From a virus: a DNA stretch of 64,000 bases. The stretch is taken from IMG/VR virus record IMGVR_UViG_3300010397_000006, positions 1 through 64,000 of that record; one strand, 5' to 3'. Both the position numbers and the translations under genes were made by a program. Position 1 is the first letter of the stretch; the number at the start of each line of letters is the position of its first letter. Below the pieces are notes generated by a model, which was given only the letters and a program-made list of their open reading frames with translations, was not told the origin of the DNA and made no database searches. Shown piece after piece: positions 1-64,000 of this stretch.

Positions 1-2
1 CG

Positions 3-308
3 TTCTTTGAAGGAAAGCGCAAAGGTAAAGATGGAACCTATCGAAAAACAGGACACCACTACTGGCAATGGGACTACAAAGACCCCGATACTGGAAAGCG
101 AAAGCGACCATACGGAGGAACAATCGAAACAACTCCCCAAAGCCGCCAGTATCGAGCCAGCCAGTACCAAGAGCGAAATGAACGGAACAAAGCCGCAAAG
201 TCTGAGCGAGACAGTATCACTCTTGCAGACGGATTGTTTCGACCTGAAATCTTACGGGTGCAAGGTAGCGATACTGCAAAAAGACGGAAAGATTTACATA
301 GCGATTGA
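3..308 (+). CDS. C-terminal part of an unknown basic protein (5' end outside window)
   Basis: A frame open from the window edge to TGA at 306-308 encodes about 101 residues. They are rich in Lys, Arg and Tyr, with an aromatic stretch (HHYWQWDYKDPDTGKRKRPY) that looks like real protein rather than a shadow frame. A second open frame overlaps it almost completely and carries on to 384; the composition here favours this frame up to about 300. I do not recognise the family. The basic C-terminus suggests nucleic-acid contact, which is inference only. Confidence 0.5.
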   Translation, partial: FFEGKRKGKDGTYRKTGHHYWQWDYKDPDTGKRKRPYGGTIETTPQSRQYRASQYQERNERNKAAKSERDSITLADGLFRPEILRVQGSDTAKRRKDLHSD

Positions 309-384
309 ACATCCCGAACATACATTCGGATTCGATACTGGAAAAGGGAATTTCTTGCTTGACGGTATCGAGGCGGTGAGATAA
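178..384 (+). CDS. Small hypothetical protein
   Basis: ATG at 178 gives 68 residues ending DLKSYGCKVAILQKDG...LLDGIEAVR, an alternating hydrophobic/charged pattern expected of a small folded domain. The frame is also open upstream (TTG at 7, ATG at 31), but that stretch is Ser/Thr/Glu/Lys-rich and looks like a shadow of the overlapping gene, so I prefer 178. No strong ribosome site precedes it. Its TAA overlaps the ATG of the next gene at 384. Function unknown. Confidence 0.5.
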   Translation: MNGTKPQSLSETVSLLQTDCFDLKSYGCKVAILQKDGKIYIAIEHPEHTFGFDTGKGNFLLDGIEAVR

Positions 385-680
385 TGGCTAAATCTCAAAT
401 CATTTACATAGTGAAATGCAATGAGTTTTATAAAATCGGCATAACGGATGACATAAGAAGGCGCATGATAGCCTTGCAAACCGGAAACCCGTATGAACTC
501 AAATTAGTAAAAACGTACAGAGCAGTATCGTCATTCGAGGAATTAATCCACACGATACTGACAAAAGCTAAACAGCATGTTCGTGGTGAATGGTTCCAGC
601 CCGATACTGCGAGCCTAGAGTTGATTATGGAAATCCTTGAGGCATACGAGACAGATTGCGTAAAACGAGGTGTGGCATGA
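384..680 (+). CDS. GIY-YIG nuclease-like protein (T5orf172/MUG113 type)
   Basis: 98 residues. The N-terminus IIYIVKCNEFYKIGITDDIRRR has the spaced I-Y and K-I-G-I-T plus Arg pattern of the T5orf172/MUG113 branch of the GIY-YIG fold. The later segment with FEELIHTIL and GEWFQ fits the conserved helix and the G-E-W-F motif of that family. Such proteins are small nucleases or nicking enzymes of phages. The gene is translationally linked to its neighbours: ATG overlaps the preceding stop, and its own TGA overlaps the ATG of the lipoprotein gene at 677. Confidence 0.75.
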   Translation: MAKSQIIYIVKCNEFYKIGITDDIRRRMIALQTGNPYELKLVKTYRAVSSFEELIHTILTKAKQHVRGEWFQPDTASLELIMEILEAYETDCVKRGVA

Positions 681-1078
681 AATTTCCGATACTGGCAACG
701 ATACTGGCTTTGATACTGGCAAGCCTCGCGTGTGGTCAGTACGTCACGACAACACCCTCTCCGACCCTGACAACAGTATCGCCATCCCTCGTTCCTGCCG
801 CCCTCTCCCCCACCCGGACGCCTGTTCCCACCGAGACTCCGCAAACCGTCGCCACCAATCAGGCAGTCATCGTGAGGGCGGTTGTGAACATCCGCACAAG
901 TCCCTGCGACAAGGACGGGAACAACTGCGGGAACGTCATCGGATCGCTGGAAGCAGGCGACGTGGTGGAGTTGATCGAGTGCAAAGAGGACTGGTGCAGT
1001 ATCAAGGAACCTGAGGGGTGGGTGTTTCAGGGGTGTACCGACAATAATCCGAATAAATTGAGATGCGAGGCAAAATGA
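677..1078 (+). CDS. Secreted lipoprotein with bacterial SH3 domain
   Basis: 133 residues from ATG 677. A hydrophobic signal (ILATILALILASLAC) ends in a lipobox, LASLAC, so the mature protein should start with a lipidated Cys. A Thr/Pro/Ser-rich linker follows, then an SH3b-like domain (about residues 65-125) with VNIRTSP and GDVVEL signatures and three Cys pairs. The protein should be anchored outside the cytoplasmic membrane. Phage lipoproteins often act in superinfection exclusion; that role here is inference. The Thr/Pro linker plus SH3b layout is typical of Anaerolineae lipoproteins. The I-L-A repeats of the signal carry the 12-bp GATACTG triplet. Confidence 0.8.
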   Translation: MKFPILATILALILASLACGQYVTTTPSPTLTTVSPSLVPAALSPTRTPVPTETPQTVATNQAVIVRAVVNIRTSPCDKDGNNCGNVIGSLEAGDVVELIECKEDWCSIKEPEGWVFQGCTDNNPNKLRCEAK

Positions 1079-1362
1079 AAATAACAAAAGAATCAACAAT
1101 CAAAGGGGAGTTTCAGTTCTCTTGCGATAACTGCGGAGCAAAATTCCTTGCTAATCAAGGTGAGTATAAAATAAAGCAATATGACAAACAAACTGGATCA
1201 AGGGACGTGAAAACGGGTTTTATCACATGGGACACGATGCTAGAATACACGCCAATATGGGAACTTTCATGCACTTGCCCTGTTTGTGGTTATGAAGTTG
1301 AATTGGAAATTCCAACCGGGAAACCAAAATATGAGAAAAAACATTACTCACCATATTTTTGA
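1075..1362 (+). CDS. Zinc-ribbon protein
   Basis: 95 residues from ATG 1075, preceded by GCGAGGCAAA and overlapping the previous stop by ATGA. Two Cys pairs, CDNCG near residue 18 and CPVCG near residue 71, are spaced to bind one zinc as a treble-clef or ribbon. The N-terminal half is charged and beta-rich. No enzyme motif is visible. It is the last gene before a terminator-like hairpin, so it closes the first small operon. Confidence 0.65.
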   Translation: MKITKESTIKGEFQFSCDNCGAKFLANQGEYKIKQYDKQTGSRDVKTGFITWDTMLEYTPIWELSCTCPVCGYEVELEIPTGKPKYEKKHYSPYF

Positions 1363-1388
1363 AATATTAGGCGAAATAAGAAAAAATA

Positions 1389-1410
1389 CCGGAGAAAATC
1401 CGGCATTTTG
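1389..1410. terminator. Bidirectional rho-independent terminator
   Basis: CCGGA (1389-1393) and TCCGG (1399-1403) form a hairpin with a GAAAA loop. It is followed by CATTTTG on the plus strand and by TATTTTTTCTT on the minus strand, so it could stop transcription in either direction. It sits just after the zinc-ribbon gene. Confidence 0.65.
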
Positions 1411-1479
1411 TTGGAATTATCAGAAAACACTAATAAACTTATAATGTAAGAAACATATATTCATGATAACATAGACGCG

Positions 1480-1722
1480 TAGGGGACAGGGAAAAAGAGG
1501 TTGGGCGCATTTATCTCCCGCCTTTCCTCCGGTGTCAGCCTGATTAACTGACGCCTCCCAGTCCCCTTTGACAGGGACAAGCCAGTCCATGTGTCGAGTG
1601 CTTGAAAAATAGCTAGTGTAGCCTAATGGAAAATTACACTCATCTATTCGCGAGTTGCAACGGACGGTAGATGGCAAGCGGGAACGCCGACCCTGACGGG
1701 ACACTGTGAGACTGGTAACTTA
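1480..1722 (+). ncRNA. Candidate structured noncoding RNA, upstream copy
   Basis: There is no convincing gene between 1363 and 1770, but stems abound. GGGGAC (1482-1487) pairs with GTCCCC (1561-1566). GGTGTCAG (1531-1538) pairs with CTGACGCC (1548-1555), one wobble. GTCCC (1561-1565) can alternatively pair with GGGAC (1574-1578). A three-way junction is closed by GCTTG (1600-1604) with CAAGC (1675-1679), enclosing AGTGTA/TACACT (1615-1620, 1635-1640) and CATCTA/TAGATG (1641-1646, 1668-1673). I do not recognise a known family. Direction is assumed from the flanking genes. Confidence 0.5.
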
Positions 1723-1726
1723 AACA

Positions 1727-1739
1727 AAACACCGTGTTT
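1727..1739. promoter_or_regulatory. Dispersed palindrome site 1
   Basis: AAACACCGTGTTT, exact consensus (15-bp palindrome when one A/T is added on each side). Intergenic, 31 bp upstream of the ATG at 1771, with CGAAGCCAAA in between. Confidence 0.75.
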
Positions 1740-1751
1740 TCTCACCCTACT

Positions 1752-1761
1752 CGAAGCCAAA
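1752..1761 (+). promoter_or_regulatory. CGAAGCCAAA leader motif
   Basis: Exact decamer 9 bases before the ATG at 1771. Other exact copies lie at 10156, 11686, 14157, 20767, 36495 and 56853-56862 (minus strand). Confidence 0.55.
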
Positions 1762-1770
1762 GGGAATCCT

Positions 1771-1971
1771 ATGAAACAATTTCATGTTGTCTACCGTAGC
1801 AGTCACATCCCGCAGGGGACGAAGGGATTACTCGTCAGATCGCAGAACTCGGCAAAGAACATCGTCGCCAAGCAGTATTCGGAGGGATGGTACTACAGGC
1901 GGGACATCTTCCACCAGTTCCTTTACGTCCGCAAATCCGAGTGGGACAAACTCCATGACAAACAAGGTTGA
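1771..1971 (+). CDS. Small hypothetical protein
   Basis: 66 residues, basic and aromatic, with VVYRSSHIPQGTKG at the start and several Tyr/Trp residues. It follows an intergenic palindrome and leader motif, so it probably begins an operon. The AAAGGGA stretch is the only ribosome-site candidate. No family recognised. Confidence 0.6.
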   Translation: MKQFHVVYRSSHIPQGTKGLLVRSQNSAKNIVAKQYSEGWYYRRDIFHQFLYVRKSEWDKLHDKQG

Positions 1972-2170
1972 AATCAAAAAGAGGGAACTCTCGTTTCTGG
2001 GCAGTATTGCGCGGAGACAAACGGCAGACCTCAGCAAAACCCTACAGCGAATCAGCAAACTCGAAGAAGAAATCCAAACCCTCCAAAGAATTCAAAGAGA
2101 AGAACATGAACAAAGAACTGCAAAAGCACATCCTGAACCTGTTGTCGGCGTCGAACCCGATGCACCATAA
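1955..2170 (+). CDS. Small coiled-coil protein
   Basis: 71 residues from ATG 1955, overlapping the end of the preceding gene by 17 bases. The central part (about 20-50) is a heptad-like helix rich in Leu, Glu, Gln and Arg (LQRISKLEEEIQTLQRI), so a short coiled coil is likely. The last third overlaps the next gene in another frame and may drift. Function unknown. Confidence 0.5.
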   Translation: MTNKVEIKKRELSFLGSIARRQTADLSKTLQRISKLEEEIQTLQRIQREEHEQRTAKAHPEPVVGVEPDAP

Positions 2171-2315
2171 TTCCGAAGTCATCCTTAGTGGTTGGGAAAC
2201 CTACTTCTCTGTCCGCGACATCTGCCCCGAAAACCAGGAGCGCGAGTTCCACAGGGTACTGCATGAATACCTGATGGCGGGGAGCCTGGATGTGAGCGCG
2301 CCGGAGGCGAAATGA
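2106..2315 (+). CDS. Small hypothetical protein
   Basis: 69 residues from ATG 2106, preceded by AGAGAAGAAC. It begins with an amphipathic helix (MNKELQKHILNLLS) and continues with mixed charged and aromatic residues. It overlaps the coiled-coil gene by 65 bases, which makes one of the two uncertain at the overlap. The last bases (GGAGGCGAA) provide a strong ribosome site for the methyltransferase gene at 2312. Confidence 0.5.
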   Translation: MNKELQKHILNLLSASNPMHHNSEVILSGWETYFSVRDICPENQEREFHRVLHEYLMAGSLDVSAPEAK

Positions 2316-2968
2316 TGAAACCAAAAATTAACCGAGAAGGCGAAGAAGGCAAGTCAAATGTTTACGACCGTTGCCAAACCCCGTCCTACGCTCTGCCTCC
2401 GTTACTGAAATACGCTCCAAACGGAATCGGGATTTGGGAACCTGCTTGCGGGGAAGGGAACATTGCCCGGACTCTAGAACACTATGGTTTTCAGGTTTCT
2501 GCTACCGATCTGCTGACGGGGACAGATTTCTACAAATCCCACGTTCATTCAGACTGTCTAATCACCAACCCGCCGTACAGTATCAAGTACTCATGGATCG
2601 AAAGGTGCTACGAACTTGGCGATCCCTTCGCCCTTCTTATTCCCGCAGAGACAATTGGAGCCGCCCGCGCGCAGAGATGCTTCGAGAAACACGGCGTCGA
2701 AATCATATACCTAGATAAACGGATAAACTTCAAAATGCCCAGTCATAGAACCTGGGAGGAAACATTGAAACCAACTCCTGTTCGGGATGATAACGGGGAG
2801 GTAGTGTACGTTTCTAAGAACGGAAAGCAGACTCCTAAGATGACATCCGGGGCGCAGTTTCCGGTGGCGTGGTTTACTCACGGGTTGAATATCGGCAAAG
2901 AAATAACATTCGAGAAGATAGACAGATGTTTGCAGTCTTGGGAGAAATTGGTGGAGCAGACAGTATGA
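2312..2968 (+). CDS. N6-adenine DNA methyltransferase-like protein
   Basis: 218 residues, start supported by GGAGGCGAA. The S-adenosylmethionine pocket appears as WEPACGEGNIA (motif I, about residue 44) and the catalytic loop as ITNPPYS (motif IV, NPPY, about residue 87). The order I then IV is that of gamma-type N6-adenine methyltransferases. No separate target-recognition domain is visible, as in many phage orphan enzymes. Likely role: modifying phage DNA against host restriction. It overlaps the cytosine-methyltransferase-like gene by four bases. Confidence 0.75.
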   Translation: MMKPKINREGEEGKSNVYDRCQTPSYALPPLLKYAPNGIGIWEPACGEGNIARTLEHYGFQVSATDLLTGTDFYKSHVHSDCLITNPPYSIKYSWIERCYELGDPFALLIPAETIGAARAQRCFEKHGVEIIYLDKRINFKMPSHRTWEETLKPTPVRDDNGEVVYVSKNGKQTPKMTSGAQFPVAWFTHGLNIGKEITFEKIDRCLQSWEKLVEQTV

Positions 2969-3612
2969 GGGAAATCAACGTCCTTGTAAACTGCGAGGAA
3001 TCGGGGGTTGTCAGGGATGAGTTCTGCAAACTTGGCTTCAACGCCTGGAGTTGTGACCTTGTTCCCAGTCGAGTACCCGGCAATCATTTACAGATGGACG
3101 CCCTTGAAGCAATAAAGGTTATGAGGTGGGATTTGATGATTGCCTACCCTCCCTGCACGTTCCTCGCCAACAGCGGAGCCAAGCACCTGTATATAGGCGG
3201 ACGCAAGGAGAACGGGCGGAACGAGGAACGGTGGGAGAGTATGCGGAAAGGGGCTGAGTTCTTCAAGAAACTCCTGAACGCGGACATCCCCTTCGTCGGC
3301 GCAGAGAACCCCGTCATGCTTGGGTACGCGATAGACATCATCGGGGAACAGCCTGCCCAGACAATCCAGCCCTGGACGTTCGGTCACATGGAGCAGAAGG
3401 CAACCTGCCTGTGGTTGAGAAACCTGCCGCCTCTCAAGGAAACCCGCAATGTCTATGACGAAATGATGAGACTTCCCCGGAACGAACGGGAGCGCGTACA
3501 CTACATGCCGCCCTCGGAAACACGACAGAGGGATCGAAGCGTTACCTACAGGGGAGTGGCGGAAGCGAAGGCGAAACAGTGGGGAGACTGGGTGAGAGAA
3601 CGTCTGGGGTGA
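2965..3612 (+). CDS. Cytosine-C5 methyltransferase-like protein
   Basis: 215 residues from ATG 2965 (ATGA overlap). The first residues resemble the Dcm fold: NVLVNCEESGVVRDEF (motif I-like), then a YPPCT segment carrying the catalytic-type Pro-Cys, and AENP near residue 112 resembling the ENV motif. It is much shorter than a full C5 methyltransferase and lacks a recognisable target-recognition region. Phage members of this group are widely annotated as cytosine methyltransferases; activity should be regarded as probable only. Confidence 0.6.
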   Translation: MREINVLVNCEESGVVRDEFCKLGFNAWSCDLVPSRVPGNHLQMDALEAIKVMRWDLMIAYPPCTFLANSGAKHLYIGGRKENGRNEERWESMRKGAEFFKKLLNADIPFVGAENPVMLGYAIDIIGEQPAQTIQPWTFGHMEQKATCLWLRNLPPLKETRNVYDEMMRLPRNERERVHYMPPSETRQRDRSVTYRGVAEAKAKQWGDWVRERLG

Positions 3613-3955
3613 ACCCGTAGGTGGACGGGGGAACTTGAGGAGGGTACTTTGTGAACGAATGGGGAACGGGGGATATACGATATACAGTTTCTCAAATCCA
3701 AAACGAGCAATCAATTTTTTCTGTCGTCTATGCGTATACTACACGCCCTCCCCTCGCCCGCCGAATCCTGGCGCACCCCGCTCTGCGCGTCCAGTGAGCT
3801 AGAGGGCGGGGTGGACTGTGGGCGGCTAGCCATGTCTAAATCTTCTAATCTATCTCTAATCTTATTCTCATGTATGTATACCATATAGGTGTATACTAAT
3901 GCTAATCAAACAAGTTAGCTAATCACTAACTACTAACCAATAGGAGATAAAACAA
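3613..3955. other. Gene-free region with GC-rich inverted repeats and AT-rich direct repeats
   Basis: No supported gene. The left half has nested inverted repeats: CGCCCTC (3744-3750) with GAGGGCG (3802-3808), and GTCCA (3789-3793) with TGGAC (3812-3816). The right half is AT-rich, with CTAATC at 3845, 3856, 3902 and 3919 and TATACT boxes at 3735 and 3892. It precedes the early small-gene operon at 3956. It could be a promoter/operator region or an origin; nothing here decides. Confidence 0.4.
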
Positions 3956-4069
3956 ATGAACGCACATCAAGCCGCCCAGATCGCCGCCCAGAACTTCTAC
4001 ATCATTAGTACACTGGTAACCTTAGCAGTAACCTTTGCAATTACTCTCTTTGTGTCAGGGAGCAAGTAA
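3956..4069 (+). CDS. Tiny single-pass membrane protein
   Basis: 37 residues from ATG 3956, preceded by ATAGGAGATAAAACAA, a ribosome leader recurring in this operon. The C-terminal half (IISTLVTLAVTFAITLFV) is one transmembrane helix. It is the first of two tiny membrane proteins separated by one base. Function unknown; phage microproteins of this kind often target host envelope functions. Confidence 0.65.
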   Translation: MNAHQAAQIAAQNFYIISTLVTLAVTFAITLFVSGSK

Positions 4070-4070
4070 G

Positions 4071-4175
4071 ATGAACACTATCCCCATGATTGTACTCTGT
4101 GCCGTGATAATACCCTGCTTTGTAGGGTTCGTCGTAACAGTAGCCGCCTACTTCGGTAACCAGCGGGCTAAGTAA
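4071..4175 (+). CDS. Tiny single-pass membrane protein
   Basis: 34 residues, nearly all one membrane helix (MIVLCAVIIPCFVGFVVTVAAYF) followed by a short basic tail (NQRAK). It starts one base after the stop of the previous tiny membrane gene, so the two are probably co-translated. A GC-rich hairpin follows. Confidence 0.6.
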   Translation: MNTIPMIVLCAVIIPCFVGFVVTVAAYFGNQRAK

Positions 4176-4182
4176 ACAGATA

Positions 4183-4207
4183 ACCCCGCTCACACTGGGG
4201 GCGGGGT
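4183..4207 (+). terminator. GC-rich hairpin without T-run
   Basis: ACCCCGC (4183-4189) pairs with GCGGGGT (4201-4207). No U-tract follows, so it is a weak terminator or a processing/stability element between the two membrane genes and the next gene. Confidence 0.4.
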
Positions 4208-4240
4208 ACACAAACAAACTAAGAATAGGAGAATAACAAA

Positions 4241-4573
4241 ATGTCACTAAATTACTACTACACCAAATGCACCCCGCCACAAGACGACAACGAACGAACT
4301 GCCGTAGATTGCCTGATTTGGGCGACTATGGCGGTAAACATGGGCGAGATTACAGAAAAGAATTACAAGGAATTCTACGCACGATTGCATACTATCGAAC
4401 TGCTTGACGGTTCGTACCGCGTAGGAGTAGAGGACAACGGCGACAAGGTTCGTGTTTACTTCACTCTTGAGGAAGTAAAGCGGTGGATAGGCTTGCATAC
4501 CAACGTTACAACGTATCCCCGCACTGGATTCCTCAAACGTGTATCCAAGTCAATCAATGACTTTGCCAAATAA
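4241..4573 (+). CDS. Hypothetical protein
   Basis: 110 residues with a good ribosome site (AATAGGAGAATAACAAA). It is acidic in the middle and has a helical first half with Trp, Met and Cys clusters. The central GSYRVGVEDNGDKVRVYF looks like a beta hairpin. No motif ties it to a family. It belongs to the early operon of small genes. Confidence 0.65.
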   Translation: MSLNYYYTKCTPPQDDNERTAVDCLIWATMAVNMGEITEKNYKEFYARLHTIELLDGSYRVGVEDNGDKVRVYFTLEEVKRWIGLHTNVTTYPRTGFLKRVSKSINDFAK

Positions 4574-4595
4574 TCAGACGATAGGAGATAAAACC

Positions 4596-5192
4596 ATGAA
4601 CGCAAACAGAATCGAACGAACAGTAGTAACCGTCTTATGTGTACTAGCCGCCCTTCTTGTTATCCTTGCAGTGGTAGACAGTACACAACCAACGCGAACG
4701 GCAGTGGCAAGCGGGGCGGCATTTAGCCGTGTAGAACACTCTGACTTATGGACACAGCCCGCCGACCCCTACAGCCCGCTATACGAGTACTGGGGATATT
4801 TTCAGGGAACGGGGGAGTGCGGGTACTACGCGAACACGGGAACGGAACACCGTAACGGCAAAGTAAACCCCGGATACTGTAACAGTCAGCCCGTCGCCCA
4901 AAACGCGCCACAAGCCCGCCCAGTGTCAAACAAGCCCACTGTAGACGGGGGCGGGGAAACCATAGACAAAGGCGGATTATTCCCCCCAACGGTAGACAAG
5001 CCCGCTCCTAAGTCAACTTGCGAACACGGGAATCCCGGTAACAAGAAGTGCAAGGGCAACGCGGGGGAGAACCCTAACAGTAAAGGCACGATGCCGAAAG
5101 ATTCCACCGATGGGAACGGGGAACACGGGAACCAGGGAACCGGGGGCAGGAACGGTGAACACGGTCACGGGAGGGGAGGTAACAAGAGCTAA
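4596..5192 (+). CDS. Membrane-anchored protein with low-complexity Gly/Asn/His tail
   Basis: 198 residues from ATG 4596, chosen because ATAGGAGATAAAACC precedes it; the frame is open upstream to 4539. Residues about 9-30 form a membrane helix or uncleaved signal. A Tyr-rich segment follows, then a long Pro/Gly/Asn/Thr tail ending with repeats of the type NGEHGN. The topology suggests an extracytoplasmic low-complexity domain. The repeated GAACACGGG codons come from this tail. Function unknown. Confidence 0.6.
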   Translation: MNANRIERTVVTVLCVLAALLVILAVVDSTQPTRTAVASGAAFSRVEHSDLWTQPADPYSPLYEYWGYFQGTGECGYYANTGTEHRNGKVNPGYCNSQPVAQNAPQARPVSNKPTVDGGGETIDKGGLFPPTVDKPAPKSTCEHGNPGNKKCKGNAGENPNSKGTMPKDSTDGNGEHGNQGTGGRNGEHGHGRGGNKS

Positions 5193-5198
5193 GCAGAG

Positions 5199-5218
5199 TA
5201 CACGCTAGGGGGCGTGTA
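5199..5218 (+). terminator. Perfect 7-bp hairpin
   Basis: TACACGC (5199-5205) and GCGTGTA (5212-5218) around a G-rich loop. A second stem, CAGAC/GTCTG, follows. No U-tract. Possible terminator or processing site. Confidence 0.35.
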
Positions 5219-5307
5219 ATGCTACAGACCCGGTTACAAGTCTGGGCGGCTAAAATGTCAAACAGTTGAAATATTCTTATACGAATACACAAAAAAGGAT
5301 GTGCAAA

Positions 5308-5610
5308 ATGGAACTCAAAAAGTACACATGGCAAGAACTGAACGAAATGCGGGTGAGTAAAGGTGAGTTATTCGCAGAATTGCGGAGTGACAAGACTCAT
5401 GAGTTTGACTACGCCCTCCCCCAAGATTGGCTAGACGCCCTCGCCGCGTTCTGTGAGCAGTACGCCCCGCTGGTTACTTACGACCTGATTCGCAGTACTA
5501 CCGTCTGGGTGTACCCAGAATCCGCCCCGCTCACAGTTTGCACAGATGTAGACAAGGCAATTGACCTATACTGCATTGCTATTCTGAATAAATGGGCGGG
5601 TGTGAAATGA
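5308..5610 (+). CDS. Hypothetical protein
   Basis: 100 residues from ATG 5308, preceded by AAAAAAGGATGTGCAAA; ATGs at 5266 and 5299 are possible but worse placed. Acidic, Trp-containing, mostly helical. Its final bases contain the ATG of the next gene (ATGA overlap at 5607). No recognisable motif. Confidence 0.6.
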   Translation: MELKKYTWQELNEMRVSKGELFAELRSDKTHEFDYALPQDWLDALAAFCEQYAPLVTYDLIRSTTVWVYPESAPLTVCTDVDKAIDLYCIAILNKWAGVK

Positions 5611-5831
5611 ACAAGCCCATAAAAGAAAAGTACGACCCCGAAACGATTGTAACCATGAAAGCCGCCACACTAGGAATAATCAAGTACATCGAGCGGGAAC
5701 ACTTGACCGAACACCCCGCCCCCTCAGTCTACACAACCCTAGCCGATTACATGCGCGCTACGTACCCCCAGTTCAATAGTGAACAGATAGACGATTGTGT
5801 TTACTATGCCATGCAAGCCTGTTTATTCTAG
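5607..5831 (+). CDS. Hypothetical protein
   Basis: 74 residues, coupled to the preceding gene by ATGA. It is helical, with a conserved-looking acidic/aromatic C-terminal half (PQFNSEQIDDCVYYAM). Function unknown. Confidence 0.55.
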   Translation: MNKPIKEKYDPETIVTMKAATLGIIKYIEREHLTEHPAPSVYTTLADYMRATYPQFNSEQIDDCVYYAMQACLF

Positions 5832-5849
5832 CCAATAGGAGAAAATACA

Positions 5850-6023
5850 ATGGAAATATATTGGAAATGCAAGAACTGTAACGGAACGAATTGTGATGAC
5901 TACGTGTTAACTTGTTTCCCTATTTGCGGGGACTGCGGTAAACAGCGAGACTGGGAGGATATTTTGTCCCCAGAAGAACTGCAACGCGGGAACGATATTC
6001 TAAAAACGATGGAAACAGAATAG
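5850..6023 (+). CDS. Small zinc-ribbon protein
   Basis: 57 residues with the operon-type leader AATAGGAGAAAATACA. Cys residues occur as CKNCNGTNC and CFPICGDCG, enough for one zinc site. The rest is acidic. Small zinc-ribbon proteins are frequent in phage early regions; no specific role can be assigned. Confidence 0.6.
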   Translation: MEIYWKCKNCNGTNCDDYVLTCFPICGDCGKQRDWEDILSPEELQRGNDILKTMETE

Positions 6024-6025
6024 CC

Positions 6026-6190
6026 ATGCACACCAAACAGGTAGACACGTCCACAATTCAAGGTATCAAGCGCGCCGAACGCTTGCAGGCTCTTGGATGG
6101 AAACCTATTGCCATTAACCCCATTACGAACGTCGTCACGCTGGTTAAAGCCTACCGGAAACCGGCGGGGCGCAAAAATCACAAAAGATAA
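6026..6190 (+). CDS. Small basic protein
   Basis: 54 residues, starting three bases after the previous stop. Strongly basic (C-terminus AGRKNHKR). Its stop codon TAA (6188-6190) forms the first three bases of the palindrome site at 6188, so that site overlaps a gene end. Function unknown. Confidence 0.5.
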   Translation: MHTKQVDTSTIQGIKRAERLQALGWKPIAINPITNVVTLVKAYRKPAGRKNHKR

Positions 6191-6200
6191 CACCGTGTTT
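6188..6200. promoter_or_regulatory. Dispersed palindrome site 2
   Basis: TAACACCGTGTTT, one mismatch to AAACACCGTGTTT. It overlaps the stop of the preceding gene and lies 28 bp upstream of the ATG at 6229. Confidence 0.65.
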
Positions 6201-6228
6201 TGTTTGAAGAAAAAAAAGGAGTTAAGCC

Positions 6229-6435
6229 ATGTGTAAATCTTGCGATGCAGTGACAATTAACGGGATGGTATGCCATGAGCGCGGATGCCCCGATGCCTGG
6301 AAAGATTACACCGTTACTTGTAAGTGGTGCGGTAGTAAATTCTCCCCGGATGAGCGTTACCAGTTATTTTGTGATACTTCATGCCGTAACGCGTTCAACG
6401 GTTACCCGGATGAAGAAACAGACGAGGAGTTATAA
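6229..6435 (+). CDS. Zinc-finger protein
   Basis: 68 residues with a clear ribosome site (AAAAAAGGAGTTAAGCC). Four Cys groups occur: CKSC, CHERGC, CKWCG and CDTSC. The last two (CKWCGSKF...CDTSCRNAF) look like a treble-clef finger. Acidic tail. Could bind nucleic acid or a host protein. Confidence 0.65.
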   Translation: MCKSCDAVTINGMVCHERGCPDAWKDYTVTCKWCGSKFSPDERYQLFCDTSCRNAFNGYPDEETDEEL

Positions 6436-6438
6436 ACC

Positions 6439-6642
6439 ATGACGACACTCATTATCCCCGATAGCATAGACCAGTCGCGCGGTATGCTTGACTTTCCCCC
6501 ATATGATGATTGTATCTATATTCCTGTCCCAGACGGAGTTAACGAGGGGTTTTATGTCAACCGCACCGGGATTGTTGCACTACTGCGCGCGAATAAAGAT
6601 AATCCGGATGCAATCCAATACATTGCAGATATGCTTGAATAA
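6439..6642 (+). CDS. Hypothetical protein
   Basis: 67 residues, three bases after the previous stop; GAGGAG in the end of the upstream gene serves as ribosome site. Pro/Asp-rich N-terminal half and a helical C-terminus (NPDAIQYIADMLE). No family recognised. Confidence 0.6.
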   Translation: MTTLIIPDSIDQSRGMLDFPPYDDCIYIPVPDGVNEGFYVNRTGIVALLRANKDNPDAIQYIADMLE

Positions 6643-6643
6643 T

Positions 6644-7171
6644 ATGTCTAACCTATCCCAACACGAACGCACTACAGACGGCAAAGAGGAATGGTTAACC
6701 GACCCCGCCATCATTAAAGCACTTGAAGTCTTTGACCTCGACCCCTGCGCCCCCGTTTCCCGTCCCTGGGACATGGCAAACAGGCATTACACGATTGCAG
6801 ATGACGGGTTAATCCAACCCTGGGAGGGGAGAGTCTGGTTAAATCCTCCCTATGGACTAAAAACCCGTACCTGGATTAAGTTATTATCTGAACACGGCAA
6901 CGGGATTGCTTTAATCTATGCACGAACAGAAACAAAAATCTTTTTCCCGTATGTCTGGGATTGCGCTGATTCGATATTCTTTTTCAAAGGTAGATTGCTA
7001 TTCTATAACTCGGATGGTACTCCCTGCACAAACAAGAAAACCGGGAAAATAGAATACGCTGGCGCGCCCTCCTGTCTGATTGCTTACGGGGAGCAGAATT
7101 GCCAGGCAATAAAAGAAGCAGGCTTTAAGGGCAAGTACGTACCGCTGACAGTTAAAGCCTTAGAACACTAA
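6644..7171 (+). CDS. Phage N6-adenine methyltransferase (Dam-like)
   Basis: 175 residues from ATG 6644, one base after the preceding stop; the longer open frame upstream overlaps a real gene. It has EWLTDP near the start, DLDPCAP near residue 33 and VWLNPPYG near residue 66 (catalytic NPPY), followed by W and a second-half IALIYARTETKIF strand. This layout is that of the short phage N-6-adenine-methyltransferase family (often typed PF05869). Likely role: methylating phage DNA. Together with the genes at 2312 and 2965 it gives the phage three methyltransferase-like proteins. Confidence 0.85.
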   Translation: MSNLSQHERTTDGKEEWLTDPAIIKALEVFDLDPCAPVSRPWDMANRHYTIADDGLIQPWEGRVWLNPPYGLKTRTWIKLLSEHGNGIALIYARTETKIFFPYVWDCADSIFFFKGRLLFYNSDGTPCTNKKTGKIEYAGAPSCLIAYGEQNCQAIKEAGFKGKYVPLTVKALEH

Positions 7172-7245
7172 GCAAACGATTAACCTTCTTTCATATCCGC
7201 TTAATTTGCGGAGTACATAATCATAGAAACAGGAGATTAAAGAAA

Positions 7246-7794
7246 ATGAACGAACAAATTAAATCCGCCCTAGAAAAACACGGCTTGACGGTAGAATCTG
7301 TATTTGTCCCATTCAGTAAGTCACGCAACGCGGGCAATGACACCCCCTCCCTTAATTGGCGCGTGACACTAAAGCGCAACGGGCGCGCCGTCCTGACCAC
7401 TGACTACAGCGCAGGGTGCGGACATGCCCCCTTTTACAAGAAAATCAAGAACACAATGAGAATGACACAATGGGAACATGCCGAATTAATGCGCGAATGT
7501 GAAACCGGATACCCCGTCACACGCGCGGCAATGGGTGCGCCGATGGGATTGGCTTTACAGGGCAGAAAATCGCCCATTCTCCCCGATCCCGCCGACGTTG
7601 TTTACTCCATGCTCACTGACTCGGAGGTTATTGATTACTCCTCTTTCGAGGATTGGGCGGGCAATTTCGGCTATGACCCAGACTCACGCGCGGGGGAGCG
7701 CATTTATAACGATTGTATGAAGATCGCCCTCCAATTTCGTACCATTGGAGAATCGGCTATTGCAGAACTTCGCGAAGTATTCCAGGATTATTAA
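7246..7794 (+). CDS. Conserved phage protein of unknown function
   Basis: 182 residues; ribosome site CAGGAGATTAAAGAAA. N-terminal half is beta-rich with YSAGCGHAPFYK. The C-terminal half (DVVYSMLTDSEVIDYSSFEDW, then GYDPDSRAGERIYNDC and REVFQDY) is a pattern I recognise from many phage and plasmid hypothetical proteins. No catalytic motif is evident. A hairpin (TCCGC/GCGGA) lies in the 74-base gap before it. Confidence 0.7.
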   Translation: MNEQIKSALEKHGLTVESVFVPFSKSRNAGNDTPSLNWRVTLKRNGRAVLTTDYSAGCGHAPFYKKIKNTMRMTQWEHAELMRECETGYPVTRAAMGAPMGLALQGRKSPILPDPADVVYSMLTDSEVIDYSSFEDWAGNFGYDPDSRAGERIYNDCMKIALQFRTIGESAIAELREVFQDY

Positions 7795-7795
7795 C

Positions 7796-8086
7796 ATGAT
7801 TCAATTAACCCGCCTCCCCGGTTACGATGTCAACGGCAACCCCCGTTATGTGTGCCATTACGTAAACCTCCTCACGGACAAGGAAAACAGATGTTACAGC
7901 GCGATGTATGGAACCGCCACAACATCACGAGGTTACGAAATCGCCATCCAACGCGCTCACAAGATCGGCGGGCGCAAGTACCACACGAAAGCATACGGGG
8001 GAGGGATTGTGTTCACGGATTACGAGTCAAACATCCGGTACAACATTGAACGGATAGTTAAAGAGGCTGAAAATGATGGAATCTAA
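7796..8086 (+). CDS. Hypothetical protein
   Basis: 96 residues from ATG 7796, one base after the previous stop. Basic, rich in Arg and Tyr, with a C-terminal helix. The end overlaps the next start by 14 bases. Function unknown. Confidence 0.55.
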   Translation: MIQLTRLPGYDVNGNPRYVCHYVNLLTDKENRCYSAMYGTATTSRGYEIAIQRAHKIGGRKYHTKAYGGGIVFTDYESNIRYNIERIVKEAENDGI

Positions 8087-8489
8087 ATTCAGAAACGCAT
8101 TAAAGCAGTACGGAACGTCTGAATTTTCCAGATGGTTACTGCCTGACGGTCAATTCTTGGGAGTCCCCGACTGGGAAGATCACAGGATTATTGGCGAGTT
8201 TTGCCGGGATTCTTGGCTTGAATTCATCGAAGATGGAGCCTGCTCCCTGCATTACGACTCCTCATGCGGTTATTTGTGGATCAGAACCAACGGGTTAACA
8301 GGTCAACAATCACAGGCATTTAGGCAGACTATTGAAGACTTCGGGTTAAAAATCCGAGAATTGAAAGTTGATTTTTACGACGGGCAAGAATTAGAGGAGG
8401 TTATCGAAATTAATGATTACATGGCAGTACTGTACTTAACCGATTCAATTGCTTACAACATTGAGAAAAGCTATCAAGAGGAGCGTTAA
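8073..8489 (+). CDS. Hypothetical protein
   Basis: 138 residues; ATG at 8073 or 8076. Acidic, with several Trp and Cys residues in the middle (DWEDHRIIGEFCRDSWLEF) and a C-terminal region of alternating Leu/Tyr. Its last bases, AGAGGAGCGTTAACC, give the ribosome site of the next gene. Function unknown. Confidence 0.6.
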   Translation: MMESKFRNALKQYGTSEFSRWLLPDGQFLGVPDWEDHRIIGEFCRDSWLEFIEDGACSLHYDSSCGYLWIRTNGLTGQQSQAFRQTIEDFGLKIRELKVDFYDGQELEEVIEINDYMAVLYLTDSIAYNIEKSYQEER

Positions 8490-8491
8490 CC

Positions 8492-8788
8492 ATGACAAAA
8501 GTTATCTTTAGAGTAGACGAACGCGACCACCAAAAAGAGGTCATTGCCGTATTACCCGACCAGGCGGGCGACATGAACCCCGAACGCACTTGCGCCGCCT
8601 ACATTCACACGGGGCAACATGTAGCCATTAGCGCAGATTACACAGAATGGACGCGACCTGCCACACCTGACGAGTACAAAGACATTCTCAGCGAGCTGGT
8701 ATCCTTTGGTTACGATGACTTGCAGATTTACCAGAAATCCAGCTATGCGGACTTTTTGAGCCGCAAAGAACAGACGAGGAGAGGTTAA
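8492..8788 (+). CDS. Hypothetical protein
   Basis: 98 residues, ribosome site GAGGAG two codons before the upstream stop. The first half resembles a small beta domain (VIFRVDERDHQKEVIAVLPDQ) found in several phage hypotheticals; the rest is helical and acidic. No function can be given. Confidence 0.6.
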   Translation: MTKVIFRVDERDHQKEVIAVLPDQAGDMNPERTCAAYIHTGQHVAISADYTEWTRPATPDEYKDILSELVSFGYDDLQIYQKSSYADFLSRKEQTRRG

Positions 8789-8792
8789 AACC

Positions 8793-9008
8793 ATGAGAAA
8801 AGATATTGTATGTCCATTGTGTAATCAGGTGATCGGGAATGATTATGAAAAGAATCACCTTGAAATCAGGGTAAAGCATATTAAAAGCGTACACCCTGAG
8901 ACGGCGCAAGAACTCAAGGAGTTATTCACTCAATTGGAAGACGTTAGAGAAAAGGCGCGGCGCGCTTATATCAACCTTGACCAGTTGGTTTTTTTCAGGA
9001 GAGTTTAA
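8793..9008 (+). CDS. C2H2-type zinc-finger-like protein
   Basis: 71 residues. CPLCNQVIG followed by a His-containing segment (KHIKSVH) fits a Cys-Cys-His-His finger, then a helix and an aromatic C-terminus. It resembles the protein encoded at 10434 in order and motif (VCPVCRQIIG, H-rich middle, FFYYSS end), so the two are likely paralogues. Possible DNA or RNA binding. Confidence 0.6.
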   Translation: MRKDIVCPLCNQVIGNDYEKNHLEIRVKHIKSVHPETAQELKELFTQLEDVREKARRAYINLDQLVFFRRV

Positions 9009-9010
9009 CC

Positions 9011-9283
9011 ATGAAACTATACCACCACCAAACCGACGGGGGAGCGGAGTACCTTTGTACTCAAGCTATCGAAGGCACAGACGAGGGTGACATACGGACG
9101 GCTATCGTCAGGCTGGACGGGGAGCCGGAACTAACTAAACCTGTATACTCCGCCGCTCCTGAATTGGCGGACATGCTAGAGGAAATCTGTGACGCTATCT
9201 CTTTTTCTCCCGTCCTGTATAACCTGATTGGGCATGAGAGATACCACCGAGCGCGCGCTATCCTCAAGAAGGCAAGCAGTTAA
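9011..9283 (+). CDS. Hypothetical protein
   Basis: 90 residues, two bases after the previous stop, with AGGAGAGTTTAACC as ribosome site. Acidic, ending in a helical SFSPVLYNLIGHERYHRARA segment. No known family. Confidence 0.55.
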   Translation: MKLYHHQTDGGAEYLCTQAIEGTDEGDIRTAIVRLDGEPELTKPVYSAAPELADMLEEICDAISFSPVLYNLIGHERYHRARAILKKASS

Positions 9284-9296
9284 AGCCTAGTAAACA

Positions 9297-9309
9297 AACC
9301 ACCGTGTTT
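9297..9309. promoter_or_regulatory. Dispersed palindrome site 3
   Basis: AACCACCGTGTTT, one mismatch. The 19-bp context is identical, in reverse orientation, to the context of the site at 14193. Intergenic, 23 bp upstream of the clamp-like gene. Confidence 0.7.
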
Positions 9310-9332
9310 TCTAATTATCAAGTGGAGCCAAA

Positions 9333-9827
9333 ATGACAGAACCCAATTGCAGAGTCCTTGCTGAGAACCTTTACAAGGCTGTTAAAGCCGTCAAGCGCAC
9401 CAAAATAAGCACGTTACCAGTCCTGAACTACGCGTGGCTGAGGACAGAGGAGGGGAGGCTTGTAGTCTCTACTGTTGATTTTATAACTTCCCCCCTCACC
9501 GAGACCTGCGCCGCGCGCGTCAACGTGGACTTTTCTACGTGCGTGCCGATGGTGCTGGAAACCAAAGTAAACCACAACAAGGACGGGTATTTTACAAGCG
9601 TGGAGCATAAAGCCAAGTTTTACCCCTTCCTCGACTGGCTGAAAGTCATGCAGGAGTGCGAGGACGTGCTTGACCTGTACTTCGATCCCTCCACCCAGAT
9701 TCTCACAGTTAAAGCCGATAAGTCTACCACCGAGTTCAAATGCCTGGACGCGCGCGAGTTCCCGCCCGTAGACATTGAGGAGGAAGGCGACGACTACGAT
9801 TATTCTACTCAAAAGAATTTCGATTAG
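9333..9827 (+). CDS. Sliding-clamp-like protein, single DnaN N-terminal-type domain
   Basis: 164 residues. The start (ENLYKAVKAVKRTKISTLPVLNYAWLRTEEG, read in parts) matches the conserved opening of bacterial DnaN: a helix, a Val/Arg segment, then T-L-P-V-L and a strand with E-x-G-R-L-V-V-S-T-V-D. The end has EFKCLDAREFPPV, like the D-A-x-x-F-P motif that closes a clamp domain. A full beta clamp has three such domains in about 370 residues, so this is a one-domain or divergent form. It could assemble as a higher oligomer or modify the host clamp. An isolated palindrome site lies upstream. The acidic C-terminus (EEEGDDYDY) is unusual. Confidence 0.65.
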   Translation: MTEPNCRVLAENLYKAVKAVKRTKISTLPVLNYAWLRTEEGRLVVSTVDFITSPLTETCAARVNVDFSTCVPMVLETKVNHNKDGYFTSVEHKAKFYPFLDWLKVMQECEDVLDLYFDPSTQILTVKADKSTTEFKCLDAREFPPVDIEEEGDDYDYSTQKNFD

Positions 9828-9839
9828 GAGATTAAAGCC

Positions 9840-10055
9840 ATGAAACGACCTGAACCAAAATTCAAGCGCGGTCAGAAGGTAAGTATTAGCAATGTGGAAG
9901 TTGATAATCCGAAGTATCACGCCCGCATCGCCAATACCCGCTGGGATAAAGAGTATAAGAATTGGGAATACACAACCCCTCCGTTTGCTGGCTGGCAACT
10001 TGAGTTTTCCTTGCGATCTGTAGGAGAGTTAAGTCCGATAACAGATAGAAAGTAG
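9840..10055 (+). CDS. Small basic hypothetical protein
   Basis: 71 residues; ribosome site TTAGGAGATTAAAGCC. Pro/Lys-rich start (KRPEPKFKRGQKV) and a compact beta-rich body typical of small SH3-like or KOW-like domains. The function is not evident. It ends the operon begun by the clamp-like gene. Confidence 0.55.
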   Translation: MKRPEPKFKRGQKVSISNVEVDNPKYHARIANTRWDKEYKNWEYTTPPFAGWQLEFSLRSVGELSPITDRK

Positions 10056-10090
10056 GATTAAGTTTCTCTAATTTGTCTATCAGGAAAAAG

Positions 10091-10119
10091 TTAAACTAAA
10101 GTAGTAGACTATATATAAC
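10091..10119 (+). promoter_or_regulatory. Probable sigma-70 promoter
   Basis: TTAAAC (10091-10096), 17-bp spacer, TATAAC (10114-10119) in an AT-rich gap. It would drive the operon starting at 10141, which has a good AAAGGAG ribosome site. Confidence 0.5.
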
Positions 10120-10140
10120 CGAATAAAGAAAGGAGTCCAA

Positions 10141-10437
10141 ATGGACACTCAGTTGCGAAGCCAAACGAAAACTGAAACCGAGACTCCCGCCCGACCGTTC
10201 GCCATGCTGTACTGTATCAAGTGCGGCAGGATGGAAAAGGTTGAGTACGGGACAGATTGCAGGATGGGTCACACCATTACCGCCAGCGGGGAGATTGACT
10301 ACTGTTGCTTTGAGGACGGGTACGCATTAATGCCCCCTCCTGAGGTGTCTTGGCTCCCCGAAGAACCCGGCGACCTTGCCGAACAGATCGTTCAGGAGAC
10401 AGAGGAAGTCGAGATGTGGTTGGGAGGTGGGGAATGA
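10141..10437 (+). CDS. Cys-containing acidic protein
   Basis: 98 residues, ribosome site AAAGGAGTCC. A CIKCG and later C/H residues (DCRMGH, DYCC) suggest a metal site; the C-terminal third is Glu/Pro-rich. The leader motif CGAAGCCAAA lies inside the gene at 10156-10165 (codons for R-S-Q), close to the start. Function unknown. Confidence 0.6.
   Translation: MDTQLRSQTKTETETPARPFAMLYCIKCGRMEKVEYGTDCRMGHTITASGEIDYCCFEDGYALMPPPEVSWLPEEPGDLAEQIVQETEEVEMWLGGGE
10156..10165 (+). promoter_or_regulatory. CGAAGCCAAA leader motif inside gene start
   Basis: Exact decamer, bases 16-25 of the gene at 10141, read in the frame TTG-CGA-AGC-CAA-ACG. Confidence 0.55.
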
Positions 10438-10682
10438 AATCAGAAGTTGTTTGTCCAGTTTGCAGACAAATAATCGGCAAGTATCATGGAAGCGAAGAAC
10501 CTTCTAAACTCCATGACCACATGCTTGAAAACCACCCCGTCGAGTACGATGAGATTGCAACGGTGGCTAGGGCGATTGAAGACATCGAGCGCAGATACCA
10601 CATTTACGCGCGGGACTTTTTCTATTACAGTTCCAATAATTTGTGGAATTTCTACGCCCGAAACTTCAAGGGGAAATCATGA
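10434..10682 (+). CDS. C2H2-type zinc-finger-like protein, paralogue of the 8793 product
   Basis: 82 residues from ATG 10434 (ATGA overlap with the preceding stop, GGAGGTGG ribosome site). VCPVCRQIIG is followed by a His-containing helix (KLHDHMLENH), then an aromatic tail. The match in motif order to the product of 8793 indicates duplication. The stop overlaps the next ATG. Confidence 0.6.
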   Translation: MKSEVVCPVCRQIIGKYHGSEEPSKLHDHMLENHPVEYDEIATVARAIEDIERRYHIYARDFFYYSSNNLWNFYARNFKGKS

Positions 10683-10948
10683 GCGCCGACACCCAACAAA
10701 ACACCGTGTTTCCTCTTACCGTCGCCCCCGAAGTTTCCGAGCCTCCCAAGCGTTGCGAGGAAGGTGCGCGAATCATCCGTGACTGGGCAAAGGCAGTCAA
10801 CGACGCGCCGATGGGGGAGTGGGAAGCCGTGATGGGTGGGGGTTACGTTGTTTACATCCGCCACTGGATGCAGTGTACTGAGTGCGGGCTGTATGAGTTG
10901 AACAGACACGCGGTTAAAGCCGAAGGAGAACAGAATGAATCAGTATAA
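10679..10948 (+). CDS. Hypothetical protein carrying an internal palindrome site
   Basis: 89 residues from ATG 10679. The palindrome at 10699 is read as N-T-V-F. A helix (RCEEGARIIRDWAKAVN) and a CTECG motif near the C-terminus can be seen. Translation is coupled to both neighbours by short overlaps. No family recognised. Confidence 0.55.
   Translation: MSADTQQNTVFPLTVAPEVSEPPKRCEEGARIIRDWAKAVNDAPMGEWEAVMGGGYVVYIRHWMQCTECGLYELNRHAVKAEGEQNESV
10699..10711. promoter_or_regulatory. Dispersed palindrome site 4 (intragenic)
   Basis: AAACACCGTGTTT, exact consensus, within codons 7-11 of the gene at 10679. Confidence 0.75.
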
Positions 10949-11285
10949 ACTAACTCTCCTGAAATCCATCCTAGAAAAACCCAAGTTTCTTGACATGGGA
11001 AAATCCCCGGTCTCTGCCATTCAAGCCGCCTTCCAGATGCTAGACGAAGGCTTGATTACACAGGACACAGATGGTTATCTTCACATCACCCAGAAGGGCA
11101 GATGTGAGGTAGTGAACAATATGTGTCCCCACCTCAACGTCACGGTTTACTGGCGACTGTATGCCAGAGAGACGCGCTATGAACCCGCCGAGTACATTGG
11201 CAAGGCGCAGTGTGAAGATTGCGGCGAATGGATGGAGCCGGAAGATGTGCCAGATGAAGCTGAGAAGAAAGAAGTGAACGAATGA
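10935..11285 (+). CDS. Possible winged-helix protein with zinc-binding tail
   Basis: 116 residues. The first 55 (KLTLLKSILEKPKF, AIQAAFQMLDEGLITQDTDGYLHITQKG, read in parts) look like a winged helix: two helices and a G-Y-L-H-I-T-x-K-G wing. The second part has CPH and CEDCGEWM, a likely metal site. It could be a small regulator; DNA binding is inference from the fold pattern. Confidence 0.5.
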   Translation: MNQYKLTLLKSILEKPKFLDMGKSPVSAIQAAFQMLDEGLITQDTDGYLHITQKGRCEVVNNMCPHLNVTVYWRLYARETRYEPAEYIGKAQCEDCGEWMEPEDVPDEAEKKEVNE

Positions 11286-11575
11286 CAGACTCCTTCTTCT
11301 GGCAGAATTTTCAGCAACACCCTCCTGCCGTCCAAGAAAACCTGCTTGCTGAGGTTAAAGCCCTGATTCCCACGCTTACAGTGGACGAGCAGGCGGACAC
11401 GTTCCGGGGCGCGCCGACTGAAATCATCTTGCAGTTCTTGAAGTCTTTGGAGTACGAGGCACAAATCAAGATTTGGAAGAAATACCTGCCCGCCGGAGCG
11501 CGCGACAAGGCGTGGAAACTGATGTCTTGGGAAGCCAAAAGCAGACTTAAGAAACGAAACCACTGCCTTGCATAA
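11282..11575 (+). CDS. Hypothetical helical protein
   Basis: 97 residues, mostly helical with a basic C-terminus (SRLKKRNHCLA). ATGA overlap with the preceding gene. Its stop (11573-11575) abuts the palindrome site at 11574. Function unknown. Confidence 0.55.
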   Translation: MTDSFFWQNFQQHPPAVQENLLAEVKALIPTLTVDEQADTFRGAPTEIILQFLKSLEYEAQIKIWKKYLPAGARDKAWKLMSWEAKSRLKKRNHCLA

Positions 11576-11586
11576 ACACCGAGTTT
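11574..11586. promoter_or_regulatory. Dispersed palindrome site 5
   Basis: AAACACCGAGTTT, one mismatch; about 39 bp upstream of the TATAAT box at 11625. Confidence 0.65.
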
Positions 11587-11602
11587 TCTAATGAAGATTT
11601 AA

Positions 11603-11630
11603 TGCCAAAGTTAAATAAACGTCATATAAT
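11603..11630 (+). promoter_or_regulatory. Probable promoter upstream of 11669
   Basis: Consensus -10 TATAAT at 11625-11630. The -35 is weak (TGCCAA-like, 11603-11608, 16-bp spacing). AT-rich, with a palindrome site just upstream. Confidence 0.5.
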
Positions 11631-11668
11631 AGTTATGTATTCAATACAAATCTAAACAAGGAGTAAGA

Positions 11669-12364
11669 ATGTCAGCACTACCTAACGAAGCCAAACAAGA
11701 AACACCCATCAGCAAGCAACAAATCCAGAACCAGACCGACCTCGCCAGTTTCAATTCATTCGGGGTTGCTACCCTGAGTAACGGCGATGAAGTCAACATC
11801 CAGATCACGACCCGTCACGGTATCCCTTTCGACCGGGCATACGAAGACCTAAAAAACCACATCTCCCTCTTAGACCTCGCCGCGCGGGATATGGGTATCA
11901 AGTTCTGGAACGGAAGCAAGAATAACGGCGAGAGTAAGACTCCTCCCCAAAGCACACCAACCACAGACAAGGGCGGCAGCGGAACGAAGCACAACTCCAA
12001 AGACCCTCTCCCCGCGTCCCAAGTCCCCAGTGAACTTGCAGACCTGAACGTGGACGTGTTCGCCGCAGACTTCGATGAGTTCGTGGTCGAGCCGAAACCG
12101 GACGGAAAATCCGTCGTCAAGTTCTTCAAGGACGGGCTGGAATTCCCTGTCGGCGCAACGATGAACCAGTGGAAACACGACACCATCAAGGAAGCACTCG
12201 CTCAGTTGACGGACAAGGAAATCAACCCGAAAGAGGCTGAGAAGTACCGCATCGGCGGGACACAATACTTTGTCCTCGGTAATGAGTACGTGATTCAGCA
12301 GGGTCAGCACAAGGGCGAGAAGTCGCGCTACAAGAACCTGAAACTTCTCAAGCCCATTTTCTAA
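11669..12364 (+). CDS. Hypothetical protein, possible nucleic-acid-binding accessory
   Basis: 231 residues; ribosome site AAGGAGTAAGA. Helical N-terminal 60 residues, a Thr/Ser/Gly/Lys-rich linker (about 70-105), then a C-terminal domain of about 110 residues ending QHKGEKSRYKNLKLLKPIF. Own promoter, and position ahead of the exonuclease, helicase and primase genes, suggest a replication accessory, but no family motif is seen. CGAAGCCAAA lies at codons 6-9 in a third reading frame. Confidence 0.6.
   Translation: MSALPNEAKQETPISKQQIQNQTDLASFNSFGVATLSNGDEVNIQITTRHGIPFDRAYEDLKNHISLLDLAARDMGIKFWNGSKNNGESKTPPQSTPTTDKGGSGTKHNSKDPLPASQVPSELADLNVDVFAADFDEFVVEPKPDGKSVVKFFKDGLEFPVGATMNQWKHDTIKEALAQLTDKEINPKEAEKYRIGGTQYFVLGNEYVIQQGQHKGEKSRYKNLKLLKPIF
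11686..11695 (+). promoter_or_regulatory. CGAAGCCAAA leader motif inside gene start
   Basis: Exact decamer at bases 18-27 of the gene at 11669, read AAC-GAA-GCC-AAA, a different frame from the 10156 copy. Confidence 0.55.
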
Positions 12365-12370
12365 CGAATG

Positions 12371-12466
12371 TCACGGGTTTTGGCTAGGCGGCTTTGACCC
12401 GTTTCAGATACCAGACCCCGCCGCGAGCGGACTTAGGCATAGGAACCGTAAAGGCGGCGGGGTCTC
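12371..12466 (+). promoter_or_regulatory. Structured leader of the exonuclease gene
   Basis: Two hairpins fill the gap before ATG 12468. ACGGGT pairs with ACCCGT (about 12373-12402). GACCCCGCCGC pairs with GCGGCGGGGTC over 11 bp, ending four bases before the ATG. The 3' strand of the long stem contains the only purine-rich ribosome-site candidate, so the stem could shut translation. Confidence 0.5.
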
Positions 12467-12467
12467 C

Positions 12468-13085
12468 ATGAAAAGAGAACAGATGTATCGTTTATTCTTT
12501 GATTGCGAAACTAACGGTCTCCCGCGCGACTACAACGCCCCGCCATCCAACACCGATAACTGGTGTAGAATGGTGCAACTTGGTTGGCTTGTCTACCGGG
12601 ATACTGAACTGGTAGCCAGCCGCGAGTTCATCATTCGCCCCGAAGGTTTCGAGATTCCCCTGTCTGTCTCCGCCCTGCATGGCATCACAACCGAGCGCGC
12701 ACTTAACGAAGGAATGATTCTTGCGTTGGTCATGAGAGCGTTTAAAGTTTGGATAGACTCCTGCGATGAAATCATCTGCCACAACGCCAACTTCGACTTG
12801 GGCGTGGCGGGGGCGGAGTTCTACCGTGTGTTTGGAGAGAACCCGCTGGAAAGCAAGCCCTCAATCTGCACGATGCGGTCTACAATGGAGTTCGTGGGGA
12901 TTCCTGGCAACCCCAAGTACGGAGGCTATAAGTTCCCCAAGTTACGGGAGTTGTGGGCGAAACTATTTCCAGACACGCCCTATCCCCAGACCCACACCGC
13001 GCTAGATGACATTACGCATACTGCCACATGTTTCTTCGAGTTGGAGAGACTGGGCGTAATCAAAACCATAGGAGAAAAATCATGA
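12468..13085 (+). CDS. DnaQ-type 3'-5' exonuclease
   Basis: 205 residues. It has the DEDDh exonuclease signature: FDCETNG (Asp12, Glu14), HNANFD (Asp110) and HTALDD (His176, Asp181). Single-domain exonucleases of this type proofread or trim DNA and RNA ends. Start ATG 12468 lies behind an 11-bp hairpin; ATG 12483 is an alternative that still keeps all motifs. TGA overlaps the next ATG. Early replication neighbours support a DNA role. Confidence 0.85.
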   Translation: MKREQMYRLFFDCETNGLPRDYNAPPSNTDNWCRMVQLGWLVYRDTELVASREFIIRPEGFEIPLSVSALHGITTERALNEGMILALVMRAFKVWIDSCDEIICHNANFDLGVAGAEFYRVFGENPLESKPSICTMRSTMEFVGIPGNPKYGGYKFPKLRELWAKLFPDTPYPQTHTALDDITHTATCFFELERLGVIKTIGEKS

Positions 13086-13414
13086 GAAAAATAAAGAAGT
13101 TTAGTTCCGACCAGATTAAAGGTTTCCTGCAAGAGCAGAAGGAGTCCGGGCTTACGGGGCAACAGATGGCGGACAAGTACGGTTTCGGTCTGTCCACCTT
13201 CGTAAACTGGAAGTCCAAGTTCAACGGCAAGGCGAAGCGCAAGGTTAAAGCCACCCGTCCGAGAGTAAGCGTCGAAACGAACGCCAAAGAGGAACAGGCA
13301 TGGGAGAAGTTGTTCAACAAGTTCATCTTCCACCGCGACGAAGCACAAAAACACAGCGACGAGGCAGAGAAGGCAAAGAAGGAACTGCAAGACTACGTGG
13401 AGCGGTTGCGATGA
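13082..13414 (+). CDS. Helix-turn-helix protein with coiled-coil tail
   Basis: 110 residues from ATG 13082 (ATGA). Residues about 15-42 (LTGQQMADKYGFGLSTFVNWKSKF, read in parts) form a transposase-type helix-turn-helix. A basic linker follows, then a charged coiled-coil helix to the end. It is a candidate DNA-binding regulator; whether it binds the dispersed palindrome is untested. Confidence 0.65.
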   Translation: MRKIKKFSSDQIKGFLQEQKESGLTGQQMADKYGFGLSTFVNWKSKFNGKAKRKVKATRPRVSVETNAKEEQAWEKLFNKFIFHRDEAQKHSDEAEKAKKELQDYVERLR

Positions 13415-13911
13415 ATAGACCGGATAGTAAGATAATCCAAGAATGGCACGTTTCAATCAACCAGTTTCACTACGGCGAAAACTTCAAGAAAATCAACGAA
13501 CACCAAAATTGGATGTACGATGCCAAGAATATAGCCGATGAAGTCCCACGCCTAACCATGCTTTTTAAAGCGGAACGATTGAGAGAATTACCAAAAATCC
13601 ATCAGCAATGCTCCCATTCTGAACCTAAGCCAGTGATAGACAATCACCTATCCTGTTGCTTGGGTGTGAAATGCAAAGAATGTCCCTTCCTTCTTGCTCT
13701 CGAAGGTACAAATGTGTCTCGCGAACAAGTGGATGAAATCAAGGCGTGGACATGCGTGTCTCATATCTTGAACGAAAAAAGCAAGAGGATGATAGACGAC
13801 ACTGAGGGGTACGTCGTGACGGAGGACGATAAGATGTACTGGCAAAATGTTTACGAGTCTCTTTCTCAGACAGGAGACTACGTGGACGATGACGACGAGG
13901 AGTATCTGTAA
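13411..13911 (+). CDS. Hypothetical protein with Cys cluster
   Basis: 166 residues from ATG 13411 (ATGA). Central Cys/His residues (CSHSEPK, CCLGVKCKECPF) suggest a zinc or iron-sulfur site. Acidic C-terminus (DDDDEEYL). A strong promoter for the following RNA starts five bases after its stop. Function unknown. Confidence 0.55.
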   Translation: MNRPDSKIIQEWHVSINQFHYGENFKKINEHQNWMYDAKNIADEVPRLTMLFKAERLRELPKIHQQCSHSEPKPVIDNHLSCCLGVKCKECPFLLALEGTNVSREQVDEIKAWTCVSHILNEKSKRMIDDTEGYVVTEDDKMYWQNVYESLSQTGDYVDDDDEEYL

Positions 13912-13915
13912 CCTC

Positions 13916-13943
13916 TTGACGAAATCAACGTCTTGAGTATAAT
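13916..13943 (+). promoter_or_regulatory. Strong sigma-70-type promoter
   Basis: TTGACG (13916-13921), 16-bp spacer, TATAAT (13938-13943). Transcription would start near 13950, in a gene-free structured stretch. Confidence 0.75.
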
Positions 13944-14156
13944 GAACACATCTAAGGCGCGTGGAGTGACGACCACATAAGCGCAAGAAAGAAATAGTAA
14001 GTGGCACAGAGGCACTAAATCCCTTTTGGATTTTAGTATGTGGCTGACACATCTGTACGTCGCAGGTGAAAAGACCTCTCAGCCTCAGCCACATACTAAA
14101 GTTTGCAAGGGATTTTTCTTTCCCTAATCGTATCCACCGGGAAACCGGATTTATAG

Positions 14157-14166
14157 CGAAGCCAAA
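14157..14166 (+). promoter_or_regulatory. CGAAGCCAAA leader motif
   Basis: Exact decamer inside the RNA; GGCTTCG at 14287-14293 could pair with its first seven bases, closing the terminator region. Confidence 0.5.
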
Positions 14167-14192
14167 AACAAAATGAATAGAACGATGTTAGA

Positions 14193-14205
14193 AAACACGG
14201 TGGTT
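14193..14205. promoter_or_regulatory. Dispersed palindrome site 6
   Basis: AAACACGGTGGTT, inverted relative to site 3; AGAAAACACGGTGGTTTGT matches site 3 over 19 bp in reverse. Confidence 0.7.
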
Positions 14206-14231
14206 TGTGCCGTGTTCTTAACCTACCCTAT

Positions 14232-14283
14232 ACGCGCATCTCTACCCGGAAGTTTCGGAGATAGAGAAGCGTGTTTTTGTTTT
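14232..14283 (+). terminator. Rho-independent terminator
   Basis: ACGC (14232-14235) and TCTCTA (14239-14244) pair with TAGAGA (14262-14267) and GCGT (14269-14272), with an inner CCG/CGG stem. The run GTTTTTGTTTT follows. Confidence 0.6.
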
Positions 14284-14305
14284 AAGGCTTCGGGGAAATA
14301 AAAGA

Positions 14306-14587
14306 ATGAAAGAAGCAAAAAGATTCGTAACCTTTGAAGAACTTTCCAAACTAAAACCGGAACTTATTCAAATCAAGAGTGACGCGCAAGACTGGTTCCA
14401 ACATCCTGATCGGTGGCATCACTACGAAGTCCTGAAACGAAGGGTGAAGATGTGCTTGGCAGACCCCGAAGTTTCGAGATACGCAGACCCAATGCAAGAT
14501 TGGGAAGTCTACGACGTTGCCTATCAAGCAATCTTCAAGGAAGGACAAGACCTGACTGACTACGACGAAGAAAACGACGAGGAATAG
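14306..14587 (+). CDS. Hypothetical acidic protein
   Basis: 93 residues, between two structured RNA candidates. Helical, Trp/Tyr-containing, with a strongly acidic end (DYDEENDEE). No strong ribosome site (GGGGAAATAAAAGA). Function unknown. Confidence 0.55.
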   Translation: MKEAKRFVTFEELSKLKPELIQIKSDAQDWFQHPDRWHHYEVLKRRVKMCLADPEVSRYADPMQDWEVYDVAYQAIFKEGQDLTDYDEENDEE

Positions 14588-14596
14588 GGGAGAGTT

Positions 14597-14935
14597 TGAC
14601 AATGGAAGTAGTCCCAGGGAGCCGAGGGACAAAACCTACATAGCACTAAGGATGAAATTAAGGCGAAAGAGGCTCAATCTGTCTACTGAGATAACGACTG
14701 GCAGACTCCCAACAGGCGAAAGCCTCCCCGCGTCAAAGCAGAGAGACAGGCGGGGCTGATGGCTCTAACAGAGCAAGGAAAGGTGAGTGGTTAGCAACCT
14801 GCAAACTGCCGACACCCACCCCGAAAGGGGTTGGCTTGACCCTAACCGGGTAGATTCTTCACTGAAAGGCTTTTTCCTTTCAAGAGAATGTGTCGCTACG
14901 GCGCGCCGTAGGATAACTTTATTAAAAAATAAGTT
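14597..14935 (+). ncRNA. Candidate large structured noncoding RNA with GAAA tetraloops
   Basis: A 380-bp gap before the helicase operon holds many stems. GTCCC/GGGAC lies at 14611-14615 and 14626-14630. AGGC-GAAA-GCCT occurs near 14714. CCCCGC pairs with GCGGGG, and GCTCT with AGAGC. CCCC-GAAA-GGGG occurs near 14818. A long-range GGTTAG/CTAACC helix encloses that last hairpin, TGAAAGG pairs with CCTTTCA, and the 16-bp palindrome CTACGGCGCGCCGTAG follows. GNRA tetraloops and a closed domain indicate a folded RNA. No usable frame was found. Not recognised as RNase P, tmRNA or a group I core. Confidence 0.6.
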
Positions 14936-14969
14936 AACTAGCCTCTAACGCAGGAAACAGGAAAACAAA

Positions 14970-15488
14970 ATGACTCAAACTTTACGTAGAGAAATTATCC
15001 AGATTATCAGGAACGACCTGAACGAATACATCGCGACAGGCGTGAATTACCTCGGAGAAACTGTCCCCGATGTGGTTGTCGAGAAACTTGCCGACGACGT
15101 TTTGAAGGTCTCCGGTGTTGCCAATTCGCCTGTTGCCAGGAAATACAGCGACCCCAACTGGGACTTGCTTCATGGGAAGAAACCATCGGAAGATGCTGTG
15201 GATTGGGCTAAGGTCTATACGTCCATCGCGGTACGGCTAGAGACAGGACTCCTAAGAAACGAGTTTCCTCAATCGGCGGAAGCGCAAAAGGTTTACCGAT
15301 GGATTGCGGAGCAGGAGGAAAAAGGTCAAAGCCTGAACACATGGATCAAGTGGGCTATGGATGGCAAACGGGCGGAGTTTTCCTTTATCTACCACAAAGA
15401 CCCGAACCTCATTAAGCGCGACTGGGTACAAGCCTTCGCGAGGACTTCTGTGGCGGGACAGAGAAAATTTGAGACATTAGATGACTAA
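14970..15488 (+). CDS. Hypothetical protein ahead of the helicase
   Basis: 172 residues. N-terminal helical half; C-terminal half with WIKWAMDGKRAEF and LIKRDWVQAF. It overlaps the helicase gene by eight bases, so the two should be made together. A loader or organiser role for the helicase is possible from position alone. No family motif seen. Confidence 0.6.
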   Translation: MTQTLRREIIQIIRNDLNEYIATGVNYLGETVPDVVVEKLADDVLKVSGVANSPVARKYSDPNWDLLHGKKPSEDAVDWAKVYTSIAVRLETGLLRNEFPQSAEAQKVYRWIAEQEEKGQSLNTWIKWAMDGKRAEFSFIYHKDPNLIKRDWVQAFARTSVAGQRKFETLDD

Positions 15489-16518
15489 GCCCGAAGAAGT
15501 AACCCCCGATTACTCCCGCCTCGTCTTCACGCCCCTTGAAGCCTCCAATGCTACCGAGAAGTACGTCAGGCAGATACAGGAAGGCGACGAGGAAGGGATG
15601 CCTCTCTACGTCCCCAAGATGGAATACAACCCTGAGAAGAAAAGGGGTTTCCTGCCCGTCAAGCGCGGGGAACTGATTACCATCCTCGGCAGACCTGGGA
15701 ACGGGAAGACAGGCTTCATGTTCCGGTGGGCGCGAATGAGAGCCAATGACCTGCAAAGACAGGCGAAGGAAGGCAATAAGGTTGCCGCCAATTCTGTCGT
15801 GTTGTACTTCACTCTTGAGCAGATGGTCGAGGAATTGAGACTGTTCCATGTCGCGGCAGAGGAGGGGATTAGTTCCACAGACATCGCCAACGGGAAACTT
15901 CCTGATGAGACATGGAAGCAGGTTACGAACTCACTGCGAGGGATGCACACGACCCCTCTGTGGCTGGCTGGCAAGTCGATGGAAAGGCGCAAGGACAAAG
16001 TAAAACTCACAGAGGAAGCCCTGCGCGGAACTCTGGCAAGCATCGAGAAATGGCGCGGCGATGAACTTGAGACCCAGATTGACTCTGTGTTTGTGGACTA
16101 TCTCCAACGGTTCCGGTCAGATGGTCGCGACTGGACGCAGTTCTACGGGGATACAGTCAATGGTCTCAAGGAAATGGCAGGAGATTACGCCACGCGCATG
16201 ATAGTTGGTGTCCAAGCCAAGCGCGAGGTGGATAAGTACGAAGTCCCTATCCCGCAGATGGATGACGGTCAGTGGACTTCTGGCATCGAACAACAGTCTG
16301 ATGGGATGATGAGCGTTGTTCGCCCCAGTCATTACAAAGCGGACGCGGAAGATTTCGATGGAGTAGTGGTCAAGGGTCATGAGCAGATGGTTATCACAGT
16401 CTTGAAACGAAAATTAGGTCAGGCGAATTTCAACGCGTGGGTCAAGTTCGCCCCGGAATATAACCGTCTCGATGAACAAGAATTGAAGCACTATAAGTTC
16501 AACGGAGATGATGTTTGA
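15481..16518 (+). CDS. DnaB-type replicative helicase (RecA-fold ATPase)
   Basis: 345 residues. Walker A GRPGNGKT at about 70-77, catalytic Glu in YFTLEQM (about 113), Walker B as DSVFVDYLQRF (Asp about 207) and a late VQAKREVD segment fit the DnaB/KaiC-type C-terminal ATPase domain. The N-terminal DnaB domain is missing or replaced by about 60 residues. It should unwind DNA at the phage fork as a hexamer. The primase gene follows immediately. Confidence 0.85.
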   Translation: MTKPEEVTPDYSRLVFTPLEASNATEKYVRQIQEGDEEGMPLYVPKMEYNPEKKRGFLPVKRGELITILGRPGNGKTGFMFRWARMRANDLQRQAKEGNKVAANSVVLYFTLEQMVEELRLFHVAAEEGISSTDIANGKLPDETWKQVTNSLRGMHTTPLWLAGKSMERRKDKVKLTEEALRGTLASIEKWRGDELETQIDSVFVDYLQRFRSDGRDWTQFYGDTVNGLKEMAGDYATRMIVGVQAKREVDKYEVPIPQMDDGQWTSGIEQQSDGMMSVVRPSHYKADAEDFDGVVVKGHEQMVITVLKRKLGQANFNAWVKFAPEYNRLDEQELKHYKFNGDDV

Positions 16519-16574
16519 CGATGACTACTCCGCATACTAACATAAGGTTATCCCAACAATTGAAAGGCGAAGCC

Positions 16575-17582
16575 ATGCCGTACAACGTTGAAGAATTACT
16601 TATGAAAAATGATCTAATCGCGTTTGCAGAGCGCGCGGGGGCGAGGTTCAATCGGATAGGAAAAGAAATGAGAAGTTGCTGTCCGCTTCATGGCGGCAAG
16701 AACCCGACAGGGTTTTCGGTTTGGGACGATGGGGGAAAACAGAGGTGGAGATGCTTTACGGATACATGTGGTGGGGGAGATTTAATTGACTTCATATCTG
16801 CTTGGCAACACAAGTCATTTAAAGATGCAGTTGTATTTCTGGGTGGTGAAGTAGCCCTAGACCCCTTCGAGATGGAGAGGCTGGCGCGCGAGAGACATGA
16901 GAAGGCTGTCCGAGCGCGAGAGGCGGCATTGAAGATAGAGGAAGCGCGCCGGAAGGAATTGCAGGCAGAGGAAAAACACCTGTACTATCACAGTCACATG
17001 AATCAGTATTTCGTGGACGAGTGGATAAAACGGGGACTGGATGAGTGTTGGCAGGGTTTCTTCTACCTGGGGGGATGCGAGGATTTTGTGGTCAACGAGA
17101 CGTGGCACACTCCCACCCTGACAATCCCCATCCGAGACGAGAACTTTGAGGTGCTGAATATCAAGCACAGACTCCTGAACCCCCTGAAACCCGCCGACAA
17201 GTACCGCCCGGAAAAACCTGGGCTTGGTAAGTTTCCTTACTTCCTCTCGTTCCCTGAACTCGGATACAGCGGGGATGTGGTGTGGGTTTTAGAGGGTGAA
17301 ATTAAAAGTATGGTCTCTGCTTCAATCAACCCTGAGGAAAAATGGCAATACATCGGAGTCCCCGGCATGTCGCAGTACGGCGGACTGGTCGAGAAATTAT
17401 TTGGAAAGAACGTGATTGTCGTTGCCGACCCGAACGCAGAGAAGGAAGCAGGGGACTTCTGCAAGAAAGTGAACGGGAGGCTGCTGGAACTTCCCGGCAA
17501 GATTGACGACCTGATCGTGGAACACAAGTACGACGGGGGTTGGATGCGTGGAATAGAAAGACAGGCGAGGAGAATTAGATAA
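16575..17582 (+). CDS. DnaG-type primase
   Basis: 335 residues from ATG 16575, chosen because AAAGGCGAAGCC precedes it and the first residues match the usual DnaG N-terminus; starts at 16515 (TTG) or 16521 are also open. Zinc-binding motif: CCPLH (about 35-39) with C60 and C65. A toprim core is indicated by VLEGE (Glu about 240) and VVADPN (Asp about 285). The long charged helix at 100-135 is between the two domains. It makes RNA primers with the adjacent helicase. GCGAAGCC, the leader motif core, abuts its ATG. Confidence 0.85.
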   Translation: MPYNVEELLMKNDLIAFAERAGARFNRIGKEMRSCCPLHGGKNPTGFSVWDDGGKQRWRCFTDTCGGGDLIDFISAWQHKSFKDAVVFLGGEVALDPFEMERLARERHEKAVRAREAALKIEEARRKELQAEEKHLYYHSHMNQYFVDEWIKRGLDECWQGFFYLGGCEDFVVNETWHTPTLTIPIRDENFEVLNIKHRLLNPLKPADKYRPEKPGLGKFPYFLSFPELGYSGDVVWVLEGEIKSMVSASINPEEKWQYIGVPGMSQYGGLVEKLFGKNVIVVADPNAEKEAGDFCKKVNGRLLELPGKIDDLIVEHKYDGGWMRGIERQARRIR

Positions 17583-17788
17583 TGGACGCAATTTTTATAA
17601 AGAAGATAAAGGAACGATGGCGCGTGTGGCTTGGATCCCTGGAAGATGCAGACCCCCAACCCGCCAAGTGTGACGCAAGGTTCCTCAAATTCAGCGATGC
17701 GAAAACCTACGCGCGGGACTGGGAAGCGAAGTCTGGTATCCCGAACGTCCGGTTCCTGATGATGGAGGAACAATATGATTGCGGATAG
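17582..17788 (+). CDS. Small basic hypothetical protein
   Basis: 68 residues, ATG overlapping the primase stop (TAATG). Basic, Trp-rich N-terminal part (IKERWRVWLGSL). Overlaps the next gene by 14 bases. Function unknown. Confidence 0.55.
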   Translation: MDAIFIKKIKERWRVWLGSLEDADPQPAKCDARFLKFSDAKTYARDWEAKSGIPNVRFLMMEEQYDCG

Positions 17789-17960
17789 TCATTTAGGTCT
17801 ATGTCCATGCGATTGTAAACGAGTTGTTCCTCATAACCACTTCTGGGCGACTGACGCCTGTAGACAGCGCGCGCGGGGCAGGGGTATCCGTATGCCTGTG
17901 GGGAAGCGGGAGTTCGAGCGCGTGAACAAGAAGATCAAGAGGCTAAAAAATGGACACTAA
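17775..17960 (+). CDS. Small Cys/Arg-rich protein
   Basis: 61 residues with GGAGGAAC as ribosome site. CPCDCKR and a later Cys with HNHF suggest a zinc knuckle; the second half is highly basic. It could bind nucleic acid. Overlaps both neighbours. Confidence 0.5.
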   Translation: MIADSHLGLCPCDCKRVVPHNHFWATDACRQRARGRGIRMPVGKREFERVNKKIKRLKNGH

Positions 17961-18282
17961 GTTTTCTTACTTTTATCCGGTCAAAGTTGAACAGCAGTTG
18001 GACTTTGAAGGCAAGGTACACAGCAAGAACGTGTACCTGACCGGACACATCGTCTACAACGGCAGACTCATGTGCAAGGAGTCGCGTGAGGTCGTCGTGA
18101 ACCGGGCGAAGGCGGACAAAGAGAAGAACTCTCCCACCCGCCTTCCGCGTGTCTCTCTCTGTCCCGTCTGCCAAGAAGCGTACAAGGAGTGTCCTGAGAG
18201 CGACTGGTACAGGTTTACTCACGCCCTGCCTGCTGAGACGGTGGGGATCGAGATACTTAGTAAAGACGTGGTGAGTAGTTGA
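17950..18282 (+). CDS. Hypothetical protein with CPVC motif
   Basis: 110 residues. Beta-rich first half (KVHSKNVYLTGHIVYNGR, read in parts), basic middle, and CPVCQEAYKEC near residue 76. Function unknown. Confidence 0.55.
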   Translation: MDTKFSYFYPVKVEQQLDFEGKVHSKNVYLTGHIVYNGRLMCKESREVVVNRAKADKEKNSPTRLPRVSLCPVCQEAYKECPESDWYRFTHALPAETVGIEILSKDVVSS

Positions 18283-18294
18283 TTGGAGTTTTGA

Positions 18295-18672
18295 ATGGAT
18301 AGAATGTTTGCGAAGATACTAAAAGAACTAGATTACCCTCCTGTGTTTCTTGTGTCCGAGGAGCAATTTGCCAAAGTCGAGGGTGTTTCCATCCGGGGGA
18401 GTTACGGAATCGCCTCGGTTCAGTATCGCATTATTTCTGTTCAAAGCTGGTTGGAGGGGAAGGCGAAGGAAAATACTCTGTATCATGAGACGTTCCACAT
18501 CCTGTTCCCCCACAAACCTCATTGGTGGATTGAGAGAGCCGCCGAGAAGATGGCAGGGGGCGGGGGAAGCGGATACTGGTCAGATAGGTTTAACAAGACC
18601 CCGAATGACGTTCCGCCTCGCGCTCGTATCCTTGAAATGGCGCGCAAGGCTTCAAAACACATGAAACGCTAA
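18295..18672 (+). CDS. Small HExxH metallopeptidase-like protein
   Basis: 125 residues. HETFH at about 64-68 is a perfect HExxH zincin motif, within a helix and followed by HKPHWWIE, giving a possible third ligand. This recalls the ImmA/IrrE-like and SprT-like small zincins. Those phage or mobile-element proteins can cleave repressors; that role here is inference. Weak leader; last gene before an intergenic palindrome. Confidence 0.55.
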   Translation: MDRMFAKILKELDYPPVFLVSEEQFAKVEGVSIRGSYGIASVQYRIISVQSWLEGKAKENTLYHETFHILFPHKPHWWIERAAEKMAGGGGSGYWSDRFNKTPNDVPPRARILEMARKASKHMKR

Positions 18673-18714
18673 TTTATTTCTAATCCTATTTTCGTAGATA
18701 TGTAGTAAACTAGA

Positions 18715-18727
18715 AAACACAGAGTTT
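18715..18727. promoter_or_regulatory. Dispersed palindrome site 7
   Basis: AAACACAGAGTTT, a variant with a changed centre and one arm mismatch, flanked by AGA and TGT. Intergenic, upstream of 18776. Confidence 0.55.
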
Positions 18728-18775
18728 TGTTTGGAAAGAAAAAAGAGAGAACGATTAATTTTTCAAGGAGACAAA

Positions 18776-19066
18776 ATGAAGCAATTGACAAAGGAACAGG
18801 CGATTGAGATTTACAAAGGAGGGGAGTGGAAAGATTGGTCGGACGAGGAAGTTGTAAAATTCCAGTTGTACCAAAGAAAGTGTTGCCTGCCGTTCAATGT
18901 GTTTCATGTGGCTGTCGGCAGAGTCTTGGGTCGCCCTGTGTTTACTCATGAGTTCGCGAACTGGCAGGCAATCATTGATGAGTACGAGGGGAAACGAACT
19001 GCGCCGACGTTTGATGAAATTGTCAACATGATTCCAGAAGAAAAGAGACTTGTAATCGGCTTATGA
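18776..19066 (+). CDS. Hypothetical protein
   Basis: 96 residues from ATG 18776, ribosome site CAAGGAGACAAA. A Trp-Asp-rich start (KGGEWKDWSDEEVVKFQL, read in parts) and a helical, mostly acidic body. Opens a small operon to 20342. Function unknown. Confidence 0.6.
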   Translation: MKQLTKEQAIEIYKGGEWKDWSDEEVVKFQLYQRKCCLPFNVFHVAVGRVLGRPVFTHEFANWQAIIDEYEGKRTAPTFDEIVNMIPEEKRLVIGL

Positions 19067-19227
19067 TTTACGTCATCATCCCCAATGAACCGTTACCAGA
19101 AAGTGTCGCCAAAGCACTCTCTGAGTACTACGCCAAGCATGGCAACCCGCCGCCGCCGTTCGTGAGCGCAGAGGTGGACGGGGAGGTGGTGGAAGTCAAG
19201 GAATTTGAAACGAAAGAGGAAGAATGA
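19063..19227 (+). CDS. Tiny acidic protein
   Basis: 54 residues between two genes, linked by ATGA overlaps at both ends (19063 and 19224). Proline run in the middle and Glu-rich end. Codon spacing and coupling support it; function unknown. Confidence 0.5.
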   Translation: MIYVIIPNEPLPESVAKALSEYYAKHGNPPPPFVSAEVDGEVVEVKEFETKEEE

Positions 19228-19676
19228 AATACAAATACGCAGGCAAGGAATACGCTCTCCGTCTCGATGACGATGGGAAAATTGCATGTTCCGATCTTGG
19301 AACCTCGTATCCAACTGTCGAGGAAGCGAAGGCGGCAATCCGTGAGCAGACCGAGAAAGAGAAGTCTCTACCGCGCGTGACCGTCCTGTTCTTCAATGAT
19401 CGTCACTACGCAAGTTTCATCGAAGGTACTTCGACCTTAAAGCAGGCAGGGGAAAGTCGTTACGGGGGATCGGGAATGATTTGGGTTTCCTGCAAAGACT
19501 CGCGCGGAAAGGTTGAGCGCAAGAAATTTTTTGTGTCTGATGTTTTCAAAGACACACCGGAGAACCGCGAAAAAGTAAACAAGATCGTTTCTTTAGGAAC
19601 CCAGATAGCAGGCTTGGAAGAAGAAATGTCCGCTTTGAGATTCTCCCTTGAGTGCGTGGAACCTATCGAGTTGTAA
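19224..19676 (+). CDS. Hypothetical protein
   Basis: 150 residues, ribosome site GAGGAAGA. The first 40 residues form a beta-rich domain (KYAGKEYALRLDDDGKI); a C-terminal coiled-coil-like helix follows KKFFVSDVFKDTPENREK. Its stop abuts the next ATG. No known family. Confidence 0.55.
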   Translation: MKYKYAGKEYALRLDDDGKIACSDLGTSYPTVEEAKAAIREQTEKEKSLPRVTVLFFNDRHYASFIEGTSTLKQAGESRYGGSGMIWVSCKDSRGKVERKKFFVSDVFKDTPENREKVNKIVSLGTQIAGLEEEMSALRFSLECVEPIEL

Positions 19677-20342
19677 ATGACCGAAGAAATCGCCGTCACA
19701 AAGTACCTCAGTGAACCTGAGAGACTTGCTGAATACATACGCCAATCCAGAAACCTGCATGTAGGCTTCGAGTTCTGCAAACTGGTCGTGGAGTTGAAGA
19801 ACAAGATCGACTCAACTCTCGACCCCGTAATCCCCGCGATGGAGGAAGTGTTCGAGGAGGACAAGCCCAAAGAATACAGCGGCATGACGTTCTTTGAAGC
19901 CATGCGTTCCTCGACCACCCTGGACAGCACGACCATCGAGAGGCACATCCGAGTTGAAAGAATGTACGATGTCGTGCCGGATAATGTCCTGCCTGCCATA
20001 CAGATGATGCCATTCCGTAGCAAAATTCAGATTGCGAACGCGGTGGAGGACGGGTACGACCTGACCGAGACGGGTACGAGTGGCAAGTCGCGTTTCGAGG
20101 AACTGGCAGACGCCTACTATCCCCAGGACATCTCCGTCAAATTGCACGAAATCAAAGGCACGACGCCTCGCAACCAGTTCTGCAAGTTTGAAGTGGACAA
20201 AGAGGGAGTCGTGTGGGCGTATACGGCGCATGGGAAGTTTGTTTACTACGAGCCGAAGGTGTACGAGAATCCAGAGGTTGCTGAACTCATGGAGTGGGTA
20301 CACCGGAAGGCGATCAGAAAACTAGGGGCTACCCCGAAGTAA
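19677..20342 (+). CDS. Hypothetical helical protein
   Basis: 221 residues. Predominantly helical first 150 residues with repeated Glu/Arg patterns, then a beta-rich end (CKFEVDKEGVVWAYTAHGKFVYYE). Starts immediately after the previous stop. No catalytic motif; possibly a DNA- or host-interacting protein of the replication module. Confidence 0.55.
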   Translation: MTEEIAVTKYLSEPERLAEYIRQSRNLHVGFEFCKLVVELKNKIDSTLDPVIPAMEEVFEEDKPKEYSGMTFFEAMRSSTTLDSTTIERHIRVERMYDVVPDNVLPAIQMMPFRSKIQIANAVEDGYDLTETGTSGKSRFEELADAYYPQDISVKLHEIKGTTPRNQFCKFEVDKEGVVWAYTAHGKFVYYEPKVYENPEVAELMEWVHRKAIRKLGATPK

Positions 20343-20351
20343 AGGAGAAAA

Positions 20352-20738
20352 ATGAAAAAGCATTTTGTAACGTTTCTTAGTCCGGGTACTTTTGTCGCAG
20401 AGGAAACAACCAAAGAGATTGACTCTTGGGATGTTGATAAGGCAATGGAAATGTCGGGGCAAATCATTGAGAGGCACAACGCCCTGCCTTATGGTTTCTA
20501 CTTCACAACCCTTGAGCGCGGCGACGAAGACTTCAATCCCAGACAGACTTCCAAGAGCGGGATGTACTATCTTGGCGGGGATGTGTTGACCGTCGATGAC
20601 TTGAAGGCACAGAATGACTCTAGTAACGACATACTTATTTCTAATATGGAAATCAACGGCTGGCATAAAGTCGTTGTTAATAGGAATTCTTGGAGTTGGA
20701 CTCAACCCCTCGAAGAAGGTGACGTAGTTCTCAAGTAA
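20352..20738 (+). CDS. Conserved phage protein of unknown function
   Basis: 128 residues; ribosome site AAAGGAGAAAA. The opening KHFVTFLSPGTFVAEETT followed by IDSWDVDKA and an LPYGFYF segment is a pattern I know from many phage hypothetical proteins. No function is established to my knowledge. Its last bases form half of the palindrome at 20737. Confidence 0.7.
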   Translation: MKKHFVTFLSPGTFVAEETTKEIDSWDVDKAMEMSGQIIERHNALPYGFYFTTLERGDEDFNPRQTSKSGMYYLGGDVLTVDDLKAQNDSSNDILISNMEINGWHKVVVNRNSWSWTQPLEEGDVVLK

Positions 20739-20749
20739 ACACGGTGTTT
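20737..20749. promoter_or_regulatory. Dispersed palindrome site 8
   Basis: AAACACGGTGTTT, exact consensus in the G-centre form; overlaps the stop of 20352-20738 and lies five bases upstream of ATG 20754. Confidence 0.75.
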
Positions 20750-20753
20750 TCTC

Positions 20754-21275
20754 ATGACAATATTAGCGAAGCCAAAACCTATCAAGGTCAAGAAAGTAAA
20801 GAAAGCCCGCCGCAAGAGTTCCCGCCAACTGCTTGAGCGCGAACTGGACAGGCTTGTGCGCTCTATCGTCCTCCTGCGGGACGGGTTCTGCGTGTGTCCT
20901 GCTCCCAAGAACGGTCACAGCATAGTAATGCAACCCGGACACCTGATTACGAGGGTAAAAGAGGGGGTGAAGTACGATTTATTCAATGTGAACACACAAT
21001 GCTCCGCGTGTAATCAAAGACATTCCATGCCGAATCAATGGCGTTACTACGATACGTGGTTCATTGAGAATTTTGGGGAGGCGGAGAGACTGCGGATAGA
21101 TGATGATGCCGAGAAGCATGTAAGGTACTCGGTGGACGACATGCTGGAACTGCGCTCCCAGTTGCTTGACATCTACAGTAAACAGGTGGCGGAGAAGGGG
21201 TGGAAGCCCCGGTTCAGCCAGCGAGAGATACTGACGGGAGAGTGGAGAAAGGAAATAAAAGATGAACGCAAATGA
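20754..21275 (+). CDS. NinG-like HNH-fold nuclease
   Basis: 173 residues. Lys-rich start, then Cys-containing region and QPGHLITRVK...NVNTQCSACNQRHS, matching the Q-x-G-H-x-I-x-R and N-x-x-x-Q-C-x-x-C-N segments of NinG/Rap-type recombination nucleases of lambdoid phages. Likely role: cleaving branched DNA during recombination. CGAAGCCAAA is at codons 5-8. It overlaps the next small membrane gene by 14 bases. Confidence 0.7.
   Translation: MTILAKPKPIKVKKVKKARRKSSRQLLERELDRLVRSIVLLRDGFCVCPAPKNGHSIVMQPGHLITRVKEGVKYDLFNVNTQCSACNQRHSMPNQWRYYDTWFIENFGEAERLRIDDDAEKHVRYSVDDMLELRSQLLDIYSKQVAEKGWKPRFSQREILTGEWRKEIKDERK
20767..20776 (+). promoter_or_regulatory. CGAAGCCAAA leader motif inside gene start
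   Basis: Exact decamer at bases 14-23 of the ninG-like gene, read GCG-AAG-CCA-AAA. Confidence 0.55.
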
Positions 21276-21387
21276 CATCGCAATGATATTAATCGTGATA
21301 GGACTTGTGATTGGTGGAATCATTACTATGTTGTCGAATTACTCAGATGAAATCGTAAAAATCATCCGAGAGATAAAGAGGAAATAA
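21262..21387 (+). CDS. Tiny single-pass membrane protein
   Basis: 41 residues with one hydrophobic helix (MILIVIGLVIGGIITML) and a charged C-terminal helix. Overlaps the nuclease gene and is joined to the next gene by TAATG. Function unknown; possible envelope microprotein. Confidence 0.6.
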   Translation: MNANDIAMILIVIGLVIGGIITMLSNYSDEIVKIIREIKRK

Positions 21388-21521
21388 TGACACCTAAAAA
21401 AGTAGCAGACATCCAAGAAGATTACGAAACCAACCCGGAAATATCTCTATTCGAGCGCGGAATTATTTTCTCGATAGTAGCCGTCGTCTCCATTGCAATC
21501 TTGAAACTGTTGGGGTTCTAA
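21387..21521 (+). CDS. Tiny single-pass membrane protein
   Basis: 44 residues; charged N-terminal half and a C-terminal membrane helix (IIFSIVAVVSIAILKLL), opposite in layout to its neighbour. Ribosome site AGAGGAAATA. TAATG overlap with the next gene. Confidence 0.6.
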   Translation: MTPKKVADIQEDYETNPEISLFERGIIFSIVAVVSIAILKLLGF

Positions 21522-21742
21522 TGGACTTAGGCGTCGAATTTTTCCAGCAGAAGAAGATCGACCAGTTCGCCACCATGTATTCCGGTTGGGTAAACAACAG
21601 GCGGGTGGACATTCTGGAAGTCAATCATCGCGGCGTTGACTACACGTGCTACCTGGACGGAAACCAGAAGACGACGTTGTTCACTCACGTCACGCGAGGC
21701 GAAGCCCAGAGGATGCTCTTGGAACTCAAGGACGGACAATAG
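21521..21742 (+). CDS. Hypothetical protein
   Basis: 73 residues, TAATG-coupled. Beta-rich middle (RRVDILEVNHRGVDYTCYLDG) with a helical end. Function unknown. Confidence 0.55.
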   Translation: MDLGVEFFQQKKIDQFATMYSGWVNNRRVDILEVNHRGVDYTCYLDGNQKTTLFTHVTRGEAQRMLLELKDGQ

Positions 21743-21852
21743 TGGACGTTTTTCTGATTGCCGCCCTCTACGTGGTGTACTGGGCGACGTTGACTAAGTT
21801 GCTGTACCTGTCTTCGGTATTTGGGTACAAGATAGCAAGAGAGATTTTCTAG
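21742..21852 (+). CDS. Tiny membrane protein, GTG start
   Basis: 36 residues from GTG 21742 (TAGTG overlap). One membrane helix (FLIAALYVVYWATLTKLLYL) with a basic end. Third tiny membrane protein in a row. Confidence 0.5.
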   Translation: MDVFLIAALYVVYWATLTKLLYLSSVFGYKIAREIF

Positions 21853-21932
21853 GATACTAAGTAACTATACGCAAATTTTTGGAATTTTGTATTATTAATC
21901 CTATTGAATATTATAGTTAATGATAGAGAGAA

Positions 21933-22142
21933 ATGAGAATTATAGATTGCGTCACCTCCCCCCGCCTCGTCCCCCTCAAGCGACTGGTGGAGTTGACAAG
22001 GGAATACTACAATTGGAGCAAGCGTTGTGTTGACAACCCGCGCTCTAGTTATCACAGGTGGTACTACGTCTTCGCCGTCGAGTGCGAGAGGCGTGGCTAC
22101 TCCCTAGAAAGAGTTCTAAAGAATGAGAACCAAACCCATTAG
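21933..22142 (+). CDS. Small basic hypothetical protein
   Basis: 69 residues, Arg/Tyr-rich. The AT-rich 80-bp gap before it contains TTGTAT-16-TATTAT, a possible promoter. Overlaps the next gene by 20 bases. Confidence 0.55.
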   Translation: MRIIDCVTSPRLVPLKRLVELTREYYNWSKRCVDNPRSSYHRWYYVFAVECERRGYSLERVLKNENQTH

Positions 22143-22356
22143 CGGAGCCAGAGACTTACTCGCCCAGATTTACCCCGACCTGTCCCCCGACGCCTGCCTT
22201 GTGCTGACAGTGAACAACCCCGCCCTGATGCCGGGGGGCGGCAAGCCTGTCCCCCTGAGTCGCCACCTTGTCCACGACGAGGAAGGTAGGCATAGGTTCC
22301 TGCTAGTGGGCAGGGTTACGTTTGGCAGAGAATATGTATTCTATTGTGAGGCATAA
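22123..22356 (+). CDS. Hypothetical protein
   Basis: 77 residues; a Gly/Pro loop in the middle and a beta-rich end (HRFLLVGRVTFGREYVF). Stop abuts the next ATG. Function unknown. Confidence 0.55.
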   Translation: MRTKPISGARDLLAQIYPDLSPDACLVLTVNNPALMPGGGKPVPLSRHLVHDEEGRHRFLLVGRVTFGREYVFYCEA

Positions 22357-22572
22357 ATGAAAAAATGCGAAGACTGTGAAGCCCCTGTGTATTGCAGGAA
22401 GTGCGGAAAGAAGTTAGTTCTGAGGAAAAAGATTTACCAAGCATATAGCACCGAAACTGGGGAGCGAGTTGATTATCATTATCATTACTGGTGTTGTCCT
22501 GATACGAATAGATTTTTAGAAGTTTTTTCTGGACATAGTTGTTTTGACGACGAACCTAGAGGAGAATTATAA
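22357..22572 (+). CDS. Zinc-ribbon protein
   Basis: 71 residues starting MKKCEDCEAPVYCRKCGKKL, with a later WCC and C. At least one zinc ribbon (CEDC/CRKC). Stop abuts the next ATG. Confidence 0.6.
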   Translation: MKKCEDCEAPVYCRKCGKKLVLRKKIYQAYSTETGERVDYHYHYWCCPDTNRFLEVFSGHSCFDDEPRGEL

Positions 22573-22683
22573 ATGAAACTACGCATTGTGAAATACTTAT
22601 GTAAGGTCTGTAAAGCCCAGTTCATGATTCCTGTCACAATCAACGGCAAGGACTGTTGCCCCAAGTGTGGTTGTCCCCTGTGA
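22573..22683 (+). CDS. Tiny zinc-ribbon protein
   Basis: 36 residues with CKVC and CCPKCGC, a classical four-Cys ribbon. Ribosome site AGAGGAGAATTATAA. Confidence 0.6.
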   Translation: MKLRIVKYLCKVCKAQFMIPVTINGKDCCPKCGCPL

Positions 22684-22784
22684 AATCCAGAGTTCTCTAC
22701 ATCCTGCACAGGATACGAGACTTTCTGACGGGCTGGTATCCAGCCACTCGATGTTCACCGGAAGATGTGCCGATAGGAGGGTAG
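22680..22784 (+). CDS. Tiny basic protein, GTG start
   Basis: 34 residues from GTG 22680 (GTGA overlap). Amphipathic basic helix (RVLYILHRIRDFL). Coupling supports it, length does not. Confidence 0.35.
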   Translation: MKSRVLYILHRIRDFLTGWYPATRCSPEDVPIGG

Positions 22785-22789
22785 AAAAG

Positions 22790-22936
22790 ATGAACAGAAA
22801 ATATGTTTGGTTTAGTGTTTCGTTAGGAGTATTTACATTCCTGTTCGCTATGTTCTGCTTTGTAGTTGCCGTTATAGGTAAACCCGTGTGTCTTTTTCAC
22901 GGGTTGATTTGCTTTGTTCGTCCCTGGTGGTGGTAG
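22790..22936 (+). CDS. Small membrane protein
   Basis: 48 residues; ribosome site AGGAGGGTAGAAAAG. One long hydrophobic segment (VSLGVFTFLFAMFCFVVAVIG) and a second, weaker one with a WWW end. Last plus-strand gene before the convergent minus-strand operon. Confidence 0.6.
   Translation: MNRKYVWFSVSLGVFTFLFAMFCFVVAVIGKPVCLFHGLICFVRPWWW
22881..22905. terminator. Hairpin near the convergence point
   Basis: AACCCGTG (22881-22888) with CACGGGTT (22898-22905), inside the end of the last plus-strand gene. The T-run is in the loop; a two-way stop signal is possible. Confidence 0.4.
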
Positions 22937-22945
22937 GAAAATATC

Positions 22946-23698
22946 CTAAGCGGGTTTTATCGCCAACCCATACGGCGGGTACACGGACTCTGAGAACTCC
23001 CGCCAACTGTACCTCTCCCCTCGCCCACCAAACGGGTTCCAGATTTCCACGAACCCACGGTTGATGCCGTCTGGTATCACTTTGTCCAAGACGACCCAAT
23101 GCGGGATACCGGACGCTCTGAGTTCCCCTGTGGCTCCTGAGATGCGACATGCAATGACTATACGCCATTCGTTTACCGCGTTTTGTAAACGGCGCGGGGA
23201 CAGGATGGGGACAGATTTATCCTTGAGGAGATTACTCAGGAGTTCCGTTTCTCCCCCGTAAACAGCAACCATATCCTTCAAGTCTGAAATCCCCGTCGTG
23301 TTAGCTTTGCCCCCGTGAAAAATCCTCTGGAACACAGAGACAGGCTTCGCCTCCCACTTCGTTAGCATGTTCTCAATCGTGTCGCCAAAGATGTAGCAAA
23401 TGGAAGCCTCCCCACAAAGATTGAACTGCACGTTGTTCTTCCACACGATATACTGTGCGGCGTCATAAGGATAGGGGGTCTGAGACCATGAAAACACTGT
23501 GTTTTCTGGAAACTCGTAAGTCAGTTCCTCCAAGTAATTAGAATAGACTGTCCCTGAATAATTCTTATTGCGCGTGATGAACGATACGTTGGAATATTCC
23601 CCACTCCTCTCCCCCTCCACAACCGAACCCTGAGGCAAATAAAGCAGGACGCTACTGCCTGCGATAAGCGGGGTGTACTTAAGTATCCAAAACTTCAC
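22946..23698 (-). CDS. Papain-like (C39-type) cysteine peptidase, endolysin candidate
   Basis: 250 residues. VQFNLCGEASICYIFG (Cys about 94) resembles the N-x-C-G-x-A core of C39/papain-like enzymes; GIPHWVVLD (about 202) supplies His and EIWNPFGG the third residue. The N-terminal 60 residues look like a substrate-binding or SH3-like part. Likely a peptidoglycan-cleaving enzyme, given its place at the end of the late operon beside a membrane-anchored coiled-coil protein. Contains palindrome site 9, read N-T-V-F-S. Confidence 0.65.
   Translation of the reverse strand: MKFWILKYTPLIAGSSVLLYLPQGSVVEGERSGEYSNVSFITRNKNYSGTVYSNYLEELTYEFPENTVFSWSQTPYPYDAAQYIVWKNNVQFNLCGEASICYIFGDTIENMLTKWEAKPVSVFQRIFHGGKANTTGISDLKDMVAVYGGETELLSNLLKDKSVPILSPRRLQNAVNEWRIVIACRISGATGELRASGIPHWVVLDKVIPDGINRGFVEIWNPFGGRGERYSWREFSESVYPPYGLAIKPA
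23492..23504. promoter_or_regulatory. Dispersed palindrome site 9 (intragenic)
   Basis: AAACACTGTGTTT, T at the central position, otherwise perfect; AAAACACTGTGTTTTCT in context. Confidence 0.65.
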
Positions 23699-24252
23699 TT
23701 CGGTTTGGGGAGTTTGAACTTGGCAATCGAGTCCCCCAGGAGGAGGACGAGTTCATCGGGAACTTCGATACCGGCTTTCTCTAGCGCGTGGACGGTAATT
23801 TCGATTGCCTTGTTGTACTTGTCGCGCAGGGCATTGTACTTCGTCTCCCAATCCACAACCTGATCGTGAAGTATCCTGACATCGCTTTCCAGCGCGCTAA
23901 TCCTGCTCTCGCGCTCGTTGCGGTGTCGGATAAGTTCATCTATTTTCTTGGCATCCTGAGAGCGAAGCCTGACCATCTCTATTCCTGCTTCATCCAGTCC
24001 TCGTACCTTGCTTCTAAGAGACGTGGTTTCTTGGTCTAATTTTGTGATGAGTTCCATTTTCTCGATGTACTGCTCGGCGGTCATCTCAGTCGTATGCAGG
24101 AGTTTATCCAAAGTTTCTGAAAAACGTTCCTGCCTTGTCTTTGACCACCAATCAACCCCCCGCGCTAGAATCAAGGCTATCGCCCCGCCTACTCCAAAGA
24201 CAAGCACGTATTTCAGGAACTCTTTTACTGCGTCAGCCCAGAAGTTTGTCAT
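23695..24252 (-). CDS. Membrane-anchored coiled-coil protein, lysis-accessory candidate
   Basis: 185 residues. An N-terminal membrane helix (FLKYVLVFGVGGAIALIL) is followed by a coiled coil of about 120 residues, then a short Pro/Lys tail. The arrangement resembles an inner-membrane spanin or a holin-associated protein. ATGA overlap with the peptidase gene supports a lysis role. Confidence 0.55.
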   Translation of the reverse strand: MTNFWADAVKEFLKYVLVFGVGGAIALILARGVDWWSKTRQERFSETLDKLLHTTEMTAEQYIEKMELITKLDQETTSLRSKVRGLDEAGIEMVRLRSQDAKKIDELIRHRNERESRISALESDVRILHDQVVDWETKYNALRDKYNKAIEITVHALEKAGIEVPDELVLLLGDSIAKFKLPKPK

Positions 24253-24290
24253 GGGTTAATTTTATCTCCCTGCCCCACTCGTCACAACCA

Positions 24291-25169
24291 TCACCTTATT
24301 GCCGCCGTTTTGATTTTATGCTCCGCTTTGGAACCCCTGCCTACCGCCCCGCATACATTACAGCGGAAACCAAGCCACAAACCTGTAGGGGTGGGGTACT
24401 GCGTAGACCACTTCAAATCAGCGGCTTCACATTTCGGGCAAACGTCCTTATCATGATTGGTGTAGATGTTTAGGTTCGGATGACTGGAAATCCAGGGCAG
24501 GAACTTTAGGTACAAGTCCTCTAAGAGTGGAGCGACATCTTTCTTGCAATAAACAAGCATCTTTGTAAGAGCGTCCTTGTCGCCCTTCGCGCACCTGTCC
24601 CAGTCATCTATCGTCATCTTGATTTTCCCGTCTATCCCAAGCAGGGTCTTGCCGAGGAAGTCCAGTCCATTCGAGGTGTGCGAGAACTTGTCTTTGGATA
24701 CCCGGTAGGTATCTACATTCAGGTACGGCGAGGGCGGGTTGTATCCGTACTTAAGGAACTTGGTGTTCAGTTTCTTGATGTCGAAATTGATTCCGTTCTG
24801 GGTGACGATGATGTCCGCCTCGTCCATCAGTTTCCAGATGCCGCCGAGGATGGAACCTTCCTCGCGGGTGACTGCTTCCTTCGGAGTTACGACCGCCCCC
24901 ATGATTTCGGGTTCAAACAACCACTTGGCGGCGTAGCACAGAATCGACCAGTCCTTGACGATATTCTCCGGTCGGATGTACTCGGTCTTCAAGTCCCAAA
25001 TCCCCTTGACTTCCATGTAAAGCGTTTCGATGTCGAGGAGCAAAATCTTCGCGCTCCTCGGATGCCTCGATGGGGTGTCGTATCTTCCACATTTCGTACA
25101 CTGTACTCTTACTCTGTGATTTCTGTTTCCCCGTCGTATCACTTTTCCATTACAGAACCTACATCGCAA
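24291..25169 (-). CDS. RNase-H-fold 3'-5' exonuclease with zinc-finger ends
   Basis: About 292 residues from TTG 25169, chosen for AAAGGAGATGA just upstream; a TTG at 25214 gives 307. CRFCNGKV and CTKCGR form an N-terminal zinc ribbon. LLLDIETLYM (D-x-E), NGINFDIKKL and YCKKDVAPLL (Y-x-x-x-D) are the DEDDy exonuclease motifs of DNA-polymerase-B-like and YprB-like proteins. A second ribbon (CPKC...CNVCG) ends the protein. It should degrade or proofread single strands. Odd place: late operon, between the fibre and lysis genes. Confidence 0.75.
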   Translation of the reverse strand: MRCRFCNGKVIRRGNRNHRVRVQCTKCGRYDTPSRHPRSAKILLLDIETLYMEVKGIWDLKTEYIRPENIVKDWSILCYAAKWLFEPEIMGAVVTPKEAVTREEGSILGGIWKLMDEADIIVTQNGINFDIKKLNTKFLKYGYNPPSPYLNVDTYRVSKDKFSHTSNGLDFLGKTLLGIDGKIKMTIDDWDRCAKGDKDALTKMLVYCKKDVAPLLEDLYLKFLPWISSHPNLNIYTNHDKDVCPKCEAADLKWSTQYPTPTGLWLGFRCNVCGAVGRGSKAEHKIKTAAIR

Positions 25170-25186
25170 ATCATCTCCTTTGTTCG

Positions 25187-28186
25187 CTAGGCTAACTTTA
25201 CAATCCGAATCCAATTCAAGTGACTGGAACTTGAGTCAAGAGTACAGTTAACTAGACTCCTGAACTTCACTGTATCGTTTGCTGTAAGTGATTCTATAAA
25301 CGTACTGCCAAGTCGCTGTCCCGATGTAGCCTGGAACATCCCGTCCACCTTTGCACTCCCGTTGAGATATAGTGCAAACACAACGTTTGACGTGTTCACA
25401 CTACAAAGACCCACAGAAAAGATGTAGATTCCTGTAGACGGGGCAGTGAAGATTCCCGACGACCACGCAGAGCCTACATTGGTGGTTATATTATTGAAGT
25501 CAATGTCTGTAGTGCCGTTGGTCAAAGTCTGGTTGGTGGTGCGGTTTGCTTCAAGATAAAGCGTAGACGACCCGCCTCCCGCCGAGCCTGTAACATTTAC
25601 AGTTGCCGTGTTTCCAGAGACAGTTGCCTGAACGTTTGCTCCCACGAAGTTTATAGTGGAAACATTTCCCTGTGTAACCCCTTCGTCTTGGATGGTAAAA
25701 GTTCCTGTAGGAGGCGTGGAGTTTAGGCGAATTACCGTTCCTGAAATCGTGGCAGTTAGATTAGTCCCGAAGTCAATCCACGTCCCCGTCCCAAGAGGAA
25801 CACCGTTCGAGAGTCCGTACACTCCGATGAGTTCGGCGGGGTCGGGAGAAATGTTTAGATTGAGAACCGTACCCGACAGGGAAAGCGTTGCTCTCTGTCC
25901 GGTAGCGTTTAGGATTGTCCCTGTCCCTACAGGTGTGCCTTCATCCCATCCCATAATCCCTAATAAACTTCCGCCTCCACTCGCTCCTGTCACCGCGTCC
26001 ACAAACAGAGTCGTACCCGTCCGAACGACTGACAGGTTACTTCCGAAGTTCACAGTGGAGCCTGTCCCAACTACTACCCCGTCATCGAGAGCAAAGATTC
26101 CGATGTTGTCTATGGGATCAGGAGAGATGTCGAAAGCGAATACCGTCCCGCTTCGAGAGAGAACCGCGCGAGAACCGCGAACATTCAAAACTGTTCCCGT
26201 TCCGAGTGGTATCCCCTCGTCCATTCCAGCGAAGCCGAGAGTGTCTATTCCTCCTCCGCCTCCTGAAACCGTTCCTGTTTGCAGGACGACCCACCCGTTT
26301 TTCTGTCGTCCGTACACTTGCCCGTCGGCAGGGGCTTCTTTGACGAGGGGAACACCATTGGAAAGGGCTGTGCCGGAGAGATTGACGTAGAAATTTTGTG
26401 GATTGAATCCATCTCTCTTGAAAACTGTTCCTGATCGACCTACTTCTATGTAATTTCCAAAGTCTTGCGCTTCGATGTCGCCAAGTTGACCAATGATATG
26501 TTGATGATTGGCGTCCCATCCTGCAACAAAGACTGCTCCTGTTCCCTGTCCGTTGGTTATCCCGAAACTGTCGTCGTAGATTTCCAGCAGGCGAAGATTG
26601 CCTCCGTTTCCATCTCCGAACCCGATATAACTATTGGTCGGGAAGGTATCTGTGTCAAAGGAAAATAACTGGTGGTTTGCGCCGAGGTGAAGATGGTAAT
26701 TCTCTTGAATTTGGGTTGTTCCAAATCTGGATATCCCCGAAGTAAACAAGGCTTGACCACCCAAATCAACGGTCTGATTTGCGCCCACATACGGAACAAA
26801 TCCCGTTCCTCCACTCCCACCTCCTGATACATCTATGTTGAACACCGTCCCCGAAAGCGTAGCCGTAACCCCTGCGCCTACGAAGTTCAGGACTGTACCA
26901 GTTCCAAGCGGAACACCTTCGTCCCAACCCATCATGCCAACTGAGAAGACTTGGTTCATGTTGACGGTTGCGGTTCCTCCGCCTCCCACCCCCACCTCTA
27001 CCAAGTCCAGTTCTATGACATCGGCAGTGATTCGTTTTCCTGTGCCATTTTCAAGATTGATCTGAATGGCGTCGCCTGGAAATAACTCTACCATCGTGTT
27101 CACAAAGATAGTATCTTCGGATATGTCGTCAGCAGTGGAATATCCCCTGGGAACAACCTGTCCCAACATTGTTACGGTGGCGTATCCGTTGAAAGGATTG
27201 CTGTCTACAGATATGATGTCCACCCACGCGCTGACGTTGTACCAACCATATCTAAGAACGCCGCGCCGAGTATTCGTTACAACGGTAGTTATATTGCTAT
27301 CGTCAATGACTATCGCCCTGAGGTCTAAGTTGTTTTGTGTAACAACCGTACCTGTCATAATGGTGGTGACTTGGCTGTAGTATTGAGCAAACGCCGCGCT
27401 TCCTGTTCCGCCGCCCCCGCCCCCTCCGCCTCCTACGGATGAATTGAAGAACTGTCTCACGTCATATATGTTCTGCCAGGTAACCGCAGTCGTTCCAGAG
27501 ACCAAGCGGACGCCCGCAATCGGCATCTGGTTTGTGCCTGTCGTTACTGGAAGGTAAGGAAGAACATCGGAAGTTCCGGTCAGGTTTGCCGAGAACATCC
27601 CCGTTCCCACAATCAGTTGCGTAGTCCTTGAGTCCCAGTCCATGCAGACTAGAACCATTTTGGCTAAGTGGTTTGTTGGGCGATGATTGACAATGTTGGG
27701 AGTTGGACTATCGGGAATGAAGTGCCAGCCAGAGTTCAATTGCGGATAGGACGCGACGATGGCGTTGGGCGCACCGAACGTACCAGAGGGGACGAGACTA
27801 AGGGGAACGAACTGCTTGGAGAAGATGAAGGCAACATCCCCGCCGCCGCCGTTATCGGGGTCGAAGGAATGGGAGTGACCATGCTTGGGCAGGAAGGACG
27901 AGTTCCACGTCGCATAACGCAGGTCATCTTTCCGAATGACCTCATAACGATTGACATTCCAGACAACGATAACTGCCAAGCCAAACTGTTCCGAAACCTT
28001 ATCGTTGAACGCCTGAATAAGTTCCTGCTCTTTGGTATTGAGCATGACGTACACGAAGCCGGGGCGATTGGGAACCTCGACCACCTCAATCCCGTTCAGG
28101 TTGACCCCCATCGTCCCTGCCAGTTCCGTCTTCTTATTCTGCTTGGACTTGTCCTGTGTGCGGAGGGCTTTTTCGAGTCTGTCCAT
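25187..28186 (-). CDS. Modular tail fibre with C1q-like C-terminal domain
   Basis: 999 residues; TAATG overlap with the upstream gene and GGAG ribosome site. From about residue 400 the chain is a series of roughly 40-residue modules of the form D-E-G-x-x-x-G-T-G-T-x-L-N-F-x-G, then A-T-x-S-G-T-V. I count at least seven. The last 130 residues (GIFTAPSTGIYIFSVGLC, later LTANDTVKF) look like a C1q/TNF-type trimeric jelly roll, a common receptor-binding tip. The first 250 residues may attach to the tail. Expected to bind host surface polysaccharide. Confidence 0.75.
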   Translation of the reverse strand: MDRLEKALRTQDKSKQNKKTELAGTMGVNLNGIEVVEVPNRPGFVYVMLNTKEQELIQAFNDKVSEQFGLAVIVVWNVNRYEVIRKDDLRYATWNSSFLPKHGHSHSFDPDNGGGGDVAFIFSKQFVPLSLVPSGTFGAPNAIVASYPQLNSGWHFIPDSPTPNIVNHRPTNHLAKMVLVCMDWDSRTTQLIVGTGMFSANLTGTSDVLPYLPVTTGTNQMPIAGVRLVSGTTAVTWQNIYDVRQFFNSSVGGGGGGGGGTGSAAFAQYYSQVTTIMTGTVVTQNNLDLRAIVIDDSNITTVVTNTRRGVLRYGWYNVSAWVDIISVDSNPFNGYATVTMLGQVVPRGYSTADDISEDTIFVNTMVELFPGDAIQINLENGTGKRITADVIELDLVEVGVGGGGTATVNMNQVFSVGMMGWDEGVPLGTGTVLNFVGAGVTATLSGTVFNIDVSGGGSGGTGFVPYVGANQTVDLGGQALFTSGISRFGTTQIQENYHLHLGANHQLFSFDTDTFPTNSYIGFGDGNGGNLRLLEIYDDSFGITNGQGTGAVFVAGWDANHQHIIGQLGDIEAQDFGNYIEVGRSGTVFKRDGFNPQNFYVNLSGTALSNGVPLVKEAPADGQVYGRQKNGWVVLQTGTVSGGGGGIDTLGFAGMDEGIPLGTGTVLNVRGSRAVLSRSGTVFAFDISPDPIDNIGIFALDDGVVVGTGSTVNFGSNLSVVRTGTTLFVDAVTGASGGGSLLGIMGWDEGTPVGTGTILNATGQRATLSLSGTVLNLNISPDPAELIGVYGLSNGVPLGTGTWIDFGTNLTATISGTVIRLNSTPPTGTFTIQDEGVTQGNVSTINFVGANVQATVSGNTATVNVTGSAGGGSSTLYLEANRTTNQTLTNGTTDIDFNNITTNVGSAWSSGIFTAPSTGIYIFSVGLCSVNTSNVVFALYLNGSAKVDGMFQATSGQRLGSTFIESLTANDTVKFRSLVNCTLDSSSSHLNWIRIVKLA

Positions 28187-30561
28187 TACAGCATCTCCGG
28201 CGGGATGTCACAAATTCTGTAGATATGGAAACTGTGACCGTTGATGTGGTTTCCGATTGCGACCCCGCCGAAGTGAGATTCGCAACTGTCACCTGCGTCC
28301 ATCAGGAGGATACCGGAAAGAGTAACGTTATTGCCTCCAAAACTTGCCCCTGGGTCGTTGAGTTGCCTGCCATATAACCCGTTCGCACCCGTAGTGTCGC
28401 CGCCTCTTGTGGGACTTTGGGTGATATAGAACACGGTATCCACAAAGTCACCAGCATTGTCGCTGTTGGTAATCAGGTGGGCGTGAACAGAATAAAGCCC
28501 GCGCTTGGAAACCAGAAAGCCTATCGTTTCATCATTCAGGGAGTATGTAGTTATTCCATTCAGCACACTGCCTACACTGGATTTTCCAGAAGTCCCCCCA
28601 AACCACCACGCGGCTCCGAAGTCCACCGTCGTTCCCGTAGGCGACGGGATGGGCGGGAAGAAAGAAGACGGGAAGGCAGAGGCGTGATAGGTAGGGTTGT
28701 CGAAACCCTGCGAGGGAGGGATGTCGGGGATGGGGATGGTCTCCCCTGCCTCTCCGGTTGTGATGATGGAAAATGTTATACGCGGGAGGAATGTCTGGTT
28801 ACTTGCGTCCCATGTCCACGAAATAGAGGACGGGATATAGAGAGAAGAAATATTTCTACCACGCACGTTGTCGTCGGAACTTATGTCGATTTGAACTGCT
28901 TCCTGTGGAGCGATGTCGAGGTGAGAGAAGTTACCCGTCATGTCCATATCAATTGAGGGAAACTTGGCGTTCTTGAAAGCCAGAACGTTTCCCGCCAGTT
29001 GGTTGAGTTGTGCCTGATCTGTAAGGGCAAGACCCTGTGTGCGCTCAACCTTGCCGCGATAGGAGGGGGCGTTGCCGGGGGCGTTTGTCATGAGGGCAGA
29101 GAATGTTCCGGTATTTGAACCCGCATAAGCAATCCCGCCCATCTCAATAAATGAGGTGGTGTTGGCAAGTTGTTCCTCGATGCGAGGTTCGTTCATCCAG
29201 TCGCGTTTTTCAATTGACATGACCGGAGGAAATGTTCCGGTTGCGTTCGGCTGTGCGTAGGCGTCCACTTCCAGCCACAACTTAGACTGCTTGTCCGAGA
29301 TAACGGAACCGACAAGGGCGGAACGAATCAAGGAGTCGATGGCGTCGTACAAAGACCCTCGGTCTGCATCGTAGAATTGAATCTTCTTATCTTCCCCAAG
29401 AAATTGCACATCGGTTACGTTCAGGACAGTTGTGTGCCATCGTAGGTAGTGATAGATAGCCCGCCTGACATCCATGTCCTTGAGTTCAAACCACGTAGTC
29501 GGGGTGACTTTGGATTCAACTGAACAGGAGAATCCTTCGCCCTGTTTCATGATGGCGGAAATGGAACCTGCCGAAAGTTCTACAGTATTTTTCTTGTAGT
29601 TTATCCGAATGGAGTCATCGAGAATATAGCCAGAGAAAACTACGTTGGTTGGATTTCTGCCAAAGGAAACCTTCTCTGACCCGTACCAGTTCTCAGCAAA
29701 GATAACGACAACGTCTCCCTCGGCAATGTCTATCACTTCATGCAGGGTGATTTGGGCAGTGTAGCCGCTTTCGCCGCGCGAGCCGTCCAGAGAGTTGAGT
29801 TCCCACTTGAGAGGCGGAGTACCCGTCCCGCAACCAGGATAGTCGTAGACGGAGATATAGCGATAGGTGGGGTCAATAGACCCATTCGAGCCAGAAACGC
29901 TCAGGGACGTTACGTAGTGACCTGGGGAGGCATAGGAAACCGTGCCGGGGTTGGCGAGTGTAGACGTGGAGGGGGTTCCGCCCTCGAATGTCCAGAAGTA
30001 GGATAGGGTTCCTGAAACAAGATTGTACGTTCCTGACGAAGACCAGTCTGATTGAGCGATGCCGGAGGAACAGTCTCGGAACACCGCGCGGTGACTGCCT
30101 GCGTTGACGAAGGTTCCGAGGATGCTGTTGGCATTAGTGTAAACGATGTCGTAATCCTTGAGGAAGACAACTGCGTCAAAATTGGCAGAATTGTGAATAA
30201 TACGAGGATAGCGAGCAAAGATGCCCCATGCGTTTACGACGGAAATTATGTCATTATCAGCCCAAGACACATCGGAATTTTCGGCTACAACAAATTCTAT
30301 ACTGCTTGTAGAACGAACTCTGACTCTTCCTTTTTCTCTGGAAGGATTTGTCCCGTCATAGACAATCATTGTTTGGTCTACTTTAACATCTGTGTAACTT
30401 CCAATCGTTACTGTGTCAAAAGGAATAGTCCTTGCCCCGCGAGTAACTGCACCGTTTACAAGTGCCTTGAAAACGACGCGTGGTTTGTAGATGGAAAGAA
30501 ATAATTTCGTTTGTTGTGGTTTTTGACGGGCTGTCGCTAATTGCGAATCAGACAGTTTCAT
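28186..30561 (-). CDS. Tail-tip / baseplate hub-like protein with PKD domain
   Basis: 791 residues, ATGA overlap with the preceding gene. Around residues 185-235 a PKD-type domain is visible (YFWTFEGG, then PGHYVTSLSVSGS). The remainder is beta-rich with DMDVRRAIYHYLRW and later jelly-roll-like segments. Size and place after the tape measure fit a tail-associated hub or central fibre protein. Confidence 0.65.
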   Translation of the reverse strand: MKLSDSQLATARQKPQQTKLFLSIYKPRVVFKALVNGAVTRGARTIPFDTVTIGSYTDVKVDQTMIVYDGTNPSREKGRVRVRSTSSIEFVVAENSDVSWADNDIISVVNAWGIFARYPRIIHNSANFDAVVFLKDYDIVYTNANSILGTFVNAGSHRAVFRDCSSGIAQSDWSSSGTYNLVSGTLSYFWTFEGGTPSTSTLANPGTVSYASPGHYVTSLSVSGSNGSIDPTYRYISVYDYPGCGTGTPPLKWELNSLDGSRGESGYTAQITLHEVIDIAEGDVVVIFAENWYGSEKVSFGRNPTNVVFSGYILDDSIRINYKKNTVELSAGSISAIMKQGEGFSCSVESKVTPTTWFELKDMDVRRAIYHYLRWHTTVLNVTDVQFLGEDKKIQFYDADRGSLYDAIDSLIRSALVGSVISDKQSKLWLEVDAYAQPNATGTFPPVMSIEKRDWMNEPRIEEQLANTTSFIEMGGIAYAGSNTGTFSALMTNAPGNAPSYRGKVERTQGLALTDQAQLNQLAGNVLAFKNAKFPSIDMDMTGNFSHLDIAPQEAVQIDISSDDNVRGRNISSLYIPSSISWTWDASNQTFLPRITFSIITTGEAGETIPIPDIPPSQGFDNPTYHASAFPSSFFPPIPSPTGTTVDFGAAWWFGGTSGKSSVGSVLNGITTYSLNDETIGFLVSKRGLYSVHAHLITNSDNAGDFVDTVFYITQSPTRGGDTTGANGLYGRQLNDPGASFGGNNVTLSGILLMDAGDSCESHFGGVAIGNHINGHSFHIYRICDIPPEML

Positions 30562-30902
30562 GCTTGCACCAATAAAACCAATTTAACTTCCGTTAAAAAC
30601 TCCTCTGCGAAGTATTCTGTAAATTCAGGCTGACGCAGAATCGTGCCACTGAAATCCTTATAACCGAATACGCTTCCGCGAAAATCGGGCAATCGGGCAA
30701 CAACCGTTCCTGTTGCCATGATGCTGAAATAGGTCAACAGTTCGTAAAATTCCTGTTGTGATTCTAAGTTGAATGTCATTTGGAATTCACGTAAACGGGG
30801 ATAAATAGCCACGCCATTCCCGCCTATCCCTAACGAATCCTGTGTCACCCATCCTGCCGATGACGGCGCGAGCATGAGTCCTGTTCCGTTGAAACCTATC
30901 AT
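30558..30902 (-). CDS. Minor tail protein candidate
   Basis: 114 residues, directly downstream of the tape measure. Beta-rich and aromatic (EFYELLTYFSIMATGTVV). Overlaps both neighbours by four bases. Likely a distal-tail component, inferred from position. Confidence 0.55.
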   Translation of the reverse strand: MIGFNGTGLMLAPSSAGWVTQDSLGIGGNGVAIYPRLREFQMTFNLESQQEFYELLTYFSIMATGTVVARLPDFRGSVFGYKDFSGTILRQPEFTEYFAEEFLTEVKLVLLVQA

Positions 30903-33900
30903 CTATTCTTACTCCTGTTTATCCGGCTCACAACGTCGGCTGTGGCATCTTGCGAACGCTGTATTACGCGCGCTTCCAAATCCGGGGACAAGTTCAAATC
31001 GACTGCAATCCGAGTTTGCCCGTTGTTACCGTTCATTCCGTCCACGCCACTCAAAGGCTGTTTACTCTTGAGGGAACCGAGTTTCGAGAGGGGTGTGATG
31101 GTCACTAGTTCCGGCTCCCCGCCCTCACCGAAGGTCGCTGTGGTGGGCTTGGTGGCGACGAACTGTCCGCCTTTGGCAAGACCACCGACGTAAGTTCCCA
31201 AATTCGTTGTTCCCATCTGTCCTGAAAAATTGAAACCAGAGAACGAACCTCCGAATCCTGCCAACGTGCCCTGATACTGGGCAATGACAGCCGCGATTTG
31301 CTGTAAAAACCCACTTGCTTGACCAAGCATGGCTTGATACCCCTGTGCAGTAAGGTTTGCCAGAGAACCATTTGTGCCATAGTAGCCATTAAGTAAGTTA
31401 TATAATTTCTGTGCGGCGTCCGCGTTTAAGTTATATTCTTCGGCAATCTTGTCGGAGGCGGCTTGGATTATTTCTTTCTTCTGGTCTTCCATTCTTGACA
31501 TTTCAATCGCATGGTCTTGTTCCATGCGCGCGCGCTTTGTGGCTTGTTCTTCATCGAAGCGTTGCAGGCGGACAGCTTCTTCCTCTGCCATCTCCTGTAG
31601 ACGCTCGGCTTCCTGCGCCTTCATTTGCTCTAGGTCTTGCTTGTGCTGTTCGTCCGCGTCCTTCTTCCGCAGATTGTTCTCATTAATCATGTTCTGCTTT
31701 TCCATGTTGTACTTATCAATGAGTCGCAGAACTTGTTTGGCGTCACGTTCCCTTAGAGCATCTTCGAGGTCATACAGGAACTTCTCGCGCAGTTGCCGCA
31801 TCTGTTCCTGAAACTTGCGTTCGTCATCCTTTTCCTTCTGGCGGTACTTGTCGTTGGCTTCCTTCTGGCGCAGGGCAAATTGCCGCTGTGTTTGCAGGAC
31901 ATTGAGGTTGTAGTCTTCGACAATGTGTTCGCGTTCAATTGCCGAATCCTGATCGAAGCGTTGGAGTTTGAGTTGGAAATCCTGCTCAGACTGTTCCATT
32001 TTCTTTTGCAGGTCTTCGAGGGACTTCAACATATCCCGAAGGGCGTTCTGAGCCTTTGATGTGTCGATACTGTCGAGCGCACCAGCAAAGTTTTCTACAG
32101 CGGCGGTTGGGGTGTCAAGTGCTTGTCCGAAATCGGTTGTATAGGATTGTGCATCTGCTACGCCTTGCTTGAAGGCATCTGAGACTTCCTTCAAATTCTT
32201 AGCAACGTTGAGGCGGCTAAAGAATCCCTCTCCCTTGATTTCGTTTAGTTTTGTGCCTGCGGCGATGAGTCCCGAAATAAGAGCGACGGTTTGTCTTATT
32301 GTTCCCTGATTTTTTACTAACCAGTCGTTTAGATTTTGAAGCTGAACAACCAGACCCTTGAAGTACTGAATCAGAGCAGGAGCAAGGTCGCCCCCAATGG
32401 TGGTTAGAAAGTTTTGCCACGCGGCTTGCACCTTGCCAACTTGTCCCTCTACAGAATTGAAATAGGCATCGAGGTCTTTCTTTTCCTGGTCGGTAGATTT
32501 ACCAAGAATAGAGAGAGTGGCGGCGGCTTTTACTTTTGTCTCTGCGTCACCGGAAAGATTCTGGTAAGCCTTAGAGGTCTCTACAAGTTTCAGACGCAGG
32601 GCTTCGGCTTGGATGGCATCGTCAGAGATAGAAACACCTAAGTCTCGAATCCCTTGTGAACGACCTGTGAGGAGTCCGGTCAAAACTTGGGACTGGACTT
32701 GCTCAAACGAGAGTCCCAATGCCTTGTTTCTTACAGCGAGAACAGTGATGTCTTCGGCTAAACTGGCGATCTGTTTTTTATTGAAACCAAGTTCTTTTGT
32801 GAACAACGCGACTGACGAAACGGCTTTAGTAGCATCTACTTTGGAAAGCATTGGGTCGAGTTGTTGTAAAGCATTAATCGTCTCTTGCAGGTCTTTAGGG
32901 CTTATGTCTACGCCCTGCTGAGACAAAATCCGTTCGGCGTTGCGAATGTTGTAAAGTGCGCCTTCCATCCCCTGCAAGTCTTTGATGGTGTCAGAAATCG
33001 TGGTCTGAATGAGTTGGAAGAACTGGAAGACGCCAAGGGCAACTAGAGTACCAAGGGCAGTCCGAACAACATCTATCGCGGCTCGAAACCCTTTGGCTTC
33101 CTGTGTGCCGACAGATAGTTCGTGATTGAGTCCCTTGACTGCCAGTTGCGCTTGTGCGGCAGGTGCGCCCATTGCCTCAAGTTGCTTGGCAACTTCCCCA
33201 AACTGCGCGCCTGTAGTTTGAGAAACGGTCTTGATAACTTCTTTGAGTTGGTTGACGGTCTGTTGATTACTGCCGCCAATATTTAATTTGCCCGCCGCCT
33301 GCAATTTCGTGAGTTCGGCGCGCACTAATTCAATTTGCTGTGTCTCGTTTTTGAACGAAGCAGAGAGACCTTGATTTTGTTTGGTCAGGTTCTCGACGGC
33401 AACGGATACTAGGTTGGTATCCTTCAAGAGTTCAGGGAAGGACTTTCCCAGTTCCGCGCCCACGTCTTTGAAGGGCAGGTTGGTCGATTTTTGCAGGTTG
33501 GCAATCGTTGTTTGGACGAGTTTTAATTGCTCCTGGTAGGTCGCAAGACCCTGGAACTGCCCCTCAAACCCAGATGTCCCCGCCTTCGCAGTCGATAGGC
33601 TGGCAAGTTCTCCTTGCAGGACTTGAAGTCTCTGGGCGTACTGGGCGGCGGAGGGGTTGGTCAGTTCCTTATTGACAACCGATAATGCCGCCTGCGCGTC
33701 TTTTGCAGAAACCCCCATCCTCTGTAGTCCTGCGGCAACGTCTTCATAGTTCGCGCCTGTCTGGGCAGAAACTTCCTTGATCGTATCCTGCAAACTGGCA
33801 GACACTTCGGCAGGTGTTCCAGCGAGGTTGATCTTGCCTCTGGCTTGCAGTTCACTCAGGGCGGCGTTTACTTCCGCGATGGTCTGCTGGACGGGCTTGA

Positions 33901-34615
33901 AAGAGGCAGATAACCCTCGCGCTTCGTTGGAGAGGTTTTGTATGGCAGTAGAAACGAGGTTCGTGTCTTGGAGGAGTTCGGGGAAAGATTTTCCTAACTC
34001 TCTCCCAATGTCCTTGAGGGGGAGATTGGTTTTCTTCTGTAGATCGGAGATTGTTTTCTGGACGAGTTGAAGTTTCTCTTGGTAAGAAGAAAGATTCGTA
34101 AATTGCTCTCCGAATCCTGTGGGTGTTGGTGAGTTTGAATTGGCAGGAGCGACGGTTTGTGGACGTTTTAGGTTATTCAGTTCGGACGTGAGGAGTTGAA
34201 GTTTCTTTATCTGCTCCCCTATGGAAACATTGGCTTCCTTGACAGAACCGTCGAAATTCATTTCTGATTTCGCGGCGTTTGAATCTTCTGTGGCAAATCT
34301 ATTCTTTGCCTGCGCCGCCTTCGCTAAGGCTTCGGTCTGCTTGAAAACTTCGTCTGTAACAAAGACGCCTTGCTTTTGTCCTGCTGGTGTCTGAAAACCA
34401 GTAAAGGGGTCTTCCCCTGCGCCAACCTGTTCCTTTATCTGGGCAAGGGTTGTTTTCCAATTTTGCCCAAGCGAACGAGAATAGTCCTGTAACTTTCTGT
34501 TAAGGAGTTCTGCTTTTCCGGCTACTGTTTCAGCCTGTTCTTGAACATCTTTTAGGGCTTGTATGGCTTGAGAAGCGTCGAACTCAAGTCTTTGGGTTAC
34601 TATCTCGTCTGCTAT
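30899..34615 (-). CDS. Tape-measure protein; conventional start codon missing
   Basis: The first ATG is at 34261 (1120 residues), but the same frame stays open 118 codons further, to an ATA at 34615, just after an in-frame TGA. The extra part (e.g. ASQAIQALKDVQEQAETVAGK) is coiled-coil-like and clearly coding. It has no ATG, GTG or TTG; CGAGGA lies six bases before the ATA. In ATG-based numbering, two tandem repeats of about 170 residues occupy roughly 55-390 (SYQEKLQLVQKTI / TYQEQLKLVQTTI), then a membrane segment near 410, and a long coiled coil (770-950). It sets tail length and guides assembly. Confidence 0.8.
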   Translation of the reverse strand: MADEIVTQRLEFDASQAIQALKDVQEQAETVAGKAELLNRKLQDYSRSLGQNWKTTLAQIKEQVGAGEDPFTGFQTPAGQKQGVFVTDEVFKQTEALAKAAQAKNRFATEDSNAAKSEMNFDGSVKEANVSIGEQIKKLQLLTSELNNLKRPQTVAPANSNSPTPTGFGEQFTNLSSYQEKLQLVQKTISDLQKKTNLPLKDIGRELGKSFPELLQDTNLVSTAIQNLSNEARGLSASFKPVQQTIAEVNAALSELQARGKINLAGTPAEVSASLQDTIKEVSAQTGANYEDVAAGLQRMGVSAKDAQAALSVVNKELTNPSAAQYAQRLQVLQGELASLSTAKAGTSGFEGQFQGLATYQEQLKLVQTTIANLQKSTNLPFKDVGAELGKSFPELLKDTNLVSVAVENLTKQNQGLSASFKNETQQIELVRAELTKLQAAGKLNIGGSNQQTVNQLKEVIKTVSQTTGAQFGEVAKQLEAMGAPAAQAQLAVKGLNHELSVGTQEAKGFRAAIDVVRTALGTLVALGVFQFFQLIQTTISDTIKDLQGMEGALYNIRNAERILSQQGVDISPKDLQETINALQQLDPMLSKVDATKAVSSVALFTKELGFNKKQIASLAEDITVLAVRNKALGLSFEQVQSQVLTGLLTGRSQGIRDLGVSISDDAIQAEALRLKLVETSKAYQNLSGDAETKVKAAATLSILGKSTDQEKKDLDAYFNSVEGQVGKVQAAWQNFLTTIGGDLAPALIQYFKGLVVQLQNLNDWLVKNQGTIRQTVALISGLIAAGTKLNEIKGEGFFSRLNVAKNLKEVSDAFKQGVADAQSYTTDFGQALDTPTAAVENFAGALDSIDTSKAQNALRDMLKSLEDLQKKMEQSEQDFQLKLQRFDQDSAIEREHIVEDYNLNVLQTQRQFALRQKEANDKYRQKEKDDERKFQEQMRQLREKFLYDLEDALRERDAKQVLRLIDKYNMEKQNMINENNLRKKDADEQHKQDLEQMKAQEAERLQEMAEEEAVRLQRFDEEQATKRARMEQDHAIEMSRMEDQKKEIIQAASDKIAEEYNLNADAAQKLYNLLNGYYGTNGSLANLTAQGYQAMLGQASGFLQQIAAVIAQYQGTLAGFGGSFSGFNFSGQMGTTNLGTYVGGLAKGGQFVATKPTTATFGEGGEPELVTITPLSKLGSLKSKQPLSGVDGMNGNNGQTRIAVDLNLSPDLEARVIQRSQDATADVVSRINRSKNR

Positions 34616-34901
34616 TCAGTCCTCGAAGGAAGTCTACATAAGAAAAGAATTTCGTTTCTTTCATACCTCTCATGAACAAGGTGGAGGCGACAATTCCATT
34701 CAGATTCTTTGGCAAAGTCTTATACATGATCTTTAATGAACTCAGCAGTGTGCCAGGGATTGCGTGTTGAAAAATGTACTGCGTCTGGTCGATCAAGAGT
34801 TTCTTGTCCTCTTTTGGTAAAGCGTGTTTGAGGACGAGGTAGAGTTCATGGACTTGGCGGAGAGTTAGTTTCTTTGGTTTGATTTTTCTTTTGAACAACA
34901 A
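34584..34901 (-). CDS. Tail-assembly chaperone, second frame (gpT-like)
   Basis: 105 residues, opening at TTG 34901 within the end of the upstream chaperone gene, overlapping it by 56 bases in the +1 frame. Helical and basic (KKLTLRQVHELYLVLKH). Between major tail protein and tape measure, paired overlapping frames like this are normally expressed by ribosomal frameshifting (G and G-T). A run of five A (34883-34887) lets lysyl-tRNA slip from AAA to AAA by +1. Confidence 0.65.
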   Translation of the reverse strand: MLFKRKIKPKKLTLRQVHELYLVLKHALPKEDKKLLIDQTQYIFQHAIPGTLLSSLKIMYKTLPKNLNGIVASTLFMRGMKETKFFSYVDFLRGLNSRRDSNPKT

Positions 34902-35502
34902 CGGTATCTCTCAGGGGGTTGAACTCCATCGGCATCCCGCTCACGTCCTCCACCAGTCCTACCGGAAGGAAGTCGGCGCGGAACTTCATTTTCTTGATCG
35001 GGGGAATGGCAACCTTCATCCAGTATGGGCGAGGTAGGGGTTTGAAATGGTTCTTCTTCGTGCTTCGGTTGTAAGGATAAGCCACGTCCGACAAAGAATA
35101 CTGAAATTCCATTTCCAACTGCTCATCGGTGAGGATTTCCTGAATGTATCCAAAGGCTTCATTTACATCCAATTCCGCGATGAAGTCGGAAGTCCATCCG
35201 TAGGTCTTGGCGATCATGTGCGACCACATTGCCCACCCGCGACCTTCGTAGTCCCAGGAAACGGGCTTGCCGTTCTCTTTGGGGACATCCTTGATGAGGG
35301 GGAGTTTTCCGTCCGGTTGGTTTTCCTTGAAAGCCTTGAGTAAAGAAAACACGGTGGTTTCCCAGGTTTCTTTATCAGAAACGTTTGAGGCGACTGAAAG
35401 ATAGGCGAACACCCTGTCAGGGAATTCACTGCTTCCAGTCGCCTCTACTAGATTTTTCTTTAAACTTTCGAGTTCGAGATACTTTTTAAATCCGAGTGTC
35501 AA
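34846..35502 (-). CDS. Tail-assembly chaperone, first frame (gpG-like), TTG start
   Basis: 218 residues from TTG 35502; no good ribosome site, and no ATG nearby. Mixed helical domain; ends FNPLRDTVVVQKKNQTKE. Placement after the major tail protein and the overlap with another frame before the tape measure identify it as the G-type chaperone, inferred rather than by motif. Palindrome site 10 lies inside, read T-T-V-F-S. Confidence 0.6.
   Translation of the reverse strand: MTLGFKKYLELESLKKNLVEATGSSEFPDRVFAYLSVASNVSDKETWETTVFSLLKAFKENQPDGKLPLIKDVPKENGKPVSWDYEGRGWAMWSHMIAKTYGWTSDFIAELDVNEAFGYIQEILTDEQLEMEFQYSLSDVAYPYNRSTKKNHFKPLPRPYWMKVAIPPIKKMKFRADFLPVGLVEDVSGMPMEFNPLRDTVVVQKKNQTKETNSPPSP
35347..35359. 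promoter_or_regulatory. Dispersed palindrome site 10 (intragenic)
   Basis: AAACACGGTGGTT, preceded by AG A; same variant as sites 3, 6 and 14. Confidence 0.65.
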
Positions 35503-35520
35503 CGGTTTGGTTTTATTGTT

Positions 35521-36153
35521 TTACGGCAATGCGCTCGGATCGAAACGAGCGATGACGCCAAACCTTTGGGTCGTGGGCTTCGTGTCATCCGCGTAACTTC
35601 TCAGCTTAAGCCCCGAAATTGTCCAGGGTTCGCCTTGCTTGAAATCAATCGTCCAGGCGTCTACGAATTGGGCGCGGTGGAGATTGAAGTACAGGGCGTC
35701 GCCAGTGTCTTCGTCGTAAATCTTGGGGGCAAAAACGTGGTAGAAGCGGTTGTTGTTGATGCCGCCGATTCCAGCCTTCTCAAACCCGGAGCCAGTGGTC
35801 GGGGTCGAGATGTTGAGCAGGACAGCCAGAACGGTCGTCGGGAACAGCGAGAGAACGGTCAGGTTGAATTCCACGTAGTCCCGGCGTTGGATGGTCGCTT
35901 TCGTACCAACCGTATCGCAACGGACTTCGTTCATCGTCAACCCTTCGGTCAGAGATACGTCCTGCACACAACCGATCTGACGAACTGGATAAGTTACGGA
36001 GCCGGAGAGACCCCAGTAGTACCCATCCGAGTCAGGATTTCGCAGGAGTGCGGCGGACGCATCTTGGACAAAAATATAAGGCGATCCTTCGAGATAAATT
36101 TCCTCTTGCGTGACAAGAGTACCCTGAGGAGTGCCAGTTACTAAGGCGGGCAT
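35521..36153 (-). CDS. Major tail tube protein
   Basis: 210 residues, ribosome site AAGGAGGCAAC. Beta-rich, with YYWGLSGSVTYPVRQIGCVQ, DYVEFNLTVLSLFPTTVL and a compact Pro/Gly-poor C-terminal half ending FDPSALP. Location immediately upstream of the chaperone pair is that of the tail tube gene of siphoviruses. Forms the tail tube around the tape measure. Confidence 0.75.
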   Translation of the reverse strand: MPALVTGTPQGTLVTQEEIYLEGSPYIFVQDASAALLRNPDSDGYYWGLSGSVTYPVRQIGCVQDVSLTEGLTMNEVRCDTVGTKATIQRRDYVEFNLTVLSLFPTTVLAVLLNISTPTTGSGFEKAGIGGINNNRFYHVFAPKIYDEDTGDALYFNLHRAQFVDAWTIDFKQGEPWTISGLKLRSYADDTKPTTQRFGVIARFDPSALP

Positions 36154-36164
36154 GTTGCCTCCTT

Positions 36165-36434
36165 TTAGACTAAATCAAAAACTTTGTTCCCGTCCTCGTT
36201 GAGTGCGCCGCAACACGACTTACTCCCGATGCGCTTACTCAACAGGGGTGGAACGTCTTCTGAGAGAACCATGACAATTGCGCCCGCGTCTTCCCACTCG
36301 TACCTTTGACCTGATGTAGTCCCGACGTACACCAGACGGGAGGGGTAAACTGAGCGAACTGCAACTTCTGTATTAATTTTACTAGTCGCTAAATGTTTAT
36401 CAAGTGCAGAAATCGTGGTTTTTGAGTGTGCCAT
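36165..36434 (-). CDS. Small structural or tail-completion protein
   Basis: 89 residues, upstream of the tail tube. A basic, Ser/Thr-rich start, then a beta-rich body (RLVYVGTTSGQRYEW) and two adjacent Cys. Function unknown; position suggests tail assembly. Confidence 0.5.
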   Translation of the reverse strand: MAHSKTTISALDKHLATSKINTEVAVRSVYPSRLVYVGTTSGQRYEWEDAGAIVMVLSEDVPPLLSKRIGSKSCCGALNEDGNKVFDLV

Positions 36435-36472
36435 TTTTACATTCCTCTAACGCAGATTTTATGTTGCAGATG

Positions 36473-36478
36473 TATAAT
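36473..36478 (+). promoter_or_regulatory. -10 box of an HNH-gene promoter
   Basis: TATAAT in the plus direction, opposite to the tail operon; no clear -35. Transcription would begin near 36485, giving a short leader with GGAG and CGAAGCCAAA. Confidence 0.5.
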
Positions 36479-36494
36479 ACGGTATATTTCGGAG

Positions 36495-36504
36495 CGAAGC
36501 CAAA
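36495..36504 (+). promoter_or_regulatory. CGAAGCCAAA leader motif
   Basis: Exact decamer whose last A is the A of the ATG at 36504. Confidence 0.55.
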
Positions 36505-37556
36505 TGGAAAACATAATAAAAAGAAGGTTCGGAAGACTTTTTGTTTTACGAAAAGTCGGCAGGATTGGCATTAAGAACGGAAAATACGAGTGTATATGTG
36601 ACTGTGGAAACCTTTGTTATCCTCATTACACAAGCCTGTTATCTGGAACAACTACAAGTTGCGGGTGTTTTGCAGTGGAGGTTACGAAGGATAGCTCGAA
36701 AATAAAAGAAAATGACTTTCCGTCTATTTTGACTGAATTCATTTTGTCTGGAAAAACCCTTGAAGAAATAGGGAGTATTCACGGGGTTACAAGAGAGAGA
36801 ATTAGGCAAATACTTTGTATTTTTGGAAGTAAAGAAGCCAACTCTCTTAGGAAATCTGTGAAGAAATTCTCCGAAAGAGGAGAGATACTGGAAAAGAAAA
36901 ATAAATCTAGAAAAGAAAAAAACAGACTTATTGCTGAATTCTGGAATAATGTTGACATCAGGGGAGCGAAAGATTGTTGGAACTATACCGGCAGTGTGGC
37001 TAACGGAGGGTACGGAACATGCTCTATAACTGTTAATGGAAAAAAGATAAGAGGTTCGCACAGGATGTCTTGGTATTTTTATAACGGAGAATTTCCTAAA
37101 AATTCTTGGGTTTTGCATAAATGCGATAATCCTTCGTGTTGTAATCCAGATCACTTGTATCTAGGAGACGCAAAGAAGAACGCAGAGGACAGAGAGGAAA
37201 GGGGTAGGGGAAACAAGTTTGCGCTTTCCCATCAGGAAAAACTTCTAATATCTTCATTGAAAGCAAATAACCACAACGAAATTTGTGAACTCGCAAAACG
37301 ATTCAATGTAAGTCCGGTTACCATATCAAGAAACATTAATGGTCAATACGAAGAACACGTTAGAAAAAAAAGGAATAAAAGACATAAAATTGATAACAGT
37401 ATGCGCGAGTGCTTTTTGGTAGATTACCGAAACATGAAGCCTTCGCAATTAGCATCGAAGTACAATATTACAGAAGGAACGATTTATACAACTCTAGACA
37501 GATTTGGTATATCTAGAAATAAATTTATGCACTTTGAACTAAGCACGAAAAGTTGA
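36504..37556 (+). CDS. HNH homing endonuclease with helix-turn-helix repeats
   Basis: 350 residues from ATG 36504, antisense to the surrounding tail genes, with its own -10 box. CICDCGN and CGCF near the start give a zinc finger. A helix-turn-helix (LEEIGSIHGVTRERIRQI) follows. The HNH core is WVLHKCDNPSCCNPDHLYLG, of the HNH_3 type, then GRGNKF and two more helix-turn-helix segments. AT-richer than its neighbours, a sign of transfer. Its end overlaps the opposing tail gene by 32 bases. Likely a free-standing homing nuclease. Confidence 0.85.
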   Translation: MENIIKRRFGRLFVLRKVGRIGIKNGKYECICDCGNLCYPHYTSLLSGTTTSCGCFAVEVTKDSSKIKENDFPSILTEFILSGKTLEEIGSIHGVTRERIRQILCIFGSKEANSLRKSVKKFSERGEILEKKNKSRKEKNRLIAEFWNNVDIRGAKDCWNYTGSVANGGYGTCSITVNGKKIRGSHRMSWYFYNGEFPKNSWVLHKCDNPSCCNPDHLYLGDAKKNAEDREERGRGNKFALSHQEKLLISSLKANNHNEICELAKRFNVSPVTISRNINGQYEEHVRKKRNKRHKIDNSMRECFLVDYRNMKPSQLASKYNITEGTIYTTLDRFGISRNKFMHFELSTKS

Positions 37557-37944
37557 CTTCTGCGACCCAACTGTCCGTGTCCCACTCTGGCACATCTGCG
37601 GGCATGACGGACACCAGATTGATTGCTGTGAACTTGACCCCTCCCGCCGTGAATGGGTGTTGCCAGAACTCCGTTGCCACGATCCCTGCAATCTCGTCCG
37701 CCGTTTTCGAGGACTTTTGCTCCTCGTAGATACGGATGGTGACCTCGGACTTGAAGATGTTACAGGTGTTGTTGGGTAAAGTCGGTGTAAGGATGCCGAG
37801 TTTGACGCGGATGTTGGGGTAGTTGAAACCCGTTCCTTTCCACTTTTCCTCTCGGATTTCTTGGGCAGGGACGCGGGCAGTAACGTTAGTGTTGGCTTTC
37901 AACTTGGAAACCCAAGCCGTTTGTATCATCGCATTGTTAATCAT
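37525..37944 (-). CDS. Tail terminator-like protein
   Basis: 139 residues, upstream of the tail tube. VSKLKANTNVTARV and IRIYEEQKSSKTADEIAGIV, then a beta-rich end, fit the small tail-terminator or completion proteins (gpU-like). ATGA overlap with the next upstream gene. Assignment is from order and size. Confidence 0.55.
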   Translation of the reverse strand: MINNAMIQTAWVSKLKANTNVTARVPAQEIREEKWKGTGFNYPNIRVKLGILTPTLPNNTCNIFKSEVTIRIYEEQKSSKTADEIAGIVATEFWQHPFTAGGVKFTAINLVSVMPADVPEWDTDSWVAEVNFSCLVQSA

Positions 37945-38489
37945 TTTCTTACAAAAGCCTTCCTTATCGTGCCGACATAAGCATCCCGCATTTCCTTCGT
38001 CAGTTCCCCCCGGATGCTTTTGCGGACTTCTGCGATGGCGGGGCGAAGGTAGCCTTTACCATCCCCCGCAGGCTTGACCCCCGGATGCTCGACAAAACGA
38101 AAGATAGCCTTCCCCGTAGTGGCTGACTTCTTGATAAGTTTCCGCCCCCCGTACCACGTCCCGTCGGGGTCGGCGGACAGTTTCTCCCAGGGGAAGGCGA
38201 GTACTTTAGCTTTCTTGGGGGTGATTAGAATCCTGCCGTCCGCCTGTTGCCACTTGGAACGCTTCTTGCTGGTGGCGTGGATACCGGAACCGTATTCATA
38301 CGCTCTGGCGTCTCCTTTTTCAGAAACAGCATTTACATTGAAACCTATCGCTCCCCCTCTCGAATCTGGCGACGTTGCAGTAACCTCGATGTGCTTTGGT
38401 TTACCGGGGGCGGAGTTTGCCTTCTTTTGAATTTGTTGCGCCCATTCTTTTGCCTTGACGCGCAGTCTGTCTCTAAGTGTGTCAGCCAA
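37941..38489 (-). CDS. HK97 gp10-like head-tail/tail-completion protein
   Basis: 182 residues. A helical start, then FRFVEHPGVKPAGDGKGYLRPAI (read in parts): V-E-H-P-G followed by Y-L-R-P-A is the usual signature of the gp10-like tail-component family. Position between connectors and tail terminator agrees. Confidence 0.65.
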   Translation of the reverse strand: MADTLRDRLRVKAKEWAQQIQKKANSAPGKPKHIEVTATSPDSRGGAIGFNVNAVSEKGDARAYEYGSGIHATSKKRSKWQQADGRILITPKKAKVLAFPWEKLSADPDGTWYGGRKLIKKSATTGKAIFRFVEHPGVKPAGDGKGYLRPAIAEVRKSIRGELTKEMRDAYVGTIRKAFVRK

Positions 38490-38528
38490 ATACTAATCCG
38501 TTTCTAATCCAAAAAATATATATTAGTA

Positions 38529-38534
38529 TATAAT
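38529..38534 (+). promoter_or_regulatory. -10 box of a moron promoter
   Basis: TATAAT in a very AT-rich 70-bp gap, oriented plus; the -35 is not clear (TTTCTA is too far away). Confidence 0.45.
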
Positions 38535-38562
38535 ACGAAAATCAAACAACAGGAGATAAAAC

Positions 38563-38787
38563 ATGAAAATAAATTGGAAATTCACAGAGCGTTGGGGATG
38601 GTCTGGAATTGACAAGGATGGAAACATATACAATCAAGGTCATCTTCGCGAAACAACATCTGCAATCCTTCCAGATGGTCGAGAAGGCGGCGACTGGGAA
38701 CCAAAAGGCGCGCTTGAGAGTGCCAAGAGACAACAGAAACCAACGGCTGATTACGAACTCTGGAAGAAAAGACTTCTCCCTGAATAA
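38563..38787 (+). CDS. Antisense accessory gene (moron) in the connector region
   Basis: 74 residues on the plus strand, between two minus-strand structural genes, with a consensus -10 box and ACAGGAGATAAAAC ribosome site. The start (KINWKFTERWGWSGIDKDGN) is Trp-rich. Its isolated layout is that of a moron. Function unknown; such genes often alter the host or exclude other phages. Confidence 0.65.
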   Translation: MKINWKFTERWGWSGIDKDGNIYNQGHLRETTSAILPDGREGGDWEPKGALESAKRQQKPTADYELWKKRLLPE

Positions 38788-38788
38788 T

Positions 38789-39172
38789 TTATTGCAAATT
38801 ATTGTCATGACTAGCACCCCATCGCTTTAACGTGATACGGATTTGGTTTTCGTCCAGCCAGGGGCTTGCAGACGCGCGTTGGATACCTATCACTCTGAAT
38901 TTCTTGCCTGAATACCATCCATAGTCAGGCTTGGTGATTTCGATCTGGTCGTTCTCCTCGATATTTATATTGCCCGGAAAGAGTAGTGCGCTCCAAATTT
39001 GTTGTGTGTCTACACCTTGCTCTAATAAAGCCATTGTCGCCTTTTCAGCTTTGATACGAATGACAAGGTTTTCATAGGCAACTGTCCCACTTGGTACACT
39101 GCCCCCAACAGAGTCGTCTTGCGGATACGAAAAACGGATAAGTCTACAGATGCGAACGTGTCCGGCAGGCAA
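38789..39172 (-). CDS. Head-closure/connector candidate
   Basis: 127 residues, beta-rich with KPDYGWYSGKKFRVIGIQ near residue 80, like the strand pattern of head-closure proteins. Placed between the adaptor and the gp10-like gene, which is the usual order. No decisive motif. Confidence 0.5.
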   Translation of the reverse strand: MPAGHVRICRLIRFSYPQDDSVGGSVPSGTVAYENLVIRIKAEKATMALLEQGVDTQQIWSALLFPGNINIEENDQIEITKPDYGWYSGKKFRVIGIQRASASPWLDENQIRITLKRWGASHDNNLQ

Positions 39173-39174
39173 TG

Positions 39175-39846
39175 TTACCTCAGCAAGAGAGAGGGAATTG
39201 CTCTCTTTATAGTGGACTCCAAAAGTTGGGCAATTTTCTGCGCCTTTGCAGAGTTTCCGAAAGAGGTTCTTTTCAGGTCGGTACGATATTCCCGATAGTC
39301 AAGCGAGATGAATTCCTTCACCCCCACGTCGCCCGTAGCCTCGTTTTGGGACGGGAAAATCATTTCGTTTAGGGAGATGGTTGCCGCCATCGTGAGCGCG
39401 AGGAGAACAGAGGGCTGGCTGGCTACACCTGTTGGCAAACCCGCCTGATAAGCAACCTCAATCCGGTAGGGAACTTTCCAGTTACAGTTGCAGTAATTGA
39501 ACAGACATCCGACATCCAGATACCCAAAGGTATCGTCCCAGATAAACACGCACCCCGAATTTCTTTGCAGGTCACAGTGAACACCTACAAGGTCTTTTGA
39601 GATAATGTTGACCGCGTACACCTGTTCGACGTAACCGTAGTCAGTGACAATGCGGGGAGTGTAGGGGTACGTCCCGGTCACGATGGTCGGGAGCAGGAAT
39701 GTATGCAGGAACGAGGTTGCCTGCTGTTCAGCAATCAGGTAGGCGGCGGAGCGTTGGGCGGCATTGAAGGAGCCGGTTGTCCCGCCGTATTGAATGAAGA
39801 TATTGTCATTTAAGATGATAGGCGAATTATACGGATAGACGTTCAT
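39175..39846 (-). CDS. Head-tail adaptor candidate
   Basis: 223 residues. N-terminal beta-rich part, then a C-terminal helical region (LLALTMAATISLNEMIF, TSFGNSAKAQKIAQLLESTI) as in gp6-like adaptors. Order in the module supports the call. Several Cys in the centre are unusual. Confidence 0.5.
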   Translation of the reverse strand: MNVYPYNSPIILNDNIFIQYGGTTGSFNAAQRSAAYLIAEQQATSFLHTFLLPTIVTGTYPYTPRIVTDYGYVEQVYAVNIISKDLVGVHCDLQRNSGCVFIWDDTFGYLDVGCLFNYCNCNWKVPYRIEVAYQAGLPTGVASQPSVLLALTMAATISLNEMIFPSQNEATGDVGVKEFISLDYREYRTDLKRTSFGNSAKAQKIAQLLESTIKRAIPSLLLR

Positions 39847-39887
39847 AGGTTAATTTTACTGTCTGCGGGGGTTATGTCCAATCAAGG

Positions 39888-40715
39888 TTACCAGAAATCT
39901 GCCTCCCCCTTCCAGTCACTAGGGTTGGGACTGCCCCACGACATGAGGGGAGAGTTTAGCCATCGACTCTTGAATGTCATGGAGTTGAACTGCAAAGGAA
40001 AGGCGACTTGCTTCTTCTCTGCTGTCGCACCCGTATAATGAGAGCCGCGCGCCTCGGCGTTCATAATAATCTTCAATCCAGAGGAACGCACCTTGAGGCA
40101 GTAATCCGCGTCCTCATACGTCCCCATCCCGTAGGCTACCTCGAAGCCCCCCAGTCTGTTGAACACCTGTCTCTTAGTCATCAGGCAAGCCCCCGTTACA
40201 CCCCAGACCTCCCTTGTGACGCAGGTTTTCGGGTTATCGGGAGACCAGCCGACCAGAGGATGAATAACCTCGCCCCGAATATTCAAGGCAAGCCCTACAT
40301 GCTGGACTTTGCCCGCCGGACGGTTGGGGTGGGTAGACGTGGTGGGGAATGTCAGTTTTGCGCCGACGATGCCGACTTGGGGGTTTTTCAGGGTCTCGAC
40401 CATCTTGTCGATTGCCCCCTCCTGTAGGATGCAGTCGTCGTTCAGGAACAGGATGTAGGGAGCAGAACCCATGCGCGCACCTTCGTTGTTGGCGGCGGCG
40501 TAACCGAGGGGCTTCTGTAACCGCTTGGTTTGTAGACCCTCAAAGAGTTCGGCGTTGGAGATACGCTCCTCGGCGTCCGAGGCGTTGTCAATCAGGAATA
40601 CGTTCACGTTGTCGGGCAGGGCATCTAGGCACTCTCTCAGGAAATCCCAACGCCCGCCAGTGACGATTACTACGTCCACTTGGGGAGAAACACCGTGTTT
40701 TCTTTGTCTACTCAC
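39888..40715 (-). CDS. GT2-family glycosyltransferase
   Basis: 275 residues. VDVVIVTGGRWDFLRECL and FLIDNASD form the nucleotide-binding start; LFLNDDCI (D-D, about residue 92) is the D-x-D-like metal site; TGACLMTKR and YEDADYCLKV (E-D, about 206) complete the GT-A fold. Transfers a sugar from a nucleotide donor. First of five glycosyltransferases in the cluster. Palindrome site 11 is at codons 5-10. Confidence 0.85.
   Translation of the reverse strand: MSRQRKHGVSPQVDVVIVTGGRWDFLRECLDALPDNVNVFLIDNASDAEERISNAELFEGLQTKRLQKPLGYAAANNEGARMGSAPYILFLNDDCILQEGAIDKMVETLKNPQVGIVGAKLTFPTTSTHPNRPAGKVQHVGLALNIRGEVIHPLVGWSPDNPKTCVTREVWGVTGACLMTKRQVFNRLGGFEVAYGMGTYEDADYCLKVRSSGLKIIMNAEARGSHYTGATAEKKQVAFPLQFNSMTFKSRWLNSPLMSWGSPNPSDWKGEADFW
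40688..40700. promoter_or_regulatory. Dispersed palindrome site 11 (intragenic)
   Basis: AAACACCGTGTTT, exact consensus; on the coding (minus) strand read R-K-H-G-V-S, a different frame from sites 4, 9 and 10. Confidence 0.75.
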
Positions 40716-41164
40716 CAGTCCATCTCCTCGACCGTGTTTACAAGGATTTCGTAAAGTTGGTCTGAAATATTGAAGCGTTCCTTGTTTATCTTCAAAGATT
40801 CAACAATGCTCCCGTCGGAGTGACGCAGGCTTGCCGCCTTCCAGTCTGCGACCATCTCAAGCAAATCCAGCAGGGACATTCCGTTGATTCCGTTGTCCCA
40901 GTATTCGGGGTGGTGAGAGTTGTTTTCGTAGTGGTGTTTGAGAGCAACTCCCATCTGCTTCAAGGTTTCTTTGTATTCGTCGCTCCCGTAAGTGAGTTCA
41001 CGAAGTTTCGGGGTGAACTCGTCGTACATAGACTTTTCAGGTTCTTCCAGTTTGCTTTTGTCATGATTTTGAGCGCGACCGGAAAGGTTCCCCATCGCTT
41101 CAAGGATTAGGGATACAACTTTTCCTATATGGGCTAAGGTGTCACCTGTGCTATCGTAAGTCAT
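40712..41164 (-). CDS. DUF5662-like HD-motif protein
   Basis: 150 residues from ATG 41164, chosen for the strong GGGAGGCGAA just upstream and ATGA overlap; ATG 41185 is the alternative. QNHDKSKLEEPE and HHYENNSHHPEYW give the H-D-x-S-K and clustered-His pattern of DUF5662 proteins. Metal-binding is likely, the reaction unknown. Confidence 0.6.
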   Translation of the reverse strand: MTYDSTGDTLAHIGKVVSLILEAMGNLSGRAQNHDKSKLEEPEKSMYDEFTPKLRELTYGSDEYKETLKQMGVALKHHYENNSHHPEYWDNGINGMSLLDLLEMVADWKAASLRHSDGSIVESLKINKERFNISDQLYEILVNTVEEMDW

Positions 41165-41472
41165 TTCGCCTCCCGAATCCCGCAAGCCATCTCGAACAGT
41201 TGAATATAATAATCATCCCAATTTTCAGAAGGAAGTTCGTCATCTCGACAAACCTTGTCTCTCAGGTAATTCCTTATTCCAGTCCCCCATCCATGATGAT
41301 ATGTAGCCCACCATGTCTTAGGGTCTTTCGAGTGGAAACCTTTGGTTGTTTCGATGATTTCATCTGTCAAGATGTTTTTTAATTCTTCGATGGACTTCTT
41401 AACAATCCATTCTGGACAATCTCTTATAAAGTCATCCAGAACTTTAGAAATATCTTCTTCGTAATCAGGCAC
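41161..41472 (-). CDS. Hypothetical acidic protein
   Basis: 103 residues, helical and acidic, with a Trp/His patch (KTWWATYHHGWGTGIRNYL). Overlaps the glycosyltransferase upstream by eight bases. A small phage protein with a similar WxxxxHHxxGxxIRN pattern is common, but no function is known to me. Confidence 0.55.
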   Translation of the reverse strand: MPDYEEDISKVLDDFIRDCPEWIVKKSIEELKNILTDEIIETTKGFHSKDPKTWWATYHHGWGTGIRNYLRDKVCRDDELPSENWDDYYIQLFEMACGIREAK

Positions 41473-42601
41473 TTTTCACCTCTGTTATTTCACGGATTTT
41501 TTCATCTAACTGCTTCGCGGGGACATCCCAAGTTTTACTCTCGATGAAAGCGCGCGCTTTCTGGGATGCAAGATTCCAAATGGGAGTTCCTGCCATCGTT
41601 TCAATGACATTTGCCCCTTCTGTGATTCCGAACATATCGCGCCTTTCATTGCCCCAGACATCGCAAAAAGAATAATCGGGAGCAATCAGAAAGCCCCGCC
41701 CCTCCGCCAGCAGTTCACTGATTGCCCCCGTATCCGTCGCAACCACAGGAAGCCCGCTTGCCATCGCTTCCATGATGGGAAGCCCCAAGCCCTCCGCCTT
41801 TGAAGTCAGCAAGAAGCAGTCTGACATGGCATACAGACTCCAAAGATTCTCTTTTGGCATCCCCCGGTTCATCGTCATGACTTCCTGATTGATCCCCAAC
41901 TTCAAGGCTAAATCCCGTATCTTCCACCCGAAAGGTGAGTCCACGCGCGTAACAAGTATGTGCCTGACCTTCCGTCCCCTCTTTTTCAGTTCGCTTGTGA
42001 CCGAGAGTGCCGCCCACAGGTTCTTCCTTTCTTGGTTGTCTGCCACCGTCAGGATGACAAACTCGTCCTCCTCAATCCCCATCCCCTTCCGCAGTCCAAC
42101 CTTTTCTTCCGCTGTCGGGACGTGCCAGAACTCCGAGTCGATGCCAACTTGCAAGTGGTCTACTTTCTTCAAACCAGCTTCAAGTCCCGCCTGCTTGCCA
42201 AGTTCCGAGATGAAGAACGTCCACGAAAAGTTGAACATCTGCGCCGTCCAAGACATCGTGAGAGGAGGATTTTCCAGAGGAGTGATGGCGATGTAGGGTT
42301 TCTTGTACTGGGCGAACTTCTCGAAGAACATGATTTGCATGGGAATATCCAGAGCGACGATGATGACATCTGGGTTCGTATGAGGCATGACGCACAGGTT
42401 GTGGACGAGGGCGTGGGCGTCGTTGGTATCCTTGCAGGGGATGATGGAGAAAGGGTAATTGTGTTCCTGCCCCAAGTAGGAGAGTCCGACGATGCGGACT
42501 TCGTGACCCATGCGGGCGAGTTCTGTGAACAGGGGGACAGAGATGTAGTAGTAGCCGGAGCCAGAGAAATCGCAGTCTGTTACAACGAGAATTTTAGCCA
42601 T
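41465..42601 (-). CDS. GT4-family glycosyltransferase
   Basis: 378 residues. Start KILVVTDCDFSGSGYYY and the C-terminal donor site SKAEGLGLPIMEAMASGLPVV (read in parts) with the E-x7-E motif (E-G-L-G-L-P-I-M-E) are typical GT-B, family 4 retaining enzymes. Joined to the next upstream gene by an eight-base overlap. Would extend a sugar chain on phage or host surface. Confidence 0.85.
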   Translation of the reverse strand: MAKILVVTDCDFSGSGYYYISVPLFTELARMGHEVRIVGLSYLGQEHNYPFSIIPCKDTNDAHALVHNLCVMPHTNPDVIIVALDIPMQIMFFEKFAQYKKPYIAITPLENPPLTMSWTAQMFNFSWTFFISELGKQAGLEAGLKKVDHLQVGIDSEFWHVPTAEEKVGLRKGMGIEEDEFVILTVADNQERKNLWAALSVTSELKKRGRKVRHILVTRVDSPFGWKIRDLALKLGINQEVMTMNRGMPKENLWSLYAMSDCFLLTSKAEGLGLPIMEAMASGLPVVATDTGAISELLAEGRGFLIAPDYSFCDVWGNERRDMFGITEGANVIETMAGTPIWNLASQKARAFIESKTWDVPAKQLDEKIREITEVKSA

Positions 42602-43637
42602 TCAACACCTTGCTTTCCCATTCGTCCAAGATTCTGTCGAGTGAGAATCTTTCCTTCGCTTTTTCCTGCATCTCAATCTGCCTATCCTTCAAGTAAGGGT
42701 CATTCAAAGTTCCGATGGCGGCTTTCACGAAGTTCTCTATAAAGTCCGGCTCGTATGCCGACCCCTTGATTCGTATTCCAAACTCATTTGTCGTTTCTAT
42801 TGCGCCTGCCTGTGAAGTGATAGGTATTGCCCCTGCTACCTGTGCCTCTGCTACTGCAATACAAAAAAGCTCAGGATATACCGAAGGGTACAACATCACG
42901 TCTGCCTGCAACTGCTGACCAATCAACTTATCGCGCTTAATAGCCCCCATATAGTTCACGTTCGGCAGTCCAGCGAACGGAAGTCTATAGGGGTCGAGGC
43001 AGGACTTCTCGATGTTGGCGTCCCACAATCGCCAGTCGGACGTGAGGACAAGGGAGGCGTCGGGGACATCCCGAACGATTTGCGCCCATGCCGCATGGAG
43101 TTGAAGCGCGCCCCGGTCGGGGATGGAGGTGTAGATGCAGCGCTTGGAAACTTTTTCGACGTGTCCTTCGTAGTCGTCCACGCGGACGGGGAGGTCGATA
43201 GGGATGGTTTCCTCGATGCCGTACATATCCTTGAAGTACTTGGAGTGGAAGGGGGAGATGGTAACGATTTTCTCCACGAACTTTGCGAAGATGCGGAAGT
43301 CGCCAACGGTGTGCTGGTCACAAGAGAGCCAAATCCTCTTGCCCTTCGCCCCGTACATGCGCTCGTTAGGAGACCGAAACACCACAAGGTAATCCCGATT
43401 TTCCAGCGGGTCGAACTCGCTCAAGCCCTTCTGCTTGAAGGGGCTGGCGTCGGCTTCGGAGGGGTCGTTGTAGAGGGTTACATCGTACCCCCGCTTCTCG
43501 AAGCCTTCGCAGAGCGTCAGGAGGGCGAGTTCTGCCCCGCCGACACCGAGGCGACCATCGTGACCGAAGATACTTTTGTAAGTCACATTTAAGGGGCTTC
43601 CATCATTAACTAACCAGTGCATCACTTTCTTTTTCAT
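42594..43637 (-). CDS. GT-B glycosyltransferase (GT4-like)
   Basis: 347 residues from ATG 43637 (TAATG overlap); a longer frame to 43682 overlaps a real gene. RLGVGGAELALLTLCEGF is the usual N-terminal Gly-Gly-A-E motif; ELFCIAVAEAQVAGAIPIT gives the E-x-F-x-x-x-x-x-E donor site. Partner of the neighbouring transferases. Confidence 0.8.
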   Translation of the reverse strand: MKKKVMHWLVNDGSPLNVTYKSIFGHDGRLGVGGAELALLTLCEGFEKRGYDVTLYNDPSEADASPFKQKGLSEFDPLENRDYLVVFRSPNERMYGAKGKRIWLSCDQHTVGDFRIFAKFVEKIVTISPFHSKYFKDMYGIEETIPIDLPVRVDDYEGHVEKVSKRCIYTSIPDRGALQLHAAWAQIVRDVPDASLVLTSDWRLWDANIEKSCLDPYRLPFAGLPNVNYMGAIKRDKLIGQQLQADVMLYPSVYPELFCIAVAEAQVAGAIPITSQAGAIETTNEFGIRIKGSAYEPDFIENFVKAAIGTLNDPYLKDRQIEMQEKAKERFSLDRILDEWESKVLNG

Positions 43638-44551
43638 TATGCCTCGTAGTCCGCTGTAATAGCGTAGAAGTAGTCTTGCCATTCTGTTCTATCTTCAACT
43701 TCGATATGATGTGATGGGCAAAGACTAATTAGATTGTATGGTTGACAGTTATTTTTATCCCTGTTGATATGATGAACATGAAGTTTTTCGTCTTGTCCAA
43801 TATCGTTGTAGTTACAGTTCGGATACTGACAATTTCTGTTATCCCTGTTTCTTATTTGTTCCTTCAATGTTTTGTTGAACTCTTTGGGATACTTTGAGCG
43901 AATTCCACCCCGCCAACGAGGATTCTTTTCGCCAGTGAGTTTATTACAATCTGGACAGCCGTGACCATTTGAAATATTTACCCAATTCATTTTGAATGTT
44001 CTGTTGCAGTTCAAGCACTTCCAATCTAGTTTCTGGTAGCAATTTACATACTGCGTTGAGATAAGTTGAATTGGGATGTTGGAAATTCTGCGACTAATTT
44101 CCTCTGGTGTTAATTGCTCTTTGCGAGAACACCTAGAACAACCATGTCTTGAAAGTTCCTTCATAGTTGAAAGAAATTCGCGTCCGCATTTTTCGCAACG
44201 AAACGCTAGTTCGCTGTTTATGTTTACGTAACTTCCTGAAATATAAGAAAATCCTTTCTTTTCTATTATGTATAAATATCTCTGAAAGTTGTATTCTATT
44301 TTGTTAGGAGGGGATATTCTTCGCCGTCTCGACTTGACGTTTTCGTTATTGCAAAATTTGCATCCCTTTATTTTTGATAAGTTATGCCAACTACACCAGA
44401 ATAATTCGTTGTGAGTTAAGCATTTCCATAACAGATTTTCATGCGCGCTTATATATTCTCTTGAAACAAGAATATAATGCTTGTCTTTTGTTAGTTCATC
44501 TATTTCTTCAATAGAGTATTTCTTTCTTCTGACAAAAATAGCGTTTAGCAC
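43637..44551 (-). CDS. HNH endonuclease with zinc-ribbon repeats
   Basis: 304 residues. Four CxxC-type ribbons (CKFC, CEKCG, CSRC, CLNC/CPDC) bind DNA-recognition zincs; the HNH core lies near the C-terminus (CQYPNC, VHHINRDKNNC, LCPSHH). Inserted between the methyltransferase and glycosyltransferase genes, AT-richer than them. Probably a free-standing homing nuclease in the same direction as the operon. Confidence 0.8.
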   Translation of the reverse strand: MLNAIFVRRKKYSIEEIDELTKDKHYILVSREYISAHENLLWKCLTHNELFWCSWHNLSKIKGCKFCNNENVKSRRRRISPPNKIEYNFQRYLYIIEKKGFSYISGSYVNINSELAFRCEKCGREFLSTMKELSRHGCSRCSRKEQLTPEEISRRISNIPIQLISTQYVNCYQKLDWKCLNCNRTFKMNWVNISNGHGCPDCNKLTGEKNPRWRGGIRSKYPKEFNKTLKEQIRNRDNRNCQYPNCNYNDIGQDEKLHVHHINRDKNNCQPYNLISLCPSHHIEVEDRTEWQDYFYAITADYEA

Positions 44552-44553
44552 AA

Positions 44554-45162
44554 TTACCTCTTTTTTTCGGCAAAAAACCAGTATTCATGAGGCGTAACAA
44601 CTTCGGGCGTGTTTGGGTTACGAGGTAATGAATCAACTTCGTTCCATACTACATTCCATCCGGCATTGTCAAATAGATTCAACCATTGGTCGGGATACAA
44701 TATGTAATAGTGATTGGGCGAGCCTCTAGTGCCGTACCATTCGGGGGTAGGCACAACGACACCGAGCCACTGTTTCGAGACTCGATACCATTCCATCAGA
44801 GTCAGCAGGGGGAAGGGACTGTGTTCGAGCGAATGTCTGCTGAACAAAAGGTCGTAGCTTTCATCCTCGTATTCCAAGAACGACAAGTCCATCTTCTTTA
44901 CATTCCTGCCCGTGTCTTTGGCGAACAGGTAGTCGTCGCCAAGCGTGATACCTTCATACTTGACGCCCCACTCCTCGAAGAAGCCCTGAGCGAATCCTTC
45001 CCCACATCCGAGGTCAAGGCAGGAATGGCATCCTGTCAGGCGGGACATCCAGTGGCAGATGACCTTGTACGTGAGGGCGGAGTGTCCGGGGTCTTCGGGC
45101 TGACGATAGATACTGCCCGCCAGTTTGGTTAGATACCTGTCGTGGTTAGTCCAGTCGCGCAT
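44554..45162 (-). CDS. SAM-dependent methyltransferase
   Basis: 202 residues. CLDLGCGEGFAQGFF is motif I; DLLFSRHSLEHSPFP is the motif IV region of class I methyltransferases acting on small molecules. In this cluster a sugar or sugar-nucleotide substrate is likely. Overlaps the rfbH-type gene by 17 bases. Confidence 0.75.
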   Translation of the reverse strand: MRDWTNHDRYLTKLAGSIYRQPEDPGHSALTYKVICHWMSRLTGCHSCLDLGCGEGFAQGFFEEWGVKYEGITLGDDYLFAKDTGRNVKKMDLSFLEYEDESYDLLFSRHSLEHSPFPLLTLMEWYRVSKQWLGVVVPTPEWYGTRGSPNHYYILYPDQWLNLFDNAGWNVVWNEVDSLPRNPNTPEVVTPHEYWFFAEKKR

Positions 45163-46471
45163 ATTGACCTATAAACTCTCTGATTGTCGCAATCATATAA
45201 TCCATCCTCGGTTCGTCAATCTGCGGACTTACGCCTATCCAGAATGTTCCATTCGAGATTAGGTCACTATTCAGGAGCGTCCCGAAAACCTTGTGGGGAA
45301 TGTGGTGGAAAGCGGGCTGGTGTAGGAGATTGCCCCCGAACAGCATCCGTGTCCCAATCTGGTGATTTTCCAGATATTGCGTTATCTCGCGCCGCGTGAA
45401 TGGCGCAGTAGTCTTGACTGTCAAGTGGAACCCGAACCAAGAGGGGTCGGCGTTGGGGAGGGCTTCGGGCAAGATGAAGAACTTGTGGTATTCGTCAAGG
45501 GCTTCCCGCAGTCGTTTCCAGTTCAGTTTCCGTTGTTCTTCAAACTGCTTGAGTTTCCCCAACTGGGCTACGCCAATGGCGGACTGCAAATCGGTAATCT
45601 GCAAGTTGTAACCAAGTCTACCGAAGATATATTTATGGTCGTATTCAATGTCTTTCCCGATACAGTAGTCGAAGCGTTTGCCGCAGGTGTTGTTCTGCCC
45701 AGGCAGACACCAGCAGTCGCGCCCCCACGCGTGTAAACTATCCAGAACCTTCTTGATGAGTCCGTCATTCGTGAAGACCGCTCCTCCCTGCCCTGCGTTG
45801 ATGTGATGGGCGGGGAAGAACGAAGTGAAACTCATTGTCCCCTGCGTCCCAACCAACTGCCCGTTGTAGCGGGAGCCAAGTGCATCGGCGCAATCCTCGA
45901 TTAACCACAGTCCATACTCATTGCAGATGTCTCGGATGGTGTCGATGTCGAACGGGGAGCCGAGGGTGTGGGCAAGGATAATGCCTTTGGTCTTTCCTTC
46001 CACTACTGCCTGTTCGATTAGATCTGTGTCGGGCGTCAGGGTCTTGGGGTCTAAGTCCACGAAGACGGGAGTTATTCTGTTTTGGACGAGGGTGGAAACG
46101 GTGGTCGGGAAACCAACGGCGGCAGTGATGAACTCATCCCCCGGCTTCACCCGCCTGTCCCCGAACTCCCTCTGTGTGGTCGCTGTGACCGCGAGGAGAG
46201 ATGCACTTGACCCCGAATTGACAAGGGTACAGAAGCGTATGTTCAAAAATTCTCTAAGTCCTCTGGAAAACTTCTTCGAGTACTCCCCCTCCGTCACCCA
46301 CCCCGAAAGGACTGCTTCGATGACGTTGTTCACTTCCTCCGCCCCAAGCGTGGAGCCGGAGGCGGGGATGAAGGTTTCGCCGGGGATAAAGGTGGTGTTT
46401 AGTCTTTTTTTGCTACTCAACGTAGCGAGAGCTAGTATCTGCTCTTTTAGTTCTTCTCTGCCATCAGTCAT
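45146..46471 (-). CDS. rfbH: RfbH-type CDP-4-keto-6-deoxyglucose 3-dehydratase (E1)
   Basis: 441 residues, the DegT/DnrJ/EryC1/StrS fold. The usual PLP lysine is replaced by His in FFPAHHINAGQGG (about 222-223), diagnostic of PMP-dependent sugar dehydratases. CWCLPGQNNTCGKRF (Cys about 253, 255, 263) plus Cys in IEDCADA matches the iron-sulfur ligand pattern of E1. The enzyme removes the C3 hydroxyl on the way to 3,6-dideoxyhexoses, working with a flavo-iron-sulfur reductase (RfbI), which is not in the window. Its presence in a phage virion module is unusual. Confidence 0.85.
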   Translation of the reverse strand: MTDGREELKEQILALATLSSKKRLNTTFIPGETFIPASGSTLGAEEVNNVIEAVLSGWVTEGEYSKKFSRGLREFLNIRFCTLVNSGSSASLLAVTATTQREFGDRRVKPGDEFITAAVGFPTTVSTLVQNRITPVFVDLDPKTLTPDTDLIEQAVVEGKTKGIILAHTLGSPFDIDTIRDICNEYGLWLIEDCADALGSRYNGQLVGTQGTMSFTSFFPAHHINAGQGGAVFTNDGLIKKVLDSLHAWGRDCWCLPGQNNTCGKRFDYCIGKDIEYDHKYIFGRLGYNLQITDLQSAIGVAQLGKLKQFEEQRKLNWKRLREALDEYHKFFILPEALPNADPSWFGFHLTVKTTAPFTRREITQYLENHQIGTRMLFGGNLLHQPAFHHIPHKVFGTLLNSDLISNGTFWIGVSPQIDEPRMDYMIATIREFIGQYARLD

Positions 46472-46907
46472 CTTCTCCTAGTGTTGTCAGTAGCGCCGCG
46501 CGGCAAATGGCGAGAGGTAAAGGACATATACCTGAATATTTCCCGCTACCGTACTTTGTTCCAAAGTCGTCCCATACAAACGAGAACATTACATAAGAAC
46601 CAGTTGCTTTATTGAAATCGGTACGCGGGGGTTGGTAGTCAAATTGAACTCTCCAAAAATGGGGCATACTTGCGAGTTTTTCAACTACTTCCCACGCGGC
46701 GGAAATGTCAACAGATGGATTGAATTTTTTGCAAGCAGGATGATTATTTGTTTCTTCTTGTTCAAACAATCCCCATCCCGTGTCTTCGTAACTTGGCTTA
46801 CTCAACCAATAGGCTTCTGGGTCAGAAGACCACCCCATCACCTTCTCGGCAACCAAAGCGTCTGTATGTACGCCTTCTTCTAGGTTAAGGATTTCGTCTC
46901 TTGTCAT
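46464..46907 (-). CDS. Phage ABA-sandwich domain protein
   Basis: 147 residues. VAEKVMGW and the middle PSVDISAAWEVVEKL, then a C-terminal PLAICRAALLTTLG helix, match the Phage_ABA_S-type small proteins. These lack a known function. Overlaps the neighbours on both sides. Confidence 0.65.
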   Translation of the reverse strand: MTRDEILNLEEGVHTDALVAEKVMGWSSDPEAYWLSKPSYEDTGWGLFEQEETNNHPACKKFNPSVDISAAWEVVEKLASMPHFWRVQFDYQPPRTDFNKATGSYVMFSFVWDDFGTKYGSGKYSGICPLPLAICRAALLTTLGEDD

Positions 46908-47778
46908 TCTTTACTCCGAGGTACTTTTCAAGTCCTTTGTCCAGTGACGGTACAGTAAGTGCCACTGCTTCCAAGTTCTTGCAATCCAGACAGCCGTTCT
47001 TGGGGCGGTTCGCCAACTGGTGCATGTCCTCGGTTTTCACGCCCACGATTAACTCATGAGGTTTCTTGCAACCGAGTTTGTAGGCAATGCTTACCGCCCA
47101 CTCGTACTTACTGACACACTTGTTTCCGGCAACGTGGAAGATTTCGCCACCGTAGCGGTTGGCGAGGTGGACGGAGACTCTGGCGAGGTCGTTAGACCAG
47201 ACGGGATTCATGGTCTGGTCACTTGGAACACATATCTTTCTATTCTCTTTTACAGCCCGCCGCACCTGATCTACGAAGTTCTTGGGACTGCCTTCTTTCC
47301 CGAACACCCCAACGGTACGGATAATCAGGTATTGGAGGTTTTCCTTTTTCAAGATTTCCCGTTCGATCATTTCCTTCTGCCTGCCGTACCTGTTAACGGG
47401 AAAGGTTTCGTCGCGCGGCTTGTAGGGGACTTGACTTGTCCCCTCGAACACGTAGGAACTTGAGAAGAAGATGACCTGGGCATCATACAAAGCTGATTCT
47501 GAAATCAGTCTGGAAATCCCAAACAGGTTTACTTTGTCGGTAACATCCTTCTCGCACTCGTCCACGTTGGGGTTGGCGCAGGCGATGAAAACTCTTTTGG
47601 GTTTGTGTTCGGTAAAGAATTTCTCGACGTTCTCTTTGTTGGTAATGTCAAGCCACTCGTAACAGCGACCTTCGATGAGATTGTCTTTGGCGTTGTGGAA
47701 CGTCCCTACCGCGTCCGAGAGGTAACGCATGAGGGCGGAGCCAACGAGTCCATTCGCGCCAAAGACGACGGTGTTCAC
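46885..47778 (-). CDS. RmlD-like NAD(P)-dependent sugar-nucleotide reductase
   Basis: 297 residues. Rossmann start VVFGANGLVGSAL (G-x-x-G-x-x-G) and catalytic YGRQK (Y-x-x-x-K) with FSSSYVF (Ser) identify an extended SDR of the dTDP-4-dehydrorhamnose reductase type. Would reduce a 4-keto sugar nucleotide in the same pathway as the RfbH-type enzyme. Confidence 0.8.
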   Translation of the reverse strand: MNTVVFGANGLVGSALMRYLSDAVGTFHNAKDNLIEGRCYEWLDITNKENVEKFFTEHKPKRVFIACANPNVDECEKDVTDKVNLFGISRLISESALYDAQVIFFSSSYVFEGTSQVPYKPRDETFPVNRYGRQKEMIEREILKKENLQYLIIRTVGVFGKEGSPKNFVDQVRRAVKENRKICVPSDQTMNPVWSNDLARVSVHLANRYGGEIFHVAGNKCVSKYEWAVSIAYKLGCKKPHELIVGVKTEDMHQLANRPKNGCLDCKNLEAVALTVPSLDKGLEKYLGVKNDKRRNP

Positions 47779-47987
47779 TTCTTCTTCCTCTTACCTAAAT
47801 GTTGTTGACGATACTTGGCAGGGGGAATATCCGCTTTAGCTGGCAACCAGACGGGGTTGACGATGTGGCGGCAGGATTTATGTGTAGCACCCACAACGCG
47901 CTTCTTGTCTCTGTTTTCGATGTAGTGCGAAGAAGGTTTTGGAAACATTGCCTTCAATTCGCTGAGGGGCATTTTGTATTCGTTCAT
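47775..47987 (-). CDS. Small basic hypothetical protein
   Basis: 70 residues from ATG 47987 (ATGA overlap); a longer frame exists upstream. Lys/Pro-rich, ends QQHLGKRKKK. Function unknown. Confidence 0.5.
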   Translation of the reverse strand: MNEYKMPLSELKAMFPKPSSHYIENRDKKRVVGATHKSCRHIVNPVWLPAKADIPPAKYRQQHLGKRKKK

Positions 47988-48301
47988 TCCGTTGAACCAT
48001 CCGCGTGGTGTCCAGTTTCCACCAGAGAAGCACAGCAAACAATTCTTCCCATGTTAGTAGATTGGAACTTTCGATACGCTTCAAAGTTGTATACATTCGC
48101 AATACCGCCACAGGTGCATACAAGGGTCGCCCCGTAGTAGAAGTTTTGGCGGTAGACAAAGTGGTTATACGTATCGAGTGTCCGAAATCGGTCATGCTCA
48201 GACGGTATCCAGATTTGCTCCTCGCGCTCAATGGTTGCACCGTTGAGGTTAGCGCGCTTGGCTCTGCCGTAGACCTTAATTACTCTGGGAGATGCGCTCA
48301 T
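47984..48301 (-). CDS. Hypothetical protein with Cys pair
   Basis: 105 residues, with VCTCGGIANVYNFE and VCCASLVETGHH, a possible zinc site. ATGA overlaps at both ends. It appears to be a small conserved phage protein. Function unknown. Confidence 0.55.
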   Translation of the reverse strand: MSASPRVIKVYGRAKRANLNGATIEREEQIWIPSEHDRFRTLDTYNHFVYRQNFYYGATLVCTCGGIANVYNFEAYRKFQSTNMGRIVCCASLVETGHHADGSTE

Positions 48302-48492
48302 TTGATTACCACCTCCGCATAGATTTCCTTGACCTCGACCATCTCGTCGGTGTCCTTGAGGGGAACGTCCTCGCGCAGGGGCATCTTGTCCGATATGACG
48401 ATGAAATGCTTCAAGGTGTGGAAATTGGAGAAGTGCTTGAGAGCAGTGACTTCAAACGCTCGTCTAATAGGCTTCTTGGTGTTCATAGTCAT
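48298..48492 (-). CDS. Small hypothetical protein
   Basis: 64 residues, ribosome site GAGGAACT. Helical first half with several His, acidic end. Function unknown. Confidence 0.5.
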   Translation of the reverse strand: MTMNTKKPIRRAFEVTALKHFSNFHTLKHFIVISDKMPLREDVPLKDTDEMVEVKEIYAEVVIK

Positions 48493-48706
48493 AGTTCCTC
48501 TTTTCTATTTTCCCGTATGTCTTGAACTGTGAGCAGTGATCGGATGTCTTGCACATGCCTGTCTCGAAGGTCTTAGTCGAACCAAAGGTGTTCTTGTAGA
48601 CATGCTCGCGCAGGGCGTGACCGCAGACGCAGGACAAGTCCAGCATTTTCTTCTTGTCCTGTTCGTTCTCGATAATTACAAACTTTCCACTTTGTCTTAC
48701 TTTCAT
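48464..48706 (-). CDS. Small zinc-binding protein (CxCGH type)
   Basis: 80 residues from ATG 48706, placed just after the upstream stop; a longer frame to 48739 overlaps the transferase gene. CVCGHALREHV followed by a later MCKTSDHC gives the C-x-C-G-H...C...C pattern seen in many small phage proteins. Confidence 0.6.
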   Translation of the reverse strand: MKVRQSGKFVIIENEQDKKKMLDLSCVCGHALREHVYKNTFGSTKTFETGMCKTSDHCSQFKTYGKIEKRNYDYEHQEAY

Positions 48707-48707
48707 A

Positions 48708-49847
48708 CTAAAAACCGCACTCTCTAAGGATTTTCTCAACCCTTACATCATACGTTTCGTTCCGTATTTTCTTGTAGCCGTTCCGGGCAATTCTCTCAAG
48801 TTCTTCTGGATTGTTCTTGAGGTATAAAACTTTCTCAATCCCCTCGTCCATCCCCGTAAAGCCCACGTAGTCCTCGCCCTCCGTCAGGAATAGGTGGGCA
48901 TCGGGGACACGGTTGGAGACCATTGCCAGCCCGTAGGCGGGGGTTTCAAAAAACCTTGCATTTAAATCATTCAGAGTAGACCAATTCAATCCGATGCGGG
49001 CGCGGTTCGCAAGTTCTCTGGCTTCATCGAACACGACCCCCAGTTTGTGTTCCACAGAAACACCGTGTTTTCTCAGTTCACTCACCCACTGAACGCGCTC
49101 CTGATAGATGTTTCCGATCAACACGGCGTCGAGGTCTTTATACGGGTCGCCAGTGTATCGGTCTACTCCACTCCCGTCTTCTCTCGTAACCCCCTTGAAC
49201 ACAGCGGGGACATATCTCTCTTGTGGATAATGGACTGTGGGGTCGTAGGCGTAAGGAAGGTAGATGTCTTTGTCCTGCGAGTAGCACTTCTGCATGTTGA
49301 AGAACTTATCCGACACCCGCCGCGCGTGGGAGTAATCGAGAACATGGGGGTCAGTCCCCACCGTGACCACGTACCCATCCTGCGGTTTGCTTGCCCAGTT
49401 GACGCCCGCGTCGATGGCGACAACCAAATCAGGTTTCCAGTTCCCAATTTCCTTCTCGATTTTTGACTTTATAAATTCATAATTCACTGTCGAAACATTG
49501 GGAGGGAATGGCAGAGTAATGGTTGGCTCTGTTGCATATTTTATAGGAAGCGTCATGCCGGAGGGGTTCTGGGCGTCTGTCCACGGAATCCACGCTCCGG
49601 TGTAGGAACCTACCGTAACGAGGTCGATGTCGGGGTTTCGGCGCATAGCGCGCTCGAAGTACCTGCTCATACTTAATGGGTACCAGATAGAGAGACAAAG
49701 CACTTTGACTCTGTTGGGAGAACGCCTGCGCGCTTCTTCCTCTAGGTCAGCCTGTGCCAACATGAACTGCAACTCTTTCAAGTCGTCAAGGTTCAAGACG
49801 TGGGGTTCTTCTTCTTCAAGGGATTGGGGGAGTAGGGATGTCAGCAT
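48708..49847 (-). CDS. CgeB-like glycosyltransferase
   Basis: 379 residues. A Glu-rich N-terminal extension precedes a GT-B fold: DLVVAIDAGVNW, then FNMQKCYSQDKDIYLPYAYDPTVHYP (read in parts), DAVLIGNIYQERVQWV and the C-terminal RFFETPAYGLAMVSNR donor site, as in CgeB/DUF3880-type transferases. Contains palindrome site 12. Confidence 0.75.
   Translation of the reverse strand: MLTSLLPQSLEEEEPHVLNLDDLKELQFMLAQADLEEEARRRSPNRVKVLCLSIWYPLSMSRYFERAMRRNPDIDLVTVGSYTGAWIPWTDAQNPSGMTLPIKYATEPTITLPFPPNVSTVNYEFIKSKIEKEIGNWKPDLVVAIDAGVNWASKPQDGYVVTVGTDPHVLDYSHARRVSDKFFNMQKCYSQDKDIYLPYAYDPTVHYPQERYVPAVFKGVTREDGSGVDRYTGDPYKDLDAVLIGNIYQERVQWVSELRKHGVSVEHKLGVVFDEARELANRARIGLNWSTLNDLNARFFETPAYGLAMVSNRVPDAHLFLTEGEDYVGFTGMDEGIEKVLYLKNNPEELERIARNGYKKIRNETYDVRVEKILRECGF
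49058..49070. promoter_or_regulatory. Dispersed palindrome site 12 (intragenic)
   Basis: AAACACCGTGTTT, exact consensus; read R-K-H-G-V-S like site 11 although in an unrelated gene. Confidence 0.75.
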
Positions 49848-50148
49848 TTTCTATTTCTTTTTGGAAGGCGAAAAATATTTCCTGTAACTTGAGAAAATCA
49901 TTCATAATGTCTGCGATGTTTTCCATCGCGTCTTCGTTCAGGTCTTTCAGTTCATCGCTAACCACATCGACCACTACTTTTTGCTCGAACAAAGCAGGGT
50001 ACATGGTGATGGCGTCGATGTGCTGGCGGGAGATTTTCGAGTGGCGCGCTACAATCTTTACCAGCCTGTCGAGGTGGGTATCGAAGATGGGCTTGAACTC
50101 GGAAAACTGGTCTAGGCTTGTTTGTGTTGTTCCGGTTGGAGTATCCAT
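49816..50148 (-). CDS. Hypothetical helical protein
   Basis: 110 residues, helical and acidic, overlapping the transferase gene by 32 bases. Pro-rich end (DIPTPPIP). No known family. Confidence 0.5.
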   Translation of the reverse strand: MDTPTGTTQTSLDQFSEFKPIFDTHLDRLVKIVARHSKISRQHIDAITMYPALFEQKVVVDVVSDELKDLNEDAMENIADIMNDFLKLQEIFFAFQKEIENADIPTPPIP

Positions 50149-50149
50149 T

Positions 50150-50635
50150 TTATTTCAGCCATGCCCAAGATTCGTAGTTCAATATTTGTCTAACATATCT
50201 ATCGTTGACTCTGTAAATCTCGGATAGTTTCCTGCTTCCTACTCCTTCTTTGTGTGATTTCCTCATTTCGATAACCTGAGATTCGGTTAGTTTTGCGTTT
50301 GGTTTTTTGCTCCCTCTAGTCTTGTGTCCACCACCACGACCTTTTCTATCCCTGTCCTCGGCATTTTCTTTGGCAGTTCCTAAAAACAAGTGGTCAGGGT
50401 TTACACATATTCGATTATCGCAATGATGGCAAACTTGTAGTCCATTCGGGATTTCCCCTCTGTAGAGAGTGTACGATAGTCGATGAACAAGAACTCTTGA
50501 ATGGTCTGGCATAATCATTCTTGCATAACCAGATAAATCGACGTGTTGCATCCATTCCCAACACCCGTTGTCAGGGTTTTTATAAATAGACTTTAATAAT
50601 CTTTCTAAGGGAGGTTGCGCTGGCTTGTGACCCAT
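50150..50635 (-). CDS. HNH endonuclease (HNH_3) with helix-turn-helix
   Basis: 161 residues. [21 protein letters not shown] is the HNH_3 core (read in parts: H-C-D-N...N-P-D-H-L-F-L-G), followed by AKENAEDR and a C-terminal helix-turn-helix ([18 protein letters not shown]). Related in layout to the 36504 product. Overlaps the upstream transferase by 31 bases. Confidence 0.85.
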
Positions 50636-51276
50636 TTTTCCTCAAACTTCTTTTTGTTTGCTCTTGTTATTTTCTCTCGTTCTTCACCGTATTTGATTGT
50701 GCCGCCGCCCAAGTGACGTATCTTGGGGCTGTTCAACGGAATGAGGGCGTAGCCTTTCTCGCGGGCGGTTGTCGAGATGTCCACATCTTCCATATCTGAG
50801 GGGCAAAAGCGTTCGTCAAATCCGCCGAGGTCTTTCCATGCCGACTTCGTACAGCACAGCAACCACCCCTCCAAGTATCCAAATACCTTGCCGTCGAAAG
50901 TGTTCCATCCGGTGTCCTGAGTGTAGAGAACTCCGCCGATCAACGCTTCGGGGTTGAGAGCCAATGTCTCACGAACGACCTTCGCCAAATCTTCCTCGAT
51001 GCGAACGTCGGAGGAAATCAGGCAGACAATATCCCCTGTGGCTTTGGAGATACCGTAATTGGAGGCTTTCAGGAAGCCGAGGTTTTCGAGGGGGCGCAGT
51101 AGCTTGACGTTGAAATTGTTTTCCCACCACGAAATCCCGTCCAGAGTATCCTTGTCATTGGAGCAATCGTCCACGACAATAATTTCGTCAGGCGTACAGT
51201 TGTCGCGAATGTCGATAAGCAGTTGGTTTATCAACGGGAAGTGGTTGTAGATGGGAATGACGAAACTAACTTTCAT
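50605..51276 (-). CDS. GT2-family glycosyltransferase
   Basis: 223 residues. [26 protein letters not shown] and LISSDVRI (S-D metal-site variant) with a later [10 protein letters not shown] segment give a GT-A, family 2 enzyme. Fifth glycosyltransferase of the cluster. Confidence 0.85.
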
Positions 51277-52138
51277 CTTTCATCCTCTTTATCCCCCCTC
51301 GGTAGTTGAAACTGGGGAAGCCAAGTTTCTGCGAGAGTCTTATGTCCAAGCCTGCGTTGTGGGGACGCTTGGCGGAAGGAAACACTCTATCTTCACCGTT
51401 GACGTTCACAACTACGGAGATTTCCTTTTCCTTGTTCCTGCCCTTTATTGCCTTCTTGTTGTACCCGAACTGCCTTGCAACTTCCACCCAGAAGTCGTAG
51501 TACGAAACTACCTCACTTCCGGCTAAGTGTAGTACATCGGGCATGGAGTGAAACTCTTTGCAGTACTTGGAGACAAGGTAAACGAAATCGTCCCGATGGA
51601 TGAAAGACCTTTTTAGGAACTTAGGAGCGTCTATTGGAACCCCGTGTTTCAAGTCCTCAAGTCTGTCCGAGAGTCTCTCTTTGCTAAAAACAAAGGAGGA
51701 GCGAATGACTTTCAGCCTGCTTCTGTTGACGTTGAGAGAGAGGGCGCAAAACTCGGCGGCGGCTTTCTGGGAACCGTAACTGTTGACGGCAGGCGTCATC
51801 TTGGAGTCCTCTGCGTGTCTGTTCCAGATCGACTCCCACCACCCGCCGCCCCAGACCTGCGAGGAGGACAGGAGGACGGCGGGTATCGAGTTCTTGGCAC
51901 AGTTCTCCATGACGTTGTACGTCCCCCTGACGTTGGCTTTCATGGCGACTTCAAAGTTAGACTCGCATTTATCGGGGTCGGAAACGCCTGCCAGATGCAG
52001 GACGAGTTCTGGTTTGGCGCACAGGATTTCACGCTCCACCGCTTCGTAATCAGTGACATTGACTTCCAAAGGCTTACAGCCAGCCTTCACGAAAGCCCTG
52101 CCTAAGTATCCTTTTGCGCCAGTACAGTAGACGTTCAT
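51266..52138 (-). CDS. RmlD-like NAD(P)-dependent epimerase/reductase
   Basis: 290 residues. CTGAKGYLGRAF nucleotide site, LLSSSQVWGG and YGSQK (Y-x-x-x-K) mark an extended SDR. Second of its kind in the cluster. Confidence 0.8.
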   Translation of the reverse strand: MNVYCTGAKGYLGRAFVKAGCKPLEVNVTDYEAVEREILCAKPELVLHLAGVSDPDKCESNFEVAMKANVRGTYNVMENCAKNSIPAVLLSSSQVWGGGWWESIWNRHAEDSKMTPAVNSYGSQKAAAEFCALSLNVNRSRLKVIRSSFVFSKERLSDRLEDLKHGVPIDAPKFLKRSFIHRDDFVYLVSKYCKEFHSMPDVLHLAGSEVVSYYDFWVEVARQFGYNKKAIKGRNKEKEISVVVNVNGEDRVFPSAKRPHNAGLDIRLSQKLGFPSFNYRGGIKRMKDES

Positions 52139-52284
52139 TTCTTATCCTGTTTTTTTTCTTCAAGGTCAATGACGCGAAAAGTGGCTGACATTCCTATACA
52201 AAATGCGGCATTATCTATTTCATTACGAATAATCAAAAGATATATAGCCGCACAAAAAAACAGGAAGGCAATGAATTTGTTCAT
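52135..52284 (-). CDS. Small membrane protein
   Basis: 49 residues from ATG 52284, with CGAGAAGA upstream; the longer frame to 52470 overlaps the holin-like gene. N-terminal membrane helix (FIAFLFFCAAIYLLII), charged end. Function unknown; next to a holin candidate. Confidence 0.55.
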   Translation of the reverse strand: MNKFIAFLFFCAAIYLLIIRNEIDNAAFCIGMSATFRVIDLEEKKQDKK

Positions 52285-52301
52285 TCTTCTCGTTTCTTGG
52301 G

Positions 52302-52634
52302 TTAGGCGATTGACCGAACGCCCTTTTTCTTGGCAAGGTAGGCAAACCCGATCAGCACAACAGAAACCTCCACAATAAGTTGCATGACGAGGAGGAGAAC
52401 AGAGTCCCAGGTGGCGGGGATTTTGTCGAGTTGCGACTGGATGATTTGCACGATGATTCCCGTCAGCCACGTAATCACGGCGACACGATGTTGTCCGAGG
52501 TATTCAGCCAGCCAGGGGGCGGCAGTGGTCAGGTAATTGATTGCGAGGGCGACCACAAAGGTAACGGCAAGGGCGATGAGTTGTTGAAGGCGGGGATCGA
52601 GTTGAACAAAGGCAGTGGAAACAGTTTGAAGCAT
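52302..52634 (-). CDS. Holin candidate
   Basis: 110 residues with three hydrophobic stretches (ALAVTFVVALAINYL, VAVITWLTGIIVQII, VLLLVMQLIVEVSVVLIGFAYL) and a basic end (KKKGVRSIA). This is class I holin-like. It is far from the peptidase at 22.9 kb, so the lysis genes would be split. Confidence 0.6.
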   Translation of the reverse strand: MLQTVSTAFVQLDPRLQQLIALAVTFVVALAINYLTTAAPWLAEYLGQHRVAVITWLTGIIVQIIQSQLDKIPATWDSVLLLVMQLIVEVSVVLIGFAYLAKKKGVRSIA

Positions 52635-52643
52635 GGGTTCTCC

Positions 52644-52844
52644 TTATGGAAGGTTCTTCTCGGCATAAGCAAGCGTCTTTTCCAGATCGGTGTAGACGAC
52701 AGCCCAAAACCGAGTTTTTGCGGACTTCGGTTCTTTGTTCTTGTTTTCTTCTGCGGTCTTCATGAGGTTGGAGAGTTCAGCCAAGAAGTTCTTGGTCAAG
52801 ATAGGTTCCTGATAATCGTTAATGTCTTTCTGTATTTCGTCCAT
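52644..52844 (-). CDS. Small hypothetical protein
   Basis: 66 residues, helical, charged; ribosome site TAAGGAGAAAAA. No family. Confidence 0.55.
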   Translation of the reverse strand: MDEIQKDINDYQEPILTKNFLAELSNLMKTAEENKNKEPKSAKTRFWAVVYTDLEKTLAYAEKNLP

Positions 52845-52853
52845 TTTTTCTCC

Positions 52854-53135
52854 TTAACGCGGTCTGTCCCCAGTCTCGAATATGGAAACATCGAGGACTG
52901 AGGCGAGTTTAAATAGTTGCTTGTATGCTCCCCCGTTGCAGTCGCAACCCTTCACTTTGTTTTGTGGTGAATTTAGAATCTTTTCGTAATCATCTTCCCC
53001 CACCCATGCAATCCAGACGTTGTGCTGGATGGAAGCCACATACACCGTCCCGTCCACCTGGACAGGGCGAGGAATATTGCTTCCTATTTGCCTGAGCGCG
53101 ACCTTACCGTCGCGTCTAACTAGTTCGTCATTCAA
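52854..53135 (-). CDS. Hypothetical protein, first gene of a leftward operon
   Basis: 93 residues, beta-rich (VDGTVYVASIQHNVWIAWVG) with CDCNGG. The leader contains GCGAAGCC 15 bases before the ATG and a regulated promoter further up. Function unknown. Confidence 0.55.
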   Translation of the reverse strand: MNDELVRRDGKVALRQIGSNIPRPVQVDGTVYVASIQHNVWIAWVGEDDYEKILNSPQNKVKGCDCNGGAYKQLFKLASVLDVSIFETGDRPR

Positions 53136-53187
53136 TTGTGTTTCGGCTTCGCAAAGAATTTCAGGGCAGAGTTGCCTTGATTAGCGA

Positions 53188-53217
53188 ACTCTAACACAGG
53201 GTTAGAGAAACTGTCAA
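53188..53217 (-). promoter_or_regulatory. Promoter with overlapping inverted repeat
   Basis: On the minus strand TTGACA (53217-53212), 18-bp spacer, TAGAGT (53193-53188). CTCTAAC (53189-53195) and GTTAGAG (53201-53207) form a perfect 7-bp repeat with a 5-bp centre, covering the -10 and part of the spacer: a good operator. Confidence 0.6.
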
Positions 53218-53233
53218 GACTTTAATGTTGTTG

Positions 53234-53494
53234 TTATTTTTGGTGGACGACTGCTTTTGCGCGCCTCAGCCCCTCGCACAAGTCGTATGCATTGATCTTG
53301 AGTGTTCTTGATGCGAGTTCCAACGAAGTCTTCTCCATGTCGAACTCCCCCTCCAGGTGGAAGGTGAAGAAGCGTTCGTCATCTCTGCGCTCCACGCCTA
53401 CTACTTTTGCGCCCAGAGCCAGGGCGACGGCGAACTCGTCAAGACTTCGTGTTCTATAGGTAAACACCTTTTGTTCTTCTACTTTCGTGTCCAT
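53234..53494 (-). CDS. DUF5659-like small protein
   Basis: 86 residues; ribosome site GAAAGGAAATTCT. FTYRTRSLDEFAVALALGAKVVGVERR and FTFHLEGEFDMEK (read in parts) match a small beta-alpha domain common in phages. Function unknown. Confidence 0.55.
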   Translation of the reverse strand: MDTKVEEQKVFTYRTRSLDEFAVALALGAKVVGVERRDDERFFTFHLEGEFDMEKTSLELASRTLKINAYDLCEGLRRAKAVVHQK

Positions 53495-53584
53495 AGAATT
53501 TCCTTTCTATGGTTAATTCTATTCTTTTACCTACACGTAAGCAAAGGTGATTTGTGGTAAAATAGAACAAATGCAGTAAAAATA

Positions 53585-53638
53585 CTCCTGCGGTGAGGAA
53601 ACACCCAGGAGCGTGACCAAATCTAATAAGGAGATTTG
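53585..53638 (+). promoter_or_regulatory. Leader hairpins of the HNH-AP2 gene
   Basis: CTCCTG/CAGGAG with GGTG/CACC make one hairpin (53585-53611). CAAATC (53618-53623) pairs with GATTTG (53633-53638), putting AAGGAG (53628-53633) in the loop and stem. This may limit translation of the nuclease. Confidence 0.55.
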
Positions 53639-53640
53639 AT

Positions 53641-54111
53641 ATGAAAAGTATACCACTTACACAGGGGGGATTTGCTCTCGTTGACGACGAGGATTACGAA
53701 TACCTAAATCAATGGAAATGGAGTTGCACCAAAGATGGTTATGCTATAAGAGGAACTTCCGTAAAAGGGAAGAAGACTTGCTTATATATGCACAGAGTCA
53801 TAATGAACGCACCAAAAGGACTACAGGTTGACCACATAGATTCAAACAGGATAAATAATCAAAAGAAAAACCTTAGACTGTGTACTGGAAATCAAAACAG
53901 GATGCACCGTGGTTTACGACGAGATAATAAAAGCGGATATATTGGTGTAAAAAAATATAAAAGAAAAAGACAGTGGGCGGCTATTCTGACTTTAATGGGA
54001 AAACCTGTGTATATTGAGTACTTTGATTCCCCCGAAGAAGCCGCCCGCGCGCGAGATAAAGAAGCAAAAAAATATAGGGGGGAATTTGCTAAATTAAATT
54101 TTCCCGACTAA
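53641..54111 (+). CDS. HNH homing endonuclease with AP2 domain
   Basis: 156 residues on the plus strand among minus-strand genes. HNH part: YMHRVIMNAPKGLQVDHIDSNRINNQKKNLRLCT (read in parts), with NKSGYIGV, then an AP2-type DNA-binding domain (KKYKRKRQWAAIL, YFDSPEEAARARD). This is the usual HNH-AP2 phage homing nuclease. AT-rich. Confidence 0.85.
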   Translation: MKSIPLTQGGFALVDDEDYEYLNQWKWSCTKDGYAIRGTSVKGKKTCLYMHRVIMNAPKGLQVDHIDSNRINNQKKNLRLCTGNQNRMHRGLRRDNKSGYIGVKKYKRKRQWAAILTLMGKPVYIEYFDSPEEAARARDKEAKKYRGEFAKLNFPD

Positions 54112-54121
54112 TACACAGTAC

Positions 54122-54150
54122 TTGTTTTCATGTGCGGGCGGGGGTATAGT
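54122..54150 (+). promoter_or_regulatory. Promoter of the membrane-protein moron
   Basis: TTGTTT (54122-54127), 17-bp spacer, TATAGT (54145-54150). Confidence 0.65.
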
Positions 54151-54166
54151 GAAGGTGGAGGTACGC

Positions 54167-54298
54167 ATGAACATAAATGTCGGAAAGGTCGCCGTACTAT
54201 GCTTAGTATGGGCGTTCTTCATAGGGATGGTGGGCTTAGGAGTAACAGTCCCCACCCTCCTGCTTATCATAGGAAGCATCCTGTATCTGTTGACCTAA
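54167..54298 (+). CDS. Small two-pass membrane protein (moron)
   Basis: 43 residues, ribosome site GGTGGAGGTACGC. Two hydrophobic stretches (VAVLCLVWAFFIGMV and PTLLLIIGSILYLL). It has its own promoter and terminator and faces against the late operon, the classic layout of a moron. Possible role in excluding other phages. Confidence 0.75.
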   Translation: MNINVGKVAVLCLVWAFFIGMVGLGVTVPTLLLIIGSILYLLT

Positions 54299-54305
54299 GA
54301 GAACA

Positions 54306-54331
54306 AAACTCCCCGTGAAAACGGGGAGTTT
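54306..54331. terminator. Strong rho-independent terminator
   Basis: AAACTCCCCGT (54306-54316), GAAA loop, ACGGGGAGTTT (54321-54331). Followed by T-rich sequence on both strands, so it could end the plus-strand moron and the minus-strand RNA. Confidence 0.8.
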
Positions 54332-54341
54332 GCTTTAAAGA

Positions 54342-54644
54342 GGAACACCGAGTCGGCTGAGTATTATTTTTCAAGAATAATTGCCTATCGGTGTTCCAGA
54401 ACCGCTTACGGACTGCCTGCCGCTCGCGGAATGTATGGGCTTTTCCAGAGAAATGTTTCTTATCCTAACGCTCTATCGTTGAGCTACCCCGCCATGAAAT
54501 ATAGGGGGCGGGGGTGGGACTTAAACCCACAACCTTTAGGCGAAATTGTACTCCTTCTGGAAATTGCCATTGGATGATGCTGACGCTATTGGAGAGACGC
54601 TGTTTCTGTCGAAAAGACTGAATCTCACAATAACGCTACTCCCG
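54342..54644 (-). ncRNA. Precursor region of the permuted tRNA
   Basis: No gene. On the minus strand, UUUCCAGA (54563-54556) upstream of the tRNA halves pairs perfectly with UCUGGAAA (54449-54442) downstream, bringing the two open ends of the anticodon arm together. Further down, GGAACACCGA (54397-54388) pairs with UCGGUGUUCC (54351-54342), enclosing an AUUAUU/AAUAAU hairpin. A terminator follows. This could be a split intron or other processing structure; a group I core was not found. Confidence 0.55.
54464..54540 (-). tRNA. Circularly permuted tRNA (3' half before 5' half)
   Basis: Read on the minus strand. The 3' half comes first: CCUAA (54540-54536, positions 39-43), variable loop AGGUU, T stem GUGGG/CCCAC around UUUAAGU, acceptor CCCCGCC (54513-54507). 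A 13-base linker follows (54506-54494). Then the 5' half: acceptor GGCGGGG (54493-54487), UA, D stem GCUC/GAGC around AACGAUA, G26, and UUAGG (54468-54464, positions 27-31). All four stems pair perfectly (7, 4, 5, 5 bp). Position 8 is U, 14 and 21 are A, 18 is G, 15-48 is A-U. The elbow pair is A19-U56 instead of G19-C56. The split is in the anticodon loop, so the anticodon cannot be read with certainty (UAAGAA follows in the 5' half). No encoded CCA. Confidence 0.8.
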
Positions 54645-55394
54645 TTATTTTCCGTTGATATAGGAGAAAATCTTGCCACTTACCTTGTTCTCCTGTGTCT
54701 CAACGGTATTAGCGCGCTGTCTCGCCTGCTTTACTGCGCGCTGTAATCGCTCGATACGTTCAATCCGTTTCTTTTTGTCAGAAACAGTCAACATGCCAGA
54801 GTAAAGGGTGCGCTCTACTTCGTAGGCAGGGACATCGGTGGAAACAAGTTGAACTTGGGCGGGGTGTTCTTTAGTTGCATCATAGAGAACGATGGTCTTC
54901 TGGGTCTTTACGGTTCTAATCTGTTTCCGATTCCCAGATACCCAACAGCCCTTCGTTTCATCCCACGTCCAGTTCTCGCTATCTGGCAGGGTCGGAATGG
55001 TTAAGTATACCTTGTGAAGTTCCTCAAGGCGAGACTCAAGATTAAGGAGCGCGGTTGCCGACCATTTCTCAAGGAACACCTCCCCGTCCAGAACGACATC
55101 TGAAAACGCGGTAGTGTTGGCAGTCTCCTTTTCGATGGTCGTGTCGATGTATAGACCTGTGTTCTCAAGATACTCAGAGAGCGCAGAATCAACGTTTCCC
55201 GGCAGGGGTTTGTACTCGTCCTGAACATTGGGTTGGTCTTCGAGGATTTTTGCGAAGTGAGTTGTGATTCCCAGAAAACTTTCGGGGGTCGAGAAGCGGG
55301 ACGTGATTTCTTTTGCCGCCTCAGTCGTCCGAGAGAGCAAATCCTTTTCGATTGCAAGAAGTTCAAACAGTTTCCGCGAATGGTTGTTATTCAT
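54645..55394 (-). CDS. Conserved phage protein of unknown function
   Basis: 249 residues; ribosome site AAGGAGAAAAG. The start (KLFELLAIEKDLLSRTTEAAKEI) recalls a group of phage hypotheticals conserved near capsid genes. Central beta-rich part, C-terminal basic coiled coil. The leader carries ACGAAGCCAAG and an AT-rich promoter region with TATAGT; palindrome site 13 is farther upstream. Confidence 0.6.
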   Translation of the reverse strand: MNNNHSRKLFELLAIEKDLLSRTTEAAKEITSRFSTPESFLGITTHFAKILEDQPNVQDEYKPLPGNVDSALSEYLENTGLYIDTTIEKETANTTAFSDVVLDGEVFLEKWSATALLNLESRLEELHKVYLTIPTLPDSENWTWDETKGCWVSGNRKQIRTVKTQKTIVLYDATKEHPAQVQLVSTDVPAYEVERTLYSGMLTVSDKKKRIERIERLQRAVKQARQRANTVETQENKVSGKIFSYINGK

Positions 55395-55477
55395 CTTTTC
55401 TCCTTATAACTTGGCTTCGTGGAGAATAATACTATATTGTATATTATTACTGTATTAGAGTCTTATTAGAAAATACA

Positions 55478-55490
55478 AAACACCGTGTTT
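55478..55490. promoter_or_regulatory. Dispersed palindrome site 13
   Basis: AAACACCGTGTTT, exact consensus, in a gene-free gap between the 54645-55394 gene and plus-strand signals. Confidence 0.75.
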
Positions 55491-55544
55491 TCCATATACG
55501 GGTAATTCCTAATGGTAATTTAGCGTTTTCTAATGTTCTATATC

Positions 55545-55574
55545 TTGCTTTTCCAACCCTACGAATGATATACT
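55545..55574 (+). promoter_or_regulatory. Plus-strand promoter 1 of the leader pair
   Basis: TTGCTT (55545-55550), 18-bp spacer, TATACT (55569-55574). Transcripts would start near GGCTTCGC at 55581. Confidence 0.5.
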
Positions 55575-55580
55575 GTAATC

Positions 55581-55707
55581 GGCTTCGCAGGAGTCTATGG
55601 ACAAACCCATAAAAAAGATAGGCACACTCGCAACCGAAGCCGATAGTGTACCTAACTTTTCCCAAGTCCCCCCAGTGTCGGCGGGGGGCATCTCGCAATT
55701 ATTATAA
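55581..55707 (+). CDS. Tiny protein with GGCTTCGC leader
   Basis: ATG 55597 opens 36 codons to TAA 55707, with GCAGGAG four bases upstream. MDKPIKKIGTLATEAD at the start, no recognisable motif. The leader's ATCGGCTTCG (55578-55587) pairs perfectly over 10 bp with CGAAGCCGAT (55634-55643), and TATGG/CCATA form an inner hairpin over the ATG, so the transcript may act as RNA as much as mRNA. The range given includes the leader. Confidence 0.4.
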
Positions 55708-55728
55708 ATCCATAATATTCTTCGATGA

Positions 55729-55756
55729 TTGCTAAAGCGTTGCTAAGGGTTACAAT
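55729..55756 (+). promoter_or_regulatory. Plus-strand promoter 2 of the leader pair
   Basis: TTGCTA (55729-55734), 16-bp spacer, TACAAT (55751-55756), just before GGCTTCGC at 55760. Confidence 0.5.
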
Positions 55757-55759
55757 GCG

Positions 55760-55840
55760 GGCTTCGCAGGATGCCTCGACAACGCCATACTCATGACACA
55801 ATCCCGCCACCAAAGTTACAGGTGGCGGGATGTTTTGGTT
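55760..55840 (+). ncRNA. Candidate small RNA starting with GGCUUCGC
   Basis: About 80 bases from the promoter at 55729-55756 to a strong hairpin with T-run at 55801-55836. The predicted 5' end GGCUUCGC is fully complementary to the GCGAAGCC core of the leader motif found at several gene starts. It shares GGCTTCGCAGGA with the leader at 55581. A base-pairing regulator is a reasonable guess, untested. Confidence 0.45.
55801..55836. terminator. Rho-independent terminator
   Basis: ATCCCGCCACC (55801-55811) pairs over 11 bp with GGTGGCGGGAT (55821-55831), followed by GTTTTGG on the plus strand. It also lies just after the minus-strand gene at 55864. Confidence 0.75.
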
Positions 55841-55863
55841 ACTATATTCTGTTTTCAGTTTTG

Positions 55864-56055
55864 TTAGGAAGTTACAGAGGCTAAGTAGTTTCCGTGATAG
55901 ATTGCCCCGCCTCCCCACAAGTTCCCGATGTAGTGGAAGGCTTCTGCGGGAACTTTCTCCGGCATCTTGACGGGAATCTTTTCTTCCTTCTTGGTTGCCT
56001 TGCGTATCTCGCGCTTGGGGGCGGTCAGGACTTTGGTTGTTTTTCCGACTTTCAT
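55864..56055 (-). CDS. Small basic hypothetical protein
   Basis: 63 residues; ribosome site GAGGTACTAAA at the end of the upstream gene. Lys-rich first half, then an aromatic/Gly end (FHYIGNLWGGGAIYHGNY). Function unknown. Confidence 0.55.
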   Translation of the reverse strand: MKVGKTTKVLTAPKREIRKATKKEEKIPVKMPEKVPAEAFHYIGNLWGGGAIYHGNYLASVTS

Positions 56056-56056
56056 T

Positions 56057-56866
56057 TTAGTACCTCACAAGTCTTTTGATGAACATCTTGATTTCTCTCT
56101 GCCAAGCGTTTTCCAGAAGGCTCCTGGCACCTTCCTCTGAAATTGTCTCCCAAACGATTTCCGAGATGAACGCTTTGGAAGCCTTCCAGCCCTTGCGACA
56201 CAAGTGGACAGTCGCGCCGGGATAGGGTTCCACGATACAGAGGACGTTGCGGGGTTCCTCGACTACGATTTTGGATTCTATGTACGTTCCTTCTTTCCAG
56301 TCCCAATCTCCCATAGTCATGTAACGACGTTGTTGTTCACTGGGCTTGAATAGCCACTCCGCAATTTCCTCAATGTTCACGGAGCCATAGATGCCGCAGT
56401 CACAACCTTCGTGAGGAGCAATGTGACCAGTGGGTTCAATCGTTGCTCCGTCGAAAGTAACCTTTATGTTGGTTGATTGACAATAAGCCTCCAACTCCAT
56501 ATCTTTCCACTCTGCGCCCCGTTGTGGTGAAAAATATTTCCCGTCGCGGTAGACGAGGACTTTCAGGGCGGGCAGGAAGTATTCTTTGATTCCTGCAGGA
56601 CTGAGGGCGGTCAGGACTTGGGGATCGAAGGGGGGATAAACGTCATCCATAATTCGATCTATGTGTTTCCTGACTTCCTCGTAATCGCGCGTCTCGGCGT
56701 CGTCGGGGAGCCATGGTTCGCCTTGAGGTATCACGTTCGGGAGGGCGTAGAAGGCTTGGTGTACGAAGGAGGGAGGGGGCGGTGGCGGAAGATTCATCGC
56801 CGCCTTTAGTATTTCATATACGTCCGCTTCTTCGGATAGAGTTTTCTTTTTCTTTGGCTTCGTCAT
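56057..56866 (-). CDS. Hypothetical protein downstream of the capsid gene
   Basis: 269 residues; ribosome site GAAAGGAAACCAAA. Lys-rich start, a run of Pro near residue 28, beta-rich middle with PHEGCDCGIYG, helical end. CGAAGCCAAA spans codons 2-4. Not recognised; order suggests a late protein, possibly a virion component. Confidence 0.55.
   Translation of the reverse strand: MTKPKKKKTLSEEADVYEILKAAMNLPPPPPPSFVHQAFYALPNVIPQGEPWLPDDAETRDYEEVRKHIDRIMDDVYPPFDPQVLTALSPAGIKEYFLPALKVLVYRDGKYFSPQRGAEWKDMELEAYCQSTNIKVTFDGATIEPTGHIAPHEGCDCGIYGSVNIEEIAEWLFKPSEQQRRYMTMGDWDWKEGTYIESKIVVEEPRNVLCIVEPYPGATVHLCRKGWKASKAFISEIVWETISEEGARSLLENAWQREIKMFIKRLVRY
56853..56862 (-). promoter_or_regulatory. CGAAGCCAAA leader motif inside gene start
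   Basis: Exact decamer on the minus strand, bases 5-14 of the 56057-56866 gene, read ACG-AAG-CCA-AAG. Confidence 0.55.
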
Positions 56867-56895
56867 TTTGGTTTCCTTTCGATTTTTATTCTTAT

Positions 56896-56925
56896 ACTAT
56901 ACTTTTGTTAATTTTGGGTTAGGAA
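56896..56925 (-). promoter_or_regulatory. Possible promoter for 56057-56866
   Basis: Minus strand TTCCTA (56925-56920), 18-bp spacer, TATAGT (56901-56896). Confidence 0.4.
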
Positions 56926-56932
56926 GTTGGAA

Positions 56933-56967
56933 CTAAAAACAAGCAGTCCCCATTTCTGAGGACTGCT
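56933..56967 (-). terminator. Terminator of the capsid operon
   Basis: AGCAGTCC and GGACTGCT form an 8-bp stem (56960-56967 with 56942-56949), followed by TGTTTTTAG on the minus strand. Confidence 0.8.
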
Positions 56968-56998
56968 CATTGTGTTTACTGAAAGAAACAGATTGTTT

Positions 56999-58171
56999 CT
57001 ATCCGTAAATCGTAGGACACGTAACGATCACTCTGCCCGCGAACTGGGAATTGTATACTCCCTGAGTACACATAGCCTTCACCACCAAAGCTGTTTTTGC
57101 CCATTCCATGAAGCTGATCGCAGTACAACCAGGAGCCAGGTCTTTGAACGCCAAAGGAATCTGTGTCGTTTTGTAGACAAGTGGTTCCCCGTTGTGTACC
57201 ATACGGAGCGCGTACAGCTTGGAGCCGAAGTTAGCGGCGATGCTTGAACCCGACCGCGTGAAGTTCGCGTCCGAGTGAACACGGATGGTTCCAATTCCCG
57301 TTCGGATTTCCGATGAGAAGTTGTAGCCGGGGGTCAGACGTTCACCACTTGAGTAGTTGATAATCTGTGTCCCTGCGCCCCACAACTGGAAATAGGAACT
57401 CATCATTTCCTGAACAGCCTGCGGGTGACCGAAGATGTCGGTGGGTTTCGCGCAGGACTCGCTCAAGAACTGGTCAAACTCACTTGCGGCAAAGGAGCCG
57501 GAGGCGGCTATTTTTGCCGATGAGCGGACGTGCGCGCCGTTGGCAGAAGTCACCAGAGTCTCGATGCCGTCGAACTCCAAAGCGTTGTTCGAGGAGTTAC
57601 CAACCGCCAAAAGGCGATCCCACTGATTCAAAACGAGGGATGCCATCAGGCGCATTTCCTTCGCCTTCACATCAGCGACGTGTTGACGTTGGAAGGTTCC
57701 AATATCGGAAGCACCGGGCAAGCCCGCGCCAGCGGCGGAGCCACCAACCAGAGTGTTGATGCCGTTCCAGCCAGCGGCGGCGACAGCCGCAGAGTGCATG
57801 ATGTCGGAGATGCCGAGGGATTTCTTTGCACCGATGTTTTTCAGATCAACGGTCTTATTCGACCCGTCGTGGGTGTATTCCTCAGGGCATACATAGTCAG
57901 CGAACGCAACGTAGGAAGAACCGGATGTGAAAGCAAGAGACGTTAACTCGCGCCAAGTTTCCTGTTTCAGTCCAGTCGGGCGTTCGGGAAGGTCGCGCCA
58001 CAAAGTTGTTTCTTCGCACATGGCGATGATCTCTGTGGTATCGAGGGGGGTGGGGTATTGAGCCGCAAAATCGGCAGGCAGAGCCGCGTTAGAGATAACG
58101 GGGTCTGTCGCGCGCGTGACTACAGGATTCTGCGCGGCATCTTCACCCACATTCAAAATGGGTTCGTCCAT
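56999..58171 (-). CDS. Major capsid protein (HK97 fold, probable)
   Basis: About 390 residues from ATG 58171 (GGAGGTTATG ahead); ATG 58174 is an alternative. N-terminal arm, then a long Ala/Gly/Ser-rich body with LVLNQWDRLLAVGN, IFGHPQAVQEMMSSYFQLW and IRTGIGTIRVHSD, features of the group of HK97-fold capsid proteins with a spine helix and an extended E-loop. A strong terminator follows, as is usual for this highly expressed gene. Call rests on size, order and composition. Confidence 0.7.
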   Translation of the reverse strand: MDEPILNVGEDAAQNPVVTRATDPVISNAALPADFAAQYPTPLDTTEIIAMCEETTLWRDLPERPTGLKQETWRELTSLAFTSGSSYVAFADYVCPEEYTHDGSNKTVDLKNIGAKKSLGISDIMHSAAVAAAGWNGINTLVGGSAAGAGLPGASDIGTFQRQHVADVKAKEMRLMASLVLNQWDRLLAVGNSSNNALEFDGIETLVTSANGAHVRSSAKIAASGSFAASEFDQFLSESCAKPTDIFGHPQAVQEMMSSYFQLWGAGTQIINYSSGERLTPGYNFSSEIRTGIGTIRVHSDANFTRSGSSIAANFGSKLYALRMVHNGEPLVYKTTQIPLAFKDLAPGCTAISFMEWAKTALVVKAMCTQGVYNSQFAGRVIVTCPTIYG

Positions 58172-58221
58172 CATAACCTCCAAAAGGGGTTATGCGACGC
58201 CAAAAGGCTTAACCGCAAATA

Positions 58222-59700
58222 TTATTGAAGACCGACGGACTGTTGGGCAATCAGGTCGAATTGAGAGACTGACTTTTTAGCCAATTTATCAACTGCCGCC
58301 TTCTGCACAAGGGTCGGTGTCAGGCTTCGTTGAACTGTCTGTATTTCTTCTTTTTTAGTGGGGACTGTCAAACTCTTGGCTCTTAACTCGCCTTGCAACG
58401 TTTCTATTTGGGACTGTATCGGGGCGACAGTCTGTCCTAGAATCTGCGGGAGCATTTCGTTGAGAAGCGAACGAAGCGTAGTTTCCAAAGATTTTTGTGC
58501 CTCCGCCTCAGGCGAAGGTTTCGGGGTGAACTCAGTCTTGATGACTTCACCGATCTGGTCGAAGTCTGGCTGAATTGCGGCAAGTGCCGCCTCGCCCACC
58601 AAACCCTGCGACTTGATGGCTTCAATCTTCGACTTCAAAACGGCGAAGGATTTCTCGACAGGGGTGGGTTCTGTTTGAACAAAACCAGAAGTTGAAATCG
58701 TAGTTGTGCCTACGGGAATATTTGCGGTAGTCGTAACGACGGTCACGGTATCTTGAGGATTAGAAACCACCGTGTTTTCTGCGACGGATTCTTCCTGCAT
58801 TTCCTCTTTGCCGTCCTTCTTTTTCTTCTTTTTGTCTTCCGCCTGCTCGTCATCAGGGTTATCGGACTTGATGACAAGGACGTCCTCAGCCTGAGATTTC
58901 AGGTCGAGTCCCTTGACGACTTCCTCATCCTCGATAATAGATTCTGCGTCTTCACGTTTTGTAGTCATGGATTTTTCAACCTCTACATCAGTTCTCGGAT
59001 TGGCGGGTACTCTCGTCAAGGCGAGGTGGACAAGGTGTCCTTTCTTATAAATTTTATCCCCTACGCCCTCTTTGCACAAAGGGCATTTGTCGCCCAAAGC
59101 CTTGCGGACGAAGGTGTACTTGTCGCCGTGAGAGTGGGAGAGGTCAAGGAAGCCAATCGAGACCCTGACCTTATCGTCCCGCTTCTCAACCAAATCCTTC
59201 TGCAAACTCTTGAAAACAGCGCGCCCCAGAGGGGTGTCGTACAGGACGGCGGTAGCCTTGAGGACTTTTCCATCCCGGTAGATAGATTTCACAACGCCCG
59301 GAACGTTCACTCCGTCCTTACCAGACTTGTAGTGAGCGATGGAGACGTAGGGCATCCCCCCGTCCCAGGTTTCCTCGGCAATCACAGACTTGAAGGCTTC
59401 GGGGATTTCGTCCTCGTCCCGAATGTGGGCGAGGAAGTCGTCAAAGAGTTCAGTGGACATTGACTCGTCATAGGCATCTTTTCCGGTGTCGGAAGAGGTC
59501 ATACGCAAGCGCATTTCCCCGTCTTTGATGTTCGCCTTGACCACGTACATCGAAAGTTCAGAGACGCCTTCGTGGACGTTGGCATACAAAGCACGTAGGT
59601 ACTTTGTCGCTTCCCCCTTATCGTCATAGCATTTCAACACTTCCCCGCCTTGCTTTGCGACACAGGTTTTGTCGCCTTGAGTTCTCAATTCGTATGGCAT
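58222..59700 (-). CDS. Prohead protease fused to scaffold
   Basis: 492 residues. The first 240 resemble a U35/S78-type prohead protease: VHLALTRVPANPRTDVEV contains the H-x-A-L-x-x-x-P-A-N-P segment and SIGF a likely Ser region; a CPLC insertion is present near 205. The rest is Glu/Lys-rich, then long helices (scaffold-like) with ESVAENTVV carrying palindrome site 14. Adjacent to the capsid gene. Cuts scaffold and capsid N-termini during head maturation. Confidence 0.7.
   Translation of the reverse strand: MPYELRTQGDKTCVAKQGGEVLKCYDDKGEATKYLRALYANVHEGVSELSMYVVKANIKDGEMRLRMTSSDTGKDAYDESMSTELFDDFLAHIRDEDEIPEAFKSVIAEETWDGGMPYVSIAHYKSGKDGVNVPGVVKSIYRDGKVLKATAVLYDTPLGRAVFKSLQKDLVEKRDDKVRVSIGFLDLSHSHGDKYTFVRKALGDKCPLCKEGVGDKIYKKGHLVHLALTRVPANPRTDVEVEKSMTTKREDAESIIEDEEVVKGLDLKSQAEDVLVIKSDNPDDEQAEDKKKKKKDGKEEMQEESVAENTVVSNPQDTVTVVTTTANIPVGTTTISTSGFVQTEPTPVEKSFAVLKSKIEAIKSQGLVGEAALAAIQPDFDQIGEVIKTEFTPKPSPEAEAQKSLETTLRSLLNEMLPQILGQTVAPIQSQIETLQGELRAKSLTVPTKKEEIQTVQRSLTPTLVQKAAVDKLAKKSVSQFDLIAQQSVGLQ
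58765..58777. promoter_or_regulatory. Dispersed palindrome site 14 (intragenic)
   Basis: AACCACCGTGTTT, one mismatch, AAACCACCGTGTTTTCT context, in the scaffold part of the protease gene. Confidence 0.65.
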
Positions 59701-59701
59701 A

Positions 59702-60001
59702 TCAGATTATTACAGGAGGCTGAAACTTCTCTCGAACTCCTATCATGAATAAATGGACTAGGTAACTTGTGACCATTCCGGTTGCGACCTGCGTGACTGG
59801 GTTCCCTATCCCAAAGAGGTCAATCTTGAGAATTAGGGCAAGAAAACCATAAACCCAAACACCAGAACAGATGTCACAACGATGTAATTTTTCCAACCAG
59901 AACGGCAACTTCATAAAGGGCGGCTCTGGAAATTGCATCCAGAGATAGATCAGGATTCTGCCCGTCGCCGCAAACAGGAGCCATGTGGCGAAATCAGGCA
60001 T
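59702..60001 (-). CDS. Membrane protein with CxxC motif
   Basis: 99 residues, about three hydrophobic stretches with HRCDICSGVWVY in a loop, reminiscent of DUF1360-type small membrane proteins. Sits between head genes. Function unknown. Confidence 0.55.
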   Translation of the reverse strand: MPDFATWLLFAATGRILIYLWMQFPEPPFMKLPFWLEKLHRCDICSGVWVYGFLALILKIDLFGIGNPVTQVATGMVTSYLVHLFMIGVREKFQPPVII

Positions 60002-60251
60002 CTGCTTTCTTGGACTTCGCAGGAGCGTCTTCTGTGTACTTCTTGAACACGTACAGGTTCGTGATGTGAGTCATTTCCTTGTTCTCGCCAAAATTAGTTT
60101 TGAGGGGAACAATTTCCACTTCATCGAAACCCTGTGCGAACTCGGTCACGGTGTCGCTTGCTTCCTTGAGGCTGATGCCTCCCGCAAGAAGGGCTGGCTG
60201 GCTGAGGGCGATGGTCGCAATGTACTGACGGACTTCTTTAATTGTTTTCAT
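59994..60251 (-). CDS. Hypothetical protein
   Basis: 85 residues; ribosome site GAAAGGAAAACCTAG. Helical start, beta middle, Lys-rich end. Downstream of a regulated promoter. Function unknown. Confidence 0.55.
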   Translation of the reverse strand: MKTIKEVRQYIATIALSQPALLAGGISLKEASDTVTEFAQGFDEVEIVPLKTNFGENKEMTHITNLYVFKKYTEDAPAKSKKADA

Positions 60252-60276
60252 CTAGGTTTTCCTTTCGTATATATTA

Positions 60277-60304
60277 ATGCTAATACAGGTATAAAACCTG
60301 TCAA
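60277..60304 (-). promoter_or_regulatory. Promoter with inverted repeat ahead of the head genes
   Basis: Minus strand TTGACA (60304-60299), 16-bp spacer, TAGCAT (60282-60277). ACAGGT (60285-60290) and ACCTGT (60296-60301) flank a 5-bp centre, overlapping the -35: an operator candidate. Confidence 0.55.
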
Positions 60305-60305
60305 A

Positions 60306-60560
60306 TCACAAAATCAGGATTTCCTCGTCCTCCCGCCGCCGTTTGCGCTTGGTGGGGTCAATTCGGGTGTGGACGTTGATAATCGTCCCGCCCCCCTTGT
60401 GGTTACCTGTTGGCGTGGGAGTTGGCGGGGTAACAGAAGGAATACCTACTGGAACCCCTGTGAAGTCCAGAAGCCCAACGAAGCCAACCGAGGCAGAGGT
60501 GGATTGAGGGATACCGACATCGTATCCAACGAAGTCCGAGAGGTGAGAACCAACTGGCAT
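60306..60560 (-). CDS. Low-complexity protein
   Basis: 84 residues with Gly/Val/Pro repeats (VTPPTPTPTGNHKGGG) and a basic end (KRKRRREDEE). Follows a fibre gene without a gap. Function unknown. Confidence 0.5.
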   Translation of the reverse strand: MPVGSHLSDFVGYDVGIPQSTSASVGFVGLLDFTGVPVGIPSVTPPTPTPTGNHKGGGTIINVHTRIDPTKRKRRREDEEILIL

Positions 60561-62045
60561 CTAATTCGTGTCAATCTCGTTTATGGGGTCTGCTCCTGGC
60601 GAACCTGTCAGGGCTTGTGTGCCAAGAGGAGTTGCGTCGTCTTCCTCGTAAACCGTAAGGGTAGTTCCTGCAATCCGCCAGCGGTTGACGAGTTTGGCAA
60701 CTGCACCGAGAAGTGAACGGAAGGAAACCGCGTCTCCGTCCGAGGATGCTTTTGCGTTAGCGAATGTCCGCCTGAGAACATGGTCGGCAATCTTGTTTGC
60801 CAGAGCCGCGCCAATTGTCAGGACTTCCCCGACAGAACCCGTCAGGTTTCCTACAAAGGTTCCTGAGATATTTCCAATGAGGTCAAAGTTCTGCGGCGTA
60901 GCAAGATAGTAGCCAGTCTTGTCCTGATTGGAACCAATAATCACTGTTCCGGTTGGCATCCTGCTTGCGAGGATGTAGCCCGCCTGACCGGGGGTATACG
61001 AGGCTGGTAACAAAGTTAGCCAGGGGTCGCTTCCTCCCCCTCCACTACTGCCTGTGATTTCATACAACTTCTCGCCCGTAGAGCCGACAAGCAGATGGTT
61101 CGCCAGTGTTTCGTCCCACACCTGATCGGCAATGGCAAAGATAAATGAACCCGTTAATATTCCGACGGGTTGAACAACGGAGTTTACTGAACCATTGACG
61201 TTTCCAAATACCGAACCCGTCACGTTGCCTGCGGTAACTGGATTTTGGACATTTAGAACCATCGAAAGTGTTCCGGTTATGTTTCCAATCATATCGAACG
61301 TCTGAGGAGAACCAAGATAGAATCCGGTCTTATCTCCCACCAGGACGGTTCCCGTCGGCATACGAGAAAACAGCGTGTGTCCGGCAGAACCGGGAGTCAA
61401 GTGACCGGACAAGAGTTCATCCCAAACCTTATCCGCAAGCGCGTCGAGGAATGTACCAGTCGAAATTCCCACGGGTTGAACGACAGAATTTACAGAGCCA
61501 TTCACATTACCCAGGACTGAACCAGTGACGTTTCCAGCGGTTACAGGATTTATAACGTTCAAGACATTGGTAAGCGTCCCTGAGATATTGCCAATCAAAT
61601 TGAAGGATTGCGGCGAGGAAAGCGAGAAACCAGTCTTGTCGCTGACATCCACCTTCGTTCCGGTGACGTTGAGTTTGCTTCCGGCTATCGTTGGAGAAAC
61701 GGGGTCTTCGTAAACCACAGACCAAGTAAATGTTACCGCCGTTCCAAGAGGTTGCTTTAGGGAGAAACGGCAACCGTTCGTTTCTGCCAAATCGTTGAAA
61801 ATAATTTCGCTCTCGTAAATCTGTTTATCTACTGGTTGTAAGCCCTGAATGGGAGTTACGTCTATCACGCGCGCCGTTCCCCCGCTCGCGACCATCTTAT
61901 AGCGACGGACTTCCGTATACGTCCCTGTGGTCATGTTGGATGTATCCAAATACATTCTGAACTGCCCTGCGATGTTTGGAGAGGAGACGAATACCTCTGA
62001 GGCTGTTCCTGTCTGGATGCCGCTGGCAAAAGTCTGGATGGTCAT
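60561..62045 (-). CDS. Repetitive fibre-like structural protein
   Basis: 494 residues. Three tandem modules of about 95-110 residues, each with DKTGF/YxLxxPQxFxxIGNI, VTAGNVTGSVxGNVNGSVNSVV (read in parts) and a WDExL helix. A C-terminal domain (RRTFANAKASSDGDAVSFRSLL) resembles an end domain found in several phage fibres. Probably a trimeric head or tail fibre. Confidence 0.65.
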   Translation of the reverse strand: MTIQTFASGIQTGTASEVFVSSPNIAGQFRMYLDTSNMTTGTYTEVRRYKMVASGGTARVIDVTPIQGLQPVDKQIYESEIIFNDLAETNGCRFSLKQPLGTAVTFTWSVVYEDPVSPTIAGSKLNVTGTKVDVSDKTGFSLSSPQSFNLIGNISGTLTNVLNVINPVTAGNVTGSVLGNVNGSVNSVVQPVGISTGTFLDALADKVWDELLSGHLTPGSAGHTLFSRMPTGTVLVGDKTGFYLGSPQTFDMIGNITGTLSMVLNVQNPVTAGNVTGSVFGNVNGSVNSVVQPVGILTGSFIFAIADQVWDETLANHLLVGSTGEKLYEITGSSGGGGSDPWLTLLPASYTPGQAGYILASRMPTGTVIIGSNQDKTGYYLATPQNFDLIGNISGTFVGNLTGSVGEVLTIGAALANKIADHVLRRTFANAKASSDGDAVSFRSLLGAVAKLVNRWRIAGTTLTVYEEDDATPLGTQALTGSPGADPINEIDTN

Positions 62046-62566
62046 AATACCTCAAATATCTCCGCACCGATCAAGGGGATGTAACTTGCAGTTGGAGTAG
62101 CAAAAGTAACCTGAGACGGCAACGGATAGGCAGACGCTTGCTTCACTACACCGAGGGCTTGCTGAAATCTTACAGAGGTGTTCGTTCTAAACAGTTGCCC
62201 ACTGGTATTGTCCATAGAGACACCCAGATAGTAAGTTCCGGCACCGATTATCAGGTCTGTTATGTCGTAGTACTGAGGAACGGATGTCCCTGAGTGCGTG
62301 ACGTTGGTATTCGATGTAAGTTTGTAGCCATCCTCAGAGAAAATCCCCACGTCGATATTCCCCGAAGCGGTTCCGCCGTTAGCAGAATAAAGTCTTTTGA
62401 TAAGTACAGGCTGTGGAACATATACGGGAACAAAGATGCCGTCATTGGAGGCGGGAAATGCGCCCTGAGAGGGCGTCGAACCACCTCCCAACGCTCCAAA
62501 GGCGATGCCGAAATCTCCTCCGAGACTGGTAATGCAGGGCGCATACTTCCAAATTCTGTTTGGCAT
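62042..62566 (-). CDS. Beta-sandwich structural protein, paralogue of next gene
   Basis: 174 residues, TGATG overlap. Pattern IFVPVYVPQPVLIKRLY, GNIDVGIFSEDGYKL and GTYYLGVSMDNTSGQLF parallels the protein at 62566-63099 (AYFIPFSVYAPFPAVKMM, GNVDTGVYDRGGKLLF, GEYFLAMSMDNTVGTVE). Likely a virion surface domain, duplicated in tandem. Confidence 0.65.
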   Translation of the reverse strand: MPNRIWKYAPCITSLGGDFGIAFGALGGGSTPSQGAFPASNDGIFVPVYVPQPVLIKRLYSANGGTASGNIDVGIFSEDGYKLTSNTNVTHSGTSVPQYYDITDLIIGAGTYYLGVSMDNTSGQLFRTNTSVRFQQALGVVKQASAYPLPSQVTFATPTASYIPLIGAEIFEVL

Positions 62567-63099
62567 CAGACTACCAGTCTCCTCGTCACTCCGACCCAGG
62601 GGATGCGAACGACTCCACTGACTGCCTGGAACGTAACGACGGAGGGTAACGGAAAGGCGTTGGTGAGTTCCATGATTCCAAGTACGCGCGCGGTATTGAC
62701 AACAAACCCACTAAAGTTCTCAACCGTCCCAACGGTATTGTCCATCGACATTGCCAAAAAGTATTCACCCGGATTTATGGTCGTTGGTGTGATGGTAAGT
62801 GGCTGTGTGCCTGTGGCGTTCGACTGCGGGGTTGACCCTGCGGAAAAGAGTAGTTTCCCGCCCCTGTCGTAGACACCTGTGTCTACATTCCCAGACGGAA
62901 CACCACTCATAATCATCATCTTTACAGCAGGGAACGGGGCATAAACCGAAAAGGGAATGAAGTAGGCTTTATTCGCAGTCGCTAAAGCAGACAGGGAACT
63001 CGTAAGCCCCATTGCGTTGAGTTCTGCCCCAATAGACTGAGGAGAGGCAACGGATATAACGATTGGGTCGATGTTCTGGACGGCGGGAAAGACGGGCAT
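62566..63099 (-). CDS. Beta-sandwich structural protein
   Basis: 177 residues from ATG 63099 with ACGGAGGCTAGG ahead; the longer frame to 63123 overlaps a tiny gene. Tandem paralogue of 62042-62566. Possibly carbohydrate-binding decoration or tail-spike appendage. Confidence 0.65.
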   Translation of the reverse strand: MPVFPAVQNIDPIVISVASPQSIGAELNAMGLTSSLSALATANKAYFIPFSVYAPFPAVKMMIMSGVPSGNVDTGVYDRGGKLLFSAGSTPQSNATGTQPLTITPTTINPGEYFLAMSMDNTVGTVENFSGFVVNTARVLGIMELTNAFPLPSVVTFQAVSGVVRIPWVGVTRRLVV

Positions 63100-63100
63100 C

Positions 63101-63196
63101 CTAGCCTCCGTACACACAGACAAGGAGCATCAGCCCCATGCCTAAAAGAAACCCGATGACTAACCCGATGAAGTAGGGAGTGAACCAGTGTTTCAT
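63101..63196 (-). CDS. Tiny single-pass membrane protein
   Basis: 31 residues: FIGLVIGFLLGMGLMLLVCVYGG is one membrane helix. ATGA overlap with the upstream gene; its last codons provide the GGAGG for the next one. Function unknown. Confidence 0.55.
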   Translation of the reverse strand: MKHWFTPYFIGLVIGFLLGMGLMLLVCVYGG

Positions 63197-63999
63197 TTAT
63201 CGCCCTCATACTTTATATCCGTGACTGTGTGGTCGATGTTTTGATTAATGTCTCTAACCACGCGCTGAACTTCCTGCGTCGGTTTGGGAATGTTCACTTC
63301 GGCGGGTTGGACAGTAATGTCATTCTTCACTTCCACCGGAGTTGGGTTTACGTTCACACTCACTTGGGGGGCAGGTTGAGTAGGTACGCTGACGTTTACG
63401 ACAGGTGAGTCAACTGTCACTTTCGTCTCACGCTCTGGGATACTGACGTTTACGACAGGGGCTTCCTGCGGTTCGACATTGACGTTTACGACAGGGGCAG
63501 GCTGTTCAGGGAAATTTACCGTCACATCAGGGGGGTAAACACTGACAGGTTGAGGACTGACGCTCACTGACCTCTCAGGGACGGAGACGTTAATCGGGGG
63601 CATCGTGATTTGAGGAGCCTCGACTGTGATGGAGTTTTGGGGCTTTTGAATGGCAGTCCTGAAACGGATGGTCTCAGGAAGTTCCAAATGGTTATTCTTC
63701 ACTTCCTCGAAAATCTCCGCCAATTCCATTCCTACGAAAGTAGAGACGTAGTTGGACAAAGATTTCTCAATCTTCCCCTGCACGTTCTCCACCACATCCC
63801 CCGCGAACAGGGACTCGGAGTTTACCAACGTGTAGACGATGGCTTTGCCAAGGAAGGCGGGGAACTCCTGTTCGCATTTCTCTTTCAAGGTCTCTACGTG
63901 TTTCTCGATGTCTACAGCGTGTAATCCTTCGGAAACAAGCAATTCTTCGAGTTCACTTCCCAACCCGTCCAACTGGAATTGCCCGACGCTCCGCACCAT
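63193..63999 (-). CDS. Protein with Val/Pro-rich repeats (start at window edge)
   Basis: At least 268 residues; ATG at 63999 is the likely start but the true start could be outside. Helical first 120 residues, then a long stretch of repeats of the type V-x-V-x-x-P (PINVSVPERSV, PVVNVNVEPQE), probably an extended beta structure. Position among virion genes suggests a structural protein. Not recognised. Confidence 0.55.
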   Translation of the reverse strand: MVRSVGQFQLDGLGSELEELLVSEGLHAVDIEKHVETLKEKCEQEFPAFLGKAIVYTLVNSESLFAGDVVENVQGKIEKSLSNYVSTFVGMELAEIFEEVKNNHLELPETIRFRTAIQKPQNSITVEAPQITMPPINVSVPERSVSVSPQPVSVYPPDVTVNFPEQPAPVVNVNVEPQEAPVVNVSIPERETKVTVDSPVVNVSVPTQPAPQVSVNVNPTPVEVKNDITVQPAEVNIPKPTQEVQRVVRDINQNIDHTVTDIKYEGDK

Positions 64000-64000
64000 G

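What the first reader, a model, noticed from the sequence alone, without database searches (positions are those of the whole stretch)
54464..54540. Circularly permuted tRNA gene in a phage genome
Seen: all four tRNA stems pair perfectly (acceptor 7, D 4, anticodon 5, T 5 bp) and the loop landmarks U8, A14, G18, A21 and the five-base variable loop are in place, but the 3' half lies upstream of the 5' half with a 13-base linker. Known: permuted tRNA genes are established in some algae and archaea, where splicing joins the halves into a circle that is then cut by RNase P and a 3' nuclease. I cannot say whether phage examples have been reported; ordinary tRNA searches would miss this one.
Basis: partly seen in the sequence, partly recalled or inferred. 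Interest (0 to 1): 0.95.

Follow-up and report, generated by a model that had tools for sequence, protein, structure and literature searches.

The report
tRNA-mimic RNA paired with DUF7873
What looked like a scrambled tRNA gene in a phage is the tRNA-imitating part of a noncoding RNA that resembles bacterial Y RNAs and sits, in phages and in several groups of bacteria, directly behind the gene of one uncharacterised protein, DUF7873, which suggests an undescribed RNA-protein partnership.

Summary
In detail: minus strand 54540-54464 is a tRNA cloverleaf in permuted order, and chance is excluded (0 equal hits in 9.6 Mb of shuffles). Permuted order is how bacterial Y RNAs mimic tRNA, and Rfam's YrlA model aligns here end to end (38.3 bits, below its cut-off of 69). 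The ends that a permuted tRNA would have to splice are paired with each other in a 13-bp outer stem. No splicing (bulge-helix-bulge) motif is present. The record has no Ro60/TROVE gene, the usual Y RNA partner. Instead the RNA lies 82 nt behind DUF7873 (PF25283). That arrangement recurs in phages of six named host genera and in Myxococcota, Planctomycetota and Actinomycetota; in 30 of 30 Myxococcota DUF7873 loci the RNA lies downstream on the same strand. Acceptor-stem pairing holds in 32 of 32 divergent copies, and 20 of 21 pairs covary. Many relatives carry two permuted modules in tandem. My reading: a Ro60-independent, Y-RNA-like noncoding RNA forming a particle with DUF7873. Binding and function are inferred. 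I found no published description in the papers and databases searched here.

The parts
54645..55394 (-). DUF7873 protein gene (249 aa), proposed protein partner of the RNA
   Evidence: Pfam PF25283, E 9.6e-68. AlphaFold2 model pLDDT 87.7, pTM 0.73. No convincing match to a solved fold.
54582..54636 (-). Domain I of the RNA, here reduced to a plain hairpin (GCGTTATTG...CAATAGCGTC). In many relatives this position holds a first permuted tRNA-like module.
   Evidence: Fold of the region; short motifs GGAG...CTCC and TCAGCAT resemble domain I of relatives. The homology of this part is inference.
54550..54563 (-). Outer (Y-like) stem, 5' strand TTTCCAGA-A-GGAGT
   Evidence: 13 bp in the minimum-energy structure, z = -3.16. 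Outer stems recur in relatives.
54464..54540 (-).
   Evidence: Rfam YrlA 38.3 bits, E 1.2e-5. Model R1, built without this sequence: 59.0 bits, E 3.9e-17, match 54561-54441, the only hit in the window.
54536..54540 (-). 3' half of the anticodon-stem equivalent, CCTAA
   Evidence: Pairs with 54468-54464; equivalent stem 81.6% paired across 25 relatives
54514..54530 (-). T arm, GTGGG TTTAAGT CCCAC
   Evidence: 98.4% of cells paired across 25 relatives
54507..54513 (-). Acceptor stem, 3' strand CCCCGCC
   Evidence: Pairs with 54493-54487. 7 of 7 pairs in 32 of 32 nonredundant copies with the strands located without using the pairing
54494..54506 (-). 13-nt linker closing the acceptor stem (CCCTATATTTCAT; no CCA)
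   Evidence: Sequence; linker length in relatives 6-38 nt in the nonredundant set
54487..54493 (-). Acceptor stem, 5' strand GGCGGGG
   Evidence: As for the 3' strand
54470..54484 (-). D arm, GCTC AACGATA GAGC
   Evidence: 96% of cells paired across relatives
54464..54468 (-). 5' half of the anticodon-stem equivalent, TTAGG
   Evidence: Pairs with 54540-54536
54442..54454 (-). Outer stem, 3' strand ATTTCTCTGGAAA
54342..54397 (-). 3' hairpin (GGAACACCGA...TCGGTGTTCC), position equivalent to the 3' hairpin of relatives
   Evidence: Sequence and fold. Its equivalence to the relatives' hairpin is inference.
54306..54331 (-). Terminator-like hairpin, likely 3' end of the transcript
   Evidence: 1 found, 1.7 expected by chance in that stretch, so weak on its own

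Best explanation
The element is domain II of a noncoding RNA transcribed with, or just behind, the DUF7873 gene. SHOWN by computation: the RNA has a permuted tRNA-like core (T arm, acceptor closed by a linker loop, D arm) on a stem formed by its own flanks; the core is kept by compensatory changes; and it follows DUF7873 on the same strand in phages and bacteria. INFERRED: the RNA works like a Ro60-associated Y RNA. DUF7873 takes the place of Ro60 and holds the basal stem and its conserved internal loop. The tRNA-like module (two in many relatives) is displayed to bring in, or compete for, tRNA-binding enzymes such as PNPase, tRNA-modifying enzymes or tRNA-cutting nucleases. In phages, where the cassette often lies among tRNA genes, it would serve RNA turnover or protection of tRNAs during infection. 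No tRNA is made from it.
For: YrlA covariance match over its full length. Published Y RNA (6CU1) is a circularly permuted tRNA mimic. DUF7873 directly upstream, with the module downstream of nearly every DUF7873 gene examined: phages, bacterial genomes and Streptomyces/Nonomuraea replicons, 30 of 30 Myxococcota loci. Acceptor pairing 32 of 32 against 2% for mismatched loci. 20 of 21 pairs with changes on both sides, 0 of 500 shuffles as good. Held-out window match E 3.9e-17. RNAalifold on 20 Myxococcota RNAs alone recovers both permuted modules, their outer stems and the 3' hairpin. No TROVE in the record. A TROVE-linked RNA in one DUF7873 genome (G030) matches the model at a separate locus.
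Against: No expression or binding data were available. DUF7873 has no known fold or RNA-binding match. The window's copy lacks the first module and has a diverged internal loop and an atypical D loop. Two bacterial DUF7873 loci (L160; L161, where the gene end looks disrupted) showed no module. YrlA's gathering score is not reached.
Confidence: 0.72

Rival explanations
1. A true circularly permuted tRNA gene: the precursor is joined at the anticodon loop into a circle, then cut by RNase P and a 3' nuclease into a working tRNA.
For: Perfect rotated cloverleaf, accepted by ARAGORN. CCA follows the acceptor in 12 of 32 relatives, far above the 0.5 expected.
Against: Ends paired in a 13-bp outer stem; strict bulge-helix-bulge 0 of 32; no conserved anticodon loop and the anticodon-stem equivalent incomplete in several relatives; CCT, not CCA, in the window; two tandem modules in many relatives; constant company of DUF7873.
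Confidence: 0.05
2. An ordinary Y RNA (YrlA) that binds a Ro60 protein supplied by the host, with DUF7873 a chance neighbour.
For: YrlA model match. Phage Y RNAs and Ro60 proteins have been reported.
Against: DUF7873 linkage recurs across phyla, while TROVE was found in only 4 of the 28 other DUF7873 genomes or records tested and not in the window's own record. The window scores 59.0 bits with the DUF7873-RNA model against 38.3 with YrlA (models of different size, so the comparison is only indicative). YrlA cut-off not met.
Confidence: 0.12
3. A tRNA-like control or processing element in the 3' part of the DUF7873 message (for example an RNase P or stability signal that sets DUF7873 levels), not a free-standing RNA.
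For: Same strand, roughly 80-630 nt behind the gene. CCA next to the acceptor in some copies could mark an RNase P site.
Against: Size and two-module architecture, a conserved internal loop and a terminator-like 3' hairpin suit an independent RNA. A regulatory element would not need a tRNA elbow and outer stem kept over such distances.
Confidence: 0.15
4. A decoy for anticodon nucleases or other tRNA-cutting defences, protecting phage tRNAs, with DUF7873 as its chaperone.
For: In Rhizobium, Vibrio, Arthrobacter and Gordonia phages the cassette lies among tRNA genes. A similar competitor role was proposed for YrlA (PMC7790460).
Against: No anticodon loop to present. Present in Myxococcota genomes as a chromosomal gene, which is not obviously counter-defence. 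No PADLOC match of note.
Confidence: 0.2

Closest known systems
YrlA-type bacterial Y RNA (Rfam RF02553), partner of Ro60/Rsr
   Same: Permuted tRNA-like module with D, T and acceptor arms on a stem formed by the RNA's own ends; beside a protein gene; known in bacteria and phages (PMC8394870, PMC12282133)
   Different: Below the Rfam cut-off; partner gene is DUF7873, not TROVE; often two permuted modules in tandem in one RNA of about 400 nt with its own conserved flanks (AAACTCAAACT, AATCGAC, CTTAAACG) and 3' hairpin
Circularly permuted tRNA genes of algae and Thermofilum (PMC3978253)
   Same: 3' half precedes 5' half; rotated sequence is a full cloverleaf
   Different: No bulge-helix-bulge at the junction; ends held in a long outer stem; no conserved anticodon; bacterial and phage setting
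Permuted two-piece tmRNA (RF04321)
   Same: tRNA-like end encoded with its 3' part first and a linker across the acceptor strands
   Different: No hit in the window at E 5, only weak hits in two relatives; no mRNA-like tag part was recognised
DUF7873 (PF25283), family of unknown function
   Same: The neighbouring protein is a clear member
   Different: No function, structure or RNA partner is on record in the sources searched

Membership tests
Circularly permuted tRNA gene | Rotated sequence forms a complete tRNA cloverleaf | tested here: met
Circularly permuted tRNA gene | Bulge-helix-bulge splicing motif at the ends | tested here: not met
   Window: central helix 3 of 4, no outer helix; 0 of 32 relatives
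Circularly permuted tRNA gene | Usable anticodon loop after joining, conserved in relatives | tested here: not met
   No loop is encoded as such; flanks differ and pair into an outer stem
Circularly permuted tRNA gene | Circular intermediate and mature tRNA | not testable with these tools
   Needs RNA data
YrlA Y RNA (RF02553) | Covariance score at or above the curated cut-off (69 bits) | tested here: not met
   38.3 bits
YrlA Y RNA (RF02553) | Permuted tRNA-like module with D, T and acceptor arms | tested here: met
YrlA Y RNA (RF02553) | Encoded beside a Ro60/Rsr (TROVE) gene | tested here: not met
   No PF05731 match in the 71,470-base record, which may be incomplete
YrlA Y RNA (RF02553) | Ro60-binding basal stem motif | tested here: inconclusive
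   A basal stem exists, but the Rfam alignment shows many non-standard pairs there; no specific motif test was run
YrlA Y RNA (RF02553) | Binds Ro60 and PNPase | not testable with these tools
   Needs binding assays
Permuted tmRNA (RF04321) | Covariance match and tag reading frame | tested here: not met
   No tmRNA from ARAGORN and no RF04321 hit
DUF7873-associated RNA (described here) | Permuted module on an outer stem, downstream of DUF7873 on the same strand | tested here: met
   Held-out match E 3.9e-17; DUF7873 82 nt upstream
DUF7873-associated RNA (described here) | Second permuted module (domain I) | tested here: not met
   Only a hairpin in the window; about ten relatives also lack it

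The most novel reading that the evidence does not exclude
DUF7873 and its one- or two-module tRNA-mimic RNA form a Ro60-independent ribonucleoprotein, present as a chromosomal gene in part of the Myxococcota and carried by many phages. It presents one or two tRNA-shaped heads to the translation or RNA-decay machinery: a second, unrelated protein solution to the Y RNA principle.
Probability: 0.5. Interest if true: 0.85.

Novelty: new variant of a known kind. Interest (0 to 1): 0.72.

Why it matters
Y RNAs are known as partners of one protein, Ro60. A permuted tRNA mimic tied instead to an unrelated protein family, in phages and in several bacterial phyla, would show that the tRNA-mimic tether is a general RNA-protein device. 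It gives DUF7873 a testable role and adds an RNA family that tRNA finders and Rfam cut-offs miss. It also warns that other 'permuted tRNA genes' in bacteria and phages may be Y-RNA-like modules.

Tried and rejected
Direct tRNA or tmRNA gene: ARAGORN finds none in the window. Known Rfam family at curated thresholds: only ordinary tRNAs in the relatives. DNA-level relatives of the window stretch among phages: only tRNA fragments, and no near match to 24 kb of the phage. A first pattern scan of viral contigs returned mostly tandem ordinary tRNAs, later separated by acceptor and anticodon pairing. A conserved third gene beside the cassette: neighbours are conserved only within a phylum, for example PEP carboxykinase in two planctomycete-phylum genomes. 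DUF7873 fold: Foldseek best E 0.056 with TM 0.10; VIA-align best Z 8.1 to TolC, which for long helices may mean nothing, so no relation is claimed. PHROGs, NCBIfam and PADLOC gave only weak matches to DUF7873. The key Y RNA papers (Chen 2014, Sim 2020) and the Weinberg 2017 motif paper were not held, so a description there or in other unheld work cannot be excluded. Coincidental likeness of domain I flanks to the 5' end of 16S rRNA was seen by eye and not pursued.

Full report
WHAT WAS CLAIMED.

The feature is on the minus strand. All stems pair (acceptor 7, D 4, anticodon-stem equivalent 5, T 5). Rotated, ARAGORN calls a tRNA for every anticodon loop tried, and none of 500 shuffles is called; in native order nothing is called. 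A scanner for permuted cloverleaves finds one hit in the window with all 21 pairs, and none with 20 or more in 9.6 Mb of shuffled sequence.

WHAT IT RESEMBLES. Rfam at relaxed threshold gives one convincing match, YrlA, the bacterial Y RNA family, over the whole model on 54562-54440 (38.3 bits, E 1.2e-5; the curated cut-off is 69). Bacterial Y RNAs carry a tRNA-like domain with D, T and acceptor arms on a basal stem that binds Ro60 (PMC8394870). The solved Y RNA superposes on tRNA as a circular permutation (PMC11472068). So permuted order is expected of a Y-like RNA. The fold of the native strand gives the tRNA-like module on a 13-bp outer stem made by its two ends (-42.8 kcal/mol, z -3.16). 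Those are the ends that a permuted tRNA precursor would have to splice together. The bulge-helix-bulge motif of known permuted tRNAs (PMC3978253) is not there: 0 of 32 copies.

THE NEIGHBOUR. Ro60 (TROVE) is not in the 71,470-base record. The gene 82 nt upstream of the outer stem on the same strand, 54645-55394, is DUF7873, PF25283, E 9.6e-68. Asking what lies behind other DUF7873 genes was decisive. In viral contigs and in phages of Rhizobium, Vibrio, Arthrobacter, Gordonia, Klebsiella and Pseudanabaena, permuted tRNA-like modules with outer stems follow the gene. The same holds in Candidatus Uabimicrobium, Myxococcota, planctomycetes and Streptomyces/Nonomuraea replicons. In Arthrobacter phage Mimi, Gordonia phage Phendrix, the Streptomyces replicons, two Myxococcota assemblies (L154, L156) and others there are two permuted modules in tandem. 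DUF7873 occurs in 30 of 195 Myxococcota and 14 of 392 genomes drawn from a planctomycete phylum.

STATISTICS ON THE RNA. With the strands located only by T-arm and D-arm landmarks, 32 nonredundant modules form 7 of 7 acceptor pairs in every case; crossing strands between loci gives 3.9 on average and 7 of 7 in 2%. The anticodon-stem equivalent has at least 4 of 5 pairs in 26 of 32 (23.5% in the control). An outer helix of 7 bp or more occurs in 22 of 32 (19.8% in the control). CCA follows the discriminator base in 12 of 32, where 0.5 is expected. Three picks with wrongly placed anchors (L003, L008 and one of two in L167) were removed by hand before this count. On an unguided MAFFT alignment of 25 modules without the window, 94.5% of cells pair, 20 of 21 pairs have changes on both sides, and no shuffle of 500 or slid register comes near. 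Related rows inflate such counts, but the sequences here come from different phyla and phages. A covariance model from that alignment finds the window's copy, which it had not seen, as its only hit in 64 kb: 59.0 bits, E 3.9e-17. In Myxococcota genomes the listed hits of 74 bits and above all lie 224-240 nt behind DUF7873; in all, 30 of 30 DUF7873 loci have the RNA downstream on the same strand, the thirtieth at 630 nt with 59 bits. Lower-scoring hits (around 50-69 bits) include one beside a TROVE gene in G030 and were otherwise not examined.

THE WHOLE RNA. RNAalifold on 20 Myxococcota sequences alone recovers two permuted modules, their enclosing stems and a 3' hairpin, with 22 of 85 pairs changed on both sides. 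Conserved unpaired stretches flank the stems: AAACTCAAACTCAG and CTCACTCCAGACTCAGCATTC in domain I, GATCNACCG and CTTAAACGTG in domain II. The window keeps domain II with its module, while domain I is a plain hairpin, as in about ten other one-module relatives.

MECHANISM. Shown: structure, covariation, conserved linkage. Inferred: a particle in which DUF7873 replaces Ro60, holds the basal stem and displays the tRNA-like head or heads to tRNA-binding enzymes, as Rsr and Y RNA do with PNPase. I put about 0.9 on 'noncoding tRNA-mimic RNA associated with DUF7873, not a tRNA gene', and about 0.4 on the tether model over decoy or regulatory roles. DUF7873 gave a confident model (pLDDT 87.7) without a convincing fold relative.

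NOVELTY. The permuted tRNA mimic is a known kind. The DUF7873 partnership, the tandem two-module architecture and the distribution are, as far as the held papers and libraries show, undescribed. The primary Y RNA surveys could not be read here, which limits that statement.

Noticed in passing
L068, L123, L071, L032, L050 and their records: Viral contigs with a TROVE gene also carry permuted tRNA-like modules. Some (L068, L123, L071) appear to keep an anticodon-arm-like hairpin 5' of the T arm (CTTCCACTGCTAATGGAG), a different break point from the window's.
   Followed up: partly
L028, L031, L126, L107, L054, L070, L065: Viral contigs with permuted tRNA-like modules but neither TROVE nor DUF7873 found in the record; several share a stretch like TTATTTCTNAAC. 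Possibly further partners, or incomplete records.
   Followed up: no
L168 3266-3345 (Klebsiella phage vB_KpM_FBKp24): An annotated 'tRNA-Sup-TTA' overlaps domain II of the DUF7873 RNA (3308-3402) and may be a misannotation of the permuted module.
   Followed up: partly
L002, L003, L132, L134, L135, L136, downstream of the module: In several one-module phages an ordinary tRNA follows closely, often with a similar acceptor stem (TTGAT.../...ATCAA); it may belong to the same transcript.
   Followed up: no
linkers of the modules: CCA follows the discriminator position in 12 of 32 copies, far above chance, though not in the window: either a relic of tRNA ancestry or an RNase P signal.
   Followed up: partly
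3' hairpin of L133, L155, L157, L163, L166 and the Myxococcota set (A3): The 3' hairpin often shows a loop with GGATA(T/C) or AGGAGGACA, resembling a ribosome-binding sequence.
   Followed up: no
window 53641-54111, + strand: HNH endonuclease with an AP2-like domain, convergent with the RNA.
   Followed up: no
L006/G023 and L131/W01: Phages that carry both DUF7873 with its RNA and a TROVE gene with a separate permuted module nearby (L140 3-115, L137 18-136).
   Followed up: partly
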